From: Solibacillus sp. FSL R5-0449
GTDB lineage: Bacteria; Bacillota; Bacilli; Bacillales_A; Planococcaceae
Direction of reading: 5' to 3'
DNA length: 64,000 nucleotides
Assembly (NCBI RefSeq): GCF_037975215.1
Contig: NZ_CP150239.1
Coordinates: 1,712,001 to 1,776,000, forward strand
Position numbers and translations under genes: made by a program
Notes under the pieces: generated by a model
What the model saw: the letters and a program-made list of their open reading frames with translations, nothing else
What the model was told of the DNA's origin: nothing
The model's database searches: none
In this document: one piece after another, positions 1 to 64,000 of the stretch
How the letters are laid out: each line of letters opens with the position of its first letter
Position numbering within the stretch: position 1 is the first letter of the stretch

Positions 1-29
1 GTTTACTGGTTTATAAGGAGTGATATGAA

Positions 30-551
30 ATGGAAAAGGCAACATTTGCAGGTGGTTGTTTTTGGTGTATGGTCAAACCTTTCGATCAATGGGAAGGCAT
101 CGAAAAAGTAACAAGCGGTTATACAGGCGGCCATGTGGAAAACCCTACATATGAAGATGTAAAACGTGGAGACTCTGGTCATGTGGAAGCAGTGGAAATT
201 GAATTTAACCCAGAGATTTTCAGCTATGAAAAGCTATTGGATATATATTGGATGCAAATTGATCCAACAGATGCTGGTGGTCAGTTCCACGATCGCGGCG
301 AATCTTATAAGACCGTGATTTTTACGCATAACGAAGAACAATATGCGGCTGCATTGCAGTCGAAGAAAAACCTGGCGGAAAGCGGCCGATTCAAAAAGCC
401 GATAGTAACTGAAATTAAACCGGCAGAAACTTTTTGGCCAGCAGAAGATTATCATCAGGATTATTATAAAAAAGAAGAAGCACATTATAAGGAAGACCGT
501 GACAAATCCGGTCGTGATGAGTTTATTGACACCCACTGGAAAGAAAGTTAA
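30..551 (+). CDS. msrA: Peptide methionine sulfoxide reductase MsrA (first copy)
   Basis: Reduces methionine-S-sulfoxide in free methionine and proteins; cytosolic repair enzyme. The 173-residue product is a complete single MsrA domain with the catalytic GGCFWC motif at residues 8-13 (nucleophile Cys10, second Cys13), the SGYTGG segment and the [10 protein letters not shown]...YHQDYY signature. The ATG follows AAGGAG at 15-20; an ATG at 25 is in another frame. It stands alone, whereas a clear paralogue at 36433-36960 is paired with msrB. Its promoter lies before the window, so an upstream partner cannot be excluded. Identification is secure. Confidence 0.95.
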
Positions 552-563
552 TCTTTCTGCATA

Positions 564-608
564 AAAGGAACGTACCATTCGATATTTCGAGCGGTACGTT
601 CCTTTTTT
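564..608. terminator. Bidirectional terminator between msrA and the convergent regulator
   Basis: Stem AAAGGAACGTACC (565-577) pairs with GGTACGTTCCTTT (594-606), T-rich on the + side and A-rich on the left, so it can serve both convergent genes. Confidence 0.85.
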
Positions 609-627
609 CGTAAAATTATGAACTAGA

Positions 628-1875
628 CTAAATGAAGATTTCATTGAAAGCTTTGTAAATGAATTTTTTATAAATCGTCTCGGGAAAGTCTTCTACGCCA
701 TTTTTTGCGAAGATGATATCACGCTTTGCGGCAACTGCATCTTTCTCATAATACGAAGCTAATGCCCTTACAGCAAAGAACTGATAATATTTAGCTAAAT
801 CAATGGGATGGTGTAAATAGTCAGGAATGGTTAAAGCAGCACCGATTTGGAGTGCTTTCGAGTAGTTTTGTAATTTAAATTCCGCATACATTTCTTCACC
901 GACGAAGATTGGGTTTTTAAACAAAAATAAATAATCTTGCAGTTTTGTTTTGTAATGTTCGATTTCCGGTACGATTTGGGCATATTTCTTTTCAACAATG
1001 TTCATATAGTGCAGTTTACTGTATAAATACCTGACCGAAATTGCCGGATCATCAGCAAACTCAGATAAAAGCATTAATTTTTCTATGTACTCTTTACTTT
1101 TGTTAATATTCTCATTCGCAATGGATTGAATAAACAACAAATGATAAAAGCGGTCCATCCGATAAAATATTTGCTTCTTTTTTGCCATTTCCAATGCCTT
1201 TTGTAAATAATGATCCGACATTTTAACATCATCAGCTGCCGAGTAGGAAATCGTTAAATTGTAATACAGATCAAGGATGACCATCGGATCCATCATCAAT
1301 TCATATGGTTCAATCCGTTTTTCCCCTTGCTTTAATATAGCTAGTGTTTCACTGTAATTGCGCTGATCGATTGCAGCCTGGCATAAATAAAAATAACAGC
1401 GAAGCATTCGGCTATACGCATGGATTTCCTCATATTGATCGATAAACTTCCAATATTCGTCGAGGGATTTAGCTTTATTGATCGTACGATTCATTAAGAA
1501 ATAAACTTCTCTTAAGCGAATTTGTTCATAGTTTGTGCCTTGTATTTCCGGTAAATAAGGTTCGATTTTTTCGATTATTTTAATCGTAAGTGATTGGAGT
1601 TCTTCAGGGTCGCGGATGAGCTTTCTACGCTCTACATCTTCTTCGATTGCTGTATACAAGTTTCTGAGCATTGTCAGTGTACCGTCATCGAGTAGATAAT
1701 CGACATCGACATTTAATCTTTTAGCAATAAAACGTAGACTTTCCATTGAAGGCTGAGCTTTACCATTCTCGATTAAACTTAGCATACCTTTCGTTAAACG
1801 TTCCCCTACTAACTCGGTCTGAGTTAATTTTTTCTGTTTTCTCAGCTTTTTTATGCGTTCTCCTAGTATATTCAA
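628..1875 (-). CDS. XRE-family helix-turn-helix regulator with C-terminal TPR region
   Basis: DNA-binding regulator of 415 residues. Residues about 6-62 form an XRE/SinR-like helix-turn-helix (GERIKKLRKQKKLTQTEL, then SLIENGKAQPSMESLRFIAK). The rest is helical with tetratricopeptide-like pairs, the architecture of PlcR/NprR/Rgg-type (RRNPP) regulators, whose TPR region usually senses a peptide. The start is TTG, 5 bases after AGGTG. I found no adjacent pheromone-like mini-gene, so peptide sensing is inference only. Target genes are unknown. It converges on msrA and shares its terminator. Confidence 0.75.
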   Translation of the reverse strand: MNILGERIKKLRKQKKLTQTELVGERLTKGMLSLIENGKAQPSMESLRFIAKRLNVDVDYLLDDGTLTMLRNLYTAIEEDVERRKLIRDPEELQSLTIKIIEKIEPYLPEIQGTNYEQIRLREVYFLMNRTINKAKSLDEYWKFIDQYEEIHAYSRMLRCYFYLCQAAIDQRNYSETLAILKQGEKRIEPYELMMDPMVILDLYYNLTISYSAADDVKMSDHYLQKALEMAKKKQIFYRMDRFYHLLFIQSIANENINKSKEYIEKLMLLSEFADDPAISVRYLYSKLHYMNIVEKKYAQIVPEIEHYKTKLQDYLFLFKNPIFVGEEMYAEFKLQNYSKALQIGAALTIPDYLHHPIDLAKYYQFFAVRALASYYEKDAVAAKRDIIFAKNGVEDFPETIYKKFIYKAFNEIFI

Positions 1876-1977
1876 TATTTCACCTACACTTCTTAACTGA
1901 ATATTCTTATTAAACTATGAATACAGAATTTTTACAATATCTTAACTTAAAGTTTAATGATTTAAACCGTAAAATAG

Positions 1978-2013
1978 TCAAAAAAGAATGTACTGCACAT
2001 GGCAATACATTCC
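1978..2013 (-). terminator. Terminator downstream of recQ
   Basis: Inverted repeat GAATGTA (1986-1992) / TACATTC (2006-2012); on the minus strand it is followed by a run of six T, 3' of recQ. Confidence 0.7.
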
Positions 2014-2147
2014 TTTAGTATAGTGAGATAGCAAATTCAATGAGTAAATTGAATTTAATCACTGAAAGTATTTTTTTAGAACATACTGGATTTTTTTATG
2101 AAAAGTTTAATTTTGAGCTATTGTTAATACTGTAATTATTTAACATT

Positions 2148-3914
2148 CTATTGGGTGTTAGCAATAATTGCCTCAATAAATGTTTTACCGTATTTCTCCA
2201 ATTTGCTCTCCCCTACACCGCTAACTTCTAAAAATTGTGTACTGTTTTTAGGTTTACGAACACACATATCCTTTAACGATTTATCGGAGAAAACAACAAA
2301 AGGCGGAACTTTTTCCCGATCGGCAATTTCTTTGCGTATTTTACGAAGAATTTCAAATAGAGGATCATTTTGCTCTACTGTCGATTCAATAATACGCGCT
2401 TCTTTACGCAATACCTTTTTTTGTCCAAGCAGCACTTCTTTACCTTCATCGGAAATCGATAATGTCGGAAACTGCCCATTATTCACGACGATCAGTTTTT
2501 CTGAAATTAAAAACTCGATGAAGCTGGCAATCTCTTTCGCATTCATAGCACGTAAAATACCGTAAGTGGGCAGCTTTTGGAAATTGAATTCAAGCACTTT
2601 TTTACTGCGTGACCCAGCCAATACAGAAGCAGTTAACTGTTTCCCGAATTTCTGGCCCATTCGTACGATACATGACAATACTTTCTGTGCATCAGTCGTT
2701 ACATCCAGCTGAGGACGATCATCTGTACAATTCGCACATTTCCCGCAATCTTGACCTGCCTCATCACCAAAATACTCGATAATATAACTTTGAAGACAGC
2801 GCTCTGTATGACAGTAATCAATCATCGCATGCAGCTTTTGCAGTTCAAATGGAATTCGAGAACGATCTTGTGCCTGATCGATTAAAAAACGCTGTGTTTG
2901 TTCGTCGGAAGAGCTGTATAGTAATATACATTCACTATCCAGTCCATCACGTCCAGCACGTCCTGCCTCCTGATAATAACTCTCCATATTGCGTGGCATG
3001 TTGTAATGCAGCACATAGCGTACATTGGTCTTATTTATTCCCATACCAAAAGCATTTGTTGCGACCATTATTTGAACTTCATCATTTAAAAAGCGATTTT
3101 GTTCATATGTACGGTCTTCTTCAAACATACCACCATGATATTTCGCTACGGCAAAACCCGCTTTGTTCAGCATCTCATAGACCGCTTCCACCGATTTTCG
3201 AGTAGCGGCATAAATAATGCCTGCTTCATTTTCATTTGCTTTCACATATTTCTTTATATAGGCTTCTTTGTTTTCCCCAAGCAACACCGAAAATGTTAAA
3301 TTTTCACGTGCAAAACCGGTTATAAAAGTATTTTCCTTTTCAATGGAAAGAAGCTGTTGGATATCTGCACTTACCTCTTCAGTAGCAGTGGCTGTCAATG
3401 CAATAACAGTCGGTTTCTTTTTCCATAAATGCAACAGTTGCTGGATAGACCGGTAACTTGGACGGAAATCATGCCCCCACTGTGAAATACAATGTGCTTC
3501 ATCAATAGCTAATAACGGCACATTTATTTGGGAAAGTTCCATACAAAATCGCTCATTTTCAAGTCTTTCCGGAGCAATATAAAGCAATTTGATTTTACCG
3601 CTTTGTACACCATACATAACGTCTTGTACTTCTTCATAACTAAGTGAACTGTTAATGTAAGCAGCTGAAATCCCGCTCGACACAAGCATGTCTACCTGGT
3701 CTTTCATTAGAGAAATCAATGGTGAAATAACAAGTGTCGTACCTTCCATACATAAAGCTGGAATTTGATAGCAAAGGGATTTCCCTCCACCTGTTGGCAT
3801 AATAACAAGGGTATCTTGGTTATTTAACACATTATCGATAATTTGGGTTTGACCAGGACGGAAAGAGTCATAACCAAAGTTTGTTTTTAAATGTTGTAAT
3901 GCTAGTGAAATCAT
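2148..3914 (-). CDS. recQ: ATP-dependent DNA helicase RecQ
   Basis: 3'-5' superfamily 2 helicase of recombination and replication repair. The 588 residues carry Walker A TGGGKS (41-46), the DEAH box (138-141) within IDEAHCISQWGHDFRP, motif VI (YYQEAGRAGRDG), a four-cysteine zinc-binding RQC part (Cys near 369-397, including CGKCANC) and a C-terminal HRDC domain (about 510-588). Length fits the full-length RecQ of Bacillus rather than shorter RecS. ATG follows TAGGAGGGATT. A sigma-A promoter lies just upstream, touching the edge of the repeat block at 3973. Confidence 0.96.
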   Translation of the reverse strand: MISLALQHLKTNFGYDSFRPGQTQIIDNVLNNQDTLVIMPTGGGKSLCYQIPALCMEGTTLVISPLISLMKDQVDMLVSSGISAAYINSSLSYEEVQDVMYGVQSGKIKLLYIAPERLENERFCMELSQINVPLLAIDEAHCISQWGHDFRPSYRSIQQLLHLWKKKPTVIALTATATEEVSADIQQLLSIEKENTFITGFARENLTFSVLLGENKEAYIKKYVKANENEAGIIYAATRKSVEAVYEMLNKAGFAVAKYHGGMFEEDRTYEQNRFLNDEVQIMVATNAFGMGINKTNVRYVLHYNMPRNMESYYQEAGRAGRDGLDSECILLYSSSDEQTQRFLIDQAQDRSRIPFELQKLHAMIDYCHTERCLQSYIIEYFGDEAGQDCGKCANCTDDRPQLDVTTDAQKVLSCIVRMGQKFGKQLTASVLAGSRSKKVLEFNFQKLPTYGILRAMNAKEIASFIEFLISEKLIVVNNGQFPTLSISDEGKEVLLGQKKVLRKEARIIESTVEQNDPLFEILRKIRKEIADREKVPPFVVFSDKSLKDMCVRKPKNSTQFLEVSGVGESKLEKYGKTFIEAIIANTQ

Positions 3915-3943
3915 AATCCCTCCTAAATAACTTCAATTTCTCT

Positions 3944-3972
3944 ATTATACATGCAAATAAAAGTTCGTAAAA
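3944..3972 (-). promoter_or_regulatory. sigma-A promoter of recQ
   Basis: Minus strand TTTTAC (3967-3972), 17 bp, TATAAT (3944-3949). The -35 box abuts the left inverted repeat of the adjoining non-coding block. Confidence 0.65.
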
Positions 3973-4610
3973 GGGAGTTTAGTTTACATAATATAGTTAT
4001 TGAGTTATTTACTCTAATACATTGAATAGATTTTCGATGATATGTCCCCTATTTTCAATAATTTCGACATATAAAAATAGAACCCTTTCTTTATCTAGAA
4101 ACAATTTATTTGCATTATTTTATGGTTTGGTTTACTTCTTAATTGCTTATTTTAGTATATAATTTTCTAATATATAGTGTCGGATAATATGTATAGTTTT
4201 AAAAAGGGGTTGTATAACTGTTCCAATTGGGCTGGGGTTCTGTGGTATTTTCTAATAAAATTCTAAAAGTTCTAATATAAATTTATTTGTTCTAATAAAA
4301 GTCGGATGTTCTAATATATCAACGTGTTATTCAAATAAATAGACTGAATGTTCTAATAATGTAGAGGGATCTTCTAATATCAATCCCCCATCTTCTAATA
4401 AAGCACTGAATTGTTCTAATAAAAATCAAAGTTAAGTTCTTCCCTAGTAACTCATCTGTCAGAAGCATTGATCGGCACGATTCTTTCTAATATCGAGTCA
4501 AAATGTTCTAATATCTTCCCGGCTTCTTCTAATAAGCCCCTCCGATTTTCTAATAAAACCTCAAACATTAATATAGTAAACTATAATCAGATTATGTAAA
4601 CTAAATCCCC
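3973..4610. repeat. Non-coding block with terminal inverted repeats around a 21-bp repeat array
   Basis: The 740-bp space between the MFS gene and recQ holds no credible gene. Its ends carry GGGAGTTTAGTTTACATAAT (3973-3992) and ATTATGTAAACTAAATCCCC (4591-4610), inverted copies matching at 18 of 20 positions. Weaker similarity continues inward for about 8 bp. The block resembles a small non-autonomous element in outline, but no transposase and no obvious target duplication is visible. The MFS terminator and the recQ promoter both lie just outside it. Confidence 0.6.
4165..4557. repeat. Array of 13 TTCTAATA units with 21-bp periodicity
   Basis: Exact TTCTAATA starts at 4165, 4250, 4270, 4290, 4309, 4351, 4372, 4393, 4414, 4485, 4506, 4527 and 4548; degenerate units sit at 4261 and 4330. 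Spacing is exactly 21 bp from 4351 to 4414 and from 4485 to 4548, 42 bp from 4309 to 4351, and 19-20 bp from 4270 to 4309. The 11-13 bp between cores are mostly unique, and the base after the core is usually A or T. Twenty-one bp is two helical turns (and seven codons). On the minus strand short stretches read as LLE-x4 or IR-x5 heptads, but stops interrupt both frames. Confidence 0.85.
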
Positions 4611-4611
4611 T

Positions 4612-4650
4612 TCATCAAAAAAAGAAGTGACTGAACCGAATCAGACACTC
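4612..4650 (-). terminator. Terminator of the MFS gene
   Basis: AGTGACTGA (4626-4634) / TCAGACACT (4641-4649); minus-strand T-run follows. Confidence 0.8.
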
Positions 4651-4655
4651 CTCCA

Positions 4656-5837
4656 TTATACTGATTTCTTTTGCCTTTGCATTCTCATAATCGAAAGTGA
4701 CATAAAAGCGAATAATATGACGATAATCCACTTCGTAACATAATGCGTACCGGTCACATCATACACAATTCCGATAATAAGTGGAACAATCGCACTCATC
4801 ATAAAACCGCCAGACAATACCATGGAGCTCCATTCATTTGCTTCGGCTTTATTTTTTGCTTCATCCAAAGGAAGCATTAACCCGATCGGGAATAATCCGC
4901 TAAGTACAAAACCGAAAACTACCGCGCTCACCCAAATTGCCCAAACTTCATTGATAAAAAATACAGCCGAACCGAATAGCCCCACCATAATTAAACTATG
5001 CAGCCATATGATTCGGTTGGGATAACGATTAATGAAAGATGGAATCAGTAAATTCCCTGCCAGCTGTACGATGGTTATCAATGTTAAGACAGAACCAGCC
5101 GTTAACAAGGCCATCTCCTGTTCCAGCGCTACGGAAGTGAGCCATGTCGTCAAACTGAAAAACAGTGACGTTTGGAAACCGAAAAATAAAAGAATCGACC
5201 AGGCTACTTTATTTTTCCATGGATTTCGCCTCTCCACGGTCTGAGAACTAATACTAGATGTAACACCTGAATCCTTCACGACAGTAAACCAGCTGATCAT
5301 CGCGATAATGGCCAATACACCCCATATTCCTAATGCAAGTGACCAATTCCCGTCGAATGTCTTATATATAATAGCCGTGAAACCGGCACTTAATGTAGCT
5401 CCGAACCCCATCGCAAAGGAATAGACCCCAATGACCGGTTCCATTTTTGTCGGAAACATTTCTTTTATATAGGCATTAATAATCGGACTGATGATCGCAA
5501 TTGCAAATCCTGCCAAGAAACTCGTTACAATGAGTGCACCATAATTCGAAAATACAATTCTTGCCGCCGTAGCAAGACCGATCAAGGCGATTAAAATGGT
5601 AACCGACCAGCGATACCCGTACTTTTTTTGTATTGGTACTGCCAAAGGAGCAAACAGGCCCATACAAAATACCGGGATTGAGGTCAGTAAACTCATATGG
5701 GTACTCGAAACTTGTAAAGCTTCCCTTATTGTCGATAGAATTGGACCGACAGATGTAATAGCCGGACGCAGATTGATGGAAACAAGTATAATCGAAAAAA
5801 TAATGAAAACAGATTTTCCTTTTGATAATTGCTTCAT
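4656..5837 (-). CDS. MFS transporter, CynX/NimT (YycB-like) family
   Basis: Integral membrane transporter of 393 residues with about 12 hydrophobic segments. The start region (INLRPAITSVGPIL) and overall pattern match the CynX/NimT family (cyanate/nitroimidazole-type permeases; YycB in B. subtilis). Substrate cannot be told from sequence. ATG at 5837 follows GAGGAACGAAAT. The gene's first six codons, its RBS and upstream DNA are duplicated in tandem (5819-6004), so a second RBS-plus-ATG lies 93 bp upstream and opens a 23-codon ORF. Confidence 0.85.
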   Translation of the reverse strand: MKQLSKGKSVFIIFSIILVSINLRPAITSVGPILSTIREALQVSSTHMSLLTSIPVFCMGLFAPLAVPIQKKYGYRWSVTILIALIGLATAARIVFSNYGALIVTSFLAGFAIAIISPIINAYIKEMFPTKMEPVIGVYSFAMGFGATLSAGFTAIIYKTFDGNWSLALGIWGVLAIIAMISWFTVVKDSGVTSSISSQTVERRNPWKNKVAWSILLFFGFQTSLFFSLTTWLTSVALEQEMALLTAGSVLTLITIVQLAGNLLIPSFINRYPNRIIWLHSLIMVGLFGSAVFFINEVWAIWVSAVVFGFVLSGLFPIGLMLPLDEAKNKAEANEWSSMVLSGGFMMSAIVPLIIGIVYDVTGTHYVTKWIIVILFAFMSLSIMRMQRQKKSV

Positions 5838-6004
5838 ATTTCGTTCCTCGTTTCTCTTTTAATAACTCCATCGTAAAACGGATGAAAATGTATGACCATT
5901 AAATGATTTTGCTTTTGATAATTGCTTCATATTTCGTTCCTCGTTTCTCTTTTAATAACTCCATCGTAAAACGGATGAAAATGTATGACCATTAAATGAT
6001 TTTG
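5819..6004. repeat. Perfect 93-bp tandem duplication over the MFS start
   Basis: Bases 5819-5911 are repeated without visible mismatch at 5912-6004. The unit carries the RBS, ATG and first codons of the transporter. The period is a multiple of three, so the upstream ATG (5930) is in frame with the gene but stops after 23 codons (MKQLSKAKSFN...) before reaching it. The lack of divergence indicates a recent event. The rest of the 309-bp gap to ykpA holds the ykpA promoter and leader. Confidence 0.9.
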
Positions 6005-6039
6005 CTTTATAAGATTCGTTTATTTCCGATGCGCTGTTA

Positions 6040-6068
6040 TTTAATTTAAGAATAAGACATGCTATAAT
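6040..6068 (+). promoter_or_regulatory. Extended -10 promoter of ykpA
   Basis: TGC-TATAAT with the -10 at 6063-6068 and a weak TTTAAT at the -35 position (6040-6045). Confidence 0.55.
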
Positions 6069-6083
6069 AGAAACATTGTGTGC

Positions 6084-6101
6084 AAAAGAGAATTCTCTTT
6101 T
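6084..6101 (+). promoter_or_regulatory. Palindrome in the ykpA leader
   Basis: AAAAGAGAATTCTCTTTT is an 18-bp perfect palindrome followed by TT, about 10-27 bases into the predicted transcript. It could be an operator or a short leader hairpin; function unknown. Confidence 0.5.
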
Positions 6102-6146
6102 TTAAGCAATCGAAAATACAAAGAAACAATTCAAGGAGGTACTTGC

Positions 6147-7751
6147 ATGATTCAAGTATCAGGTGTAGGTCTACGTTATGGTGACCGTAAATTATTTGAC
6201 GATGTAAATATTAAATTCACTCCAGGTAACTGTTATGGTCTAATCGGAGCAAACGGTGCTGGTAAATCGACATTCTTAAAAATCTTATCTGGTGACATCG
6301 AGGCACAAGAAGGCCACGTATCAATGGGTAAAGATGAGCGTCTTTCAGTATTAAAGCAAAACCACTTCGAATACGATGAATTCAACGTATTGGATACAGT
6401 TGTAATGGGTAACAAACGCCTTTGGGAAGTAAAAGCTGAAAAAGATGCAATCTACATGAAACCTGAAATGACAGACGAAGATGGTATGCGTGCTGCTGAG
6501 CTTGAAGGCGAATTCGCTGACATGAACGGTTGGGAAGCAGAATCTGATGCAGCCACTCTTTTAAACGGTCTAGGTATCGGCGATGACATGCACTACATGA
6601 TGATGGCTGACTTGGAAGGTTCTGACAAAGTAAAAGTATTACTTGCGCAAGCTTTATTCGGTAAGCCGGATGTATTATTACTGGATGAACCTACCAACCA
6701 CTTGGACTTAAAAGCGATTAAATGGCTGGAAGAGTTCTTAATTAATTTTGAAAACACAGTAATCGTTGTATCCCATGACCGTCACTTCTTAAATAAAGTA
6801 TGTACACATATCGCAGACTTAGACTTCGGTAAAATCAAACTTTATGTAGGTAACTACGATTTCTGGTATGAGTCTTCACAATTAGCTCAAAAGTTAATGG
6901 CTGACCAAAATGCGAAAAAAGAAGAAAAAATTAAGGAATTAAAAGACTTCATTGCTCGTTTCTCTGCAAACGCGTCGAAATCTTCTCAAGCAACTTCTCG
7001 TAAAAAAATGCTTGATAAAATCGAGCTGGATGACATTCAACCATCTAGCCGTAAATATCCATTCATCAACTTCCAAATCGGCCGTGAAATCGGTAATGAC
7101 GTATTAACAGTTGATGGGTTAACAGCTTCACAAGATGGCGAAATTTTATTCAAAGATATGCGCTTCTCTATGAACAAAGAAGACAAAATCATCCTTTTAG
7201 GTTCTCCAAATGCAAAATCTGCATTAATGGATATTTTAATGGATCGTCAAAAGGCTGATGCTGGCACGTACAAATGGGGTGTTACAACATCTCAAAGCTA
7301 TTTCGAAATGGATCATGACCAATACTTCGGCGGTAACGAAAAGTCATTGGTTGAATGGTTACGCCCTTATTCTCCTGAAGATGAAACAGAATCGTTCCTA
7401 CGTGGTTTCCTAGGCCGTATGTTATTCTCTGGTGAAGAAGTGAAGAAATCTCCGGCAGTATTATCCGGTGGTGAAAAAGTGCGCTGTATGCTTTCTAAAA
7501 TGATGCTTTCAAACTCGAACGTATTATTATTGGATGAGCCAACAAACCACTTAGACCTTGAGTCAATCCAAGCATTGAATGAAGGCTTAATCCGCTTCAA
7601 AGGTGCGATGATCTTTACATCACATGACCACCAATTCATTCAAACAATCGCAAACCGCGTAATCGAAATCCGTGAAGACGGTTCTATTTTAGATAAACCA
7701 TTAACATATGATGAGTATCTAGAGTGGAAAGATGCACAAGGTTTAAGCTAA
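6147..7751 (+). CDS. ykpA: ABC-F family ATPase YkpA (YbiT-like)
   Basis: Cytosolic ABC-F protein of 534 residues; the family acts on ribosomes in translation or antibiotic protection and has no membrane domain. Two ABC modules: the first has Walker A GANGAGKST (about 35-43) and LLDEPTNHLD; the second keeps LSGGEKVRCMLSK and LLDEPTNHLD but has a degenerate Walker A (LGSPNAKSA, glycines lost, Lys kept), as in YkpA. A charged linker (about 240-300) joins them. I chose ATG 6147, 6 bases after AAGGAGGT; the frame is open to 6078 but has no RBS there. Confidence 0.9.
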   Translation: MIQVSGVGLRYGDRKLFDDVNIKFTPGNCYGLIGANGAGKSTFLKILSGDIEAQEGHVSMGKDERLSVLKQNHFEYDEFNVLDTVVMGNKRLWEVKAEKDAIYMKPEMTDEDGMRAAELEGEFADMNGWEAESDAATLLNGLGIGDDMHYMMMADLEGSDKVKVLLAQALFGKPDVLLLDEPTNHLDLKAIKWLEEFLINFENTVIVVSHDRHFLNKVCTHIADLDFGKIKLYVGNYDFWYESSQLAQKLMADQNAKKEEKIKELKDFIARFSANASKSSQATSRKKMLDKIELDDIQPSSRKYPFINFQIGREIGNDVLTVDGLTASQDGEILFKDMRFSMNKEDKIILLGSPNAKSALMDILMDRQKADAGTYKWGVTTSQSYFEMDHDQYFGGNEKSLVEWLRPYSPEDETESFLRGFLGRMLFSGEEVKKSPAVLSGGEKVRCMLSKMMLSNSNVLLLDEPTNHLDLESIQALNEGLIRFKGAMIFTSHDHQFIQTIANRVIEIREDGSILDKPLTYDEYLEWKDAQGLS

Positions 7752-7755
7752 TAAA

Positions 7756-7800
7756 CGAAAAAGAAGGAGGCAGTTATTCTGCCCTCCTTCTTTTTATTTT
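7756..7800. terminator. Bidirectional terminator
   Basis: AAGAAGGAGG-CAG (7761-7773) pairs with CTGCCCTCCTTCTT (7780-7793), flanked by A and T runs; shared by ykpA and the convergent gene. Confidence 0.85.
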
Positions 7801-7808
7801 GAACATTA

Positions 7809-9494
7809 TTAGGTAATCGTATTTTTATAAATGTCGAGTAGTTCATGCAATTGCTTTTTCTTTTTTTCATCAGCCTTTAATTGATCCAGTTTTTCTATAT
7901 ATTGTGTAATGGAATAACGGGAAAGGACCGGTAAATCAAACGTTTGCACAAGCAGATCAAAGAATATTTGCTGTTCATCCGACAAATAGATCGTAAGCGG
8001 GTAATCCTCAGTGAAAACATATTGTCCTTTAGTATTTCTACCGATTTGTGGTGCATAATCCGGTAATGAAAATGATAATTCAGGTTGCGGCACCAGTGCC
8101 TCAACAATTTCCCCGTCATTCATCGACCACATTTTGTCAAATTTATATTCCCATGTGAAGTTTGCAGCCATTCGGTAACGCGCTTCGGTCCAGCCTTTAT
8201 TGTACCGACGATTTGTATCAAGCCCGATATTTTGTTCTTTCATTCGTTTTAAAAGTAATTTATACTCTTCCTTCACTAACAAATAATCATCGATATATGC
8301 AGATAATGAAATATCCAAATTCTTCAGTTGGTCATCCATATATTTTTTAAAATAAGGATTTTCCATTTGCTCTGTTAGAGACTTATCAAGCTGTTCACGT
8401 GCTTTAAGACGCGCTGTTTCATCTATTTCTATATCGAAATCCTGCTTCAAATAATTAAATAATCCATAGATCTCCCCTACTTCTTCATTTGCCATTCGAT
8501 AAGCAAACGATTTATTAGGAATATTTTCATCCAAGTGATAATTTTCATATTCAAACAACTGTAATGTAATACCCTTATGCTTCCGCAGCTTGCTGGGATC
8601 AAATGAAGGTATTTCATTGTAGTGATAATGTAACTCTCCACCTAGTTCCCAATCTATGCTCCGCTCCGCGATTTCAAAGAGTTTCAGTAAATCATTCACA
8701 ACTGCCGGATCTTCATTTCCTGCAGCTGTTTCTTGCTCAATTGCATTTTGATACTGTTTGAAATTATACCTTGCCAATTCCTGAAAGTTGTTCTTTTTTT
8801 CTATCAAGTAAATCAAACGGGTTTGTTCTTCTGTTAACCGATGCCGGTCAAAATCTTCTGAAGCGAGAATAATTTCTCCAGCCTGATTTTTAGCGAAATC
8901 TAGATAATAAGTAGAAACTGTAAAAGGCAAATCTAAATCAGTCCCAGTAGGATCAATATGAATAAATTCACTTACAGCTAAATATTCCTGATAATCAAAA
9001 GATATTCCCAACTTCTTTGCATACCAGTCTTCCTGATCGCCTTTTGGATAAATTGTACCCGAATCAAACATATTCCTTTCTAAAATTTCATGTTCTTTAT
9101 TAACGAGTAAATACTCCTCGATATAGTCCTGCTTGGTAATTTCAAGCTCTTGGAACATCTTCTCAAAATATTGTTTTAATAGTGGATTTTGCATATCATA
9201 TGTAACTTGCTCATCTAAAATTTTCAGCTGTAATTGGCGCTTTTCATCGCTTAACGTAGTATTTTGCTGTTGTAAATAATCGATCAGTGCATATTTAGAG
9301 ATCGCTTCACTTAGTGCAGAAGACTTTACCGCTTCTTTTGATCGTATATTTCCATCTCGGTAGAATTTCTCATATTGATTAATTTTTAAATATGTCTCGA
9401 ATAGGGGTTTTTTATTATCTTGACTTTCCGCAAGAACGTTCACTTGTTCATCGGTTTCTTTACTTTGCTTTTTCTCATAAAACGTTGCAAACAA
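7809..9494 (-). CDS. Membrane-anchored protein of unknown function with internal duplication
   Basis: I do not recognise a named family. The conventional ORF starts at TTG 9494 (561 residues), but that codon has no RBS and sits inside a hydrophobic stretch. The frame continues upstream through a perfect membrane anchor (RILTWGIIIILILAGLF) to an ATT at 9581 that lies about 6 bases after GGAAGG, giving about 590 residues; I think ATT is the real start. Two halves are homologous: residues near 110-160 (LLKQYFEKMFQELEI...EEYLLV) and near 360-410 (YFKKYMDDQLKNLDI...DDYLLV). The rest is charged and helical, facing outward if the anchor is N-in. Confidence 0.6.
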   Translation of the reverse strand: MFATFYEKKQSKETDEQVNVLAESQDNKKPLFETYLKINQYEKFYRDGNIRSKEAVKSSALSEAISKYALIDYLQQQNTTLSDEKRQLQLKILDEQVTYDMQNPLLKQYFEKMFQELEITKQDYIEEYLLVNKEHEILERNMFDSGTIYPKGDQEDWYAKKLGISFDYQEYLAVSEFIHIDPTGTDLDLPFTVSTYYLDFAKNQAGEIILASEDFDRHRLTEEQTRLIYLIEKKNNFQELARYNFKQYQNAIEQETAAGNEDPAVVNDLLKLFEIAERSIDWELGGELHYHYNEIPSFDPSKLRKHKGITLQLFEYENYHLDENIPNKSFAYRMANEEVGEIYGLFNYLKQDFDIEIDETARLKAREQLDKSLTEQMENPYFKKYMDDQLKNLDISLSAYIDDYLLVKEEYKLLLKRMKEQNIGLDTNRRYNKGWTEARYRMAANFTWEYKFDKMWSMNDGEIVEALVPQPELSFSLPDYAPQIGRNTKGQYVFTEDYPLTIYLSDEQQIFFDLLVQTFDLPVLSRYSITQYIEKLDQLKADEKKKKQLHELLDIYKNTIT

Positions 9495-9644
9495 ACCAGC
9501 TAATATTAAAATAATAATAATTCCCCATGTTAATATTCTTTTTTTCTTAATACTTAAACTATGTACTTTTCGTATTGGAATCTCAACCTTCCTTCAGTTT
9601 TCCCTAGATTATATCACTATATGTAAATATTTGTAATGCAAAAG

Positions 9645-9675
9645 AAAAAGCCGCGTAAATGAATACGCAGCTTCG
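9645..9675 (-). terminator. Terminator of the cold-shock gene
   Basis: On the minus strand GCTGCGTA / TACGCGGC then TTTTTCTTTT. Confidence 0.8.
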
Positions 9676-9687
9676 GAATTTGTACAA

Positions 9688-9888
9688 TTATAATTTGATT
9701 ACATTAGATGCTTGTGGTCCGCGGTTGCCATCTACAACTTCGAATTCCACTTGTTGTCCTTCTTCCAATGTTTTGAAACCTTCACCTTGAATTGCAGAGA
9801 AGTGTACGAATACATCGTTTTCTCCTTCTACCTCGATGAAGCCAAAACCTTTTTCTGAGTTAAACCATTTTACTGTACCTTGTTTCAT
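9688..9888 (-). CDS. Cold-shock protein (CspA/CspB family)
   Basis: Single-stranded nucleic-acid-binding RNA chaperone, one cold-shock domain of 66 residues. RNP1 (KGFGFIEV) and RNP2 (VFVHF) are intact, as is the [12 protein letters not shown] start. ATG 9888 is 8 bases after GGAGGT; the preceding TTG is not needed. It is transcribed alone, from a strong promoter through a 139-nt leader that contains a terminator-like hairpin, typical of cold-shock genes controlled after transcription starts. Confidence 0.96.
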
Positions 9889-9943
9889 CAATAAATACCT
9901 CCAAAAATAAAAGTTAACAATTAAAAAACCAAATAAAAAAACA

Positions 9944-9992
9944 CATATTACAAGAGTACCGATCCACTAACTCGATTACTGTTTGTAATATG
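9944..9992 (-). promoter_or_regulatory. Terminator-like hairpin inside the csp leader
   Basis: Perfect 10-bp inverted repeat CATATTACAA (9944-9953) / TTGTAATATG (9983-9992); in the minus-strand transcript the second arm is followed by TGTTTTTTT, all upstream of the csp RBS. This could act as an attenuator or a thermosensitive structure. Confidence 0.6.
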
Positions 9993-10033
9993 TAAAGCCA
10001 TTGTATTCGGTCAATCTTTCAATTGTTAAATAT

Positions 10034-10062
10034 AGTATATATATCATAATTATGACTGTCAA
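10034..10062 (-). promoter_or_regulatory. sigma-A promoter of csp
   Basis: Minus strand TTGACA (10057-10062), 17 bp, TATACT (10034-10039). Confidence 0.8.
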
Positions 10063-10106
10063 TTACCATTTGGTAAATTAAGCAAATTTTCAATCAAATG
10101 CAGTTA

Positions 10107-10397
10107 TTATTGTGTAATCGCTTCTGGTGTCAAAACAATTATACCGTGATAAATTTGGGCATCGTCATCACACGCTTCACAAAATTCACATTCATCCTCA
10201 GACCAAAATGCATAAAATCGTTCATTTTTATGTGCTTCAAACTCATATTTGTTTCGAAATTGAGTAAGCAAATGATTCAATGCCATTTGGAATTGATGTT
10301 CTGTATCATATTGATCTGTTGATACGATATACTCTTCCCAACCGTCAAATTGCCACCAAGGCTCATAATCCGCCTTCATATAAATAATTTTATACAT
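10107..10397 (-). CDS. DUF1033 family protein
   Basis: Small acidic protein of 96 residues matching the DUF1033 pattern (MYKIIYMKADYEPWWQFDGWE start, then EFCEACDDD). Function unknown. The ATG at 10397 is 8 bases after AAAGGA; the ATG two codons upstream (10403) is too close to it. Monocistronic as far as can be seen. Confidence 0.75.
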   Translation of the reverse strand: MYKIIYMKADYEPWWQFDGWEEYIVSTDQYDTEHQFQMALNHLLTQFRNKYEFEAHKNERFYAFWSEDECEFCEACDDDAQIYHGIIVLTPEAITQ

Positions 10398-10637
10398 ATA
10401 CATTATCCTTTCTTTCTCTATATTTTATACACTTTTGTCTGTGATGTCTAATAATGCTTATTATATTAGGGGAAGAATGGAAATCAAAATAATTGTGCTG
10501 CTTTCCAAATCATTTTACTTTTTAATAGAGCCAAAACTTGTTACGATTAATAAAAAGCCGCCATTTCTATTTCGGTTGAAATATTTGGTATGTAATAATT
10601 AATTCTGTTGATTATTCTGCAATATAGTAAGTAAAAT

Positions 10638-10666
10638 TGAAACTTTTTTACGTTTCATACGTATCA
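10638..10666 (+). promoter_or_regulatory. sigma-W-type ECF promoter of xpaC-yaaN
   Basis: TGAAAC (10638-10643), exactly 16 bp, CGTATC (10660-10665): the sigma-W consensus (TGAAAC-N16-CGTA). It leaves a 5' leader of roughly 20 nt before the RBS. The xpaC and yaaN genes are known sigma-W targets in B. subtilis. Confidence 0.75.
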
Positions 10667-10693
10667 ATAGTATCGAGTAAAGGAGGTATGAAA

Positions 10694-11341
10694 ATGCTTG
10701 GTCCTATAAATTTTCTAACACGGCATCTAATTAATGTATTAGTTTTTTCCACAGCAGTAACACTTACGTTTGTTAATTTTACCGGAATGACAACGATGCT
10801 GGCATTACCTCTTGGAGCAGCAGCATATTTCATCAGCAATAAAGTAACTTACGCTATTCAGAAAACGACACAGAGTAAAAAAATTGGGCTTTCCAAATCG
10901 GAATACAATTTAATCGAAGCACAATTAAAACAGGCCCGTTCACATATTCAGGCATTAAATCAGCAATATGTCCGAGTGCGTTCGGTACGTTCGTTCAAGC
11001 AAATCAATGAAATGCAAAAACTGGCAAAACGCATTATCAATATTGTACAGACAAATCCACACAAATTTTATGCAGTGGAAGATTTCTTCTATGCACACTT
11101 GCCGTCAGCCGTACAGCTGTCCGATAAATACACGTTACTGACAAAAGAGCAGGTGCCTGGTACTGAAGTGCATTTAGCATTGGAAGATACACGCAGAACT
11201 TTAAAAGAACTGCAAATTACGATGGAATCAGATTTGAAAAGTGCTTTATCTTCGGATATCGAAAACTTGAAAATCGAACTCGACTTTGCAAAATTGTCGA
11301 ATGAAAAGCGTAAAGATCGATTAAAAATCGGCGGTGAGTAA
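10694..11341 (+). CDS. xpaC: XpaC-like protein (5-bromo-4-chloroindolyl phosphate hydrolysis family)
   Basis: 215-residue membrane-associated protein: two hydrophobic segments near residues 12-50, then a long helical cytoplasmic part. It belongs to the family named for XpaC's indolyl-phosphate phenotype; the true biochemical role is unclear, with a link to envelope stress. I chose ATG 10694, 7 bases after AAAGGAGG, because the upstream in-frame starts overlap the promoter or the RBS. yaaN follows after 3 bases, the same pair as in B. subtilis. Confidence 0.85.
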   Translation: MLGPINFLTRHLINVLVFSTAVTLTFVNFTGMTTMLALPLGAAAYFISNKVTYAIQKTTQSKKIGLSKSEYNLIEAQLKQARSHIQALNQQYVRVRSVRSFKQINEMQKLAKRIINIVQTNPHKFYAVEDFFYAHLPSAVQLSDKYTLLTKEQVPGTEVHLALEDTRRTLKELQITMESDLKSALSSDIENLKIELDFAKLSNEKRKDRLKIGGE

Positions 11342-11344
11342 CAA

Positions 11345-12457
11345 ATGAATATGACAAATAATCCATTTGATGCCTTTACAGCGAGTGAAAACGTTGACTT
11401 GCAAGTAAGTAAAGAACAATTTGCGGTGAATGTTGCAAACAATGCAGCCTCACCGCTTTTCGCATCATTATCAAATGACATGAAACAACGGGCATTGCAG
11501 CTGGCCCAAAATTTAGAACCAAAAAATTATGAAACCGTTCTGGCATTTGGTTTGCCGGCGCAAGAAGCATTAAAAAAGTTCACGACCCAGATGCTGCAGT
11601 ATATTCAGCGCAAAGATGTACGGAAAGTCGGTGAAGTATTATCCGATTTGATGCAGCATTTGGAGATGATTGACCCGGATGCTTTAATCGAACAGGAAAA
11701 AGGTTTTTTTGCTAAACTGTTCAGTCGTTCCACACAGTCTATTCAAGAAATTATGACCCATTACAATAAGTTGAGTAAACGGATTGACCGCTTAAGTATT
11801 CAACTGGAATATAACCAAAATGCATTATTAAACGATTATCAGTTTTTAAATAAGCTGTATGCGATCAATGAAGATTATTTTCAGGAAATCAATGTTTATA
11901 TTGCAACACTGGAAATAAAAAAACAGCATATGCGCGATGTTGTGTTACCTGCACTTCAAAAAGAAATTGTAGAAGGACAAAATCCATTTAAACAGCATGA
12001 ATTGAAAGATATTGAAATGCAAATCGAATGGATTGACCGCCGTATGTATGACCTGGAACTGTCCCGTGAAGTGGCAATCCAGTATGCCCCGCAAATCCGG
12101 ATGATTCAACAAACAAATCAAATGCTGATCGAAAAAATTCAAAGTTCGATTATGACGACGATTCCTTTATGGCAGTCGCAAATAGCGATGTTATTAAATA
12201 TGAACAATCAGCGTCGAGCAATACGTTCCCAGGAGCGTCTGATGGATGCATCGGAACAATTAATGCGTAAGAACGGCAAAATGCTGGAAGTGTCCAAAAA
12301 AGCGGCAAACCGTCCAGCATTATCCCATAGTGATATTGACCGCTTTAAACAGACCCAAATGCAATTGCTGCACGATATTGAGGATACATTACGGGTGCAC
12401 GTTGAAACAGACGAAAAGCGTCACGCAATCGAACATACAATCTTAGAGCAAAAATAA
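11345..12457 (+). CDS. yaaN: TelA/YaaN family protein (toxic anion resistance)
   Basis: 370-residue soluble, strongly helical coiled-coil protein of the TelA family, named for tellurite resistance; family members often sit in envelope-stress operons. Typical parts are the SRSTQSIQEIMTHYNKLSKRIDRL region and the LDRRMYDLELSREVAIQYAPQIRMIQ-type core (about 225-250). It is the second gene of the sigma-W-type operon with xpaC. Mechanism unknown. Confidence 0.85.
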   Translation: MNMTNNPFDAFTASENVDLQVSKEQFAVNVANNAASPLFASLSNDMKQRALQLAQNLEPKNYETVLAFGLPAQEALKKFTTQMLQYIQRKDVRKVGEVLSDLMQHLEMIDPDALIEQEKGFFAKLFSRSTQSIQEIMTHYNKLSKRIDRLSIQLEYNQNALLNDYQFLNKLYAINEDYFQEINVYIATLEIKKQHMRDVVLPALQKEIVEGQNPFKQHELKDIEMQIEWIDRRMYDLELSREVAIQYAPQIRMIQQTNQMLIEKIQSSIMTTIPLWQSQIAMLLNMNNQRRAIRSQERLMDASEQLMRKNGKMLEVSKKAANRPALSHSDIDRFKQTQMQLLHDIEDTLRVHVETDEKRHAIEHTILEQK

Positions 12458-12503
12458 AAAGGTGTGCGAAAAAGCCATAATGACTTTTCGCACACCTTTT
12501 ATT
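12457..12503. terminator. Bidirectional terminator after yaaN
   Basis: AAAAGGTGTGCGAAAA / TTTTCGCACACCTTTT stem with flanking A and T runs. Confidence 0.9.
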
Positions 12504-12701
12504 TTAAGCGAAGTATTCTTTGTAGAAACCGCCAACTTCACCTGTATTGTCGATGACAAAAATGAACTCTTCTGTTTCGTTTTTCACTTCATACTCTTTA
12601 CCTGCTGTTAAAACATTTGATACTAAATATTTCGATGCATCTGTATGTACGCATTTTACTGTGCGAATTGTCGGAGCATCTTTCCAATTTAAATGTAACA
12701 T
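12504..12701 (-). CDS. Small conserved protein (DUF6501-like)
   Basis: 65-residue protein (MLHLNWKDAPTIRTVKCVHT..., ending IDNTGEVGGFYKEYFA). I recognise the pattern as a small Bacillales family that I believe is DUF6501; function unknown. The RBS GAGGG precedes ATG by 6 bases. Convergent with yaaN. Confidence 0.7.
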   Translation of the reverse strand: MLHLNWKDAPTIRTVKCVHTDASKYLVSNVLTAGKEYEVKNETEEFIFVIDNTGEVGGFYKEYFA

Positions 12702-12902
12702 GTTGTTCCCTCACTTTTATCTATTATCGATACTCTCCTATTTTATATGATTTTCCTGTCAGTGGAAAGCGAGTTGTAGTAAAAATCAACTTTTCTTGTT
12801 TCTAAATGAACTCATTCAAGTTAAACTCCTAAATTTATCGCTGTTTGAGATATTTGATAGAACAACTTTTCCATGTTAAACTCACAAACAGAGGTGGAAA
12901 TA

Positions 12903-12998
12903 ATGGTATTTGGTAGTGTTCCGATGTGGTTTTTCGCGATTGCCATTGCTTTTGCAATTGTATTTATAATAATAAGCGAATGGAATTCACGAAAATAA
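12903..12998 (+). CDS. 31-residue single-span membrane protein
   Basis: ATG 12903 follows GAGGTGG (12891-12897) and encodes 31 residues: MVFGSVPMWFF, one hydrophobic helix, then a short charged tail (SEWNSRK). A strong palindromic terminator begins at the stop codon. Good RBS, single-helix composition and a dedicated terminator support a real gene. Function unknown. Confidence 0.65.
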   Translation: MVFGSVPMWFFAIAIAFAIVFIIISEWNSRK

Positions 12999-13025
12999 GC
13001 TCGCAGTTAACTGCGAGCTTATTGC
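12995..13025. terminator. Bidirectional terminator
   Basis: Palindrome AATAAGCTCGCAGTTA / TAACTGCGAGCTTATT (about 12994-13022), between the small ORF and the convergent transporter operon. Confidence 0.8.
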
Positions 13026-13027
13026 TT

Positions 13028-13762
13028 TTACCGTAATGTTCGTTTCAGGAACTCTTTTGTACGGTCGTGTTTCGGGTTTACGAGCAATTGTTCCGGAGGG
13101 CCTTCTTCAACGATAACCCCTTTATCCATAAATACAATCCGGTCTGATACTTCTTTGGCGAACTCCATTTCATGAGTAACAATCAGCATTGTATTTCCCT
13201 GGTCTGCCAGATGGCGCATTACCTTCAATACTTCCCCTACCATTTCAGGGTCAAGCGCTGATGTCGGTTCATCAAACAGCATTACATCCGGATCCATCGC
13301 TAATGCACGAGCAATGGCAACACGTTGTTTCTGTCCACCGGATAAGTGTTTCGGTTTCGCATTCTTATAGGCACTCATGCCGACAAGCTCCAAATACTTC
13401 ATCGCATTTCGTTCGGCTTCCTCTTTAGAACGCTTCAACACTTTAATTTGACCAACAATACAGTTATTTAGCACATCCAGATTATTGAATAAATTGAACT
13501 GCTGGAATACCATACCTAAATGCGTACGGTACTTTTCAATTTGATGACCGTCATTTAAAATATTCTCACCATTGTAGATGATTTCCCCTGCTGTTGGTGT
13601 TTCCAGTAAATTAATGCAGCGTAACAGTGTCGATTTCCCTGAACCGGAAGATCCGATCAATGTTACGACTTCCCCTTTGTTTACCTGGAAATTAACATCT
13701 TTTAAAACTTCGTGATCACCGAATTTTTTATTTAAATGGTTAATATCAATTACAACTGCCAT
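13028..13762 (-). CDS. Amino-acid (probably lysine) ABC transporter ATPase
   Basis: GlnQ/HisP-type polar amino-acid ATPase, 244 residues: Walker [11 protein letters not shown]-loop, [15 protein letters not shown] signature, Walker [13 protein letters not shown], and the switch His in VTHEME. I chose ATG 13762, one base after the permease stop; the ATG at 13774 overlaps the permease and lacks a spaced RBS. Last gene of the riboswitch-controlled operon SBP-permease-ATPase. Confidence 0.92.
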
Positions 13763-13763
13763 C

Positions 13764-14510
13764 TTATTCACCATCCTTATCTAGCTTGTTGCCTGTAATA
13801 AGTTCCACTTTATACGAAGACGGGCCATCCATCTTTTTCTCGAATAATAGTAAGAAACGAGTTACAGTAAATGTCATGATAAAGTATAATACCGTCGCGA
13901 TAAAGAACGCTTCGATGTATTTGTAGTTACTGCCTGCGATCGAATTCGCTGTAAAGAACAGCTCCACTACCGAAATGACACTTAATACAGATGAATCTTT
14001 AATATTCATAACGAACTGATTCCCTGTTGCAGGTAAAATATTGCGCGCTACTTGCGGCAGCACAATATGAATCATTGTTTGCAGGTGATTCATACCAATC
14101 GCCTGTGCAGCTTCAAATTGCCCTTTATCAATCGATACGATACCACCGCGTACATATTCGGCCATATAGGCGCCTGTGTTTAAACTGATGACGATAGAGG
14201 CTGCTAAAAAGCGGTCAATATCGATGCCTAAATAGACAAGACCGTAAAATACGACCATCGCTTGTACCATCATCGGCGTTCCTCTAAAAATTTCCACATA
14301 TGCTGTTAAAATAAAATTAACAACCTTCAATAGTGCTGATTTAATATTTTTTTTACGTTGTGGAATTGTGTGCATAATCCCGATGAAAAATCCGATCAGC
14401 GTTCCGCAAATTGTCCCGATAATTGCCAAGAGCAGTGCTGTCCATGCGCCTCGTACAAATAAATCCCAGTTGTCCGTAAACAAGTTCCATGATGATTCTA
14501 AAAATGCCAT
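13764..14510 (-). CDS. Amino-acid (probably lysine) ABC transporter permease
   Basis: His/Glu/Gln/Arg-type (HisM/GlnP) permease of 248 residues with about five membrane spans. The EAA loop ([23 protein letters not shown]) that docks with the ATPase is clear. The C-terminal tail is charged and cytoplasmic. Translation is tightly linked to the downstream ATPase. Substrate is inferred from the lysine riboswitch at the head of the operon. Confidence 0.92.
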
Positions 14511-14573
14511 CGCCTTGTCCTCCGTTTCTATCTTTGTTTATATTATTTATGTACGAAATGATCATTTTAATAG

Positions 14574-14612
14574 AAAAAGGTTGTCTTCCGTCTGCCGGCA
14601 AGACAACCTCAT
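14574..14612 (-). terminator. Intercistronic terminator/attenuator between SBP and permease
   Basis: AGGTTGTCTT (14578-14587) / AAGACAACCT (14600-14609) then TTTTTCTATT on the minus strand. Partial termination here would give more binding protein than permease. Confidence 0.75.
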
Positions 14613-14634
14613 TAAAACTGTTAATCCAACACGA

Positions 14635-15471
14635 TTATTGTGCTGCTGGTTGATTTGCAATTGCGTCTTCCATTAATTGTTGACGCTCTTCTTCCGAAAT
14701 TTCAGCTAAAACTTTGTTAATTTGTTCACGTAAATCAGAACCCTTTTTCAAACCTACCGCTACAGCTGTTGACGCTTCATCTGCTTCGAAGTTTGGCTCA
14801 GGTACGATGTATTTAATGTTATTCAGTGCCATCTCAGCAGAGATCCCTTCTGGACGTTCTGAAACATATCCATCAATTGCGCCTGACTGTAATTGTACAC
14901 GCATTGCACCAAAATCAGTTGCCGCTACTTGTTTTTGAACACCTTCGATTTGATCGATTACATCATAGTGTGTTGTCGCTTGCTGACCAGTAATTTTCGC
15001 ACCTGCAAAGTCAGATAATGAAGTTGCATTAGCATATGGGCCGTCTTCTTTTACAACGATGACATAGTCACTTGTATAATAGTTCTCTGTAAAATCAACT
15101 ACTTCCTTACGTTCAGGCATTGGTGACATACCAGCAATTACTAGATCAATGGCACCTGATTGTAGTGATGGAATTAAACCATCCCAGTCTGTCTTAACAA
15201 TTTGAAGTTCCATGTCCAGACCTTCAGCGATTTTCTTCGCGATTTCCACGTCATAGCCTGCTGCGTATTCCTTAGAACCTTTAATTTGAACTCCGCCATT
15301 GGCATCATCTTTTTGTGACCAGTTGAAAGGTGCATACGCTGCTTCCATTCCAATTTTAAGCACTTTTTTGTCGGAATCAGAACCGCCTGTAGTACCTTCT
15401 TCGCTCGAGCCACATGCAGCCAGCAATAGCATTGTCATGGCTGTCAGTAAAATTAATAGTCTCTTTTTCAT
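14635..15471 (-). CDS. Amino-acid (probably lysine) ABC transporter substrate-binding lipoprotein
   Basis: 278-residue extracellular binding protein of the PBP2 amino-acid family. Signal peptide with lipobox LAAC (Cys20), Ser/Gly-rich linker, then the bilobed domain: family motif GYDVEIAKKIAEGL, ligand-contact region GLIPSLQSGAIDLVIAGM and the hinge-proximal VQLQSGAIDGYV. First gene of the operon, behind the lysine riboswitch, which makes lysine the most likely ligand. Confidence 0.92.
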   Translation of the reverse strand: MKKRLLILLTAMTMLLLAACGSSEEGTTGGSDSDKKVLKIGMEAAYAPFNWSQKDDANGGVQIKGSKEYAAGYDVEIAKKIAEGLDMELQIVKTDWDGLIPSLQSGAIDLVIAGMSPMPERKEVVDFTENYYTSDYVIVVKEDGPYANATSLSDFAGAKITGQQATTHYDVIDQIEGVQKQVAATDFGAMRVQLQSGAIDGYVSERPEGISAEMALNNIKYIVPEPNFEADEASTAVAVGLKKGSDLREQINKVLAEISEEERQQLMEDAIANQPAAQ

Positions 15472-15515
15472 AGAAAATCTCTCCTCTTTTGTTAAATTTC
15501 GGACGCATTATATGC

Positions 15516-15551
15516 AAAAAACGACCTAAAAGAAGAACTTTAGGTCGTTTA
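15516..15551 (-). terminator. Riboswitch-controlled terminator
   Basis: AAACGACCTAAA / TTTAGGTCGTTT (arms 15518-15529 and 15539-15550) with a minus-strand T-run, between the aptamer and the SBP start: the expression platform. Confidence 0.85.
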
Positions 15552-15588
15552 AATTATAATTAGCCCGAATCCTCTACAGTTCCCATTT

Positions 15589-15770
15589 TGAGATAGCACA
15601 ACTCAACCATCAGGGATATAGATGATTGAGACAGTTCTGCAATTGTTCACTGCAGACCCAGCATTGTAAAATTGAGCATTTACAACACTTCGGCGATATT
15701 TCCTTCTTTTATATTTCACAGCCAGCTCATGGCTCCATATAAAACTGTTAAGTATCGCGCCTCTACCTCA
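15589..15770 (-). ncRNA. Lysine riboswitch (L box) aptamer
   Basis: On the minus strand P1 is TGAGGTAG (15770-15763) with CTATCTCA (15596-15589). Between them lie the conserved elements of the lysine aptamer: GAGGTAGAGGCGCGA, GGAGCC, GGAAATATCGCCGAAG, and GCTGGGTCTGCAGTG...GCAGAACTGTC. It is followed by a Rho-independent terminator and the ABC operon, so bound lysine should switch transcription off. Identified by pattern, not by a covariance search. Confidence 0.92.
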
Positions 15771-15808
15771 CGAGATTGTGAGGTTTTAATATGAAATTGA
15801 TAAGTTTT

Positions 15809-15837
15809 ATATTACATTATTGCGACATTTCCGTCAA
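15809..15837 (-). promoter_or_regulatory. sigma-A promoter of the riboswitch operon
   Basis: Minus strand TTGACG (15832-15837), 17 bp, TAATAT (15809-15814); leader about 330 nt. Confidence 0.7.
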
Positions 15838-15862
15838 CAATCATTTTTCTGAAATTTTAAGG

Positions 15863-15903
15863 TAAAAAAAGTAAATGCGCAATACATAAAGTATCGCGCA
15901 TTC
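15863..15903 (-). terminator. Terminator of odhAB
   Basis: Minus strand AATGCGCGATAC / GTATTGCGCATT followed by TACTTTTTTT. Confidence 0.8.
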
Positions 15904-15918
15904 GTAGAGAAAATACTA

Positions 15919-17184
15919 TTAAGAATTTAATAATAAATCTTCTGGGTTTTCGATCATTTCTTTAACTGTTTTCAGGAAGCCAACAGAATCTTTACCATCG
16001 ATGATACGGTGGTCGTAAGATAATGCTACATACATCATTGGACGAATTTGAACTTCACCATTAACAGCTACTGGACGGTTTACGATTGAGTGCATACCTA
16101 AAATACCAGCTTGAGTACCGTTCATGATTGGTGTTGACATTAATGAACCGAATACACCACCGTTAGTGATAGTGAATGATCCGCCAGCCATGTCGTTTAA
16201 GCCTAATTTTTTGTCGCGTGCTTTTCCAGCTAACTCTGCAATGTTTTTCTCGATCTCAGCAAAGTTTTTCGCATTTGCATCACGAACAACTGGTACTACT
16301 AAACCTTCTTCAGTTGATACGGCAATACCGATATCGAAGAAGTTGTTTAAGTGAATTTCATCACCGTTAATTTGTGCATTTACATATGGATATTTCTTCA
16401 ATGCTGCTACTACAGCTTTTGTGAAGAATGACATGAAGCCTAATTTAATATCGTTAGCTTTCACGAACTCATCTTGTTTACGTTTACGTAAAGCCATAAT
16501 GTTCGTCATATCAATTTCGTTGAATGTAGTTAACATTGCAGTTGATTGCTTAACTTCTAATAGACGTTTTGCAATTGTTTGACGACGACGGCTCATTTTT
16601 TCAACTGTTACACGGTCTGTGTCAGCTGCTGGTGTAAAGATCATTGGACCGTTACCTGCTGCTGGTGCTTGAGTAGCTGATGCTGCAGGAGCTGCTGGTG
16701 CTGTACCATGAGCTGCAACGTCTTGTACACGTACGCGACCTTGTGGATCAACAGGTGAAATTGCTGCTAAGTCGATGCCTTTTTCACGAGCTAATTTACG
16801 AGCTGCCGGTGAAGCGATTACACGCTCACTTGAAGTTTCTTCGGCAGCAACTGGAGCCGGAGCTGCTTTAGGAGCTTCTTCTTTTGCTGGAGCCGGAGCT
16901 GCTTTAGGAGCTTCTTCTTCTTTAGCTGCTGGTGCAGGTGCTGCGCCTTCGCCAGCTTCAACAACTGCGATTACTTGTCCTACTAATACAGTATCGCCTT
17001 CTTCAGCTAAAATTTGCTTTAAAACGCCTGCTTCTTCAGAGATGATTTCAGCATTAACTTTATCAGTTTCTAACTCAACGATGAATTCGCCTTTTTCTAC
17101 GCGATCTCCAACTTTTTTCACCCACTGGGCAATTGTACCTTCAGTAATTGATTCTGCTAATTCAGGGACTTTAATTTCAGCCAC
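15919..17184 (-). CDS. odhB: 2-oxoglutarate dehydrogenase E2, dihydrolipoyllysine succinyltransferase
   Basis: E2 core of the 2-oxoglutarate dehydrogenase complex in the TCA cycle. Lipoyl domain at residues 1-78 with the lipoylated Lys in [10 protein letters not shown]; an Ala/Pro/Glu linker built from a repeated [12 protein letters not shown] unit; peripheral-subunit-binding domain ([15 protein letters not shown]...); catalytic domain with [11 protein letters not shown] near the C-terminus. GTG 17184 sits 8 bases after GGAGG and gives [12 protein letters not shown] as in B. subtilis; the ATG two codons upstream is too close to the RBS. Follows odhA by 93 bp. Confidence 0.95.
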
Positions 17185-17277
17185 GTTCATATCCTCCTTT
17201 AATTACGCTACACATCCATTGTATAGCAAGCCACTTCTATTTTAAATAGAAGCAGCTCTTTTTAAACAAATCATTTA

Positions 17278-20085
17278 TTACTTTTCAAGTGCTTCGTTCA
17301 CTAATTTCGCTTGTGCTGCTTTATGTGAATCGCCATCACCTTCAGAAGTTGAGCTCATTGCAGGACGTCCTACATAGCGCACTTTTTTGCCTTCTGCGAT
17401 ATCATATAATGTTTCAAGAACATATGTCCATGAACCTTGGTTTTTCGGTTCTTCCTGTACCCAAACGATTTCTTTAACATTCGGGAAACGAGCGATAATA
17501 TCTTTCACTTGTTGTGCAGGGAATGGATAAATTTGTTCAACACGAACAATGTGTAAGTGATCTAAGCCTTCGCCGTCTTTCACGCGTTCAGCTAAATCGA
17601 TCATTACTTTACCAGTACCAAGTACTACTTTTTCAACCGCTTCTGTGTTTTTGCCTAAACCTTCTTGCTCGATTACTTCTTGGAAGCGACCGTTTGCAAG
17701 CTGTTCAGCAGTAGCTGCAGCAAGTGGGTGACGTAAAAGTGATTTTGGAGAAACCACTACTAATGGACGTACACCTTCAGTACCTAATAATGCAGCTTGA
17801 CGGCGTAATAAGTGGTAGTAGTTGCCTGCATTTGAACAGTTCGCTACGAACCAGTTATTTTCTGCAGATAACTGCAGGAATCGTTCCATACGGCTTGATG
17901 AGTGTTCTGGACCTTGGCCTTCATAACCATGTGGTAATAGAAGTACGAATCCAGATTTTTGACCCCATTTAGCGCGTGCACTTGAGATGAAGTTATCAAA
18001 CATTACTTGTGCCATGTTCGCAAAGTCACCGAATTGTGCTTCCCATACAGATAATACATTTTGGTTTTCTAGATTATACCCGTATTCGAAACCTACTACA
18101 CCTGCTTCTGTAAGTGGTGAGTTATAAACTGAGAATGATGCTTTTGCACCTTCAATGTGGTGTAACGGTGTAAATTCAGAACCATTGTTTTTATCATGTA
18201 ATACTAAGTGACGTTGAGAGAACGTACCACGCTGAGCATCCTGACCAGTGAAACGAACAGGTGTGCCATCTTGTGTGATTGTTGCATATGCTAATGTTTC
18301 AGCATGACCCCAGTCGATTTTGCCATCTTTGAATGCATCACGGCGTTTAGCTAAAATTTTACCTAACTTGTTTTGCGGTTCAAAACCATCTGCAAAGACA
18401 AGAAGATCTTCATTTACTTTAGCAAGACGTTCAGCATCTACTTTCGTATCGATTTCAGGGAATTCGATTTTAAGTTCTTCCGGCATGTTAGGCGTTACAT
18501 GCTCGTCTTTTTCAGCCATTTCTTTTACATGATCATACGCAGCTTGCATTTCTGCATAAATAGAAGTATCTAATGCTTTTACTTCATCAGCAGACAGAAC
18601 ACCTGCTTCTGCTAATTCTGCACCGTATAATGCACGAATTGGTTCATGTTTTGCTACTAATTTATATGTTTCAGGGTTTGTTACTGTCGGATCATCTGTT
18701 TCGTTATGACCGTAACGGCGGTAACCGATTAAGTCGATTACGATATCCTTTTTGAACTTCGCACGGTATTCCGCAACAAAGCGACCAACAGCTGCTACTG
18801 TTTCAGGGCTGTCAGCGTTTACATGGATTACCGGAATATCATAGCCTTTTGCAGGGTCAGATGAATAATTAGATGAACGTGAATCATGTAATTCAGTTGT
18901 GAAACCGATCATGTTGTTCGCGATAATTTGAACAGTACCACCTGTTTTGAATCCTGCTGTTTGAGAGAAGTTGAAGCCTTCCGTTACAATCCCTTGACCA
19001 GCGAATGCCGCGTCACCGTGTAAAATGATACCGAATGCATTTGATGGATCATGTTTTGCAACACCTGCTTCTGATACATCATCTTGTGCTGCACGTACAG
19101 AACCGATTACAAGCGGATTCCCTACTTCTAAGTGAGATGGGTTGTATGCTAATTTAACGTTCAATCCTGAATCATGAGTGTAAGATGCACCCATATGATA
19201 TTTAACATCGCCAGTCCAGCCTTTTGTAATTTCTAATTTACCGTCTTCAGGGAAGAATAGGTCATTAGAAACATGGGCGAAATCAGAGAACATCATATCG
19301 TATGGTTTATTTAATACGTGAGTTAATACGTTTAAACGACCACGGTGTGCCATACCGATACGAACGTTTTTTACACCTTTCGCTTCAGCTGATTTGATAA
19401 TTTCATCTAATAAAATGATTTGAGTGTCTAAACCTTCTCCAGAGAAACGTTTTTGACCAACAAATGTTTTATGAATGAATTTTTCAAAGTTTTCAATGCG
19501 TGTTAAACGCTCTAATACTGCTTTCTTTTCATCAGCAGATAACGTTTTTTTGAATGTGCCGCCTTCTACTTGCGCTTCGATCCAAGCACGTTCTTCCGGA
19601 TTTTGTAAATGTGCAACTTCCACACCAATTTTATCAGTGTAGACAGATTTTAAATAATCAATTGCTTCCTTACCGTTTGTAACACCTGCAGGAACATTAG
19701 CGAAAAATACTGATGCAGGAATAGCCTGTAAATCTGCTGCTGTTAAATTGAATACGCTTTCTTCAATGCGCGAAGTATCTAATTGACGATTTTTTAATGG
19801 GTATAAATCTGCTGCTAAATGGCCGTACTCACGAATTGATTCTGCCAACTTAACTGCTGCTAAAACTTTTTTGTAGTCTCCAGTACCTGTTACTGCTGCT
19901 GTTGCAACCGGTTGTTGACCATCTGCAAATACAGGACCACCGTAAGCCTGGAATAATTCCACTAGTTCCGGTTCTACTTCTTCAGGAGATTGCAGGAATA
20001 AGTCATACTGCTCTAATACATAACCTAAGTTAGGACCAGAAAACGCTGACCATGGAGAACCTGCAGGTAATACATTGTTCGACAT
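17278..20085 (-). CDS. odhA: 2-oxoglutarate dehydrogenase E1
   Basis: Thiamine-diphosphate-dependent E1 decarboxylase of the complex, 935 residues, usual length for Bacillus OdhA. Key segments: IGMAHRGRLNVL, the GDAAFAGQG thiamine-binding region, GYRRYGHNETDDP, and the C-terminal EEPKNQGSW. ATG 20085 is 8 bases after GGAGG; an in-frame TTG at 20100 overlaps the RBS. The odhA-odhB intercistron (17185-17277) holds a small hairpin (CTTCTATTT/AAATAGAAG, 17234-17252) without a T-run. Confidence 0.96.
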   Translation of the reverse strand: MSNNVLPAGSPWSAFSGPNLGYVLEQYDLFLQSPEEVEPELVELFQAYGGPVFADGQQPVATAAVTGTGDYKKVLAAVKLAESIREYGHLAADLYPLKNRQLDTSRIEESVFNLTAADLQAIPASVFFANVPAGVTNGKEAIDYLKSVYTDKIGVEVAHLQNPEERAWIEAQVEGGTFKKTLSADEKKAVLERLTRIENFEKFIHKTFVGQKRFSGEGLDTQIILLDEIIKSAEAKGVKNVRIGMAHRGRLNVLTHVLNKPYDMMFSDFAHVSNDLFFPEDGKLEITKGWTGDVKYHMGASYTHDSGLNVKLAYNPSHLEVGNPLVIGSVRAAQDDVSEAGVAKHDPSNAFGIILHGDAAFAGQGIVTEGFNFSQTAGFKTGGTVQIIANNMIGFTTELHDSRSSNYSSDPAKGYDIPVIHVNADSPETVAAVGRFVAEYRAKFKKDIVIDLIGYRRYGHNETDDPTVTNPETYKLVAKHEPIRALYGAELAEAGVLSADEVKALDTSIYAEMQAAYDHVKEMAEKDEHVTPNMPEELKIEFPEIDTKVDAERLAKVNEDLLVFADGFEPQNKLGKILAKRRDAFKDGKIDWGHAETLAYATITQDGTPVRFTGQDAQRGTFSQRHLVLHDKNNGSEFTPLHHIEGAKASFSVYNSPLTEAGVVGFEYGYNLENQNVLSVWEAQFGDFANMAQVMFDNFISSARAKWGQKSGFVLLLPHGYEGQGPEHSSSRMERFLQLSAENNWFVANCSNAGNYYHLLRRQAALLGTEGVRPLVVVSPKSLLRHPLAAATAEQLANGRFQEVIEQEGLGKNTEAVEKVVLGTGKVMIDLAERVKDGEGLDHLHIVRVEQIYPFPAQQVKDIIARFPNVKEIVWVQEEPKNQGSWTYVLETLYDIAEGKKVRYVGRPAMSSTSEGDGDSHKAAQAKLVNEALEK

Positions 20086-20401
20086 GAAAATAACCTCCAA
20101 ATTTTTGCCTTATGGCTGTTCCAATAATTTACTTAAAAAGGTATAATTTTGTATATTACAATACAAAAATTACCTTCTTTTGTACGTAGATAAATTAAGT
20201 ACCCTCTTTTTATCTACCAAAACAAAGCAAATAATATTTTATCATTCTTCCACATGGACTAAAAGCACATTTATATACGGCGGAAGAACATTTTTTCCAT
20301 CTCAATCTTACTACTCTTCACAAAAAATACAACTCTTTTTATCAAATTAAGCAATTTTTTTCGTGAACTATTGAAATAGTAATTAGATTGAGAAAAATTA
20401 T
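20086..20401. other. Gap upstream of odhA
   Basis: No gene seen in 316 bp. It must carry the odhA promoter; I see no convincing -35/-10 pair. An 8-bp inverted repeat TTTTGTAT (20147-20154) / ATACAAAA (20161-20168) looks operator-like. Confidence 0.4.
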
Positions 20402-21796
20402 TCATTTTTTAAGAAGTTTAAGGTAAAAAAAGGTACCTTTCTGTATTTTACTTTCGACATCAATTTCCACTTCATATTTATCTGCGAGCATCTTTGTAAT
20501 ACTTAACCCAAGTCCAGTACCTGCAATTTTATTAGTTCGTGATGCATCCACTCGGTAAAACCGATCGAAAATATGTGGTAAATGTTGTTCAGAAATACCG
20601 ATACCATTGTCTTCTATCTTAACTAAAATCTGCGACTGTAATTCATTATAATCAATTGTTACATGAAGATTTGGAACATTGCTATTATATCGTATACTAT
20701 TACTCAAAATATTTCTAAAGATTTGCGCTAAAGCATGCTCGGTAATGGAGGCAGCCGCTTTATCACCGTTTACGGTCAGACGAAACTCAGTGCTGGGATG
20801 GAGCTGCAGTAATTCATCTCTTACTTGTTCGTATACTTGTTCTATATCAGCTGAAGCCTTTTCATCTGCCTGTTCCCTTCTTGCCAGTTGCAATAGTTCC
20901 TCAATCATTTTCCTCATACGCGCAATTTCGGTTAACGAAGTGTTTAATGCTTCTTCCATTACTTCCGGTTCGTCTTTCCCCCACCGTTTGATTAAAGATA
21001 AATGACCTTCAATAACTTGAATCGGTGTTCGCAGTTCATGTGAGGCATCTGCGACAAACTGTTGCTGCTTTGTAAATGAAATTTCAAGTTCATTCATCAA
21101 AGTACGATACATATGAAGTAAGTCGCCAATTTCATCTTTTGCCGTATAATCAAATTTCGGCTGGGCTGCAAACCCGTTTTTTCTGACGAAACTCATGGCA
21201 TCCCTTAACTGAACAAGCGGTTTCATTAACATATTCGATAAGTAATAACTGATCATAACCGAAAATAAAATGGCACCGAAACCGATAATAAAGATGGTCG
21301 TCAAAATATAGTTCATCATCGAATGAAATGCTGCTAAAGGGTGAATCAGCTGCATAATTCCTTGAAATTGACCGATCTGAACGACTCTGTGGATGACATA
21401 GTTCTCAGAACCTGAAATCATCTGCTTTTCAATCACTGTTGAATAATAATTTTGAGTTTTTGGCAGTTGTGCAGCAGGCGCAGCATCATTGATACGCATT
21501 ACCTCAATACCATCCAAATTAAATACACGTACTGTTTGTTCCTGATTTAAAATAGCTTTCATCAATGCTGTGTTGTTTTGAAGCGCCTGTACTGTAACAG
21601 TGTTTCCTTGTGATTCAAAATAGGTTGTCATATCATCAACCGTTCGCAATGCATTTTTTTCCTCATTATGAATCAGCCATGTTTGCAGCGCGATATACAG
21701 CACAACAGATATGAGGGTATAGCTTACAAAAATCGTTACGCCGACTGCGAGCATCCACTTCGATTTTAAGGAAAGGTTCAGTAATTTATTTTTCAT
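20402..21796 (-). CDS. Sensor histidine kinase (ArlS/YkoH-like)
   Basis: Membrane-bound kinase of 464 residues: two membrane spans (about 12-37 and 152-178) enclosing an extracellular sensor region, HAMP (about 180-235), HisKA with the phosphorylated His in ADASHELRTPIQVIEGH, and an ATPase domain with the N box, DNGIGI and GTGLGLSI boxes. The start with the strongest family fit is ATG 21796; GTG 21805 and ATG 21799 are in frame. It begins 5 bases after the response-regulator stop. Signal unknown. Confidence 0.88.
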   Translation of the reverse strand: MKNKLLNLSLKSKWMLAVGVTIFVSYTLISVVLYIALQTWLIHNEEKNALRTVDDMTTYFESQGNTVTVQALQNNTALMKAILNQEQTVRVFNLDGIEVMRINDAAPAAQLPKTQNYYSTVIEKQMISGSENYVIHRVVQIGQFQGIMQLIHPLAAFHSMMNYILTTIFIIGFGAILFSVMISYYLSNMLMKPLVQLRDAMSFVRKNGFAAQPKFDYTAKDEIGDLLHMYRTLMNELEISFTKQQQFVADASHELRTPIQVIEGHLSLIKRWGKDEPEVMEEALNTSLTEIARMRKMIEELLQLARREQADEKASADIEQVYEQVRDELLQLHPSTEFRLTVNGDKAAASITEHALAQIFRNILSNSIRYNSNVPNLHVTIDYNELQSQILVKIEDNGIGISEQHLPHIFDRFYRVDASRTNKIAGTGLGLSITKMLADKYEVEIDVESKIQKGTFFYLKLLKK

Positions 21797-21801
21797 CATC
21801 C

Positions 21802-22473
21802 TCACCCGCGTATCACATAGCCAACACCACGTACAGTTTCAATGTACGGAGTATTTTCTGTTTGCAGTTTTGAACGTAAATGGCGAATATATACATCGAC
21901 TACATTAGTTTCTACCTCAGAATCAAATCCCCAAACCATTTCTAAAATATGTTCCCTTGTACATACATGATTTTTGTTCTCCACAAGCAGCTTTAATAAA
22001 TCGAATTCTTTCCTCGTAAGCTCGATTTTGTTATTTTCAAATATTACTTCATATGCCTGAACATCAATTACCAAGTCTCTAAAAACGAGTTGCTTAGATT
22101 TTTGAGTGTGCGTGACTCTCCTTAATATCGAACGAATCCGGGCCAGTAGTTCCTCGATCGCAAAAGGCTTCACAATATAGTCATCTGCCCCTGCATCCAA
22201 TCCTGACACACGGTCCATGACTTCATCACGTGCGGTTATTAACAGAATCGGTACATCGCTGAATTTACGTATTCTTCTGCATACTTCAATTCCATTTAAT
22301 TGCGGCAGCATGACATCGAGTAAAATACAGTCGAATTGTTCACTTTCCGCGAATTCGAGACCCGTCCTCCCATCATATGCAGTAACGGTTTCAAACTGCT
22401 CATGCTTAAGTTCCAATTCAAGGAAACGCGCAATATTCTTTTCATCTTCAATAATTAAAATCTTCTGGTTCAT
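21802..22473 (-). CDS. OmpR-family response regulator (ArlR/YkoG-like)
   Basis: 223-residue transcription factor: receiver domain with acidic pocket (IIEDE), phospho-acceptor Asp53 in LLDVMLP, Thr/Ala switch and KPF Lys, followed by a winged-helix DNA-binding domain ([13 protein letters not shown]...[12 protein letters not shown]...VRGVGYVI). Partner of the kinase directly downstream; the two are translationally adjacent. Confidence 0.9.
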
Positions 22474-22537
22474 CAGCTTCCCTCTCTATCAACAATCTAT
22501 ATCAACATTTAGTGTACCATTTGTATTTTACAATAAA

Positions 22538-22570
22538 AAAAGAATACGGAGTAAATTTCCGTATTCTTGA
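22538..22570 (-). terminator. Terminator of the PAS-GGDEF gene
   Basis: Minus strand AAGAATACGGA / TCCGTATTCTT followed by TTTTTATTG. Confidence 0.85.
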
Positions 22571-22591
22571 AAATGAAATAAAGATATACCT

Positions 22592-24604
22592 TTAATTGAA
22601 AGACTGTTTTGCTTTATATAATTCCTGATCCGCTAAATCAATTAATACATCCAGACTTACACTATGCTTTGGATATATTGATAGGCCCATTGAGGCTGTA
22701 GGGGAGAAATGTGCCTCTCGAATCATCCATCCAATTTGCAGATTTTCTTTGATTCTGCCCACAATTTGAGCGAGTTGAGCAGTACGATCTGTCTCGTAAA
22801 TGGACAACCCTGTTAAAACTATTAAAAATTCATCGCCGCCAAGCCTTATAACGAGGTCTTCATTTCGTACGCTTCGAACGAGCGATTTACCGAATTGAAT
22901 TAAAAATTCATCGCCAACATCGTGGCCGTACAGATCATTTACTTGTTTAAAATTATCCCCGTCAAGATATAAAATCGCCAGGCAGGTGCCTGTTTCATCC
23001 GCTTCTGCCTTAAGCATCGGAAAGTCCTTATACAATTTACGGCGATTCCCCAGCTGTGTCAGACTATCATGATACGCTAAATAGGTTAACTGATCTTCCA
23101 GCTGCTTTCGCTCGGTAATTTCTCTTGAAACCATGACAATTTCCGTAATTTCATGATTTGCCAGATCAAATGTTAACGTATAATTCCCTTCCGTCCATAT
23201 CGTACTATTATCTTTTTTGTACAAAAGCAGTTCAATTTTCTGTTCCTCTACTCTATCAATCGTTTCAGGGTTCAATGCTTCATGCCACAGTTGAACACAT
23301 TCAGGCTTCAGCAATCGATCGTACGGAACACCAATCAGCTCTTCCTCATGATAACCAAGTTTCCTTGTATAGGAAGGTGAAGCGTATTTAATTTTTCCGT
23401 AGCGGTCTGTGACAACAATAAAATCATTTGTGTTTTCAGTAATCGCTCTGAAATTGCGTTCAATTTTATAAAGGTCGGACATTAATTTCTTTTCAGACGA
23501 AATATTATATTGCACCATTAAAAACTGCTCGATATCCCCTAGCTCATTTTTCAAAGGAATCACAGTGGAATCCACCCAATAAATATCGCCATTCTTTCTG
23601 CAATTGCACACTTCATCACGCCAAATTCCTTCTTTACTGACATTATGCCAATAACTCGTTGAACCAAAATCAGATTGATATGTCGAGTGTAAAAAGTGGT
23701 AAGGCTTGCCGATTAATTCGCCACGCGTGTAACCTGTATTTTCGATAACCCGTTCATTGACATCCATCATATTTCCGTCAGCGTCAGTAAAAATAACTTC
23801 GGCAAATGAATTGATCGCATTTTTGAACATTTCCAAGCCATGCGATGCCGTTCGTAATGCCTGTCCTTGTTTAATAAATTCTGTTATTTCCTGCAATATA
23901 ATAAATACGGCAATATTATCACCATTACTTGTCAGCGTCGAAAAAGAGGCGGTAAAACATCGCTGCTCATTATATTTATCAATAAAGAACAGCATTTTTG
24001 ATTGAATATTTTCACCAAGCTGCGCACGTTTCAAATAAGATTTTAATCTCTTTGCCATTTTTCTTTCTATAAATGGCATATCTAATATACTGGTACGGGA
24101 TGCATCTTCCAACTGTATATTAAATTCATCCAAAAATTTCGTGTTGGCTTCAAGCAGTTGCAGATCATTGGAAACGAGTATTGTTGATAAAAATGAGTTG
24201 GAAAATAAGGAGCGCATAAATAAATATTTATCTTCCAAATCTAGACTCATGGACACTTCCTTTGTTATAGCCAAAATATAATTTTTCCCGTCTTGTGTTA
24301 CTGGAATAGTTGTCGTTCTTTGTTTTCGAACATTCATTCTTTCATAGGTGAAATCCTCGAATTCAACTTGTTTGTTTTGTTCGAGTGTTAAGTCATAATG
24401 GTGAATAATTGTTTTTGCCAAATGGGACGGGATTACCTGTTCGATCGTTTTGCCGCAGGGATTTGTATTAATCAATTTTACTGCAGCATCATTGACAAAA
24501 ATATAACGATACTTTTCATCTGTTTTTTCCATAAAGAACACAGCATCATTACTATTTTTGAATAACAAATTCAATAGATCCATTGAATAAATGGAACTCA
24601 TCAT
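22592..24604 (-). CDS. Multi-PAS diguanylate cyclase
   Basis: 670-residue soluble protein with several PAS/PAC modules (about 10-125, 130-250, 255-375, 380-500) and a C-terminal GGDEF domain. The active site RLGGDEF is intact and the DSLTQLGNRR / LDGDNFKQVND / GHDVGDE motifs are present, so c-di-GMP synthesis is expected. No inhibitory RxxD directly before the site is evident and there is no EAL domain. No membrane span, so it senses a cytoplasmic cue. Start ATG 24604 (ATGATG); RBS is GGGGG-acaagg. Confidence 0.85.
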   Translation of the reverse strand: MMSSIYSMDLLNLLFKNSNDAVFFMEKTDEKYRYIFVNDAAVKLINTNPCGKTIEQVIPSHLAKTIIHHYDLTLEQNKQVEFEDFTYERMNVRKQRTTTIPVTQDGKNYILAITKEVSMSLDLEDKYLFMRSLFSNSFLSTILVSNDLQLLEANTKFLDEFNIQLEDASRTSILDMPFIERKMAKRLKSYLKRAQLGENIQSKMLFFIDKYNEQRCFTASFSTLTSNGDNIAVFIILQEITEFIKQGQALRTASHGLEMFKNAINSFAEVIFTDADGNMMDVNERVIENTGYTRGELIGKPYHFLHSTYQSDFGSTSYWHNVSKEGIWRDEVCNCRKNGDIYWVDSTVIPLKNELGDIEQFLMVQYNISSEKKLMSDLYKIERNFRAITENTNDFIVVTDRYGKIKYASPSYTRKLGYHEEELIGVPYDRLLKPECVQLWHEALNPETIDRVEEQKIELLLYKKDNSTIWTEGNYTLTFDLANHEITEIVMVSREITERKQLEDQLTYLAYHDSLTQLGNRRKLYKDFPMLKAEADETGTCLAILYLDGDNFKQVNDLYGHDVGDEFLIQFGKSLVRSVRNEDLVIRLGGDEFLIVLTGLSIYETDRTAQLAQIVGRIKENLQIGWMIREAHFSPTASMGLSIYPKHSVSLDVLIDLADQELYKAKQSFN

Positions 24605-24629
24605 CCTTGTCCCCCTACTTTACTGATCT

Positions 24630-25592
24630 TTACAGAAAGCTTTCTATTTTATCTTTCACAAAAATTTTGCATTTCTCATATTGGATTTGCTCTTCTGACG
24701 GCTGTATACGAACTAACTCAATTTTTTCTTCTTGCAACTCGAATTCATATTCCCCTAATATCGTTGCATTTCCGATCAGTGCCAGTTCCCAGCTTCCTTC
24801 ATTATTAGAAACCTCACATTGAACAAAGCCTCCCGGATTATAGACGGTTACTTTACTACTCGAAACGTAGCCTTCAATTGAGGCAATTAGGGCAGAGGCA
24901 GTCATTGCAGTACCGCATGCATTTGTAAAACCTACACCTCGCTCATAAGTTCGGACAAAAATCTCATCAGCCGATAATGGTTGTACATAGCTGACATTCA
25001 CTCCATCAGGGCAATATTCATTTTCACTGTTCAAATAGGCAGCAAGCTGTTGCTGATGTGATGTGTTGTCGATATATTTTTTATCAACGATTCCGATTAA
25101 ATGCGGGTTCGGTACTGAAATTGCCGTAAAAGGAATTTCTTCTGAAAAAGCAGGTATTACTTCATGGCGCAATTGTTGTTTGTCCTCTACCTTCATTGGC
25201 AATGAAGCTAATTCAAAGGAAATGGGCGAGATTTCAACAGAGTATGTAGGTAGCTGTTCAAAAATGGAGTCTTCTCGTTTCACTTTCAGGCATGCATGCA
25301 TTGTTTCAATAACCGCTTCATTTACATTGAATTTTTCGCAGACATACCGTGCGACACAGCGCAAACCATTTCCGCACATCGAAGCTTCCGAGCCATCTGC
25401 ATTGATGACGCGCATTTTTGCATCTGCCACGGAAGACGGAAGCACCAATAATAAGCCATCTGCTCCACCATCATTGGTTGGGTGACATAATTGTTTTGTG
25501 ATATTCACAAAATCAAATTGTTCATCATATAATGCTTCGTATAAATAAAATGTATTGCCAGAACCATGTACTTTTGTTAGTTGAATATTCAT
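24630..25592 (-). CDS. dapF: DapF-family epimerase, divergent
   Basis: Diaminopimelate epimerase family, which interconverts LL- and meso-diaminopimelate for lysine and peptidoglycan synthesis. The 320-residue protein keeps both catalytic cysteines, Cys73 (SMCGNGLRC) and Cys226 (NACGTAMTA). The family motif GxGET-xACGTG here reads GVGFTNACGTAM: the substrate-binding Glu is Phe222. HGSGNTF replaces the usual HGxGNDF. It is also some 35 residues longer at the C-terminus than typical DapF. It may be DapF or a related amino-acid racemase. RBS GGAGG precedes the ATG. Confidence 0.75.
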   Translation of the reverse strand: MNIQLTKVHGSGNTFYLYEALYDEQFDFVNITKQLCHPTNDGGADGLLLVLPSSVADAKMRVINADGSEASMCGNGLRCVARYVCEKFNVNEAVIETMHACLKVKREDSIFEQLPTYSVEISPISFELASLPMKVEDKQQLRHEVIPAFSEEIPFTAISVPNPHLIGIVDKKYIDNTSHQQQLAAYLNSENEYCPDGVNVSYVQPLSADEIFVRTYERGVGFTNACGTAMTASALIASIEGYVSSSKVTVYNPGGFVQCEVSNNEGSWELALIGNATILGEYEFELQEEKIELVRIQPSEEQIQYEKCKIFVKDKIESFL

Positions 25593-25983
25593 ATTTTTGT
25601 ACCTCCACGCTCTCTCTTATTTTATTATATTATACTTTTAAAAAATTCATCTTGTCATTAATAGTTTTTATTTACGCATTTTTCTGAATATATCGACTTT
25701 TAACAGAAAAAAATGTTTTTTTCGAGCTTGAAAGTTGCGACAAGAGAATATATTATAATAAACTGTAGATATATTTCTTATTTCGATATTGTTATTAATT
25801 GTCTAGGATAGAGCGAGACATACGAATTATGCATAATAGTTTAACGTCAAATTCTTTTAGGTAAGATCAAGCTCGAAATGACTACTGCCTTATGATAAAG
25901 AACCTTTTAGCATCAGAAGATTATTCGCACCATTTCTTTAACAACAGGCTCTACCATTTTCTTCTTAAAAGGAGGCGTTTCAC
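25593..25983. other. Gap between dapF and the GNAT gene
   Basis: No ORF with an RBS seen in 391 bp. It contains AT-rich promoter-like DNA (TATATTATAAT around 25750-25760) and an exact 12-bp inverted repeat, TTTCGAGCTTGA (25720-25731) / TCAAGCTCGAAA (25867-25878). The GNAT gene would therefore have a leader of roughly 200 nt. Confidence 0.5.
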
Positions 25984-26532
25984 ATGTTAAAACAGAGAGA
26001 ACTTCATGAAACAGCAGAATTATACGAATTATTACGTCATCCGTCTGTGTTTCCATTCGTACGTCAGAAAGCAACTTCAGCTGAAGAGTATTTATTTATG
26101 ACTAAACAATTAATTGAAGAAGAACAAAACGGATTAACGATTTCACGTACAATTGTAGATGATTGGGGTGTCCCAATCGGAACAATCAGTATTTTTGATA
26201 TCCAAGATGGCGCCGGCTTTTTAGGAACATGGATCGGCAAACCATACCAAGGCATCGGTTATAATCAGAAAGCGAAATTAGCGTTTTTAAATGAACTATT
26301 TTTCGACTATGATTTCCATACAGTTTTCTTACGCATCCGCGAAGAAAATGCTCGCTCACAAGCAGCAGCACTAAAATTACCTTATGTAGTAGATGCCGAG
26401 GAATCAAATCCATCTCTTTTCGCACAAATTAATCAAGGCGTAAATAAATTCCGTCTTTTCAAAATTCCAAAGGATCTGTTCTATTTAACGACAGCAAATA
26501 CGCTCGAAGAAACAGAAGAACAGGCAATGTAA
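25984..26532 (+). CDS. GNAT family N-acetyltransferase (RimJ/RimL-like)
   Basis: 182-residue acetyl-CoA-dependent transferase. The fold pattern of the RimJ/RimL group is visible: VDDWGVPIGTISIFDIQ strand pair, GTWIGKPYQGIGYNQKAKLAFLNELF acetyl-CoA loop region and the VFLRIREENARSQAAALKL helix. Substrate unknown. RBS AAAGGAGGCG precedes the ATG. Confidence 0.8.
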   Translation: MLKQRELHETAELYELLRHPSVFPFVRQKATSAEEYLFMTKQLIEEEQNGLTISRTIVDDWGVPIGTISIFDIQDGAGFLGTWIGKPYQGIGYNQKAKLAFLNELFFDYDFHTVFLRIREENARSQAAALKLPYVVDAEESNPSLFAQINQGVNKFRLFKIPKDLFYLTTANTLEETEEQAM

Positions 26533-26607
26533 AGAAGAAGTTTCACAGTGATGCGAATCCCTACTTTACGCTTATATGAATGTCACGTTATAAATATTCC
26601 TAAAACA

Positions 26608-26658
26608 AAACAAGGGGCTACCTTAAAAGTATGAACTTTTAGGTAACCCCTTTTTTAT
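26608..26658. terminator. Bidirectional terminator
   Basis: AAGGGGCTACCTTAAAAGT / ACTTTTAGGTAACCCCTT with T-run; between the convergent GNAT gene and murG. Confidence 0.85.
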
Positions 26659-26661
26659 CGA

Positions 26662-27738
26662 TTATTTTTCATATTGAGTAATTAAAGCAACCATTTCTTT
26701 CGGAGTTTTCGGATGTTCGACCTCTAGCATATGATCGATCATTTCTTCCGCTTTCTCTTCAAGCTTCTGAATTGCTTGCATGAATGACGCTTTTGTCAAT
26801 TTTTCCTCATCCAATACTTGTGCAAAGCCTTGTTTTTTAAACAAGTTGGCATTTAAAATCTGATCGCCGCGACTTTTTGCAGCAGATAGAGGAATAAGCA
26901 GCATCGGCTTATGCAACGCTAAAAATTCGAAAATCGAGTTCGAACCGGCACGCGATACAACATAATCCGTTGCAAACAATAAATCCGGCAATTCTGTCGT
27001 CACATATTCAAATTGACAATAGCCCTGAAGATTTTCAAGTTTTTTGTCGGCGTTCCCTTTACCGCATAAATGGATAATCTGGTAGTTCTCAAGCAAGGCC
27101 GGTAAATTTTCGCGAAGCGCATCATTTATTACGACAGATCCCAAGCTTCCGCCCATAACAAGCATTACTTTTTTCTCGGTTGTAAATCCACATAACGCCA
27201 TGCCCCGTTCGCGATTCCCTTCAAATAGCTGCTGACGGATGATCGAACCCGTACAAGTCGATTTGTCGATCGGTAAATGTTTCATCGTTTCTTTGAATAC
27301 CGTGAAAATATGGGACGCGAACGGCAATGAAATTTTATTTGCTAATCCAGGCGTCACATCCGATTCATGAACAACAACCGGTATATTTGCCAACTTTGCC
27401 GCAATCACAACAGGCACTGATACAAATCCACCCTTTGAAAAAATGACGGTCGGCTTAATTTTCTTGATAACTGAAAAGGCTTGTGTAATCCCCGCCATCA
27501 CTTTAAACGGATCTGTAAAGTTCTGTACTGAAAAGTATCGACGCAGCTTTCCGCTTGAAATACTGTGATATGGCAAAGAAGGGAAAGCATTTGTAATCAG
27601 TTCCTTTTCAATCCCATCATGTGAGCCTATATAATGGACATTATACCCCGCTTCCTGCAATGAAGGGATAATCGCTTCATTTAGTGATACGTGACCGGCC
27701 GTACCTCCGCCTGTTAAAATAATTGTTTTTTCTTTCAT
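26662..27738 (-). CDS. murG: UDP-GlcNAc:undecaprenyl-PP-MurNAc-pentapeptide GlcNAc transferase (MurG)
   Basis: Peripheral membrane glycosyltransferase that makes lipid II; 358 residues, GT-B fold. N-lobe GGGTAGHVSLNEAI, FSKGGFVSVPVVIAA, and C-lobe MGGSLGS and SRAGSNSIFEFLA are conserved. It stands alone rather than in a division-and-cell-wall cluster. B. cereus-group genomes carry a second stand-alone MurG, so this may be the extra or only copy. RBS AGGAG-aaattt precedes the ATG. Confidence 0.9.
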   Translation of the reverse strand: MKEKTIILTGGGTAGHVSLNEAIIPSLQEAGYNVHYIGSHDGIEKELITNAFPSLPYHSISSGKLRRYFSVQNFTDPFKVMAGITQAFSVIKKIKPTVIFSKGGFVSVPVVIAAKLANIPVVVHESDVTPGLANKISLPFASHIFTVFKETMKHLPIDKSTCTGSIIRQQLFEGNRERGMALCGFTTEKKVMLVMGGSLGSVVINDALRENLPALLENYQIIHLCGKGNADKKLENLQGYCQFEYVTTELPDLLFATDYVVSRAGSNSIFEFLALHKPMLLIPLSAAKSRGDQILNANLFKKQGFAQVLDEEKLTKASFMQAIQKLEEKAEEMIDHMLEVEHPKTPKEMVALITQYEK

Positions 27739-28241
27739 AAATTTCTCCTAACAAAGCAATTGTCATTGCATCTATCTTATGCAATAGTACATTTCAACAT
27801 GCTTCGATAAATATCTTATTTATTTGTTGTTACTTTTTATTTTCATGATTGTTTTACAAAACTCTTAAACTTTTCTTTTTTAATAACCTTAAATTATTAT
27901 TTCAAAAAAATGATTTATGTAATTATCACTTCAATTCCTGGAATTTTCGTCTCTTTTCAAAAGAGACTTTTAAAAGTATACCGTATATTGTAGCACATTT
28001 TGGCACTTTATAAAGCTTTTCTCTAAAATTGGGTGTTTTCACATATAAATTTTTAAAGTTCCCAAAAAATAATTAGTATTCAATAAAAGTATTTATATTG
28101 TTTCAAGAATTCCGTTAATGCTTTGAAAACCCAAAAAGCTATCCTTTTCAAATGCGAAAAGAATAGCTTCAGCAAAATATTTTTTAATAAATGTTGTGTC
28201 CAACTGTTCCCTTCCTGTACATAGCCGACACTATTGACGAA
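27739..28241. other. 503-bp gap upstream of murG
   Basis: No gene seen. It holds a perfect hairpin GTCTCTTTTCAAAAGAGAC (27949-27967) followed by TTTT on the + strand, of unknown purpose because no + gene ends here, and the terminator of the CobW gene near 28133-28172. The rest is AT-rich. Confidence 0.5.
28131..28174 (-). terminator. Terminator of the CobW-type GTPase gene
   Basis: Minus strand AAGCTATTCTTTTC / GAAAAGGATAGCTT followed by TTTGGGTTTT. Confidence 0.8.
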
Positions 28242-29144
28242 TTAAGGTACAGAAATAATTTCAAGATTATTGATGTTCTCACCAATAATCACTAGGTTCG
28301 ATTCCATTTTTATATATTCCGGCAGCCATTGGACCATTCCATAGGCATACTGGAACAACATTGGATTTTTGATGCCTTCAATCGGGACGTACCCTTTCAT
28401 ACGGTAAACCGTATCGGGCAAAGTTCGAACCCAATCTTCAAACTGTTCTTGAGTAAAGCTTGTGTCAAACCGTACGAGGCGAGAGCCTAAATTAAAGCTT
28501 TCACCTATACGTGCTGACACGATGTCTTCTTTAGAAACCCGAGCTGTAGACTGCATATTTTGCAATAACTTCAACGGTACTCGTCCATTAGTTGTCTGAA
28601 GGATAAAAGCATTTGCATTGAACCCTTGCAGCTCATAGACAACTTGCGCCTGTTCCGATTCCGTAAGCAAGTCCGTTTTGTTCGCCAATAACAGATGGGC
28701 ATGACGAATTTGTTCCATAAATAGTGAACGTACCTGTGGCGTCAGACTTGAGCGGTCTAACCATAAGCGGCTGTCTGCCACTGTTACAATCCCCTTAATA
28801 TTTAACTTATCCGCAAATAAAGGCGAGTAGACTGCATCCAGTGCTTCTACAGGGTGTGCGGCCCCTGTTGTTTCAATAATAAGTACATCAAATTCCTGAT
28901 CGTGTAAAAGCGATTGAATTTGCGCTTCCGTTTTTTCCGCCCCACTGCAGCAAATACAGCCTTCCAGCATTTCCTTCAAAGGTACATCCTGTTCCACCGC
29001 CTGTGAATCAAAAGGCAGCTTTCCTAATTCATTCATAATTACAGCAGGCTTTAAATTTGCCTCTTTCAATTGACGAATGACATCGGTCAACATGGACGTT
29101 TTGCCGCTTCCTAAAAATCCGCTAAATAAATATACATCTTTCAT
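28242..29144 (-). CDS. CobW/COG0523-type metal-chaperone GTPase
   Basis: G3E-family GTPase of 300 residues; such proteins deliver metals, often zinc. Walker A FLGSGKTS (8-16), the metal-binding CxCC motif (GCICC, about residues 62-66), ETTG and NKTD guanine motif are present. The C-terminal CobW_C domain follows. No zinc-uptake gene or Zur box was recognised nearby, so the metal is not known. It lies 67 bp downstream of the CtpA/B protease gene. Confidence 0.85.
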   Translation of the reverse strand: MKDVYLFSGFLGSGKTSMLTDVIRQLKEANLKPAVIMNELGKLPFDSQAVEQDVPLKEMLEGCICCSGAEKTEAQIQSLLHDQEFDVLIIETTGAAHPVEALDAVYSPLFADKLNIKGIVTVADSRLWLDRSSLTPQVRSLFMEQIRHAHLLLANKTDLLTESEQAQVVYELQGFNANAFILQTTNGRVPLKLLQNMQSTARVSKEDIVSARIGESFNLGSRLVRFDTSFTQEQFEDWVRTLPDTVYRMKGYVPIEGIKNPMLFQYAYGMVQWLPEYIKMESNLVIIGENINNLEIISVP

Positions 29145-29161
29145 CGTTTCACTTCCTATAA

Positions 29162-29209
29162 TAATGGGCTGGCAATCAAGTGTTTTTGCACTTTTTGCCA
29201 GCCCGCAAT
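29162..29209. terminator. Hairpin between the protease and CobW genes
   Basis: GGGCTGGCAA (29166-29175) / TTGCCAGCCC (29195-29204). The minus-strand T-run is weak, so termination may be partial. Confidence 0.5.
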
Positions 29210-29211
29210 TT

Positions 29212-30714
29212 TTATTCTTTTGTCGTTTCTTCAGGCTTTATATCCAATAATTCTTTTGCCTTTAAAATTTGAGGATCTTCATTTTTCAGCTTTTCGCTAA
29301 TTGCATCCATTAAGGCATAGGCTGTATCGCCTGTTAAAATACCTGTCACTTCAAGTTCATTATCTTGTTGGTATTCTTTTAATGCTGCTTCTGTCGATTC
29401 GTCAAACTTTGTATCAACTTCACCTGGTTCATAACCTAAAACTTCCAAGATGCGCTCAGCTGTTTTGATGGACGCATGATCGGAATTCTGTTCATATGTC
29501 TGGCTTGGATCAATATATGGTAATGAAGCATAATCCGGATAGTCAACTTTCACATCCGGTGCAATTCCTTTTTCATTCACCCAGTTGCCGTCTGGTGTTA
29601 ACCATTTGCCTGTTGTGAACTTCAAGTTTGCTCCGTCTTCCATATAGATGATTTCCTGCATTGTCCCTTTACCAAAGGAAGTCAAACCAACGATTTGGGC
29701 ACCTGCAGACTCTTTTAGAGCACCTGCCAAAATCTCAGAAGCAGAAGCACTTCCTTCATCGATTAGGATTGTTAAAGGAAGTTTATATTTAGAACGATTA
29801 TCTGCAGCTACAATTTGTGGCGCTTCATCTTTTTCTTGAATTTGAACGATTGTTTTTCCTTCTTCAACAAACAAGTTTGAAATATCGATTGCTGCTTTTA
29901 AATAGCCGCCTGGATTCTGACGTACATCTAAAACAATCCCTTTCATTCCCTGTTTTTCATATTCAATTAACAGTTTTTCCAGTTCTACTGCAGTATTTTC
30001 ACTGAAAGATGTGATTTGGAAGTGAGCAATTCCTTCTTCATCAATATCACCATATACAGTTTCTACCGGAATATCATCACGCACAATAGTTGTATCAAAG
30101 CTTTCAGCATCTCCGCGCTGAATTGTCAGAGTGACTTCAGATCCTTTTTCACCGCGAATCAATAACACAGCTTCTGTAGAGCTCATGCCTTTGACGCTTT
30201 TCCCGTCAACCGCTAATACCATATCTTTCGGTTGTAAACCTGCTTTTTCTGCAGGAGTATTTTTAATTGGAGATACGATCATGATATATCCATTTCGCTC
30301 TTGAATCTCCGCACCAATTCCTTGAAAACTTGAAGAAAGGCTTTCATTGAAAGAGGTTGCCTCATCTTTATTCATATAATCAGAATAAGGGTCACCCAAT
30401 GCATCAAACATTCCGTTGATTGCACCATATACCACTTCTTCTTCATTTATGTCTTCATAATATTTTTGCTGAAGTGCATCATACGCATCATAAAGTTTTT
30501 TGAATTCTGCCCGTTCTACCGGTTCTTTTACTTCCACAACTTTCTTTTCACCGAATGTTAACGCAAAAATTGTTAAACCGGCTGTACATAAAATTGTCAG
30601 GAAAATAACCATTATGAATGCAAATGGTTTCATGCGTAAATACTTTCCTGCCGGTTTTGTTATTTGCTCTTCGTTTAAACCGTTTTGATCCTCATCTCTT
30701 TTTTGTTCATCCAT
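29212..30714 (-). CDS. Carboxyl-terminal processing protease (CtpA/CtpB, S41)
   Basis: Membrane-anchored serine protease of 500 residues. A charged cytoplasmic start, one span (about 30-53), PDZ domain (about 115-200, GIGAEIQ...PAEKAGLQPKD), S41 catalytic domain with Ser in DEGSASASEI and Lys in FGKGTMQ, and a C-terminal peptidoglycan-binding domain (about 405-475, YEQNSD...AALKEYQQDNELEVTGILT). In Bacillus CtpB cleaves SpoIVFA during sporulation; CtpA has a vegetative role. I cannot choose between them. Confidence 0.9.
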   Translation of the reverse strand: MDEQKRDEDQNGLNEEQITKPAGKYLRMKPFAFIMVIFLTILCTAGLTIFALTFGEKKVVEVKEPVERAEFKKLYDAYDALQQKYYEDINEEEVVYGAINGMFDALGDPYSDYMNKDEATSFNESLSSSFQGIGAEIQERNGYIMIVSPIKNTPAEKAGLQPKDMVLAVDGKSVKGMSSTEAVLLIRGEKGSEVTLTIQRGDAESFDTTIVRDDIPVETVYGDIDEEGIAHFQITSFSENTAVELEKLLIEYEKQGMKGIVLDVRQNPGGYLKAAIDISNLFVEEGKTIVQIQEKDEAPQIVAADNRSKYKLPLTILIDEGSASASEILAGALKESAGAQIVGLTSFGKGTMQEIIYMEDGANLKFTTGKWLTPDGNWVNEKGIAPDVKVDYPDYASLPYIDPSQTYEQNSDHASIKTAERILEVLGYEPGEVDTKFDESTEAALKEYQQDNELEVTGILTGDTAYALMDAISEKLKNEDPQILKAKELLDIKPEETTKE

Positions 30715-30833
30715 TTCAATTTCACCACTCTCATTTATACACTGTCTGATGTCACACTATACCAATAATATCAGTTTACAAGCGACTAGAAAAGGATAGA
30801 CGTCATTTTTTTTATTTCATTTCATATTAAATA

Positions 30834-30875
30834 GGAAAAAGCAGCGATTTCCGCAATATAGTGGACTCGCTGCCT
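30834..30875 (-). terminator. Terminator of the lipoprotein gene
   Basis: Minus strand GCAGCGA / TCGCTGC then TTTTTCC. Confidence 0.75.
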
Positions 30876-30881
30876 GATCTA

Positions 30882-31727
30882 TCATTCAGTTTTTGCTTCT
30901 TTTAAAACTTCATTTGGTATATTGATCTCTTTTACTTCATCGAATTTAGAATAGACAATGTTTGCATCATTTTCAATCGTTGTTTCCTGACCTTCGACAT
31001 TTGTGATGATTTTCAGATCCATATCCATTTCTTTTATGTCAAACGTATCTTTTGCTACAACTATATTATACTGTGAATCTTCAAAGGACATATTTTTTAA
31101 AATTTCCTCATTCATTTCCATTGATTCTCCAAGGCTTGCACCCATTTGCGAAAGGATGAACTGCTTGAATTGGTCCCCTTCTATATTCAATGTCAGTAAA
31201 TAATTTTCTTCGTCCTGTTCAAAACTGAAATCTTCGATAAACTGCTCAAGCTGTTCAAGTTGCTGTGATGCATCTGCCTGTGCACCGGTTTGCGCCAACA
31301 GCTGTTCATATTGCTCATCCGGCATTTTCAGCCATTCATTCGATTCGCCGTTATATAAGTAAAAGCCATCTTCTTCTGTCATATACATTTCAATAGGCAT
31401 TTCCATGTTATCCTCGCCCATATCCATTTCGATTGTTCCTTTAGAATACATGGCCATCGGATTTTGCTGAATATCCATTGCCAAATTCGAGTTGCTCGTC
31501 ATTTCCATCGTCTGACCATCCATTAAGAAAGTCGTCACCTGATCCATTTTTGTTTCAGCATGAACACTTTTTAAATTCTGCTGGCGCTGCATGGCATTTT
31601 CATATACTTGCTGTAAAGTTAAATTGGCTTCGTTTTCTGTACCGTCAACCGGTTCTGCTGTATCCCCACATCCTGCAACCAATGCAATTGATAAAGTAGA
31701 CATTGCGAATAAATATCTTTTTTTCAA
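30882..31727 (-). CDS. Lipoprotein, DUF6612-like
   Basis: 281-residue lipoprotein: signal peptide with lipobox VAGC (Cys20), short acidic linker, then a beta-rich domain (VHAETKMDQVTTF, YLYNGESNEWLKMPDEQY, NIVVAKDTFDIKEMDMDLKI). The pattern is that of the LppX/LolA-like outer-surface lipoproteins often labelled DUF6612. Possible carrier of a hydrophobic ligand; not established. Single gene with its own terminator. Confidence 0.65.
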   Translation of the reverse strand: MKKRYLFAMSTLSIALVAGCGDTAEPVDGTENEANLTLQQVYENAMQRQQNLKSVHAETKMDQVTTFLMDGQTMEMTSNSNLAMDIQQNPMAMYSKGTIEMDMGEDNMEMPIEMYMTEEDGFYLYNGESNEWLKMPDEQYEQLLAQTGAQADASQQLEQLEQFIEDFSFEQDEENYLLTLNIEGDQFKQFILSQMGASLGESMEMNEEILKNMSFEDSQYNIVVAKDTFDIKEMDMDLKIITNVEGQETTIENDANIVYSKFDEVKEINIPNEVLKEAKTE

Positions 31728-31878
31728 ATCATTTCAACCCTTCCTACAGTAAACTTCCCCTATCCATACCCTAATATGTACTATTTATATCTTTAAAATT
31801 GAAATAAGGTTAATTGTATTTTAATTTATTATTAAAAATCTTCTATGGAAAGCGTGCATTTTTTTAGAAATGACGGAT

Positions 31879-31917
31879 AGAATAAAAAGTGTCTACAGGC
31901 ATAGACACTTTTTATTG
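31879..31917 (-). terminator. Terminator of the HEPN-like gene
   Basis: AATAAAAAGTGTCTA / TAGACACTTTTTATT stem (31881-31895, 31901-31915). Confidence 0.85.
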
Positions 31918-31918
31918 T

Positions 31919-32377
31919 TCACCAATTTAGTTTTATACCGTATTGTTCATTTAAAAACACATGCAGCTCTTTATACGTACAAAGCGCAATCCCGATCACA
32001 ATTTCATTTTCATTCATGTCTTTCTCGATTCTCAGGTTGTTATCAAAAATGTGAAAGTTCATCGGCAAAGCTTTGATATCGACACTAATATTATGTGCGG
32101 CTTTGTTGCGCCAATAATTCAGCAACCATAAGTTTTCGAATAATTTCTGTTCGATTAAACCTAATGCATAAACAGAATAGACTTTCGTACTGTAATTGGA
32201 GCTTGCCATCGGGATATAAGTTGCCTGATCCTTGAAGCTCCGAACTTTTGGCAGCTTTTCCTGAATCAGATGATTAATGGCATTTTCACAAAACAGACTC
32301 ACCGTGACAATATTCGCTAACGGATCCACTGTGCTTGAGATTCGATCAATAAATTTCTTCGCTACTTCCTGACTCAT
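31919..32377 (-). CDS. Uncharacterised helical protein with HEPN-like RX4H motif
   Basis: 152 residues, no family I can name with confidence. The central helices end in NYWRNKAAHN; Arg90-Asn-Lys-Ala-Ala-His95 matches the RX4-6H motif of HEPN-type RNases and the DUF4145-like group. The motif is short, so the match could be structural chance. No nucleotidyltransferase or other antitoxin partner adjoins it; both neighbours are separately terminated. An RBS (GGAGTGAGGGG) precedes ATG by a few bases. Confidence 0.5.
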   Translation of the reverse strand: MSQEVAKKFIDRISSTVDPLANIVTVSLFCENAINHLIQEKLPKVRSFKDQATYIPMASSNYSTKVYSVYALGLIEQKLFENLWLLNYWRNKAAHNISVDIKALPMNFHIFDNNLRIEKDMNENEIVIGIALCTYKELHVFLNEQYGIKLNW

Positions 32378-32513
32378 CCCCTCACTCCTTTTTACTTTTT
32401 GACCGTCATCTTTTTGTGCTTTAAAATTGCCGGTATTTCAGTTTGCCCACAACATAAAATCGATATGCCAAACATCGGCTAAGAAAATTTTTGAAATTTA
32501 ATCGGCGAAAAGA

Positions 32514-32549
32514 CTAAAAATGCACGATACAGATGTAATGTGCATTTAC
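32514..32549 (-). terminator. Terminator of the Pmp3 gene
   Basis: AAATGCAC (32518-32525) / GTGCATTT (32540-32547) with minus-strand TTTTT. Confidence 0.7.
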
Positions 32550-32577
32550 CCAATTATTGATTATGTGCGCTTTCCTG

Positions 32578-32778
32578 CTATTTCTTCATTAGCTTGATTT
32601 GGCGCTCCATTCTTTTATCTGCTTTATAATCACGAACAATCAAAATTGCATGAATCACTGCCGGTATCCATATTAAAAAACATAAGAAAAAGTTAATTAA
32701 TGCTTGGATCGGTTTTCCGCAAAACAGGACGGCTAAAGGCGGCAAGAAAATAGCTAATAAATACATCATTTGTTTCAC
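32578..32778 (-). CDS. YqaE/Pmp3 family membrane protein
   Basis: 66-residue two-span membrane protein of the UPF0057/Pmp3 family (LAIFLPPLAVLFCGKPIQA, then ALINFFLCFLIWIPAVIHAI), linked to stress and membrane potential in other organisms. The in-frame GTG 32778 is 3 bases after AAGGAG; ATG 32769 is 12 bases after it. Either could start translation; the conserved part is unaffected. Confidence 0.88.
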   Translation of the reverse strand: MKQMMYLLAIFLPPLAVLFCGKPIQALINFFLCFLIWIPAVIHAILIVRDYKADKRMERQIKLMKK

Positions 32779-32880
32779 CTGCTCCTTAAACTTTATTTAT
32801 TGATTTAGTCTGCCCATTAAATTGACCGCTATTATAAATCATTTTTCTCTAAATGAAATAAGATTCCGTATGTACTGACC

Positions 32881-32922
32881 ACAAAAAAAGTACCTGACAG
32901 TTATTACCTGTCAGGTACTTTC
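32881..32922 (-). terminator. Terminator of deoD
   Basis: AAAGTACCTGACAG / CTGTCAGGTACTTT with a minus-strand T-run. Confidence 0.9.
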
Positions 32923-32958
32923 GAATTAGCAATAAAGGGTTGCAATCCCTTGATTCTC

Positions 32959-33666
32959 TTAGTCTTGAATAGCCGCTTCCAACGCAATCACCATCATATC
33001 ATTGAACGTAGTTTGGCGTTCTTCTGAAGTTGTTACTTCACCAGTTAAGATGTGGTCTGATACAGTTAATACTGTTAAAGCTTGACGACCGAATTTCGCA
33101 GCTAATGTGTATAGTGCTGAAGTTTCCATTTCAACAGCTAATACGCCATATTGCGCTAATTTTTCGTTTTGTGCTTCATCTGAATAGAACATATCTGCAG
33201 TGAAAATATTACCTACACGTACATTTAAGTTCGCTTCTTTAGCAGCATTGTATGCTTTCAGTAATAAATCAAAGTCTGCAGTTGGTGCATAATCGATTGT
33301 ACCGCCGAAAACAACGCGATTCATATTTGAATCTGTAGACGAAGTTTGTGCAATAATAACGTCACGTACTTTCACGTCTTTTTGAATCGCACCACAAGTA
33401 CCTACACGGATTAGTTTTTGTACACCGTACTCTTGCATTAATTCAGTAGCATAAATTGAAATGGATGGTACACCCATGCCTGTACCTTGTACAGAAACAC
33501 GTTTCCCTTTATAAGTTCCTGTGTAGCCAAGAATGTTACGTACTTCGTTATATTGTACAACATCTTCTAAAAATGTTTCGGCAATATATTTTGCACGTAA
33601 TGGATCTCCTGGTAATAGTACAATTTCTGCAATGTCGCCTTTTTTGGCATTAATATGAACGCTCAT
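32959..33666 (-). CDS. deoD: Purine-nucleoside phosphorylase DeoD
   Basis: Hexameric-type purine nucleoside phosphorylase for salvage, 235 residues. Start [30 protein letters not shown], phosphate-binding GTCGAI, and the nucleoside-contacting [10 protein letters not shown] and SDH segments are typical. ATG 33666 lies 7 bases after AGAGG; the frame is open for 19 more codons upstream without an RBS. Monocistronic. Confidence 0.95.
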
Positions 33667-33856
33667 CAAAAAACCTCTTTTCATCATAATTCTTTTAAAT
33701 TGTAAACGTTTTCGTATAAACATTCAATCGTTAGACGTCTTGCTTCACAAAAAAATTTGCATAAAAAACAATATTTGGACAAAATAACGATTAATTTTAC
33801 GCAGCTTGCCTTACTTTCACTATACCCCATCTGGCAAATTGCATGCAAAACATTGC

Positions 33857-34081
33857 TTATACTGAAAATTTATTTTCATAAAGGTCCCATAATTGGTCAA
33901 AGGCACCGATTGTTAAAAATTCATTGGACTGAAATTCAATATAATTTGTAAGCTCATCAAAGCTGTCAGACATTTTTGGAAAAGCATGATCGTGAAACAT
34001 GCTTTCCGCAAAACGCACTTTCTCGTCCGACCATTCTCCCCCTCTAAATGTGAGAGCAAAATGATAAAATGATTTTTTCAA
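33857..34081 (-). CDS. yozE: YozE family protein
   Basis: 74-residue protein of the YozE/UPF0346 SAM-like fold family: [14 protein letters not shown] start, FHDHAFPK, and the C-terminal FDQLWDLYE. Function unknown. RBS AAGGAGGG just before the ATG. Confidence 0.88.
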
Positions 34082-34182
34082 AATTTTCCCTCCTTTATAC
34101 TTTTTTCACAATAAATAGTGTAAATTTCCCATTCATGTAGTAAAATAGTTAAATATTGATTTTTCAGAAAGTGGTGAATTAT

Positions 34183-35961
34183 TTGCGAAAGAGCAAGAAA
34201 AATAAACCTAATAAAGAAAAACGAATAAAAAAATCTATTAAACCGAAAGCCCTATTTCACTTCTTTCACCTAATACGAGGGAAAATTTTAATTACTTTCA
34301 CTATTTTAATGGCAATAATTATCTCGATGCAAATTTTGTCGTATATCAATATAACAAATTTGGAGAATAATTTACGAGAATTTGCTGAAGAAAATCTCCA
34401 ACAGCAAATGCATATCAATAGTTTAGCTTCTGATATCGCGAAACTTTCAAGCCATGAACAAACTTATTTAATTACGGGCGACGAAAAATTTCTTCAATTA
34501 TATGAAGAGACGAAGGAACGAATACATACAAATTTAACATCTGTTGAAGCATCGTTTAGAAATCAGGATGAAGAACTTAAAATCGTCGGCTTAATCCAAC
34601 AGTTTTATGCTAATTATTTATCCTATTCTAAATCGACGATTGAAGTACGTCAAAAATATGGCTATGAAAATGCCGCTAAACTGTTTGCTAATAGCGGAAG
34701 CCAAAATTTCAAAGGCTATATAGATGAAAATACAGGGAAACTGATTCAAATACTTGAACAGCGCAATGAAAAAACGATTTCAGACTTGGAACAGTTTGCA
34801 TTTGCCTCAAAAATAATGATTTCTGCCTTAACTGGTGTTGCTGTTATTTTAACTATTTCATTGGGCTACATTTTATCGAAATCGATTCGGAGAAATACGA
34901 AAAAAATCAATGAATCGATTCTGGATATCGCACAAGCTGGCGGTGACTTAACACGACGTGTAAACGTTAAAACAAAAGACGAATTTTCATTAATAGCAAA
35001 TTCTACAAACGTATTGATTGAATCAATCTCTGCTTTGGTGAAACGCGTGTCAAACCTTGCCGATAATGTATCGGGAAGTTCACAGGAATTAATGGCACTA
35101 GCAGATGAAAACGCGCGAACAATTGATTTTATTGCTGATTCTACGATGAACATCGCGAGTGACAGCAGTGAAATTCTAAACAGTATCGGAAGTGCCGGAA
35201 ACGAAATGCAAAATTTGGAGCAATCGATGCATATTTTAGATGAAAAGGCTCGGGAAGTTCAGCAAGCGGCATCTGAAATGAAAGACGCTGCACATCAGGG
35301 TAGCAGATCGGTGAATCATTCAGCCAATGTGATGCTTGAAATTGAAGAAACAATGGCAACAACTTCGGATACGGTTGAAAAATTAGGGGAAAGATCCAAA
35401 AATATTACGTCCATTATCAGTACCATTACAGCAATTGCCGAACAGACGAACCTCCTAGCTTTAAATGCGGCGATTGAGGCTGCTCGGGCCGGAGAACATG
35501 GACGGGGCTTTGCGGTTGTAGCGGCTGAAGTTCGAAAACTTGCCGAGCAATCCCAAAAAGCAGCAAAAGAAGTTTCAGCAATCGTCGGATCGATTCAAAC
35601 AGAGGTCAATTCCATTATCGAGCAAAACCACACTGGGGTAGAAAAAGTAATCCGAGGTGTTGAAGTGACGAATGAGACGACGAATTCTTTACAAAATATT
35701 TTACTGCAAACAGAGAAAACATCTGATATCTTAACACAAATGGTTACTCAGATTGAACAAACGTTAAATAATAGTCACAGTGTCACAACTTCATTCGTAC
35801 ATGTGGCAGCCATTGCAGACAATACTGCTGCCAATACAGAACGCAGTGCAGCGGCTGCATCACAAGGTTCCGCATCCATGGAGGAAATTAATGCATCGGC
35901 CGTCGAACTGGCTTCACAAGCTGATCACCTGCGAAGTGTTGTTAACGAATTTAAAATCTAA
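34183..35961 (+). CDS. Methyl-accepting chemotaxis protein
   Basis: Transmembrane chemoreceptor of about 592 residues: strongly basic N-terminus, first span (about residues 33-56), an extracellular helical CHASE3-like region, second span (about 210-232), HAMP, and a cytoplasmic signalling domain with the hairpin tip [20 protein letters not shown] and [21 protein letters not shown] prefer TTG 34183 because GTGGTG precedes it by about 6 bases; another in-frame TTG at 34156 has no RBS. No C-terminal NWETF-like pentapeptide. Ligand unknown. Confidence 0.88.
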
Positions 35962-36006
35962 AATAAAAAACTCGCCCATGGTAAATTCCATAAGCGAGTT
36001 TTTTTA
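35962..36006. terminator. Bidirectional terminator
   Basis: AAACTCGC...GCGAGTTTTTTTATT, shared by the chemoreceptor and convergent msrB. Confidence 0.8.
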
Positions 36007-36432
36007 TTCAAACAATGATTTATATTCAGCATAACCTTCTTTTTCAAGATCCTCTACCGGAATAAAGCGCAATGCCGCTGAGTTAATGCAATAACGCAAT
36101 CCACCCAATTCTTGTGGACCATCAGGAAATACATGGCCTAAATGGGAATCGGCTGTTTTACTGCGGACTTCCACACGACGCATTCCGTGTGATGTATCAA
36201 AATGCTCTGTTACCTCCACTGACTCAATTGGCTTTGAAAAAGATGGCCAGCCGCATCCTGCATCATATTTGTCTTTTGAACTGAAAAGTGGCTTTCCTGA
36301 AACGATATCCACATAGATACCATCTTCGAAAACATCATTGTACTCATTGCGGAATGGAGGTTCCGTTCCTTGGTTTTGAGTAACATGATACTGCATATCT
36401 GTTAATTCTTTTAAACGCTGCTCTTTATTCAT
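36004..36432 (-). CDS. msrB: Peptide methionine-R-sulfoxide reductase MsrB
   Basis: Reduces methionine-R-sulfoxide; 142 residues. Conserved [21 protein letters not shown], and the catalytic Cys in [13 protein letters not shown]. The two zinc CxxC pairs of zinc-type MsrB are absent, so this is a zinc-free form. ATG directly follows the msrA stop (TAA-ATG), implying coupled translation of both stereospecific reductases. Confidence 0.95.
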
Positions 36433-36960
36433 TTATTTCGACCCCCAGTGTTTTTCGATAAATCCTGCACGTCCAGAACCTACAGAATAGCGTTCGTAAT
36501 GTGCCGGATTCTTTTTATAATAGTGCTGATGATAATCTTCCGCTGCGTAAAATGGCTTTGCTTCAAGTATTTTAACAGCAATCGGTGATCTGAATTTACC
36601 GCTCGCCTCCAGTTTGGACTTGGATAGTTCCGCAATCTGCTTTTGGACATCATCATGGTAAAAAATCGCCGTAGTGTATGATTCGCCACGGTCATAAAAT
36701 TGACCGCCTGCATCTGTCGGATCAATCAGTGTCCAATAAAGTTCAACCAGTTTTTCATACGGATAAATTTCAGGATCAAACGTAATCTGAACTGCCTCGA
36801 GATGCCCCGTTGTTTCACTGCATACTTGTTCGTATGTCGGGTTTTCAACATGACCGCCCGTGTAACCGGAAACGACTTCTATAATACCGGGCTGTTGGTC
36901 AAATGGCTTTACCATACACCAAAAGCAGCCCCCTGCAAATGTCGCTTTTTCATATGCCAT
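36433..36960 (-). CDS. msrA: Peptide methionine sulfoxide reductase MsrA (second copy)
   Basis: 175-residue MsrA with GGCFWC (Cys12, Cys15), [14 protein letters not shown] and [10 protein letters not shown]. It is clearly paralogous to the gene at 30-551, with long identical stretches, but carries an extra Cys ([10 protein letters not shown]) absent in the first copy. RBS AGGAGG. Head of the msrA-msrB pair and downstream of ypmR-ypmS as in B. subtilis. Confidence 0.95.
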
Positions 36961-36977
36961 TAAAATTACCTCCTATT

Positions 36978-37550
36978 TTACTTCGTCTGGTTTGGAATAA
37001 CTACTTCCAACTCTATTTTATCATTCGGTAAATCAATTTCCTTTGCGCGCACTCTCGAACCACTTGCGATATTAATGCGCGACAGATCCACATATATTTC
37101 TTCGTCATTTGGCTTTACCGTTATCCAGTTTGGAAAATTAACCGCATCATCAATCATTTTCAGAACCGTTTTCGGAGGAATATTTACCTTGCCCACATGG
37201 ACAGCCTCTTGACTCAGTGTAATATTACCATTATTTACAACTGGGATGAAATCCATCTGTATCGGTAATTCAATATTAAAAACAGTTAAAGTACTGTATA
37301 AATAGATTTTATCATCCACTGTCAGCTCTACTGGAACCGGTGACTGGTTCATAGCTTCCGATAAATATTGTTTTGCAATTGCTTCGAATTCTTTCGCTGT
37401 CGTTTCTACCGTCAGTATATTGCCCTCTACTTGGAGTGGCGGCTGTTCGGTAGCCTGTTTAACGTCGGCAGTTATTAAATAGAGCAATGTGGCGAATGTT
37501 ATGAGTACTGCTCCAGCCAATAGTAAAAATGCGACTTTCCATTTGTTCAT
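36978..37550 (-). CDS. ypmS: YpmS family membrane-anchored protein (DUF2140)
   Basis: 190 residues: N-terminal membrane span (about 5-28), then an extracellular beta-rich domain of the DUF2140 family (LTVDDKIYLYSTLTVFNIELPIQMDFIPVV, PPKTVLKMID). Function unknown; always near ypmR in Bacillus. ATG 37550 lies 4 bases after the ypmR stop with GAGGAGTGA as RBS; the in-frame TTG 37565 overlaps ypmR. Confidence 0.85.
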   Translation of the reverse strand: MNKWKVAFLLLAGAVLITFATLLYLITADVKQATEQPPLQVEGNILTVETTAKEFEAIAKQYLSEAMNQSPVPVELTVDDKIYLYSTLTVFNIELPIQMDFIPVVNNGNITLSQEAVHVGKVNIPPKTVLKMIDDAVNFPNWITVKPNDEEIYVDLSRINIASGSRVRAKEIDLPNDKIELEVVIPNQTK

Positions 37551-37554
37551 CTTC

Positions 37555-38466
37555 TCACTCCTCAAATCCTAATAAACCGTCTGACATCTGCTCAATATCA
37601 CATTGTTGCATTGTTTCAATGATACGCTTTGTCATACGATCATATCCTGTGCTATTCGGATGAAAGAAGTCTACATGATATACCATATCCTCATTTGATA
37701 CAAATAAATCCTCTACAGATACGAAACACGCATTTTCATCTGTGGCAGCAAGCTTTTCGATTTCTTCATTCCACTCCGAAATAATCGGATCAAAAGGTGT
37801 TATTTCATCGACTACGATTGAAAAGGGATTATAAAACCCGACTAAAATAATCGGTGCCTCAGGATTTACTTTGCGAATTTCAGCTATGACTTTTTCGTAA
37901 CGCTCAGCAAAGCGGGGCAATTCCTTATCAAACATAGATTTTTTCATTGAAAACAAATTCTTTTTAACAATTTTCATTACATCATTACCACCGAGCGTAA
38001 TCGTAATCAGATTTGCTTTTTGCAGCTCTTCTTCATAGTGGCCACGCTCAAGTAGACTTAGCAGCTGGTCACTGCGTCTACCATTTTTACCTCGATTATC
38101 GAGTTCCACTTCCTCTACCATCGGCCATTTTTCCAGCTCCTGCTGCAGACGAATTGTATAGCCATAATCCTGTGTTTCATCTCCAACACCACGTGTAAGT
38201 GAATCACCTAATGCTAAATAAAAAACCGATTGTGCATTTTCTTCCTTACGATCAGACCAGTCTAGTTGAAATACATCATTTATAATATCAAAAAAGCTCG
38301 TTGCGACTGTTTCTTCGTTTTCGGCTTCTTCTTCTGATATAGACAACTCATTATTATCACTGGATGAATTGTCGGATTGTTGTGCTTCTTCTATTTGTGG
38401 GTCAATTGTAACGGAGCATGCGGACAAGAAAATGACAGCTAATGATGTGAGTACTAACCGCCACAT
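37555..38466 (-). CDS. ypmR: YpmR: SGNH/GDSL-type lipoprotein hydrolase
   Basis: 303-residue lipoprotein (lipobox LSAC, Cys17), an acidic Ser/Asn/Glu linker, then an SGNH hydrolase domain: block I GDSLTRGVGD with the catalytic Ser, block III GGNDV, and block V DFFHPNSTGYDRM with Asp and His. Probably acts on lipids or cell-envelope esters outside the membrane; substrate unknown. Translation is linked to ypmS. Confidence 0.88.
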   Translation of the reverse strand: MWRLVLTSLAVIFLSACSVTIDPQIEEAQQSDNSSSDNNELSISEEEAENEETVATSFFDIINDVFQLDWSDRKEENAQSVFYLALGDSLTRGVGDETQDYGYTIRLQQELEKWPMVEEVELDNRGKNGRRSDQLLSLLERGHYEEELQKANLITITLGGNDVMKIVKKNLFSMKKSMFDKELPRFAERYEKVIAEIRKVNPEAPIILVGFYNPFSIVVDEITPFDPIISEWNEEIEKLAATDENACFVSVEDLFVSNEDMVYHVDFFHPNSTGYDRMTKRIIETMQQCDIEQMSDGLLGFEE

Positions 38467-38577
38467 GCAACTTCCCCCTTTTTATTTTGTTATTTCATTA
38501 TAAAATATTTTCCTTATCTTTAGGAATGTTTTGCCTATAAAAATAGTGATATATCAGAAAATATTTTTTCACTTTAC

Positions 38578-38620
38578 AAAAAAAGTAATTCTAAAGTTAA
38601 TATTCTTTAGAATTACCTTT
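38578..38620 (-). terminator. Terminator of the DegV gene
   Basis: GTAATTCTAAAG (38585-38596) / CTTTAGAATTAC (38605-38616), minus-strand T-run. Confidence 0.85.
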
Positions 38621-38623
38621 TAC

Positions 38624-39469
38624 CTATTCTGTATAATAAATAAAACCGATTGCACCTTCACCTGTATGTGTACTGATAACCGGCGAAGTAAAGGCAACTT
38701 CAACTTGCCCTGTATAGCCTGTTGCTTTTACCTGTTCAATCAACGGATTCACTAAAGTATCCAACGAATTTGCATGGGAGATGCCGACACCTGCCACTTT
38801 TTTGCCTTGAGTATCCTTTTCAAATTCACTCATTAAATATTTCACCACTTGCTTATAACTGCGCGGTTTTGCACAAATCGTCACTTCCCCAATATCCAAG
38901 TGACCAATCGGCTTAATATTCAACAAAGAACTGACAACTGCCTTACCTTTTCCGATTCGGCCGCCCTTCACCATGTTTTCCAATGTGTCCAATGCAACAA
39001 AAAGACGTGTGTTTTCACGTACTCGATTCACACCTGCAACAATTTCCTCCACAGAAGCACCTGCATTGCGTAAACGGATCGCTTCACGAAGCTGGAATGC
39101 CAATCCAAAAGCTATATAACGTGAATCTATTACAGTAACGTCAGAATCACTCATTTGTGATGCTTGATTGGCTGACTGATAGGTACCGCTCATATTGCCT
39201 GTCATATGGATCGATACAATTTTTGAACCATCTTTTCCAAGTTCGTCATATAATTCTTTAAATGCACCTGGAGACGGCTGAGAACTTTTTGGCAGTTCTT
39301 TTGCTGTTTTTAGTAACTCAATAAATGTATCCGGTTGCAAATTTACACGATCTGTATACGTTTTTTCATCAATTTGAACTGTTAGTGGTACTACATGAAT
39401 TCCATGTTCCTGAATTTCTGCGTCTGTTAAATCGCAAGTTGAATCTGTTACGATATGAATTTGACTCAA
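38624..39469 (-). CDS. DegV family fatty-acid-binding protein
   Basis: DegV/FakB family protein of 281 residues that presents fatty acids to a kinase (FakA) in Gram-positive bacteria. Signature IVTDSTCDL at the start, SSQPSPGAF, SGTYQSA and the lipid-contact HTGEGAIGF near the end. I prefer TTG 39469, 10 bases after AAAGGA; GTG 39478 is almost touching it. Position between ypmR and hlyIII follows the Bacillus order. Confidence 0.88.
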   Translation of the reverse strand: MSQIHIVTDSTCDLTDAEIQEHGIHVVPLTVQIDEKTYTDRVNLQPDTFIELLKTAKELPKSSQPSPGAFKELYDELGKDGSKIVSIHMTGNMSGTYQSANQASQMSDSDVTVIDSRYIAFGLAFQLREAIRLRNAGASVEEIVAGVNRVRENTRLFVALDTLENMVKGGRIGKGKAVVSSLLNIKPIGHLDIGEVTICAKPRSYKQVVKYLMSEFEKDTQGKKVAGVGISHANSLDTLVNPLIEQVKATGYTGQVEVAFTSPVISTHTGEGAIGFIYYTE

Positions 39470-39666
39470 AGAAAACACATCCTTTATCTATCTTCCTTAC
39501 TATTATAAAGAAATCATATTTGTTTACCAATATGACATTTGTCATTGAAGAATGACCCCGTTTATCACTATTTACATATGACATATAGCAGTATAACATC
39601 ATGACATCCATCTATCACGAATAATTTGATTAATTGTTATACTAATATAGAGGAGCGTGATGACAC

Positions 39667-40311
39667 ATGCACAATTTAGACGCATTTGACTATAAAAACT
39701 GGAAAGAAGAACTTTGGAATGCCATTACACATGGGATTGGGCTTGCCATCAGCATACCTGCCTGCATACTATTAATCATCCATTCATCAGTATACGGCAC
39801 GGCAGTACATATTACTTCCTACGCTATTTTTGGCGCATCTTTAATTTTACTGTTTCTAATGTCGACATTATTACATAGTGTTCCGGAAAAATATAAACGG
39901 TTCTTTTCAATACTGGACCATTCATCAATTTATATATTGATTGCTGGTACTTATACCCCGTTTTTACTAATTGCAATCGGGGGCGTGACAGGCATTGTCA
40001 TGCTGTGTATTATTTGGTTTATTGCCATATTAGGCGTTGTGTTCAAATGTTTGTTCATTCACCGATTCGAGAAATTGTCATTGCTGCTTTATATTTTCAT
40101 GGGCTGGCTTATCATTTTCGCTATACGGCCACTATATGAATATTTAACGTTTGATGGTTTTATGCTGATGCTTATTGGCGGATTGCTGTTTACATTTGGG
40201 GCAATTTTTTATGCATGGACCCGCCTTCCGTACAATCATGCAATTTGGCATTTATTCGTTATTGCTGGATGTGGATGCATGGTGGCTTGTGTATATATTT
40301 ATTTAATATAA
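39667..40311 (+). CDS. Hemolysin III family membrane protein (PAQR-like)
   Basis: 214 residues, seven membrane spans, of the YplQ/HlyIII family related to PAQR receptors. The conserved metal-ligand pattern is visible: LWNAITHGIGLA, S-x3-H in FLMSTLLHS, LDHSSIYILIAGTYTPF, and the C-terminal YNHAIWHLFV. Role unknown; a hydrolase or receptor-like function is inference. RBS GAGGAG-cgtgatgacac precedes the ATG. Confidence 0.88.
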   Translation: MHNLDAFDYKNWKEELWNAITHGIGLAISIPACILLIIHSSVYGTAVHITSYAIFGASLILLFLMSTLLHSVPEKYKRFFSILDHSSIYILIAGTYTPFLLIAIGGVTGIVMLCIIWFIAILGVVFKCLFIHRFEKLSLLLYIFMGWLIIFAIRPLYEYLTFDGFMLMLIGGLLFTFGAIFYAWTRLPYNHAIWHLFVIAGCGCMVACVYIYLI

Positions 40312-40355
40312 AAGTAAAGGACATGCTGAAAAATTGATTCAGCATGTCCTTTTAC
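40312..40355. terminator. Bidirectional terminator
   Basis: AAAGGACATGCTGAA / TTCAGCATGTCCTTTT between convergent hlyIII and dfrA. Confidence 0.9.
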
Positions 40356-40357
40356 AG

Positions 40358-40828
40358 TTATTTTTCATAAATACAATACTGGAATGTATAGCCATCTTCT
40401 GACTCAATCGGTTCAAGACATGATACTTTTTTCCATTCATCGTATGACGGGAAATAAGTGTCCCCTTTAAAGCTGTGATTGATGAGCGTAATATATAATC
40501 GATCGGCAATTGCCATCGATTGCTCAAATATTTGAGCACCGCCAATAATCATCACTTCTTCTTCACCTTCAACAAGCGCCAACGCTTCATCCAGGCTCCC
40601 TACAACTTCGATTCCTTCAGCTGTAAAGTCTTCATTCCTTGTAATGACAATATTTCGGCGGCCAGGTAATGGTCGTCCGATTGAATCATAGGTTTTCCGG
40701 CCCATAATCATCGGTTTTCCCATTGTCATTTCCTTAAAGTATTTCAAATCCCCAGGTAAATACCACGGCAAATCGTTTTGATAGCCAATAACCCGGTTTT
40801 CATCATGCGCTACGATTAATGAAATCAT
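40358..40828 (-). CDS. dfrA: Dihydrofolate reductase
   Basis: Reduces dihydrofolate to tetrahydrofolate; 156 residues. Start MISLIVAHDENRVIGYQNDLPWYLPGDLK contains the substrate-binding Asp/Trp region; MGRKTYDSIGRPLPGR binds NADPH; IGGAQIF is intact. It follows thyA by 12 bp and regenerates the folate that ThyA oxidises. RBS AAAGGGGGA. Confidence 0.95.
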   Translation of the reverse strand: MISLIVAHDENRVIGYQNDLPWYLPGDLKYFKEMTMGKPMIMGRKTYDSIGRPLPGRRNIVITRNEDFTAEGIEVVGSLDEALALVEGEEEVMIIGGAQIFEQSMAIADRLYITLINHSFKGDTYFPSYDEWKKVSCLEPIESEDGYTFQYCIYEK

Positions 40829-40840
40829 GGAGATCCCCCT

Positions 40841-41818
40841 TTATACCGCAATCGGTGCTTTAATTGATGGATGCGGATGATACCCCTCCAACGAAATGTC
40901 TTCCATTTCAAAATCAAAGATCGATTGCTTTTCCAGATTTAACTTTAAGATCGGCAATTGCTTCGGTTCACGTGTAAGCTGTTCTTTTACTTGTTCAAAA
41001 TGGTTTGAATAAATATGGGTATCGGCCATGCTATGCACAAACTCACCAACCTCAAGCCCACATTCATGCGCGATTAAATGCGTCAGCAATGCATAGCTCG
41101 CAATGTTGAATGGTACCCCAAGAAATGAATCCGCACTTCGCTGTGTAAGCATACAGCTTAATTTACCGTCAGCAACATAAAATTGGAACATGGCATGGCA
41201 TGGCGGTAAAGCCGCTTTACTGCCCTTTCCTCCTGCATCGATCACATCTTCCGGATTCCACGCATTTACGATAATGCGACGGGAATCCGGGTTATGTTTA
41301 ATTAAATCGATTGCATCCTGTAATTGATCGATCGATTCACCTTCTGATGTTGTCCAATTACGCCACTGTTTCCCATAAACATTACCCAAATCACCGTATT
41401 TCGAAGCAAATTCATCATCATGTAATACGCGTTCACAAAACGAAGAAAGCTCTGTTTGATACTGTTCATTAAATCCTTCATCGATCAGGCAGCGTCTTCC
41501 AAAATCGCTCATATCAGGTCCACTGTACTCTTCTGATTCTACCCACTTTTTGAATGCCCATTCGTCCCATATATGGTTATTATTCTGAAGCAAATAGCGA
41601 ATATTCGTATCCCCTTTTATAAACCATAGAAGTTCACTTGCCACGAGTTTGAATGGCACGCGCTTCGTCGTTAGAAGCGGAAAGCCTTCCTGTAAATTAA
41701 AGCGCATCTGATAGCCAAAAACGCTGCGTGTCCCTGTTCCTGTACGGTCAGATTTATCGGTACCGTTGTCCATAATATATTGCAATAAATTTAAATATGT
41801 ATGATCTGCATGTGTCAA
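40841..41818 (-). CDS. thyA: Thymidylate synthase ThyA
   Basis: Makes dTMP from dUMP with methylene-THF. About 325 residues, the long form with an insert of roughly 50 residues ([14 protein letters not shown]... region) as in L. casei and S. aureus enzymes. Catalytic Cys in [20 protein letters not shown] phosphate loop, and [21 protein letters not shown] 41818 is 8 bases after TTAGGAG; the in-frame GTG 41827 overlaps that RBS. Operon thyA-dfrA. Confidence 0.94.
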
Positions 41819-41967
41819 TATTTTCACTCCTAAAGAATGTTCTCCGTGTTTATTATATAGACTTATGATGAGAATAACACATAATCTGCAAAATCGAACC
41901 GAAAAGACTACATAGAATTTTAATATGTGATATAGAAATCAATCTGTATGTATTAAAAAAGTGCACA

Positions 41968-42012
41968 ATAAAAGGCGCTACTCGTATTTCGTCTGCTGAG
42001 TAGCGCCTTTAG
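41968..42012 (-). terminator. Terminator of the 63-residue gene
   Basis: AAAGGCGCTACTC (41971-41983) / GAGTAGCGCCTTT (41998-42010). Confidence 0.8.
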
Positions 42013-42059
42013 TCAAATGTGTCTAAGTCATCGTATAGCTCAATCGTTTGCGTCAATTT

Positions 42060-42251
42060 TTATGTTGCCTCCCTAAGTATTGTTTTGTTGTTTTCAAGAA
42101 TTTGAATCATTTGAAGTAAAATTTTGTCCTCAATTTTTTGAGTACCATTAACTTCTTTCGCAATAATTTTTGTTAATTCCAAAATTGTATTTACGTCGAG
42201 CTTATGTTTTTCCGCTAATTGGAATGCTCGCCCTAACTGACCGGTTATCAT
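42060..42251 (-). CDS. Small uncharacterised helical protein
   Basis: 63 residues (MITGQLGRAFQLAEKHKLD...), predicted all-helical, soluble, slightly basic. I do not recognise the family. A very strong RBS (AAAGGAGGA) 7 bases before ATG and a dedicated terminator support a real gene. Confidence 0.6.
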   Translation of the reverse strand: MITGQLGRAFQLAEKHKLDVNTILELTKIIAKEVNGTQKIEDKILLQMIQILENNKTILREAT

Positions 42252-42686
42252 CGGCAGTCCTCCTTTTTACTATAGTATACAAATATTATACCTCGAGTTA
42301 CATAAAAATTCACCTTTAATTTTCAAATTTTTCGTAAATTACACGAAAAAATAAAGGTTCTTTTTCCATCCTCATAGTAATAATATGATAAATCTCCAAA
42401 TACTCTACTAACAACGTTAAATAAATAACTTTCGCATTAATTATTACGAAATCAGAACTATATATTTCCCTTCAGATTGCTGCAGATATTAATTCCTATT
42501 TTTAATTATTTTTATTTTTAAGTGACCTTTTTTATTCGTATTTTGATACATTTTCTTTTAAAAAAAATGAAGTATAAACAAGCAGTTACCGGGAAAAATA
42601 CAAGCAGAAATAGATACTTGAATTTCTTTAGTATGTGATTTACATACCGATGAACTTCTTTATCTAAAATAAAGGAGATGTTTTAA
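42252..42686. other. 435-bp gap before the DUF378 gene
   Basis: No ORF with an RBS seen. AT-rich DNA with a GTATGT (42631-42636) / ACATAC (42642-42647) inverted repeat 40 bp before the DUF378 start and a possible sigma-B promoter at 42572-42596. Confidence 0.4.
42572..42596 (+). promoter_or_regulatory. Possible sigma-B promoter of the DUF378 gene
   Basis: GTATAA (42572-42577), 13 bp, GGGAAA (42591-42596), similar to sigma-B GTTTAA-N12/15-GGGWAW. Weak match; no experimental basis. Confidence 0.3.
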
Positions 42687-43022
42687 ATGGGAGCATTATA
42701 TAGAATTGCCCTCGTACTCGTAATTATTGGAGCAATTAACTGGGGACTTATCGGCTTTTTCAAATTTGATCTAGTCGCATCTTTATTTGGCGGACAAACT
42801 GCCGGATTATCACGAATCATTTATGCACTTGTCGGTCTTGCCGGTCTTGCATGCATTCCGCTGTTAATGAAAAACCTTGATGAAGAGGACAATGCAACCG
42901 TTACACATACAAGAGCAACAAATAGACCGAACTATAATATGGAAGCTGGGAAAGAAGCTGATTTCTCAGAATACGCAAAGCAAAAGAACAAAAACAACAA
43001 AAATGAAGAAAATGAAAAGTAA
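42687..43022 (+). CDS. DUF378 family membrane protein (YuzA-like)
   Basis: 111 residues: two membrane spans with the DUF378 hallmark IGAINWGLIGFFKFDLVASLFGG, then GLSRIIYALVGLAGL, and a polar Asn/Lys/Glu-rich C-terminal tail of about 45 residues. Function unknown. RBS AAAGGAG, 10 bases before the ATG. Confidence 0.88.
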   Translation: MGALYRIALVLVIIGAINWGLIGFFKFDLVASLFGGQTAGLSRIIYALVGLAGLACIPLLMKNLDEEDNATVTHTRATNRPNYNMEAGKEADFSEYAKQKNKNNKNEENEK

Positions 43023-43035
43023 TAAAAATTAAATA

Positions 43036-43078
43036 CTAAAAAAGACCAGGCTCTGTAATGAGTACCTGGTCTTTTTAA
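43036..43078 (+). terminator. Terminator of the DUF378 gene
   Basis: AAAAAGACCAGG (43039-43050) / CCTGGTCTTTTT (43065-43076). Confidence 0.9.
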
Positions 43079-43115
43079 GGAATTAAAAGCTTGGGAAGCA
43101 ATTCTCTCAAAAAAT

Positions 43116-43220
43116 TCATAATAAACCGGTAATTAATTTTATCCATCCGAAAATTGAGGTCCATAATATTATACTTAAAATCAGCCCATTAAATAAACCT
43201 ACGAAGAATTTGTTTTCCAA
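43116..43220 (-). CDS. 34-residue single-span membrane protein
   Basis: TTG 43220, 8 bases after GGAG, opens 34 codons: MENKFFVGLFNGL, a hydrophobic helix containing WTSIFGWIKL, stop TGA. Hydrophobic one-span composition and good RBS spacing suggest a genuine mini-protein of the kind common in Bacillales. I see no named family. The remaining 43221-43348 holds nothing else recognisable. Confidence 0.55.
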   Translation of the reverse strand: MENKFFVGLFNGLILSIILWTSIFGWIKLITGLL

Positions 43221-43347
43221 CCTTACCACTCCCTAAACTAATGGTTGGCCAATCGGTAACTATTTAAGCTTTGGTTCCTGAGGTTTCTTTTGGTAATGGA
43301 TGGAAAGAAAGTATGAGATGCTAATATTGTGGAGAATATTTGTTGTA

Positions 43348-43381
43348 CATAAAAAAGCACCCGACCTATTGACGGGTGCTG
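43348..43381 (-). terminator. Terminator of ypjP
   Basis: Minus strand AGCACCCG / CGGGTGCT followed by TTTTTA. Confidence 0.85.
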
Positions 43382-43386
43382 CATTG

Positions 43387-43989
43387 CTATGATAACCACT
43401 TAGGCGGTGTATTTTTGCTCCAGTATATCTCGCCTAGGTCGTAATGCTTTGAATAATTGTCTTCATACGTATGATAGTGGAAATTGTAGTAGTAGCCATC
43501 AAAAGGACGGTTCTCTGTTCGCACATGGAAACGGATTACGTCTGTTTTAGATTGATTGTCAACAATGTGGAAGATTTTTTCTGAATAATCACCACTCGGT
43601 TTTTCGGAAACCGTTAAGTTACGCAGCATATCATCGCCAATCCGGTCCACTGTCATCGCAATCGCTTCTTCGATTTTAGGGAAAATATTAGTTTCGAATT
43701 GTTGTTCAATAACCGGTCCGACTTTTGTTCCAAATTTTATGTATGATTGTTCTTTTGCTGCAGACACAAAGTCATCGGTTGTTGGCAGCGGTTTTTCATC
43801 AACAATAATATCGTCCAGCTGATAGGCAGCTGAAATATGGTTATCGCTTGGACGATCCAATACAGACTTCCCATGACGGTCTTCATCAAAATTTGCCCAA
43901 ATTTCATGCTTTGGTGTAATTAAACCAAACGATAATAACGCGACAGAAACAACAAGAGATTTGTAAATCCATTTTTTCAAGTCTATCAC
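43387..43989 (-). CDS. ypjP: YpjP family protein
   Basis: 200 residues: N-terminal signal/anchor (about 8-32), then a conserved domain of the YpjP family (PVIEQQFETNIFPKIEEAI, FHVRTENRPFDGYYYNFHYHTYED, GEIYWSKNTPPKW). Function unknown, extracytoplasmic. GTG 43989 is the longest start; TTG 43980, after GGGTGAT, is a reasonable alternative. Position next to thyA-dfrA matches B. subtilis. Confidence 0.85.
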   Translation of the reverse strand: MIDLKKWIYKSLVVSVALLSFGLITPKHEIWANFDEDRHGKSVLDRPSDNHISAAYQLDDIIVDEKPLPTTDDFVSAAKEQSYIKFGTKVGPVIEQQFETNIFPKIEEAIAMTVDRIGDDMLRNLTVSEKPSGDYSEKIFHIVDNQSKTDVIRFHVRTENRPFDGYYYNFHYHTYEDNYSKHYDLGEIYWSKNTPPKWLS

Positions 43990-44129
43990 CCACTTTTATT
44001 ATGTATAATTTTAAAACACTCTTCCTTAATATATACGAATATTTCAACAAATAGTTTCATCTTTATTGTAATCATTGTACAATAAAAAAGGAAGATATTG
44101 TAGGTTATATTAAGGGAGGTTGTAAAAAA

Positions 44130-44201
44130 ATGGACATTGTTATGGGTCTTGGATTATTACTAATGCTTGGGTATATGACTTCTTTATGCTTCACGGACTA
44201 A
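44130..44201 (+). CDS. 23-residue hydrophobic mini-protein
   Basis: ATG 44130 follows AAGGGAGG (44112-44119) by 10 bases and encodes 23 residues (MDIVMGLGLLLML...), one hydrophobic helix. A clean terminator begins 14 bases after the stop. RBS, ORF and terminator together form a complete tiny transcription unit. Function unknown. Confidence 0.6.
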   Translation: MDIVMGLGLLLMLGYMTSLCFTD

Positions 44202-44212
44202 TATTTTCTTAA

Positions 44213-44244
44213 GCGCCATCCAAACCGATTTGGATGGTTTTTTA
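44213..44244 (+). terminator. Terminator of the 23-residue gene
   Basis: CCATCCAAA (44217-44225) / TTTGGATGG (44229-44237) followed by TTTTTTATT. Confidence 0.9.
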
Positions 44245-44257
44245 TTCGGAGAATTGG

Positions 44258-44543
44258 ACAAGGGGCCCCCAAGTATTGGGGACCCCTTTAGTATTTAATA
44301 GATAGATTTATAAATAAATGAAAGTCTCAACCCGATCATCCGGGGAATTTATATTTATTCGGAGTGCACAACTCCAGTTTTAACCGCGGTAAAATTCTAC
44401 TAATCTCTTCTAACTTAAGCAACATAGTCCCAACCTTCTACTATGTCCTTGCAGCCCTGAAGCTTGCGCCAGTGTGAATAAGTATCTTCAAAAACACTAG
44501 CAGAAATGCCAATTCATTTATAGCACTATCTAAAATAGCACAT
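44258..44543 (-). ncRNA. Candidate structured non-coding RNA
   Basis: No ORF explains this stretch, yet the minus strand has a good promoter directly upstream and a series of hairpins in order: AGTGT/ACACT, ACATAGT/ACTATGT, TTTTA-CCGCGG-TAAAA, GGAGT/ACTCC, CCCG/CGGG, and a final GC-rich stem AAGGGG...CCCCTT at 44261-44288. The last stem lacks a strong T-run. I compared it by eye with 6S, SRP, T-box and several riboswitch patterns and could not match it. Confidence 0.45.
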
Positions 44544-44548
44544 AATTA

Positions 44549-44577
44549 ATCATAACACATATGTTCGCGTTTGTAAA
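44549..44577 (-). promoter_or_regulatory. sigma-A promoter of the RNA candidate
   Basis: Minus strand TTTACA (44572-44577), 17 bp, TATGAT (44549-44554); no protein gene lies downstream on that strand before ypjP. Confidence 0.6.
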
Positions 44578-44653
44578 CTGAATTTAGGCTCGTGCAAATT
44601 TCATTAATGTCCGCTATACTTGAAAAATCGGAATTCAAAGGAGCTATGTCAAG

Positions 44654-45709
44654 ATGAATGAAGTTGAAACAACATTATCAATCCAAATGAAACGGATGGC
44701 TGTTACATTGCTGGATATGCAGCAAAGCCGTTTTGTATCTGCAAGTGAAACAATGGATTTATCCGCACTTCAGTCTGAAGTGTATAATCAGTTTTTTGAA
44801 TCATACATAGATGCAACGATGAATAGTCCAAAATCTGTTGCATGTAAATTTTTAGACCGGGACAATGATATTCTGACGAAAATGAACCGTTATGTAGAAT
44901 ATCGAGATGACACTCATTTCCTATCATTAGCCAATGATTTATCAAATAAACTGTATCAAATTATGCAAACGGTATCGAACAGTAACGGTTCGGTCTTTGT
45001 TGCACATATTGAACTAATTGGCGAAGATTATATTTTACTGTTAAAGCTGGATCCGAAAGATGCAGTCCAGATTGATTTGGAAACATTGAATTTGAAAACT
45101 ATCGAAAATATATTACCAGATGCATCCAGCCGTGTACAAAAATGTGCACTTATCCGAATGAATTATGATCCGCTCGAAGAAAATGTTTATGTACTGGATA
45201 AACAATCGGATGGCGAACCGGCGAAGTTTTTCATGGAAACTTTCCTGCAGGCTACGCCAATCGCTTCCGACAAAAAGAAAACAAAAATGCTGATGAAGGA
45301 ATTATATGAAAAAATCGCGGAATCGCTCAACGAAGAGCAGACTCCGCAACTTCAAAGAGCAATTGACGAAGAGTTTGAACACGGGAAATATATTGAACTT
45401 GATGCTTCGGTCCACAATATTTACGAAGCAATCGCACCTCTGGAGAATCGGGAAGATTTTGTTGAGCAAGGTGCCAAATTGTTTATCAATGAGTTTACCG
45501 ACCGCAATCCTGACTTTACACCCACATTTGAAGTGAAACGGGATGATTTGCATGTCGTCTATAAATCGGCAGAAGGTGAGATTCTCTTCCGTTATGATAA
45601 AGGCTTGGACAATATTGATGTGAAGCACGATCAAGTAAGCGGTACGTATACGATCACTATCCGTGATGCTGATACAGTAGGGTTTACCCTTCATAAAAAA
45701 CCGCTATAA
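44654..45709 (+). CDS. Nucleoid-associated protein, NdpA/YejK-like
   Basis: 351-residue soluble protein resembling the NdpA (YejK, 37-kDa nucleoid protein) family: SNGSVFVAHIELIGEDYILLLKLDP, the EPAKFFMETFLQA segment, and a helical C-terminal half with GAKLFINEFTDRNPDFTPTFEVKRDDL. E. coli YejK is nucleoid-bound; the Gram-positive members are uncharacterised. Recognition is by pattern only. RBS AAAGGAG, 10 bases before ATG; a TATACT -10 box lies at 44615-44620. Confidence 0.6.
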   Translation: MNEVETTLSIQMKRMAVTLLDMQQSRFVSASETMDLSALQSEVYNQFFESYIDATMNSPKSVACKFLDRDNDILTKMNRYVEYRDDTHFLSLANDLSNKLYQIMQTVSNSNGSVFVAHIELIGEDYILLLKLDPKDAVQIDLETLNLKTIENILPDASSRVQKCALIRMNYDPLEENVYVLDKQSDGEPAKFFMETFLQATPIASDKKKTKMLMKELYEKIAESLNEEQTPQLQRAIDEEFEHGKYIELDASVHNIYEAIAPLENREDFVEQGAKLFINEFTDRNPDFTPTFEVKRDDLHVVYKSAEGEILFRYDKGLDNIDVKHDQVSGTYTITIRDADTVGFTLHKKPL

Positions 45710-45728
45710 GCTTACTAATATAATCAAT

Positions 45729-45764
45729 ATAAAAGAGGCTGTGTTTTTCACAGCCCCTTTTTGC
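45729..45764. terminator. Bidirectional terminator
   Basis: AAGAGGCTGTG / CACAGCCCCTTTTT between the convergent genes. Confidence 0.85.
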
Positions 45765-45767
45765 AAT

Positions 45768-47564
45768 CTATTTAGATGTTAACGCAATAAATTCCTCAAC
45801 ATCTTTTTCACATAGTGCGATTCCTTTTAACCAGAAATCTTCTTTCGTGATATCTTCACCTAAATGCTTCATTGCCAATTCTTCAACTGTCATGATCGCT
45901 GTATCACGCAATAGAGCCACATACTTTTCTTCGAAGCCCTTACCTTCTTCTTTTGCTTTCGCGTAAATACTTAATGAGAATAAATAGCCGAATGTGTACG
46001 GGAAGTTATAGAACGGTACACCTGTAATATAGAAGTGCATTTTTGATGCCCAGAAGTGCGGATGTGTTTCACCTAGACCGCCTGCATGTGCTTCAATTTG
46101 AGCTTCTTCCATCAGTTCGTTCAAACGTTTCGTTGAGACAATCCCTTTTTTACGCTCATCATAGAAACGAGTTTCAAATAAGTAACGTGCATGGATATTC
46201 ATAAAGAAGGCAACAGAACGCTGAACTTTATCTTCCAGTAATGCAATCTTTTCTTGTTCAGTTGTTGCTTCTTCAACTGCTGCATCGGCAACAATCATTT
46301 CTGCGAATGTTGAAGCTGTTTCAGCAACATTCATTGCATAACGACGGTTCAATGGATGAACAGGGCGCAATGCATACGAATGGAATGCATGCCCCAGTTC
46401 ATGTGCCAGTGTCGAAACATTTGACATCGAACCAGAGTAAGTCATAAAAATACGAGATTGTTCTGATAACGGCATTCCTGTACAGAAACCGCCCGGACGT
46501 TTGTTATCACGGTCTTCCGCTTCAATCCATCCGTCTTCAAATGCCATGCGTGCAAAGCTTTCCATTTCTGAACCAAAACGGCCGAAATGCTTCAGGATAA
46601 ACTCGGCCCCCTCCTGGTAGGACATAGTAGCTTTTGAATCCGTAACAGGTGCATCAAAGTCAAACCAGTCCAGTTGCTCTGTACCTAACAGATTTGCTTT
46701 ATGCTGCAAGTAACCAGCAAATGTTGCCTTACGAGATGTAATGGCACCCCACATTGCATCAATCGTTTCCTGTTTCATACGGTTAATTTGCAGAGGCTCT
46801 TTTGTTACCGAGTCCCAGCCGCGCTTTTTATAGACAGCTAAACGGAAACCTGCCAAGTGATTCAATGTTTTGGCAAAGAACTCTTCACGCTCTGTAAACA
46901 CCTTTTCCAATGCGTCAAAAGCCGCTTTTCGTACTGTACGGTCTTTATGTGAGCTTAAATTGTTCGCTTGTCCAACTGACAGTAATTTCTTTTCGCCATC
47001 TACTTCTACTTCCACTTTAATATCGCCGATCAGCATACTGTATAGTTGACCCCAAGAACTGTAGCCATCAACACCTAAAGCTGAAATTAGCGCTTCTTCT
47101 TCTTCAGATAATGACTCTTTTGATTTTTCACGCCATTCCGTTAAGATGAATTCAAATTGAGCTAATTCTTTTGTCTGCAATAATGCTTCGAAAGTCGCCT
47201 GTTCGATTTGACCCAACTTCTGATTGAAACTTTCTAAAATCGGCGATGAATTTGCAGCAATACCGGATAATTGGCCTTGCAGCAATAATGCCTCACGATC
47301 TGTCGTGTCTTGTGCAGTTAAGCATGAAAGCACTGCCCCTGCCTGAGAAATATGCAGCATTACTTCTTTGATGCTTTCTAAAATCGATTGGATTTCTAAA
47401 GCTGCATCACTGTTTTGTGGAACTTCGAATTTATCGACTTTCTCTTTTAATACTTCAAGTTTAGGCGTCAAACCTTCAATATGCTCGATTAATTGTGGAG
47501 AAGCACTACCACCAGGGAAAAACACATCCAAATCCCAAACTTCAGGATATTTAACATTCACCAT
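45768..47564 (-). CDS. pepF: Oligoendopeptidase F family (M3) metallopeptidase
   Basis: Cytosolic zinc peptidase of 598 residues that degrades oligopeptides. Zinc motif HELGHAFHSY (about residues 391-400) with the downstream Glu in NVAETASTFAEM. The N-terminal Oligopep_F domain and the HAGGLGETHPHFWASKMHFY C-terminal signature are present; length fits the PepF/M3B group. Monocistronic with its own terminator. Confidence 0.93.
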   Translation of the reverse strand: MVNVKYPEVWDLDVFFPGGSASPQLIEHIEGLTPKLEVLKEKVDKFEVPQNSDAALEIQSILESIKEVMLHISQAGAVLSCLTAQDTTDREALLLQGQLSGIAANSSPILESFNQKLGQIEQATFEALLQTKELAQFEFILTEWREKSKESLSEEEEALISALGVDGYSSWGQLYSMLIGDIKVEVEVDGEKKLLSVGQANNLSSHKDRTVRKAAFDALEKVFTEREEFFAKTLNHLAGFRLAVYKKRGWDSVTKEPLQINRMKQETIDAMWGAITSRKATFAGYLQHKANLLGTEQLDWFDFDAPVTDSKATMSYQEGAEFILKHFGRFGSEMESFARMAFEDGWIEAEDRDNKRPGGFCTGMPLSEQSRIFMTYSGSMSNVSTLAHELGHAFHSYALRPVHPLNRRYAMNVAETASTFAEMIVADAAVEEATTEQEKIALLEDKVQRSVAFFMNIHARYLFETRFYDERKKGIVSTKRLNELMEEAQIEAHAGGLGETHPHFWASKMHFYITGVPFYNFPYTFGYLFSLSIYAKAKEEGKGFEEKYVALLRDTAIMTVEELAMKHLGEDITKEDFWLKGIALCEKDVEEFIALTSK

Positions 47565-47648
47565 TCCATTACCTACTTTCTGAATTATATTTCAATTCTT
47601 ATTTTACTAAAAAACAAGTTAAAATGCTCGAAAATATTTCGGTTTTAG

Positions 47649-47685
47649 AAATAAAAAAGCTAGCCTTTGGAATTGGCTAGCTTCA
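47649..47685 (-). terminator. Terminator of cls
   Basis: Minus strand AAGCTAGCC / GGCTAGCTT followed by TTTTATTT. Confidence 0.85.
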
Positions 47686-47688
47686 GCT

Positions 47689-49146
47689 TTATAAAATTGG
47701 TGATAATAAACGCGAAACGGATTCTCGAATTTTCGTCCAAGTTCTGCGTTCGTCATATTGCTCCTTCGTTAGTTCAAAACAGTCTTTAATATCTGCTTCA
47801 AACAGCTCTCTGCATTTTTTTGCCAAATCCGCATCATAAAGAATGGCGTTAATTTCAAAATTCAGGCTAAAACTGCGGACATCAATATTAGCCGTACCAA
47901 TTGTCGCCACTTCATCGTCAATGACAATCATTTTTGCATGAAGGAAGCCCTTTTTATAACGGTACACTCGACCGCCAACCTCCAATAAGTCGCCGCTGTA
48001 TGCTGAATTGGCTCCGTATACGAAAGCATGATCGGTTACTTCGGGCGTCATAATGCGCACATCCACACCTGATGATGCAGCGATCTGAACCGCATGCATA
48101 AATGGTTCGTCCGGTACAAAATATGGCGATTGAATGTAAACATACTTTTTGGCACTTAAAATCATCCGAATATAGCTGTTTTTGATTGATTCAAAATCCG
48201 TATCAGGGCCACTCGACACAATTTGAACAGGTGTGTCCGCATCTACTGTAAACGTTGGAAAATATCTTTGTTCGATTTCAGTCAGCTCTTCTTTTCTCGC
48301 CTGGTACCAGTCAAATAGAAAATGCGCCTGCATGTTATAGACGGAATTGCCTTCAATTCTCAAATGCGTATCGCGCCAATACCCGATATCGTCATCCAGA
48401 CAGGCATATTCATTCCCGACATTAAATCCGCCGATATATCCTACCTTGCCGTCAATAATAATGAGTTTCCGGTGATTCCTAAAATTGATACGCGGGTTAA
48501 ACAGCTTAAAATACGATGAAAAATACGCTTCCACCTGTCCACCGGCATCCGTTAATTTTTTCAGATCCTTTTTGCGTAATGTACGCGAACCTAAATCGTC
48601 GTACATCATCTGCACTTCAATGCCCTCTTTTGCTTTTTTAACGAGCGCATTAAAAATACTTTTACCGACATCATCCATTTTATAAATGTAGTACTGAATA
48701 TGAATGGTCTGTTTAGCATTTTCGATATCTTCAATGACCGAACGGAATTTTCCCTTTCCTTCCGCCAATATTTGGACATCATTTTTCGAACTCAGTAATG
48801 AATGATTATAATCGACATTCATCTTAATTAATGCAGCATGCTTTTTAGTAATGGCATTCGGAAATTCGTATGTCCCTTCTTCCAGCGCATTCTTTTGATC
48901 CTGGAATGTTTCCAGTGATTCCTCCTGCTGGACCGCATGCCATCGTACAAAATGTTTCTTCTGTAAATTCCGACCGATCAGTAAATATAAAATAAAACCA
49001 AAAATCGGCAAGAAAAAGAGCACAAATAACCATGCCCATGTAGAGGAAGCACTTTTTCGGCTGATGAAGATTAATACGAGGGCAAACAGTATATTTAAAG
49101 CAAATATGGTGACGGTTAAAATACCAGTGACTGTCATGAAATTCAT
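47689..49146 (-). CDS. cls: Cardiolipin synthase
   Basis: Membrane enzyme that joins two phosphatidylglycerols into cardiolipin; 485 residues. Two N-terminal spans (about 5-28 and 37-60) and two phospholipase-D HKD motifs: NHRKLIIIDGKVGYIGG and LHAKMIVIDDEVATIGT. ATG 49146 or ATG 49137 (9 bases after AAGAG) may start; the second has better spacing. Confidence 0.94.
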   Translation of the reverse strand: MNFMTVTGILTVTIFALNILFALVLIFISRKSASSTWAWLFVLFFLPIFGFILYLLIGRNLQKKHFVRWHAVQQEESLETFQDQKNALEEGTYEFPNAITKKHAALIKMNVDYNHSLLSSKNDVQILAEGKGKFRSVIEDIENAKQTIHIQYYIYKMDDVGKSIFNALVKKAKEGIEVQMMYDDLGSRTLRKKDLKKLTDAGGQVEAYFSSYFKLFNPRINFRNHRKLIIIDGKVGYIGGFNVGNEYACLDDDIGYWRDTHLRIEGNSVYNMQAHFLFDWYQARKEELTEIEQRYFPTFTVDADTPVQIVSSGPDTDFESIKNSYIRMILSAKKYVYIQSPYFVPDEPFMHAVQIAASSGVDVRIMTPEVTDHAFVYGANSAYSGDLLEVGGRVYRYKKGFLHAKMIVIDDEVATIGTANIDVRSFSLNFEINAILYDADLAKKCRELFEADIKDCFELTKEQYDERRTWTKIRESVSRLLSPIL

Positions 49147-49516
49147 CTCTTTTCATTATTTAATTATTAAGAGAAAGCAACTACTAAATGTTATTAATTA
49201 CTAGTTTTCATTCTACTATTTTACTATTCCCTGTAAATATGCATTTGAGACATATAAACGCATATTTTATAACAATCGATTCACTTTTCGGGTGAGAATT
49301 GTAATAACATTGAAAATGAAAATACCGCTTACCTGATAGTAAGCGATAACAAGGTTAGATACTAATCTCCAATTCGTCATTTTTGAAGCGATCATAGTGC
49401 TGTAATCTCTTTACTTCATTAAGTATAGCTCAATCTCCCTTATATTCAATGACTGCTCAAGTTAATAGAACGCACCAAAAAAGCAGATGCACAAAGTCTG
49501 TACACCTGCTTGTGAT
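49147..49516. other. 370-bp gap between cls and rsgA
   Basis: No confident gene. It holds a perfect hairpin CGCTTAC (49327-49333) / GTAAGCG (49340-49346) without a good T-run, and the rsgA terminator near 49478-49512 (AAGCAG/CTGCTT with T-run on minus). A minus-strand frame near 49353-49425 reads LNEVKRLQHYDRFKNDELEI then stops; it lacks a standard start codon and may be a gene remnant. Confidence 0.4.
49476..49514 (-). terminator. Terminator of rsgA
   Basis: Minus strand AAGCAGGTG / CATCTGCTT followed by TTTTTGG. Confidence 0.75.
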
Positions 49517-50578
49517 TTATCTCGTTTTCTTAATGCTTTTTGATAGTTGCTTCCATTTACGTTTTTCCGCAAGCTGGGCATCGGTATTCGCCTTTTTCTC
49601 GATATAGGCAAGTTCCCGCTGCAGTTTAAAGAAGCTCGTCAACCTTGCAGCATCAAGTGCCCCTTCTTCAACTGCCTGCAATACAGCACAACCGGGCTCA
49701 TTTTTATGCTTACAATCACGAAATCTGCAGTTTTCTGTAAGCTGTTCAATATCGGAAAAACTTGCAGTTAGACTGTCCCCCTGATCCCAAAGCTGCAACT
49801 CCCGCATTCCAGGAGTGTCAATCAGGCAAACACCGGATGGTAAAACAACAAGTTCCCGGTGTGTCGTCGTATGGCGGCCTTTTGCATCATCTTCACGAAT
49901 TGTGGACACTTTCATTTGTTCTGTGTTTAACAAAGCGTTCGTAAGTGTTGACTTCCCTGCACCGGAAGATCCGAGTAATGCGGCAGTTTTCCCTTCAGTT
50001 AACAACGCATTTAATGAAGCCATTCCTTCACCAGTCTGCGCGCTCACCGTCAAAATATCCACACCGAAAGCAACCGATTCAATTTCTTTTAAATAAGGTG
50101 TGACATCCACGCATAGATCCGCTTTTGTTAAGACAATAACCGGTGTTGCCCCTGAATCCCATGCAGCAACTAAATAGCGTTCCAAACGGCGTATATTGAA
50201 GTCATCATTTAAACTCATAACAAGTAAAATGAGATCAACATTTGTTGCCACGATTTGTTCATCGACTTCAAGGCCCGCCATTTTTCTTGTGAATTTGGAT
50301 TTCCGGTCAAATAAATGATGAATAATGGCACGCTCTTCTCCCGGCATTTGTTCAATAATGACAAAATCGCCAACAGCCGGGTAATCTTTTCTTGAAAAGG
50401 CGTGGTACGCAAAGTTTCCGGACACCGTTGCCAAATATTCGCCCTGTTCTGTCAGGACGCGGTAAGAATGTTTATGTTCGAGTATGACGCGACCAACAAG
50501 CTTTGTCGTCGTATCAACCGATAATGTTTGAAGTTGTGACTCAAAAAATGCTGTAAAACCTAATTGTTTTAAATTCAA
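49517..50578 (-). CDS. rsgA: RsgA-type circularly permuted GTPase
   Basis: Ribosome small-subunit assembly GTPase family; 353 residues. OB-fold start, then permuted motifs in order G4 LTKADL, G1 GSSGAGKST, G3 DTPGMRE, and a zinc site CRFRDCKHKNEPGC. It is longer than the RsgA/YloQ (about 290-300) found beside prpC-prkC and has no such neighbours, so it may be a paralogue. TTG start 8 bases after AGGAGG. It is preceded by an attenuator-like leader. Confidence 0.88.
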   Translation of the reverse strand: MNLKQLGFTAFFESQLQTLSVDTTTKLVGRVILEHKHSYRVLTEQGEYLATVSGNFAYHAFSRKDYPAVGDFVIIEQMPGEERAIIHHLFDRKSKFTRKMAGLEVDEQIVATNVDLILLVMSLNDDFNIRRLERYLVAAWDSGATPVIVLTKADLCVDVTPYLKEIESVAFGVDILTVSAQTGEGMASLNALLTEGKTAALLGSSGAGKSTLTNALLNTEQMKVSTIREDDAKGRHTTTHRELVVLPSGVCLIDTPGMRELQLWDQGDSLTASFSDIEQLTENCRFRDCKHKNEPGCAVLQAVEEGALDAARLTSFFKLQRELAYIEKKANTDAQLAEKRKWKQLSKSIKKTR

Positions 50579-50628
50579 TGGAATTGCCTCCTAATGGCGT
50601 ATGATCGTGTTTTTGTTTTTCAGGCAAA

Positions 50629-50672
50629 CAAAAAAACTTTATGACCAGCAATTTTGCCAGTCATAAGGTTTC
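50629..50672 (-). terminator. Terminator-like hairpin in the rsgA leader
   Basis: Minus strand AAACCTTATGAC..GCAA / TTGC..GTCATAAAGTTT followed by seven T, located after a leader ORF and before the rsgA RBS. An outer inverted repeat TCATACGC (50671-50678) / GCGTATGA (50598-50605) encloses it. Confidence 0.7.
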
Positions 50673-50705
50673 ATACGCACAGTAAAGAAGCGTGACTCTT
50701 CTATT

Positions 50706-50786
50706 TTAGAAGGCACTATTGTGGCGAATGTCATATGACAAGCATAATTGCATTGTTTCAATCTCATGTAATTTTGTCATATTCAT
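50706..50786 (-). CDS. 26-codon leader ORF upstream of rsgA
   Basis: ATG 50786 follows GGAGAGAG by 6 bases and encodes 26 residues (MNMTKLHEIETMQLCLSYD...), ending just before a terminator-like hairpin in the rsgA leader. The position is that of a regulatory leader peptide; it is not hydrophobic and has no obvious codon run. Whether it is translated is inference. Confidence 0.5.
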   Translation of the reverse strand: MNMTKLHEIETMQLCLSYDIRHNSAF

Positions 50787-50813
50787 CACCATCTCTCTCC
50801 ATTAATTATTCCA

Positions 50814-50843
50814 ACTATAACAATAGATAGAATCTTTTGTCAA
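50814..50843 (-). promoter_or_regulatory. sigma-A promoter of the rsgA leader
   Basis: Minus strand TTGACA (50838-50843), 18 bp, TATAGT (50814-50819). Confidence 0.7.
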
Positions 50844-50947
50844 TACCGTTCTCAACTATTTTTTACCAAAGTATCGGTTTACATCTCTTTAAAAGATTGG
50901 GAAAATGTAAAGCGAGGAAAAAACACAATTATTAAGGAGTAATCATT

Positions 50948-51463
50948 ATGAACATTCACCTAAAACAATGTACTACCGAAAATTTAGACGCTTTACAAAC
51001 AATCAGCCGGGATACGTTTTATGAGACTTTCCATGATCAAAATAACGAGGAAAGTATGACCGTATATTTGAACACCGCTTTTTCAAGTGAAAAACTGACA
51101 GCTGAGCTCGAAAATAAACAGTCGCTATTTAAATTACTTTATGTAGATGAAGAACTGGCAGGTTATTTAAAGATCAATACAGATGAGGCACAGTCTGAAT
51201 TGTTAGGACCAGATACCCTGGAAGTTGAGCGAATTTATATTTTAAGCCGTTTTCAGAAGCTTGGCTTAGGGAAAGTATTGATGGATGAAGCAATCAAATT
51301 AGCCAATGAAAAGAACAAAAACAAAATTTGGCTTGGTGTGTGGGAAAAAAACCTGAATGCCATTGCGTTTTATGAAAAAGCAGGCTTTAAAAAAACGGGT
51401 TCCCATTCTTTTTTCATGGGTGAAGAAGAACAAAACGATTTCATTATGACAAAACATTTGTGA
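50948..51463 (+). CDS. paiA: PaiA-like polyamine N-acetyltransferase
   Basis: GNAT acetyltransferase of 171 residues. Acetyl-CoA motif A (VERIYILSRFQKLGLGKVLMDEA) and motif B (WLGVWEKNLNAIAFYEKAGF) are intact. Sequence style and the paiB neighbour identify it as PaiA, which acetylates spermine/spermidine and affects sporulation and protease expression in B. subtilis. RBS AAGGAG. paiB begins 8 bases after its stop. Confidence 0.85.
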   Translation: MNIHLKQCTTENLDALQTISRDTFYETFHDQNNEESMTVYLNTAFSSEKLTAELENKQSLFKLLYVDEELAGYLKINTDEAQSELLGPDTLEVERIYILSRFQKLGLGKVLMDEAIKLANEKNKNKIWLGVWEKNLNAIAFYEKAGFKKTGSHSFFMGEEEQNDFIMTKHL

Positions 51464-51471
51464 GGTTAATG

Positions 51472-52074
51472 ATGTTTATTCCAAAGCAGTATCAGTTAAC
51501 AGATGAACAAAAGATTCATCAAATTATTAAAGAATATAGTTTTGCGACAGTTGTTTCCATTCATCAAGGCGTACCGGAAGCGACTCATTTACCGCTCTAT
51601 TTAAGTGAAGACCGAAAGTTTCTATACGGACATTTTGCCCGTGCCAACTCTCAATGGAAAGATATTCTCGATCAACAGGTACTCGCCATATTTAATGGCC
51701 CGCATAGCTACATCTCTTCTTCCTGGTATGAAACGAAAGATTCAGTTCCAACCTGGAATTATGTAACCGTCCATGTAAAGGGCCATATCGAAATGATGGA
51801 GGATGAAGAAGAAATCCGTCTATCCCTCCAACGTTTAATTGAAAAATACGAGAGGCCGAATAGCTCCTATGATGTAAATGCTGTGGACGCCAAATATATG
51901 AACGGGTTATTGAAAGGCATTGTGCCGTTCAAACTGCGAATCAGCTCCATTGATGCTGCTGCAAAACTGAGCCAAGGTCATTCAAAAGAACGACAAAAAC
52001 TCGTCATCGATGAATTACTAAAACGAAATGACGGTTTTGATGAAGATATTGCAAAATTAATGATGGAAAATTAA
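51472..52074 (+). CDS. paiB: PaiB FMN-binding family regulator
   Basis: 200-residue FMN-binding split-barrel protein annotated as a negative regulator of sporulation and degradative-enzyme genes in B. subtilis. Start MFIPKQYQLTD matches PaiB; conserved FATVVS, THLPLYL, GHFARANSQWKD, FNGPHSYISSSWY and PTWNYVTVHV. ATG 51472 is 6 bases after GAGG; the in-frame GTG 51460 overlaps paiA. Operon paiA-paiB. Confidence 0.9.
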   Translation: MFIPKQYQLTDEQKIHQIIKEYSFATVVSIHQGVPEATHLPLYLSEDRKFLYGHFARANSQWKDILDQQVLAIFNGPHSYISSSWYETKDSVPTWNYVTVHVKGHIEMMEDEEEIRLSLQRLIEKYERPNSSYDVNAVDAKYMNGLLKGIVPFKLRISSIDAAAKLSQGHSKERQKLVIDELLKRNDGFDEDIAKLMMEN

Positions 52075-52119
52075 TGCGTGCCTAAATGTTGGAATTATTC
52101 AAATAGTCTTATATTTTAA

Positions 52120-52148
52120 TTGACACTTCTACCCTATTATGGTAAATT
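52120..52148 (+). promoter_or_regulatory. sigma-A promoter of yceI
   Basis: TTGACA (52120-52125), 17 bp, TAAATT (52143-52148). Confidence 0.6.
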
Positions 52149-52207
52149 TATCTCGAATTCAAGGTAAAGAATTTCTTGGGTTTCATAAAAGTTGGGAGGA
52201 ATTTATC

Positions 52208-52735
52208 ATGGCAAAATGGCAAATCGATCAGGCACACTCAACAATTGGTTTTGAAGTCAAGCATATGATGGTATCGAAAGTTAAAGGTCAATTCACTAAT
52301 TATTCAGCGGATGTAGAAGTTGATAATTTAGAAGATTTAACATCGGCAAATATTGAAATTACTATCGATGCGACAAGTATTAATACAAACAATGGAGATC
52401 GCGACAACCATTTAAAATCGGCGGAATTCTTTGATATTGAACAATACCCTGACATTAAATTTAAATCGACAAACATCACAAAAGACGGTGACGATTATAA
52501 AGTTTCAGGCGATTTAACAATAAAAGATGTGACAAAACCGGTCGTATTTGATGTAGAATATGGCGGTAAAGGAACAAACCCATGGGGTGTAGAAGTATAC
52601 GGTTTTGAAGCGGAAACGAAAATTGACCGTGAAGAATTCGGTCTTACTTGGAATGCTGCACTTGAAACGGGCGGCGTATTAGTTGGTAAAGATATTAAAA
52701 TTAAAGTGGAACTTGAATTAAACCCAGCACAATAA
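52208..52735 (+). CDS. yceI: YceI family lipocalin-like protein
   Basis: 175-residue YceI-domain protein, a beta barrel that binds polyisoprenoid-type lipids. MAKWQIDQAHSTIGFEVKHMMVSKVKGQF start, NTNNGDRDNHLKSAEFFD, and NPWGVEVYGFEAE. No signal peptide, so cytosolic, as is common in Firmicutes. ATG 52208 is 8 bases after GGGAGG; an open frame to 52139 covers the promoter and is rejected. Confidence 0.93.
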   Translation: MAKWQIDQAHSTIGFEVKHMMVSKVKGQFTNYSADVEVDNLEDLTSANIEITIDATSINTNNGDRDNHLKSAEFFDIEQYPDIKFKSTNITKDGDDYKVSGDLTIKDVTKPVVFDVEYGGKGTNPWGVEVYGFEAETKIDREEFGLTWNAALETGGVLVGKDIKIKVELELNPAQ

Positions 52736-52745
52736 TTATTATGAA

Positions 52746-52784
52746 TGCGCAGCCGTAGTCATTTTGCATACGGCTGTTTTTTTT
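52746..52784 (+). terminator. Terminator of yceI
   Basis: CAGCCGTA (52750-52757) / TACGGCTG (52769-52776) then eight T. Confidence 0.9.
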
Positions 52785-52853
52785 GCAACTTCTCCCCTAT
52801 TAACGGCGTTATATACAAAAACATTATTTTCCAGTTAATTGCGAGGTGTCGTT

Positions 52854-53284
52854 TTGCGGAACTTTTGGTCTTCCATTCTATTATTTAGTTTCTGTCTAGC
52901 TTTTATCGGGGTTTGCTATTATCTAATGACTACAACATTATGGACATTTTCCTATACAACACTTATTGCTGTCGCCCTTCTTTTAATGCTCATTATCTAT
53001 TCGTTACATCAGGAATATAAACAATTGTCCTGCGTAAAAAAAGTGGTTGCCTTCTTCATAAATTCAACCTCCATATTGATTACATCATTGATTATTTTGT
53101 TTTTCACTTTAGAAATCATTGTATATTCATTCGGAGGTTCAGAGCATCTATTAACATCCTATTCACCAAATATGGGCTATACTTTGGAATTCTATGCTTT
53201 CGATGCAGGGGCGATGAGATTGTCATTATTAATGGACATGAACTCAATTTAAAAAATGGGGAAACTTTTGGCTATCAAATTTAA
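52854..53284 (+). pseudogene. Frameshifted DUF5412-like membrane protein
   Basis: About four hydrophobic segments, then a small extracytoplasmic domain. Reading from TTG 52854 (after GAGG) gives ...YAFDAGAM and an early stop at 53252, but the -1 frame continues naturally from the G-run at 53208-53211 as GDEIVIINGHELNLKNGE to a stop at 53282-53284, 12 bases before the next gene. One missing G (GGGG for GGGGG) explains it. This is a recent mutation, a sequencing error, or homopolymer-based switching. The family name is a tentative pattern match. Confidence 0.65.
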
Positions 53285-53296
53285 GAGGTGAAGATA

Positions 53297-53969
53297 ATGA
53301 AAACGGCAATTATTTTTGATATGGATGGTACTTTATTTCAAACAAATCTTATTTTGGAACCGGCGCTCGAACGTACTTTTGAATATTTACGTCAAAAAAA
53401 ACTTTGGTCAGGTGAAACTCCTATCGAGAAATACCGGGAAATCATGGGTGTTCCTCTTAATGTCGTATGGAAAACGTTATGTCCCGATCATTCCGATACA
53501 ATACGCGAAAAAAGCAATCAATATTTCCAGTCGGCTCTCATTGAAGAAATTCGTCAAGGAAATGGTGCACTCTATAAAAACGTGTTGACGACACTTCAAT
53601 CGTTGAGTGAATCCTACCCCTTTATATATTGCCAGTAATGGCGAAACCGCTTATTTACAGGCAATTATATCTACTTTCAATTTAGAACGGTGGATTAAAG
53701 GATGCTATAGTATAGATATAATTCCATCAAAAAATAAATCACAACTTGTTGAACGGATATTGAAGGAAAATGATATAGAAAGCGGTTTTGTCGTTGGTGA
53801 TCGCGTTTCGGATATTAACGCAGCTATTGATAACCGTCTAATTGCCATTGCTGTAAACTTTGATTTTGCACAACTTGAAGAAATAACAAAAGCCCATCAT
53901 ATCGTTGAACAGTTTCCGAAACTAATCGACATTATAAACATCTATCGAACACCTACAGAGGAGGAATAA
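53297..53969 (+). pseudogene. Frameshifted HAD-superfamily hydrolase
   Basis: Phosphatase-like HAD protein: motif I DMDGTLFQT, motif II IASNGE, a Lys region and motif IV GDRVSDINAAID, about 223 residues when joined. The first frame stops at 53636-53638 after ...LSESYPF; the rest continues in the next frame as LYIASNGETAYLQAI to 53969. One extra base in the CCCCTTT run near 53617-53623 accounts for it. Both halves are otherwise clean. ATG 53297 follows GAGGTGA. Probably in one operon with its neighbours. Confidence 0.8.
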
Positions 53970-53976
53970 CGATAAA

Positions 53977-54240
53977 ATGACAAACTCGACTAGAAATTCG
54001 GATTTGCTTAAATTAAGCAGTATATTTGCGCTCATTGGATTACTTTTAATTGTTTTTAATGGAAGAATTGCCAATACACTCGGCTCTTTATGGATACAAT
54101 CTCTCAGGGGTATGTCAGATACTAATGAATACATATTTATAAAAACGAGTTATGCCAATGCATCCCTTGTTATCGGCGGGATAATATTGAGCATCAGTTT
54201 AATCGCAATGTTGTTCAGCTGGTATCAGCTTAGAAGTTAA
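53977..54240 (+). CDS. Small two-span membrane protein
   Basis: 87 residues with spans at about 11-29 and 62-82 and a short outside loop (FNGRIANTLGSLWIQSLRGM...). I do not recognise the family. RBS GAGGAGG lies 11 bases before ATG, overlapping the end of the HAD gene, so it is the third gene of that small operon. Confidence 0.6.
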   Translation: MTNSTRNSDLLKLSSIFALIGLLLIVFNGRIANTLGSLWIQSLRGMSDTNEYIFIKTSYANASLVIGGIILSISLIAMLFSWYQLRS

Positions 54241-54280
54241 AGAAAAAGCGTCGAATTTTAAATTCAACGCTTTTTTTGAT
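54240..54280. terminator. Bidirectional terminator
   Basis: AAAGCGTCGAATTT / AAATTCAACGCTTT with flanking A and T runs. Confidence 0.85.
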
Positions 54281-54294
54281 GTTTGAACAGAATT

Positions 54295-54864
54295 TTATTT
54301 GTTATCACTTTTATATTTTTCATGAACAGATGTCTCATGTACCGGTTCATCAGGTATACGGTTATACGATTCTTTCTCGGTTTCAACAATTGTTTCTTGT
54401 TGCTGATTCCCTTCTACGTGACTGCGTTCATTATAAGATTTCATCTCTTCATCATTACGTTCATCCGGTAAACGGTTATAGGATTCCTTTACAGTTTCAA
54501 AAGATTTGTCTGTATGTCCGGTCCCTTCTACATGGCTGCGTTCATTGTAGTCTTTCATTTTTTCTTCATCACGCTCATCCGGTAAGCGGTTATAGGATTC
54601 TTTATTCGTTTCTAGGCTTTTTTTTTCCTCGTTTCCTTCGACATGACTGCGTTCATTATAGTTTTCCATTTCCTTATCATCACGCTCATCCGGTAAACGG
54701 TTAAACGATTCTTTATTCGTTTTAAGCAATAAATCATCTTTCATTGATTCGTTTTGTACATTTACGTGATTCGTTTCATCAAATTTTTCTACTTTCTCGT
54801 CTTTACGTTCATCAGGTAAGCGGTTATATGATTTTTTGTTTGTTTCAGATTCTTTGTTTCCCAT
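54295..54864 (-). CDS. Charged tandem-repeat protein (NRLPDER repeats)
   Basis: 189-residue, highly charged, apparently disordered soluble protein made of four full repeats and one partial of 37-41 residues. Consensus start of each unit is T-x-K-E-S-Y-N-R-L-P-D-E-R, followed by YNERSHVEG in the three central units. Unit starts lie near residues 9, 50, 87, 125 and 163. Units 2-4 are the most alike. No signal peptide or membrane span. I recognise no family; proteins of this texture in spore-formers are sometimes spore-coat or core components. RBS TAGGAGG. Confidence 0.7.
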   Translation of the reverse strand: MGNKESETNKKSYNRLPDERKDEKVEKFDETNHVNVQNESMKDDLLLKTNKESFNRLPDERDDKEMENYNERSHVEGNEEKKSLETNKESYNRLPDERDEEKMKDYNERSHVEGTGHTDKSFETVKESYNRLPDERNDEEMKSYNERSHVEGNQQQETIVETEKESYNRIPDEPVHETSVHEKYKSDNK

Positions 54865-54985
54865 TTTGCATTCCTCCTACTATTTCCATGTAGCTAACGA
54901 TGATTGAAGAGTGATAGTCATCTATTCCCTTAAATATCTACATAAAAACATGCGGTGCAATTGTCTCCGTCTTAAAACATTTCAT

Positions 54986-55031
54986 ACTAAAAACCGCCCT
55001 TTTATCTAACAGTAAAAGGACGATTTTTATC
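54986..55031. terminator. Terminator of the siderophore esterase operon
   Basis: CGCCCTTTTA / TAAAAGGACG with T-run on either side. Confidence 0.65.
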
Positions 55032-55101
55032 AATTTGAAGTAAAGCTAAAGAGTTCAACCGTAGTTTGGTTAGTTATAATACAGCCGTTTGTTCCACCTG
55101 C

Positions 55102-55836
55102 TTAGTCATCTGATCTTAAAAATCGTAGAACCCGGCTCATTGTAGTCGGAATGACAGATGCGTGATTTTCGCTTTCTGCTATATAAAATTCACAGTTCAT
55201 CCATTTCTCAGAAGCCATTGCAGCGAATTTCTGCGCATCATCAACCATATCGCCCTCTTTCCCTCCAACTCCTATGAATATAGGTGCTTCAATAGGATTT
55301 TCCACTTGTTGAATTGTCCGAAAAAGCTCATGATCATTCCACCAAATCGATGGGCTTAAAGCTACATATTTATAAAAGCTGTCAGGATAAATTAAATAAC
55401 TCCACAATACAAATAATCCGCCTAACGAGTGTCCATACAGCGATATTTTCTGATCGTCAACTGCATATTTTTCCTGAAGCATCGGTACAATTTGCTGCAA
55501 AATAAAATCCATCAATTGTACTGCTCCTCCAGCCGGAAGCTCCTGCATCACTTTCCCCCTGCGAACAGGAAAATGATAATGAACTGCCGGTGCCGTGAAA
55601 TCATAAAATCGCTGTTTTGGAATATCCTTTTCATCATGGCCGATACCAACAATAATTGCAGGATCAACCAATGTTTTTTTCCTGTTTCGCAACTGCATTG
55701 CCATTGTTTCATACATCAGTTTATTGTAGCGTGTTCCATCCAACACGATGATTACCGGAAACCCTTCTGCCGGAGGGATTTCATTCGGTTCGTAAATGTC
55801 CACAATATAAGAATAGCCATTGTACATTGATTGCAT
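55102..55836 (-). CDS. Siderophore esterase-like alpha/beta hydrolase (IroE/BesA type)
   Basis: 244-residue alpha/beta hydrolase of the Fes/IroE/BesA esterase group, which releases iron by cleaving ferri-siderophores in the cytosol. Nucleophile Ser in YGHSLGGLFVLW, upstream VIIVLDGTRY strand and C-terminal ESENHASV with the catalytic His. It directly follows the FecE-type ATPase gene (gap of 9 bp), which supports the siderophore role. ATG 55836 is preceded by AGGTGA; GTG 55845 is in frame but abuts the previous stop. Confidence 0.8.
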   Translation of the reverse strand: MQSMYNGYSYIVDIYEPNEIPPAEGFPVIIVLDGTRYNKLMYETMAMQLRNRKKTLVDPAIIVGIGHDEKDIPKQRFYDFTAPAVHYHFPVRRGKVMQELPAGGAVQLMDFILQQIVPMLQEKYAVDDQKISLYGHSLGGLFVLWSYLIYPDSFYKYVALSPSIWWNDHELFRTIQQVENPIEAPIFIGVGGKEGDMVDDAQKFAAMASEKWMNCEFYIAESENHASVIPTTMSRVLRFLRSDD

Positions 55837-55845
55837 TAAATTCAC

Positions 55846-56631
55846 CTATTTCATTAAATTATATGAAAAACAGACGGGCACCTGATGTTCCTGATCAATC
55901 ATAATCTTAGCGTCAATTTGGAATACACTTTTTAGTATGTCGGCTTTCATTATTTGTTCGGGAGTGCCCGTATGAAGCACTTCCCCCTTTTTCATCGCGA
56001 TCAGTTCATCTGAAAATCTTGCAGCATGGTTCAAATCATGGAGCACCATAATTATCGTACAGCCAAACGTTCTATTGAGTTGCTGAACAATTTCAAGCAC
56101 TTCCAGTTGATGTGCCATATCCAAGTATGTCGTCGGTTCGTCCAACAGTAAAATATCGGTCTCTTGCGCCAAAGCCATCGCCAGCCACACACGCTGCCGT
56201 TGCCCACCTGAAAGTGCTGCGATTTCCCGGTTTTGGAACTCCAAAGTGTTTGTGACTTCCATAGCCCAATTAATTTTTTCGTTGTCTTCTTTTGTAAGGC
56301 GTCCAACATTTTTCCGGTGAGGATAGCGTCCATACGAAATAAGCTCATGTACTTTCAGCTGTCCCGGTGCTGCCGGAGACTGCACGAGTAATGCCAGTTT
56401 TTTTGCGATTTCCTTAGTAGACATCGTATTCATGTTTTCATCCTGCAGAAAAATTTCGCCACATTCCTTTTTTAATATACGGCCGATTGTTTTTAATAAA
56501 GTAGATTTACCGCAGCCATTCGGTCCGATAATCGTCGTAATCTTACCTGATTGAATGCTCACATTTAAATTTTCGATAATTCTTGTATTCTCATAACCTG
56601 TCGTTAAGCTTTCAACTTCAAATGCATACAA
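55846..56631 (-). CDS. Iron-siderophore ABC transporter ATPase (FecE/FhuC type)
   Basis: 261-residue ATPase: Walker A GPNGCGKST, signature ALSGGQRQRVWLAMALAQ, Walker B ILLLDEPTTYLD, switch His in VLHDLNHAARFSD. The FecE/FhuC-type DEPTTYLDMAHQ and HDLNxA motifs place it in siderophore uptake. TTG start 5 bases after GGGTGAG. Third transporter gene of the operon. Confidence 0.93.
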   Translation of the reverse strand: MYAFEVESLTTGYENTRIIENLNVSIQSGKITTIIGPNGCGKSTLLKTIGRILKKECGEIFLQDENMNTMSTKEIAKKLALLVQSPAAPGQLKVHELISYGRYPHRKNVGRLTKEDNEKINWAMEVTNTLEFQNREIAALSGGQRQRVWLAMALAQETDILLLDEPTTYLDMAHQLEVLEIVQQLNRTFGCTIIMVLHDLNHAARFSDELIAMKKGEVLHTGTPEQIMKADILKSVFQIDAKIMIDQEHQVPVCFSYNLMK

Positions 56632-56637
56632 TATATC

Positions 56638-57666
56638 TCACCCTTTCGATTTTACAAGCAAATACAGAAAATAAGGAATCCCGACAAGTGATACGACTAT
56701 CCCGACAGAGAGCTCTACAGGTGAAAAGACCGTTTTTGCTACATAATCTGAAAACACAAGCAATACTGCCCCTATAAAAAGGCTTACTGGCATCATGTAG
56801 CGATGATGAATTCCGACTAGCTGTCTTGCAATATGCGGTGCCATTAATCCAATGAACCCTATGCTTCCTGAAACGGAAACACAGGCACTGACAAGTCCGA
56901 CACTTGCAAGCATTAGTTTAATTTTTTCCTTTTCAATACTAATTCCAAGACTAGTAATCGTCTCTTCCTCCAATTGAAAGTAGTCGAGCAAATAGGCTTT
57001 CCGGTAAATATAAATACCTAAAATAATCAGCCATGGCATCATTGCACTAACGAAATACCAGTTGGAATTATAAATGGATCCATTCATCCAAATAGCGGCC
57101 GCCTGATAATCCCCTTCATCCATTTTCAATGACCAGAATAAAGTAACCGCACTAAAGCCGGTGTTAATCGCAATCCCTGTTAATATCAGCCTTTGCATAT
57201 CCATTCGTCCATGTTTATATGAAATGACCAATATAATTGCTGCAGCTATTGCTCCTCCTGCAAAACCAAAAATCGGAACAATTAATATTTTTATAAGGCT
57301 GTTTATTTCCACATCAATAAGTTCGACATGGAAGAAAAACATGAAGATAACAATTGCACATCCTGCACCGGCGTTAATTCCGATAATTCCCGGATCAGCA
57401 AGCGTATTTTTTGTAATCCCCTGAAGTACAACGCCAGCCATCGCAAGGCCCATACCGACAAGTGCAGCCGTAATGATTCTAGGAAGCCTAAAATCAAAAA
57501 TGACTAAATCAAATTGTTCTGTTGAATCAATCCGCAGTAAAGTTTTAAATACTTCCGGTGTCGTCATGGTAAACGCACCGCTCGTTAAATGGATATACAT
57601 TGCTAATAAAAGCATGAAAAACAGTATGCCGATTATAAACAGCCATTTTGTTTTTTTAAGCGTCAT
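56638..57666 (-). CDS. Iron-siderophore ABC transporter permease (FecD type)
   Basis: FecCD-family permease of about 342 residues, around nine spans. Conserved FDFRLPRIITAALVGMGLAMAG, DPGIIGINAGAG and GFIGLMAPHIARQLVGIHHR. ATG 57666 is behind GGCGGTGA and overlaps the upstream permease gene by 11 bases; GTG 57675 is an alternative. Confidence 0.92.
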   Translation of the reverse strand: MTLKKTKWLFIIGILFFMLLLAMYIHLTSGAFTMTTPEVFKTLLRIDSTEQFDLVIFDFRLPRIITAALVGMGLAMAGVVLQGITKNTLADPGIIGINAGAGCAIVIFMFFFHVELIDVEINSLIKILIVPIFGFAGGAIAAAIILVISYKHGRMDMQRLILTGIAINTGFSAVTLFWSLKMDEGDYQAAAIWMNGSIYNSNWYFVSAMMPWLIILGIYIYRKAYLLDYFQLEEETITSLGISIEKEKIKLMLASVGLVSACVSVSGSIGFIGLMAPHIARQLVGIHHRYMMPVSLFIGAVLLVFSDYVAKTVFSPVELSVGIVVSLVGIPYFLYLLVKSKG

Positions 57667-58666
57667 ATTTTTCACCGCCTTTACGTCGAATTAAATATAA
57701 GAAAAACGGTACCCCGATTAGTGCCGTTACTACTCCAATCGGTGTTTCAAACGGAAAATTGATGTATCGGCTTACGAGGTCACAGCCTGCAAGGAAAAAG
57801 GCACCCATAACAGCCGAACAAGGAATAATTACACGGTAGTCGACGCCCACAAGCATTCTTACAATATGAGGTACGACTAAACCGACAAAAGCTACTTTCC
57901 CGACAAGAGCTACAGCAGTACCCGTCAATATAGCAACAGCTAACATGCTTAATACTTTTACTATTCTTGTGTCCTGCCCCAAGCCGACAGCAACATCTTC
58001 ACCAAGCGCTGTAATCGTTACAGCACGTGCCAATGAAATTGCCAGTAATAGTCCGATCATTCCAATTGGAACACATAAATAAATTAATTCCATTTCTACC
58101 ATATGTACTTTCGAGTTGTACCACATTGTAATCGTTTGTGAAATTTGATGATACATCGCAATTGCAGTTCCGGTGCTGCTTATAAATGTACCGATTACCG
58201 TACCGATAATTGCCAGTCTTACAGGAGATAGGCCATTTTTAATGATGGATGCAAAACCAAATACAAGTGCACCGCCAAAAAGTGAACCCAGCATAGAAAG
58301 AAGGACTAAATTAAAACTTGATATCCCAGGCAAAAAAACAAAGGCCATCGTTATAAAAAAGGCTGAACCGTCCGTTACACCCATAATTGATGGCGATGCA
58401 AGGAAATTTCGAGTAACCCCTTGCATAATTGCCCCTGCTGTTGCTAAAAATGCACCAACAAACAATACAGCAAGCGCTCTAGGTACCCGACCAGACCATA
58501 TTATTTGGTGATCTACATTTTCTTTATCGTAACGGGTAAATGCATCGAGAATCGTTTCAAGCGCTATTGATTTTGTACCCATCGAAATCGACATGATTGT
58601 CACAACAACAATCAGAACAGGCAATATTGTTGAAAATAAAATGAAATGCCGGTATGAAAAATTCAA
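57656..58666 (-). CDS. Iron-siderophore ABC transporter permease (FecC type)
   Basis: FecCD-family permease of about 336 residues: WSGRVPRALAVLFVGAFLATAG, SPSIMGVTDGSA, and KVAFVGLVVPHIVRMLVG. I chose TTG 58666, 9 bases after AAAGGAGG; an open frame continues to 58738 through the upstream terminator hairpin and is rejected. Forms the membrane pair with the FecD-type protein. Confidence 0.92.
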   Translation of the reverse strand: MNFSYRHFILFSTILPVLIVVVTIMSISMGTKSIALETILDAFTRYDKENVDHQIIWSGRVPRALAVLFVGAFLATAGAIMQGVTRNFLASPSIMGVTDGSAFFITMAFVFLPGISSFNLVLLSMLGSLFGGALVFGFASIIKNGLSPVRLAIIGTVIGTFISSTGTAIAMYHQISQTITMWYNSKVHMVEMELIYLCVPIGMIGLLLAISLARAVTITALGEDVAVGLGQDTRIVKVLSMLAVAILTGTAVALVGKVAFVGLVVPHIVRMLVGVDYRVIIPCSAVMGAFFLAGCDLVSRYINFPFETPIGVVTALIGVPFFLYLIRRKGGEKYDA

Positions 58667-58688
58667 AAATATATGCCTCCTTTTATTG

Positions 58689-58735
58689 AATAAAAGAAAG
58701 AGGCTGCCCGGAAAACCTTTCCGGCACAGCCCTTT
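58689..58735 (-). terminator. Intercistronic terminator between binding protein and permeases
   Basis: GGCTG-CCGGAAA / TTTCCGG-CAGCC imperfect stem with minus-strand CTTTCTTTT; likely partial, raising binding-protein output over the permeases. Confidence 0.65.
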
Positions 58736-58796
58736 CACAGAAATATTGTACAGTCTGTTCTAACTTCTCTGAAGCTGTCTATTGAATAATCCGTGC

Positions 58797-59789
58797 TTAT
58801 TTTAGTACGTTCTCATTAAATGCTTTCAGGAAGTTAATTTTTGACCAAGCTGTCCCTCCCTGTGCCAATGCATCTATAAGATTAACATGCACATTATTTG
58901 TTTTAGCAGCAGTTGTACTGTTAAAAATCGGATTATCTAAAATCTCCTGTAATAACTCAGGCGTATCTTTATTTTCATCATCAGCAAATTGAAGGAAAAT
59001 TATATCCGGATTCCACTCTGCCAATGTTTCATATGTAATCGTTGTTTGTGCTTCTATTGAATTCAATTCTTCTGGTACTGTAAAACCAAAATCTTCATAA
59101 ATAGAAGGGTTTAAATATACTCCAGCAGGATAGACCGACAAACCGCCACGTACACGAATGATTACAACCTTTTTATCTTTCAGCTCACTGTTGGCAATCG
59201 ATTCTTTCGTACTGGCTAATTGCTTATCATAGTCATCCAATGCTTTCTGTGCTTCTGATTCTTTACCGGCTATTTGGCCAAATAATAATAAATTTTCTTT
59301 CCAGTTTATAGAAATATGAGAGTACGGGAATGTCGTTGCTATTTTGTTATAATTCGACATTTGCGCTTCATCCCATTTGCTAGTACCTAAAATTACATCA
59401 GGGTTTAAAGAAAGCATTGCCTCGGTACTTGGCTCTTTTTTGGAACCGACAACTGCTGCCCCTGCCAAATCTGCCTCCAAATATTTAGGAATAGTCGTGC
59501 CATCCGTAGAAATAACACCCGCAGGCTTTACACCGAGTACTGCAGCATCTTCCATCGCTTCCAAACTTGCTGTAATAATTGTTTCCACATTTGCAGGTAC
59601 ATCATAGTCGTTTCCTAGATAAGTAATTTTTTGTTGTATTGCTTTATCTGCAACAGGTTTTTCTTCACTTGTAACTTGATCTGTTTTATTTTCTGATTCA
59701 GCTGCAGATGATGAATCCACCTCATCATTGCATGCAGCAAGCAATAATGCAATTGCCCCTGCACCAATTAATGTACGATATTTCTTCAT
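58797..59789 (-). CDS. Iron-siderophore substrate-binding lipoprotein
   Basis: 330-residue lipoprotein: lipobox LAAC (Cys20), Ser/Glu linker, then a two-lobed PBP domain of the FepB/FhuD (class III) type (YDVPANVETIITASLEAMEDAAVLGVKP, SLNPDVILGTSKWDEAQ, VRGGLSVYPAG). ATG 59789 follows GGGAGG; the longer frame to 59831 crosses the Fur box. First gene of the uptake operon. Confidence 0.93.
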   Translation of the reverse strand: MKKYRTLIGAGAIALLLAACNDEVDSSSAAESENKTDQVTSEEKPVADKAIQQKITYLGNDYDVPANVETIITASLEAMEDAAVLGVKPAGVISTDGTTIPKYLEADLAGAAVVGSKKEPSTEAMLSLNPDVILGTSKWDEAQMSNYNKIATTFPYSHISINWKENLLLFGQIAGKESEAQKALDDYDKQLASTKESIANSELKDKKVVIIRVRGGLSVYPAGVYLNPSIYEDFGFTVPEELNSIEAQTTITYETLAEWNPDIIFLQFADDENKDTPELLQEILDNPIFNSTTAAKTNNVHVNLIDALAQGGTAWSKINFLKAFNENVLK

Positions 59790-59810
59790 TATTTTTCCTC
59801 CCGTTTTATT

Positions 59811-59829
59811 GATAACGATTATCATTATC
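59811..59829. promoter_or_regulatory. Fur box upstream of the binding-protein gene
   Basis: GATAACGATTATCATTATC agrees with the Fur consensus GATAATGATAATCATTATC at 17 of 19 positions and lies 22 bp before the start codon. Iron-replete repression is expected. Confidence 0.88.
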
Positions 59830-59907
59830 ATTTTATTTACAATGTCGATAATATCAAACGGTTGTTTTTACGTACATAGAGTTTTTTACAAAATGAATGG
59901 ATTTTTG

Positions 59908-60717
59908 CTAAACAGTTAAATATTGCTTACGGAAATTTGTCGGTGTCATGTGATATTGCTTTTTAAAAACTCGGCAAAAGTAGAATGCATCTTGATAACC
60001 GATTAGTTCAGCAATCTCCTTAATCGGAATTGATGTCGTACGTAGCAATTCACGGGATTGTTTTAATCGGATTTCCGTTAAAAATTGAATTGGTGACATG
60101 CCGATTTGCTTATCAAACAAATAGGCAAATCTACGACGGTCACACCCTACCTCCTCAGCGATTTCTGCTATTGTTATAGGTAAATTATAGTGTTCGGTTA
60201 TAAATGTAATCGCCTGGTCCACTACATTGTTTGAAGTTTGCATTTTTGCACAAATAACTATGAATTCTACCAACTGCAGGAACAGAGATTTACATTTCAG
60301 CCGGTTCATATCACCCGGTATCTTTTCGAAATGGATTAATTGGTGGACTAAATAATCCAATTTATGATGATGACCAGCTGCGATTTCAAAATGGCCTATA
60401 TCCAATGAAAAAGGACGGTTTAACATCGCATAATGCAGTACCGTATAATGCCATGGTTCCTTACTTGTAACTTTAATATCAATCGCCATATTAGGTCCGG
60501 CATGAAGGATTACTCCTTTATTTATCGCATATACTTCCCCATTCAGTGAAAAATTTGCGCTTCCCGACAGAGTAATAACGAGTCCATTTAAACATGGTGC
60601 TGTATTGCGATTGGTATCATGTACATTAGGAGCTAAACTTGTTACAAATAAATCTGCATATTGAATCGCTGAGTTGGCGAAAAATTTTATTAAATCGTTC
60701 GTTTGAATTCTCCTCAC
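59908..60717 (-). CDS. AraC-family transcriptional regulator
   Basis: 269 residues: N-terminal cupin-like sensing domain (about 25-110, LVITLSGSANFSLNGEVYAINKGVILHAGP) and two C-terminal helix-turn-helix units (ITIAEIAEEVGCDRRRFAYLF and PIKEIAELIGYQDAFYFCRVFKKQYHMTPTNFRK). It lies just upstream of, and in line with, the siderophore operon and has its own Fur box, so it is likely an inducer responding to the siderophore, as Btr does for bacillibactin in B. subtilis. Confidence 0.88.
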   Translation of the reverse strand: MRRIQTNDLIKFFANSAIQYADLFVTSLAPNVHDTNRNTAPCLNGLVITLSGSANFSLNGEVYAINKGVILHAGPNMAIDIKVTSKEPWHYTVLHYAMLNRPFSLDIGHFEIAAGHHHKLDYLVHQLIHFEKIPGDMNRLKCKSLFLQLVEFIVICAKMQTSNNVVDQAITFITEHYNLPITIAEIAEEVGCDRRRFAYLFDKQIGMSPIQFLTEIRLKQSRELLRTTSIPIKEIAELIGYQDAFYFCRVFKKQYHMTPTNFRKQYLTV

Positions 60718-60739
60718 CCCTTATATTATTCATTACTAT

Positions 60740-60758
60740 GCGAATGATAATCATTTTC
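60740..60758. promoter_or_regulatory. Fur box upstream of the AraC-family regulator
   Basis: GCGAATGATAATCATTTTC resembles the Fur consensus with a clear inverted-repeat centre (AATGATAATCATT), 23 bp before the GTG start. Confidence 0.75.
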
Positions 60759-60966
60759 AACAAGGGTACACTACTATGACTAGAAAATTCAACATATTTT
60801 TACAACTTGAGAGAATTTATGCAATTCTTCTTATAAAATATATTAGAAAATAGACTAAGGAAATCTCGTTTTACATTATTAATTCTATTTTCCGAAAATA
60901 ATATTGATACATTCAAATCGATGATTTATATTTATTGTATTTTAATGGAATTGAGGTAAGTGGAAC

Positions 60967-61305
60967 GTGTTTTACGTAATTCAATTTATTCTTGGCGGTA
61001 CAGTGATGCTGCTCGCTTCTTGGTTAAGCAAATCGAATTTGCACTTCTTATCCGGCATAATTACATTGCTCCCGATATTAACGTTGCTTAATATGCGGCT
61101 GCAAGTGAAAAATATGACGGATGAAACATTTCATATTGTGCAACAGAACGCCATTTTCGGGGCTGTCGGCATGGTCCTGTTTACTGTCCTTGTTTTTTAT
61201 TTTTCAGGTTTATGGAAACCTGGATATGCTATTTTAGGAGCCCTTTCAATCTATATCATTTTCATGCTCGCCGGCAGACCTTTGCTTACTATATTGCAAT
61301 CATAA
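60967..61305 (+). CDS. Small membrane protein, GlpM/DUF3147-like
   Basis: 112 residues with four membrane spans. The start (FILGGTVMLLASWLSKSNLHFLSGIITLLPILTL) resembles GlpM/DUF3147 proteins; role unknown. GTG 60967 follows GAGGTAAG. Single gene with a terminator shared with the TraB-family gene. Confidence 0.6.
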   Translation: MFYVIQFILGGTVMLLASWLSKSNLHFLSGIITLLPILTLLNMRLQVKNMTDETFHIVQQNAIFGAVGMVLFTVLVFYFSGLWKPGYAILGALSIYIIFMLAGRPLLTILQS

Positions 61306-61327
61306 TTGGCATCCTATTATATTCCCC

Positions 61328-61375
61328 AAAATAAAACGCATGGACCAGTTACGTTCGTAACCAGCTCCATGCGCA
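61328..61375. terminator. Bidirectional terminator
   Basis: GCATGGACCAGTTAC / GTAACCAGCTCCATGC stem flanked by A/T tracts. Confidence 0.8.
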
Positions 61376-61381
61376 TTTAAA

Positions 61382-62734
61382 TTATTGATAAAACGGTTTT
61401 ACTTCATACCCGCTTTCTTTTAAGTGATAGCGGATATTTTTATCAACTAAAAAGTGACCCGCGCCGACAACGACAAAGAAAGTCCCTTTTTGTTCTTCCA
61501 ATACATCCACAAGCTTTGTCGCCATTTCTGCATCACGTTTACCGAACAGCATCTGGTTGAACTCAGAAGTATCTCCTTCCATTTCACTCAAACTTTCCGC
61601 AAACTTTTCTACATCTCCTTTAACCCAATTCGTAAACCAATCAGCCATAAGCTGAACATCTTCTTCGGACTGATCAGCAGGCTCCAAAATACCGTCAAGT
61701 GCTGCTACTAAGGATTCTTCCTGTGCTTCTGGCGATAATGCTTCAAACATATCGACTTGTGCGTTGATTCCTTCCAGCTCATAAATAGGTTTTTGCTGTA
61801 AGTAGGCGCTTAATAGAAATTGCATATCTACCCCATGCATCGCCATTTCTTCTGCTGTTAACCCAAACGCCCCATCCATCATCATCGACGAAAAATTATT
61901 GGAGAGCAGCCATGGCTTTTGCATTTCCAGCTCTTCCATTGGCATTTCAAGCTGTGCAGCGACCTTTTGAAGTTTTGCATATGTTTCTTCACTTACAACT
62001 TCTTTAATTGTACGACCATCGTTAAACATCGCTTTTTCAATATAATAATCCATACCAGTAGGATCTAATAAGTTTGCTTCAACAAAAAGGCCGTCCGATT
62101 CATCAAAGGCTTTTGTCAGTTTTTTATGCATTGGGTAAAGATCCGGCGTTCCTACATGGATTGAGCCCAGCAAATATACTTTGGTATCTTCATCTTCCAC
62201 TACCCATGCAACACCTTTCGCGCCTGCATTTGCCTGCTCAAATGTATTCTGGATTAGTCGTACGGCAAAAATAACCGCATGTTGTGTCGTAGCTTTTTGA
62301 TCGAGCATCAAGCCTTTTTCAGAGCCTTGTAAAACTTTATGTTTCTGCATATATGTTACAGCGTCATCTACTGTATCTAATTTGTATTGACCGACAATAT
62401 TATAGAGAAGGTTTATAATATCACCACGTGTACCATCGCCTTTAACCGCAACTGGATTAAACTTTTCTTTCTTCTCTAAATTTAAACTTGCAATCTTTTG
62501 TTCAGTGAGTTCAATTAAATTATTTAAACGTTCCTTAGTAATCGCTGAACGGAAACCATCATAGTACCATTCAATCGGAAAAATTCCGTATTTTTCGCCT
62601 TCATTCAAAGTACCGATTGCCCAGCTGCTTATATCCGGAGTTACTTCATCAGCTTTAACGGCAGGAATAATTGATGTCAGCATCAATGTAGTCCCCAATG
62701 TAGTAGCTAAAACGGTTTTAGTCATCTTTTTCAT
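61382..62734 (-). CDS. TraB/GumN family protein with SLH-like N-terminus
   Basis: 450-residue secreted protein: signal peptide (cut near ...VKA-DE, residue 28), a region resembling S-layer homology repeats (about 35-165, SSWAIGTLNEGEKYGIFP, RLNNLIELTEQ), then a TraB/GumN domain with the paired motifs GSIHVGTPDLYP and VVGAGHFL. These motifs resemble Tiki-type metalloprotease active sites; activity here is inference. Probably attached to the cell wall through the SLH part. RBS AGGAGG. Confidence 0.82.
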   Translation of the reverse strand: MKKMTKTVLATTLGTTLMLTSIIPAVKADEVTPDISSWAIGTLNEGEKYGIFPIEWYYDGFRSAITKERLNNLIELTEQKIASLNLEKKEKFNPVAVKGDGTRGDIINLLYNIVGQYKLDTVDDAVTYMQKHKVLQGSEKGLMLDQKATTQHAVIFAVRLIQNTFEQANAGAKGVAWVVEDEDTKVYLLGSIHVGTPDLYPMHKKLTKAFDESDGLFVEANLLDPTGMDYYIEKAMFNDGRTIKEVVSEETYAKLQKVAAQLEMPMEELEMQKPWLLSNNFSSMMMDGAFGLTAEEMAMHGVDMQFLLSAYLQQKPIYELEGINAQVDMFEALSPEAQEESLVAALDGILEPADQSEEDVQLMADWFTNWVKGDVEKFAESLSEMEGDTSEFNQMLFGKRDAEMATKLVDVLEEQKGTFFVVVGAGHFLVDKNIRYHLKESGYEVKPFYQ

Positions 62735-63057
62735 TCAAACATCCTCCTGCATTAGAAAGTCATTCCCAAATTGATTTTATGAAATAAATTGGAGACGCGA
62801 TGATGAAATTCATAATTGTTAAGTCATTTCCATAAATATCTCATTAAACAAGTGTAACATAAATTTATTTAAATATAGAATATTTTGGAACTTTCCCAAC
62901 TTCACATACTTTCACTATCCAAGCTGTACTTAACTTTTATTCTAGATAATTTGGCATAAACAAAATTAACTATATTTTACAAAGGGAAATTATGCAGATT
63001 ATTTTTTTATAATTGGGGTATTTTAAAAAGTAGTTACAAGAAAGGTGGTTTACATTC
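62735..63057. other. 323-bp gap upstream of yusW
   Basis: No gene seen. AT-rich DNA that must hold the divergent promoters of the TraB-family and YusW-like genes; I see no clear operator. Confidence 0.4.
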
Positions 63058-63531
63058 ATGAAAAAATTTGCATTAATTTGCGCACTAAGTACAACTGCAT
63101 TGTTAGTAGGCTGTGGTGACAGCGAAGAAGCAACCAACTTACCAGACAATGCACCGACAGAACAAAATACGATGAATCAGACAAGTACTGTAACCGAAAC
63201 AACGGATGCCCCATTTAACTTTACTCACTTTGATTTGGATATCGAATATGCGGATGATAAAAGTTATGATGTGAGTTATGAAAATGAAGCATCCCGAGCG
63301 GAAGCACAGATTGAAGATGAAGTAAACAATACGAAGTTAGAAGGTAACGAAGCGACTAACAAATTGGTTCCGATTTTTGAAAGCTTCACATTAGATAAGG
63401 ATACACCTGATGATGAAGTAATTGATGAAGTACTCCAAAAATTTGAACAACCTGACAGCTTTTTGGAACTGGAATTAGAAATTAAATTTGCAGATGGTAC
63501 AGTAAAAGAGTACCGCCGCGTAGCACAGTAA
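63058..63531 (+). CDS. yusW: YusW-like lipoprotein
   Basis: 157-residue lipoprotein (lipobox LVGC, Cys19), Thr/Asn-rich linker, then a YusW domain (PFNFTHFDLDIEYADDKSYDVSYENE, ELELEIKFADGTVKEYRRV). Function unknown. RBS AAAGGTGG, 9 bases before ATG. Monocistronic. Confidence 0.8.
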   Translation: MKKFALICALSTTALLVGCGDSEEATNLPDNAPTEQNTMNQTSTVTETTDAPFNFTHFDLDIEYADDKSYDVSYENEASRAEAQIEDEVNNTKLEGNEATNKLVPIFESFTLDKDTPDDEVIDEVLQKFEQPDSFLELELEIKFADGTVKEYRRVAQ

Positions 63532-63585
63532 TAATAAAATGGGTTTGACAGAAGTAAAAATTTTATAAGAACCGATTCTTCAGCC

Positions 63586-63630
63586 TACTAAAAAGCCGTT
63601 TTATCTCCTAGAGAAAAACGGCTTTTTGAG
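63586..63630 (+). terminator. Terminator of yusW
   Basis: AAAAAGCCGTTTT (63590-63602) / AAAACGGCTTTTT (63615-63627). Confidence 0.9.
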
Positions 63631-63677
63631 TTAGAGTTAGCCTGCCAATGTCGTATGCTATCCTAACGAAGGCTAAA

Positions 63678-64000
63678 TTAAATCATTTTTGCAATCTGCA
63701 AAGTTTTATACAATACTTTGGCCATTTGTGAACGCGTCAATTTTCCATTCGGGTCAAATTGGCCGTTTCCTTTACCATTAAAAATGCCTAGTTCATATGC
63801 CGCTGCGACATAATAACGATCAGCTGCTGAAAGCTGTTTAAAATCCGTAAATGGAACCTTATTTAAATCAGGATCTGAAATATGGATTCCTGCATATTGA
63901 AGTAATTGTATAGATATAACAGCCGCTTCTTTACGTGTCACAACTTTTTCGGCATTAAAAAAGTTGGAATGTGGCTTTTCAAGTATACCTGCTTCCAATA
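63678..64000 (-). CDS. S-layer homology (SLH) domain protein, 5' end outside window
   Basis: C-terminal part of a cell-surface protein; the frame runs off the right edge. At least 107 codons are visible with SLH repeats: VTRKEAAVISIQLLQYAGI, then PFTDFKQLSAADRYYVAAAYELGIFNGKGNGQFDPNGKLTRSQMAKVL. SLH domains bind pyruvylated wall polymers. The TTG at 63998 is probably an internal Leu rather than the start. Confidence 0.85.
   Translation of the reverse strand, partial: LEAGILEKPHSNFFNAEKVVTRKEAAVISIQLLQYAGIHISDPDLNKVPFTDFKQLSAADRYYVAAAYELGIFNGKGNGQFDPNGKLTRSQMAKVLYKTLQIAKMI

Follow-up and report, generated by a model that had tools for sequence, protein, structure and literature searches.

The described systems closest to the arrays reported here are of several kinds. 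REP/BIME and BOX elements are made of palindromic or stem-forming short units, and iterons are found at one or few replication loci, where repeats that are alike over most of their length are bound in phase by one protein. BldC distorts the DNA on which it is loaded head to tail; the direct repeats at its promoters vary in number, and each subunit occupies a 9-bp site (PMC5859096). The TIGR arrays have two alternating repeats (8-12 nt), 9-nt spacers, an adjoining Tas gene and a 36-nt RNA (PMC12045711).

The window, that is, the whole 64-kb stretch of DNA that was analysed, contains an array of the 8-mer TTCTAATA between a recQ-like gene and a gene for an MFS-type transporter (Table 1). According to a preliminary description of this DNA, thirteen exact copies fall within 390 bp and two runs of four are spaced by exactly 21 bp. 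Both counts are correct: all thirteen copies lie on the + strand, and the two runs are those at 4351-4414 and 4485-4548. In the whole window there are 16 exact copies, whereas in 100 dinucleotide-preserving shuffles the count averaged 4.59 and never exceeded 10. Equal periodicity in shuffled AT-matched sequence had been named as a possible refutation, and this outcome did not occur. Most of the other steps had been given as 19-21 or 42 bp. The steps were found as described, but the 42-bp gap between 4309 and 4351 holds at 4330 a variant core, TTCAAATA, with one mismatch to TTCTAATA, and because of this core the lattice of the window runs without a break. Among 69 arrays, the A variant of the core has a frequency of 11% at the window's place and peaks at 50% one core further on (columns 81-88). 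The array had also been considered to begin at 4165; its copies are indeed exact, but the element proper extends over 4250-4555 and comprises nine cores, a linker and then four cores, while the copy at 4165 is 85 bp away from the next core and off the conserved architecture. At the place of this copy G003 has TTCTATTA, and the core was not seen in G005 and G007 by eye; on sequence grounds, it probably lies outside the element. The 64-kb window was also scanned blindly for exact 7-mers with four copies at a common period, all periods of 12-39 bp being allowed and the spacers having to be less than 60% alike. There were two matches, both of period 21 and both corresponding to the recQ-side array.

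Table 1. Features of the array locus in the 64-kb window (positions are those of the window).
Feature	Position	Strand	Remarks
recQ-like helicase gene, left of the array	2148..3914	-	ORF, named by eye; 5' end toward the array
Lone TTCTAATA outside the conserved architecture	4165..4172	+	Relatives without it (by eye)
Left flank, G/T-rich	4210..4249	+	Read from sequence
Module A, nine cores	4250..4421	+	Exact cores at 4250, 4270, 4290, 4309, 4351, 4372, 4393, 4414; variant at 4330; steps 20-20-19-21-21-21-21-21
Variant core TTCAAATA	4330..4337	+	Read from sequence
Inter-module linker	4422..4484	+	71 bp from core start to core start
Module B, four cores	4485..4555	+	Exact cores at 4485, 4506, 4527, 4548; spacings 21-21-21
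Right flank, A-rich in the window, A/C-rich across all arrays	4556..4595	+	Read from sequence
Hairpin and T-run resembling an intrinsic terminator of the MFS-type gene, separating this gene from the array	4617..4648	-	Read from sequence
MFS-type transporter ORF, right of the array	4656..5837	-	ORF; putative name by eye

Two other repeats were observed in the window. At 5812-6008, at the 5' end of the MFS-type gene, there is a 93-bp tandem duplication (99% alike, 2.1 copies) that repeats the start of this gene and its upstream region, and at 54347-54722 there is an imperfect tandem repeat with a period of ~111-114 bp and about three copies.

The preliminary description proposed to search for the motif in related genomes, and the window's own genome alone (G000; 3,582,823 bp in one contig) contains 53 anchors. 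These were identified by a triple of cores at 20- and 19-bp steps (at most 3 mismatches), for which the reversed pattern gave 0 matches; in the same genome 325 pairs of cores lie 9-15 bp apart, again with 0 matches for the reversed pattern. The architecture is near-constant across loci, with steps of 20/21, 20, 19, 21, 21, 21, 21 and 20/21 bp, and it must be taken into account that the 20-19 spacing was fixed in the triple, so that those two steps result from selection of the anchors, which is not the case for the other steps, the linkers or module B. A core (at most 1 mismatch) is present at all nine lattice places in 43 of the 53 anchors, at eight places in six, at seven and at six in one each and at three in two. 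The first module is followed by a second one in 31/53 anchors, mostly at a distance of 81-82 or 71-72 bp and usually as four cores at 21 bp, and some loci have tandem copies of the array or extra modules. For locus counts, the anchors and one more cluster were handled as 47 loci. The kept unit is wider than the core and reads approximately W-T-B-TTCTAATA-W-M (69 arrays). Sixty-six arrays align without gaps, which is partly by choice, since both the fixed 131-bp cut and the core-score filter favour it; this alignment (A1) was obtained from 72 anchors (at most 2 mismatches, loci of G000 and G008) after removal of 3 with a low core score and 3 near-duplicates. The 113 R1 matches in G000 do not give the number of arrays, since some of them are shifted or partial. 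As to position along the chromosome, the stretch of the G000 contig (C1) from 1.87 to 2.61 Mb, a fifth of the chromosome, holds only one of the 53 anchors. The contig, which seems to start near dnaA, also lacks anchors in its first 128 kb.

It had been suggested that all cores lie on one face of the helix, and this is supported by the linkers, which change by whole helical turns. All gaps of 23-150 bp that separate adjacent modules, each with three or more cores, were taken from the loci of five genomes (n=126). The lengths of 117 of these linkers are 38-40, 49-50, 59-62, 70-72, 80-83 and 91-92 bp, with single cases of 121 and 132 bp; the clusters are thus placed at ~39, 50, 60, 71, 81 and 92 bp, rarely 121 and 132 bp, in steps of 10.3-10.4 bp, which is the helical repeat of B-DNA. 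The best period for the 117 linkers (20 distinct lengths) is 10.35 bp (R 0.82), and the eight cluster centres differ from uniform placement with p = 0.0003 (best period within 10-11) or p = 0.00065 (10.5 fixed), p values that ignore kinship among linkers related by descent, which are not independent. The nine excluded linkers (42, 63 and 143-145 bp) equal normal steps with lost cores, and their exclusion was chosen after seeing the data; when all 25 distinct lengths are included, R is 0.76 at the best period of 10.4 bp and 0.74 at 10.5 bp. Within runs (18-22 bp, five genomes), the start-to-start steps are of 19 (147 cases), 20 (268), 21 (1039) and 22 bp (3). With the linker exclusions given above, the arrays are direct repeats that keep helical phase, as is expected of a phased array. 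Linker lengths in whole helical turns give direct support for phasing on DNA, since steps of one B-DNA turn are predicted by phasing at the DNA level and not at the RNA level. We consider helically phased DNA recognition to be well supported.

The comparison between species showed which parts of the element are maintained. Array pairs at the same place were aligned (10 with G008, 12 with G003, 12 with G005 and 15 with G007, 49 in all), drawn from 20 loci per species, with wide tandem arrays and loci of no clear partner left out. For G008, G003, G005 and G007, respectively, the identity of the cores is 0.966, 0.981, 0.972 and 0.971, with 0, 0, 0 and 1 gap openings, whereas that of the spacers is 0.729, 0.804, 0.804 and 0.796, with 1, 5, 4 and 8 gap openings (0.8-4.3 per kb). 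For the linkers, the identity is 0.67-0.74, with 4.7-8.3 gap openings per kb. In the adjacent 60 bp the identity is 0.731, 0.781, 0.723 and 0.740, with 22, 36, 37 and 31 gap openings (17-26 per kb), and in the outer flanks, 150-700 bp off and mostly coding, it is 0.87-0.89, with 2.7-3.3 gap openings per kb. The spacers therefore differ by substitution and have 4 to 22 times fewer indels than nearby intergenic DNA of like divergence, considering that the adjacent 60 bp may align poorly and that gap openings are not rarer in the spacers than in the outer, mostly coding flanks; a smaller separate comparison gave the same direction. As the spacers are about as divergent as the adjacent DNA and have a low gap rate, it follows that their letters drift freely while their length changes no more often than coding DNA does. 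Cores and spacing are under selection. The initial view that cores are conserved and spacers are not thus holds between species (97-98% versus 73-80%), and at the recQ locus of relatives the spacers have changed and the cores and the spacing were kept.

Outside the window's genome the arrays have a narrow distribution. The triple (at most 2 mismatches) occurs in 8 of 16 Solibacillus genomes and in 0 of 105 others; in this search G001 gave one match with the control pattern. Four cores at 21 bp (at most 3 mismatches) were found in 16 of 261 genomes of the family, namely in 11 of the 16 Solibacillus, in four of genus g11 and in G054, where the match (L163) reads by eye like a coding repeat and was rejected as an array. 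The five Solibacillus species with no four-core match indicate that the array system is not essential to the genus. A single match was obtained for G294 in the four-core search, and weak R1 matches at E <= 0.01 for G009 (3), G002 (1) and G014 (2). The g11 arrays that were read have four cores, a further core-to-core distance of ~40 bp and a repeat unit of ~103 bp, and the arrays of Ureibacillus manganicus are of this form. Records of Odoribacteraceae, Clostridia, Pectinatus, Acidobacteria and Chlamydiae contain five exact cores at 21 bp, but these matches in unrelated groups look like plain tandem repeats, because their spacers are near-identical by eye, and they were discarded. As listed, L157 (G001) and L159 (G015) are short six-core arrays directly upstream of an ArsR-like regulator gene (by eye).

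Other words were found on the same lattice. The reversed six-mer ATAATC, meant as a null, has matches in 9 of 398 genomes. They were read in seven of the nine, G018 and G168 lying outside this reading, and real 21-bp arrays were recognised among them: arrays of ATAATCGCC in G025, G059 and G043, of ATAATCGATCGA in G019, of ATAATCACTACG in G493 and of TAATCCCAGTTT in G350, the last two genomes belonging to another family, and of ATAATCCTCA in the window's own genome. G043 also carries GACTAATA/GGCTAATA arrays with modules of ~103 bp, and G302, G065 and G289 have further core variants by eye. A second core, AAGTGAGGAWTA, is present in 5 of the 16 Solibacillus genomes and in no other among the 261 (arrays at L116 near 9743-9850, L171, L279 and L280). 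By group, AAGTGAGGAWTA is a Solibacillus word like that of the window, a second genus has TTCTAATA, GACTAATA and ATAATCGCC, and the others belong to a third genus and another family. Moreover, the blind scan of 400 kb of the own genome away from the arrays gave one four-copy lattice (periods 12-39), which has period 21 and the core AAGTGAG and represents this second core; when three copies were accepted, periods 12, 18 and 24 appeared once each and 21 two or three times, mostly in the same array. The period seems to be constant and the word lineage-dependent. We know of no other element in which the word can be exchanged while a 21-bp lattice stays fixed, and the matches listed in the open-licence literature include no description of such arrays, in agreement with the earlier statement that no described element has this layout. 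By eye, two lattices with different words share one gap in G288 (L154, L155), where words similar to TTGGCGAATA follow each other every 21 bp next to TTCTAATA arrays, and G298 (L149, ~710-880) shows repeated ATAATAGACA-like words beside a TTCTAATA array.

A recQ orthologue is present in all 16 Solibacillus genomes, and the array lies upstream of it in four species (G000, G003, G005 and G007; 8-9 cores in a run), while the other 12 have no two neighbouring cores at this locus. Absence of the motif both at the recQ locus of relatives and elsewhere in the genome, which the preliminary description regarded as evidence against its proposal, was therefore not what we found, given these four species and the 53 anchors. 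The window array is flanked by the inverted arms AGTTTACATAA/TTATGTAAACT (3981-3991 and 4592-4602; also in L090-L093). In G002, G009, G010 and G014 only 16 bp separate the arms. In G000, G003, G005 and G007 they lie on both sides of the array at a distance of 610-623 bp, and in G004, G006 and G012 they are 1.34-1.38 kb apart and enclose an ORF of 1.13-1.14 kb; the recQ locus of G008 has 677 bp with a 78% match to the insert of G012. A site can thus gain or lose an array. The arms were discarded as general array ends, being specific to the recQ locus within the scanned DNA: among the 47 loci they are found at the window locus and in one stray copy (L049), and there are 0 in the 400-kb sample and 0 in 20 loci of G008.

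The 49 distinct intergenic gaps with arrays comprise 17 convergent, 2 divergent and 30 codirectional gene pairs, in comparison with 54, 52 and 219 in a background of 20 stretches of 20 kb. Genes were called as ORFs by a simple procedure, with a minimum of 80 codons next to arrays and of 100 for the background, and the ORFs that it placed across the array in 10/53 anchors were treated as spurious. The enrichment of convergent pairs has p = 0.005, and convergent versus divergent p = 0.002; of the two divergent pairs, that at L055 is probably an ORF artefact. The core strand in codirectional gaps is opposite to the genes in 20 and the same in 10, which is not significant (p = 0.10). Between array and gene, terminator-like sites were detected at 20/27 left and 31/37 right gene ends, against 3/27 and 5/37 in the wrong-strand control, and most arrays are thus located behind terminators; in codirectional gaps, including that of the window, the other side of the array is toward a gene start. 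The 40 bp to the left of the 53 arrays have a G+T content of 0.63 and a GC skew of +0.33, and the 40 bp to the right 0.29 and -0.47, values to which the terminators contribute.

We propose, with a probability of roughly 0.6, that the arrays are helically phased, head-to-tail binding arrays for one putative sequence-specific DNA-binding protein; we infer both the binding of a protein and its cooperativity. Each array would be a DNA platform of 4 to 13 or more sites, and the protein would read ~12 bp around TTCTAATA (~W-T-B-TTCTAATA-W-M), loading head to tail on one helix face at two-turn intervals and also across the linkers, which keep the phase. The arrays could thereby hold or wrap DNA and limit transcription or supercoils between neighbours. 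Related lineages keep the 21-bp lattice and swap the core, as if protein and core co-evolved. Since convergent pairs are favoured and divergent promoters avoided, a role as anchor or insulator is likelier than promoter control, although a function as anchor, insulator or supercoil boundary is speculative. The reader may turn out to be a nucleoid protein that is already known. The one class of candidate reader that was examined is HTH_17 (PF12728, E <= 0.001), which we take to be the domain of BldC-like proteins: it has matches in 13 of 16 Solibacillus genomes and none in G000, G008 and G009. As G000 and G008 are array-rich, a BldC-like reader is not supported, and the reader is either something else or undetected. 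A 1076-aa ORF of G003 (L273:3386-6616) with four HTH_17 matches was considered as a tandem reader and dropped, because it lies among recombinase-/transposase-like ORFs (by eye) and G000 has no HTH_17.

A selfish dispersed repeat, in which the cores would be sites for a mobilising transposase or recombinase with no host role, is an unlikely explanation but one that accounts for several observations. At recQ there was gain or loss, the slot holding an array in 4 of 16 species, the ORF of 1.13-1.14 kb in three and a similar stretch in one; several arrays are tandem duplicates, five Solibacillus species had no four-core match, and insertion behind genes is tolerated. However, copies at the same place keep their cores (97-98%) and spacer lengths, both of which dead copies would lose, and we favour a DNA scaffold over a repeat that is selfish only, given that copies at one site remain intact although their spacers drift. 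Moreover, the 200-bp flanks have no shared inverted repeat (longest exact arms of 6-11 bp in all of the 44 loci, out of 47, that were scored), and viral contigs contain 0 stretches with four exact cores at 21 bp, which also led us to discard a phage-borne element. A REP/BIME/MITE-like repeat was discarded as well, there being no palindromic unit, no terminal inverted repeats and no stem in the aligned module. Nevertheless, a mobilising enzyme, instead of a host function, could be what keeps the cores and the architecture. It is quite improbable that intrinsic DNA shape suffices, AT-rich cores two turns apart curving or softening the DNA for an HU-like nucleoid protein with no specific reader. 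The AT-rich cores do alternate with GC-richer spacer centres (69 arrays) and the phase is kept, but the conserved word is an asymmetric 8-mer whose position 3 is C in 100% of these arrays at six of seven aligned cores and in 98% at the seventh, which is more than shape should require, and some lineages with words other than TTCTAATA have GC-containing cores on the same lattice.

An array acting as RNA, the repeats being transcribed and then either bound by a protein or turned into guides or sponges, would recall the core and short-spacer layout of TIGR arrays (PMC12045711), yet we regard it as very improbable. RNA offers no explanation for linkers that step by one turn of B-DNA, the arrays are behind terminators, the core strand is not fixed relative to the neighbouring genes, and the spacer differences are substitutions. 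Indeed, the window array folds more weakly than the shuffle mean on both strands (z 1.13 and 1.99), the consensus fold of the 66 aligned arrays has 0 base pairs and no stem, and the three Rfam matches are all far below their gathering scores (18.7 versus 40, 18 versus 60 and 15.3 versus 40); a structured RNA or an Rfam family is not supported by these folds, covariance scores and absence of consensus pairs. The preliminary description offered as its own alternative a decayed coding repeat, and such a repeat of seven codons, decayed or live, is hardly credible. A frame can stay open across 21 bp (seven codons) and across the common linker of 81 bp (27 codons), and ORFs of at least 80 codons lie over 15/53 anchors. 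This overlap is on the high side but within chance, as shuffling the spacer letters in place (40 rounds) gave a mean of 9.6 and a range of 4-16, and the conserved 19- and 20-bp steps and many linkers, such as those of 71 or 82 bp, break frames; the window array has no overlapping ORF of at least 60 aa. The coding repeat was rejected on these grounds.

If the binding-array reading is true, the arrays are a chromosome-wide element whose geometry is selected more strongly than most of its sequence, and it predicts a DNA-binding protein that could be retrieved with one DNA fragment. Their naturally varying spacers, linkers and core words would also serve to study how phased binding shapes bacterial chromosomes, and since the core words turn over while the lattice stays constant, the co-evolution of protein and DNA can be tested directly. 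A broader reading, which we hold tentatively and at somewhat less than even odds, is that the 21-bp lattice is a general, unrecognised chromosome element of Bacilli, with lineage words such as TTCTAATA, AAGTGAGGAWTA, ATAATCGCC, ATAATCGATCGA, ATAATCACTACG and TAATCCCAGTTT, each with a co-evolving reader that would polymerise along one DNA face behind genes and set local chromosome structure. It would then represent a bacterial phased scaffold.

In comparison with the systems described at the outset, iterons of plasmid origins resemble the arrays as direct repeats about two helical turns apart, which in iterons are bound in phase by one protein, whereas the arrays keep only 8-12 of 21 bp and occupy dozens of chromosomal sites. 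REP/BIME elements and REPINs (for REPINs, PMC3116915) are like the arrays in having tens of intergenic copies per chromosome, often at gene ends; in contrast, the arrays consist of direct repeats of an asymmetric unit placed on a helical lattice, they lack a stem, their spacers drift and their linkers step by whole turns. TIGR arrays share repeats of the 8-bp class and short variable spacers (PMC12045711), but our arrays have one core throughout, spacers of 11-13 nt, dozens of loci and one-turn linker steps. A TIGR array was therefore rejected, as there are no alternating repeats with 9-nt spacers and the steps are of 19-22 bp. Finally, the BldC operators (PMC5859096) demonstrate that loading of the proposed kind exists, one protein being placed head to tail on direct repeats; two array-rich genomes have no HTH_17 match, and the sites of the arrays, unlike those of BldC, are 21 bp apart and mostly behind genes.
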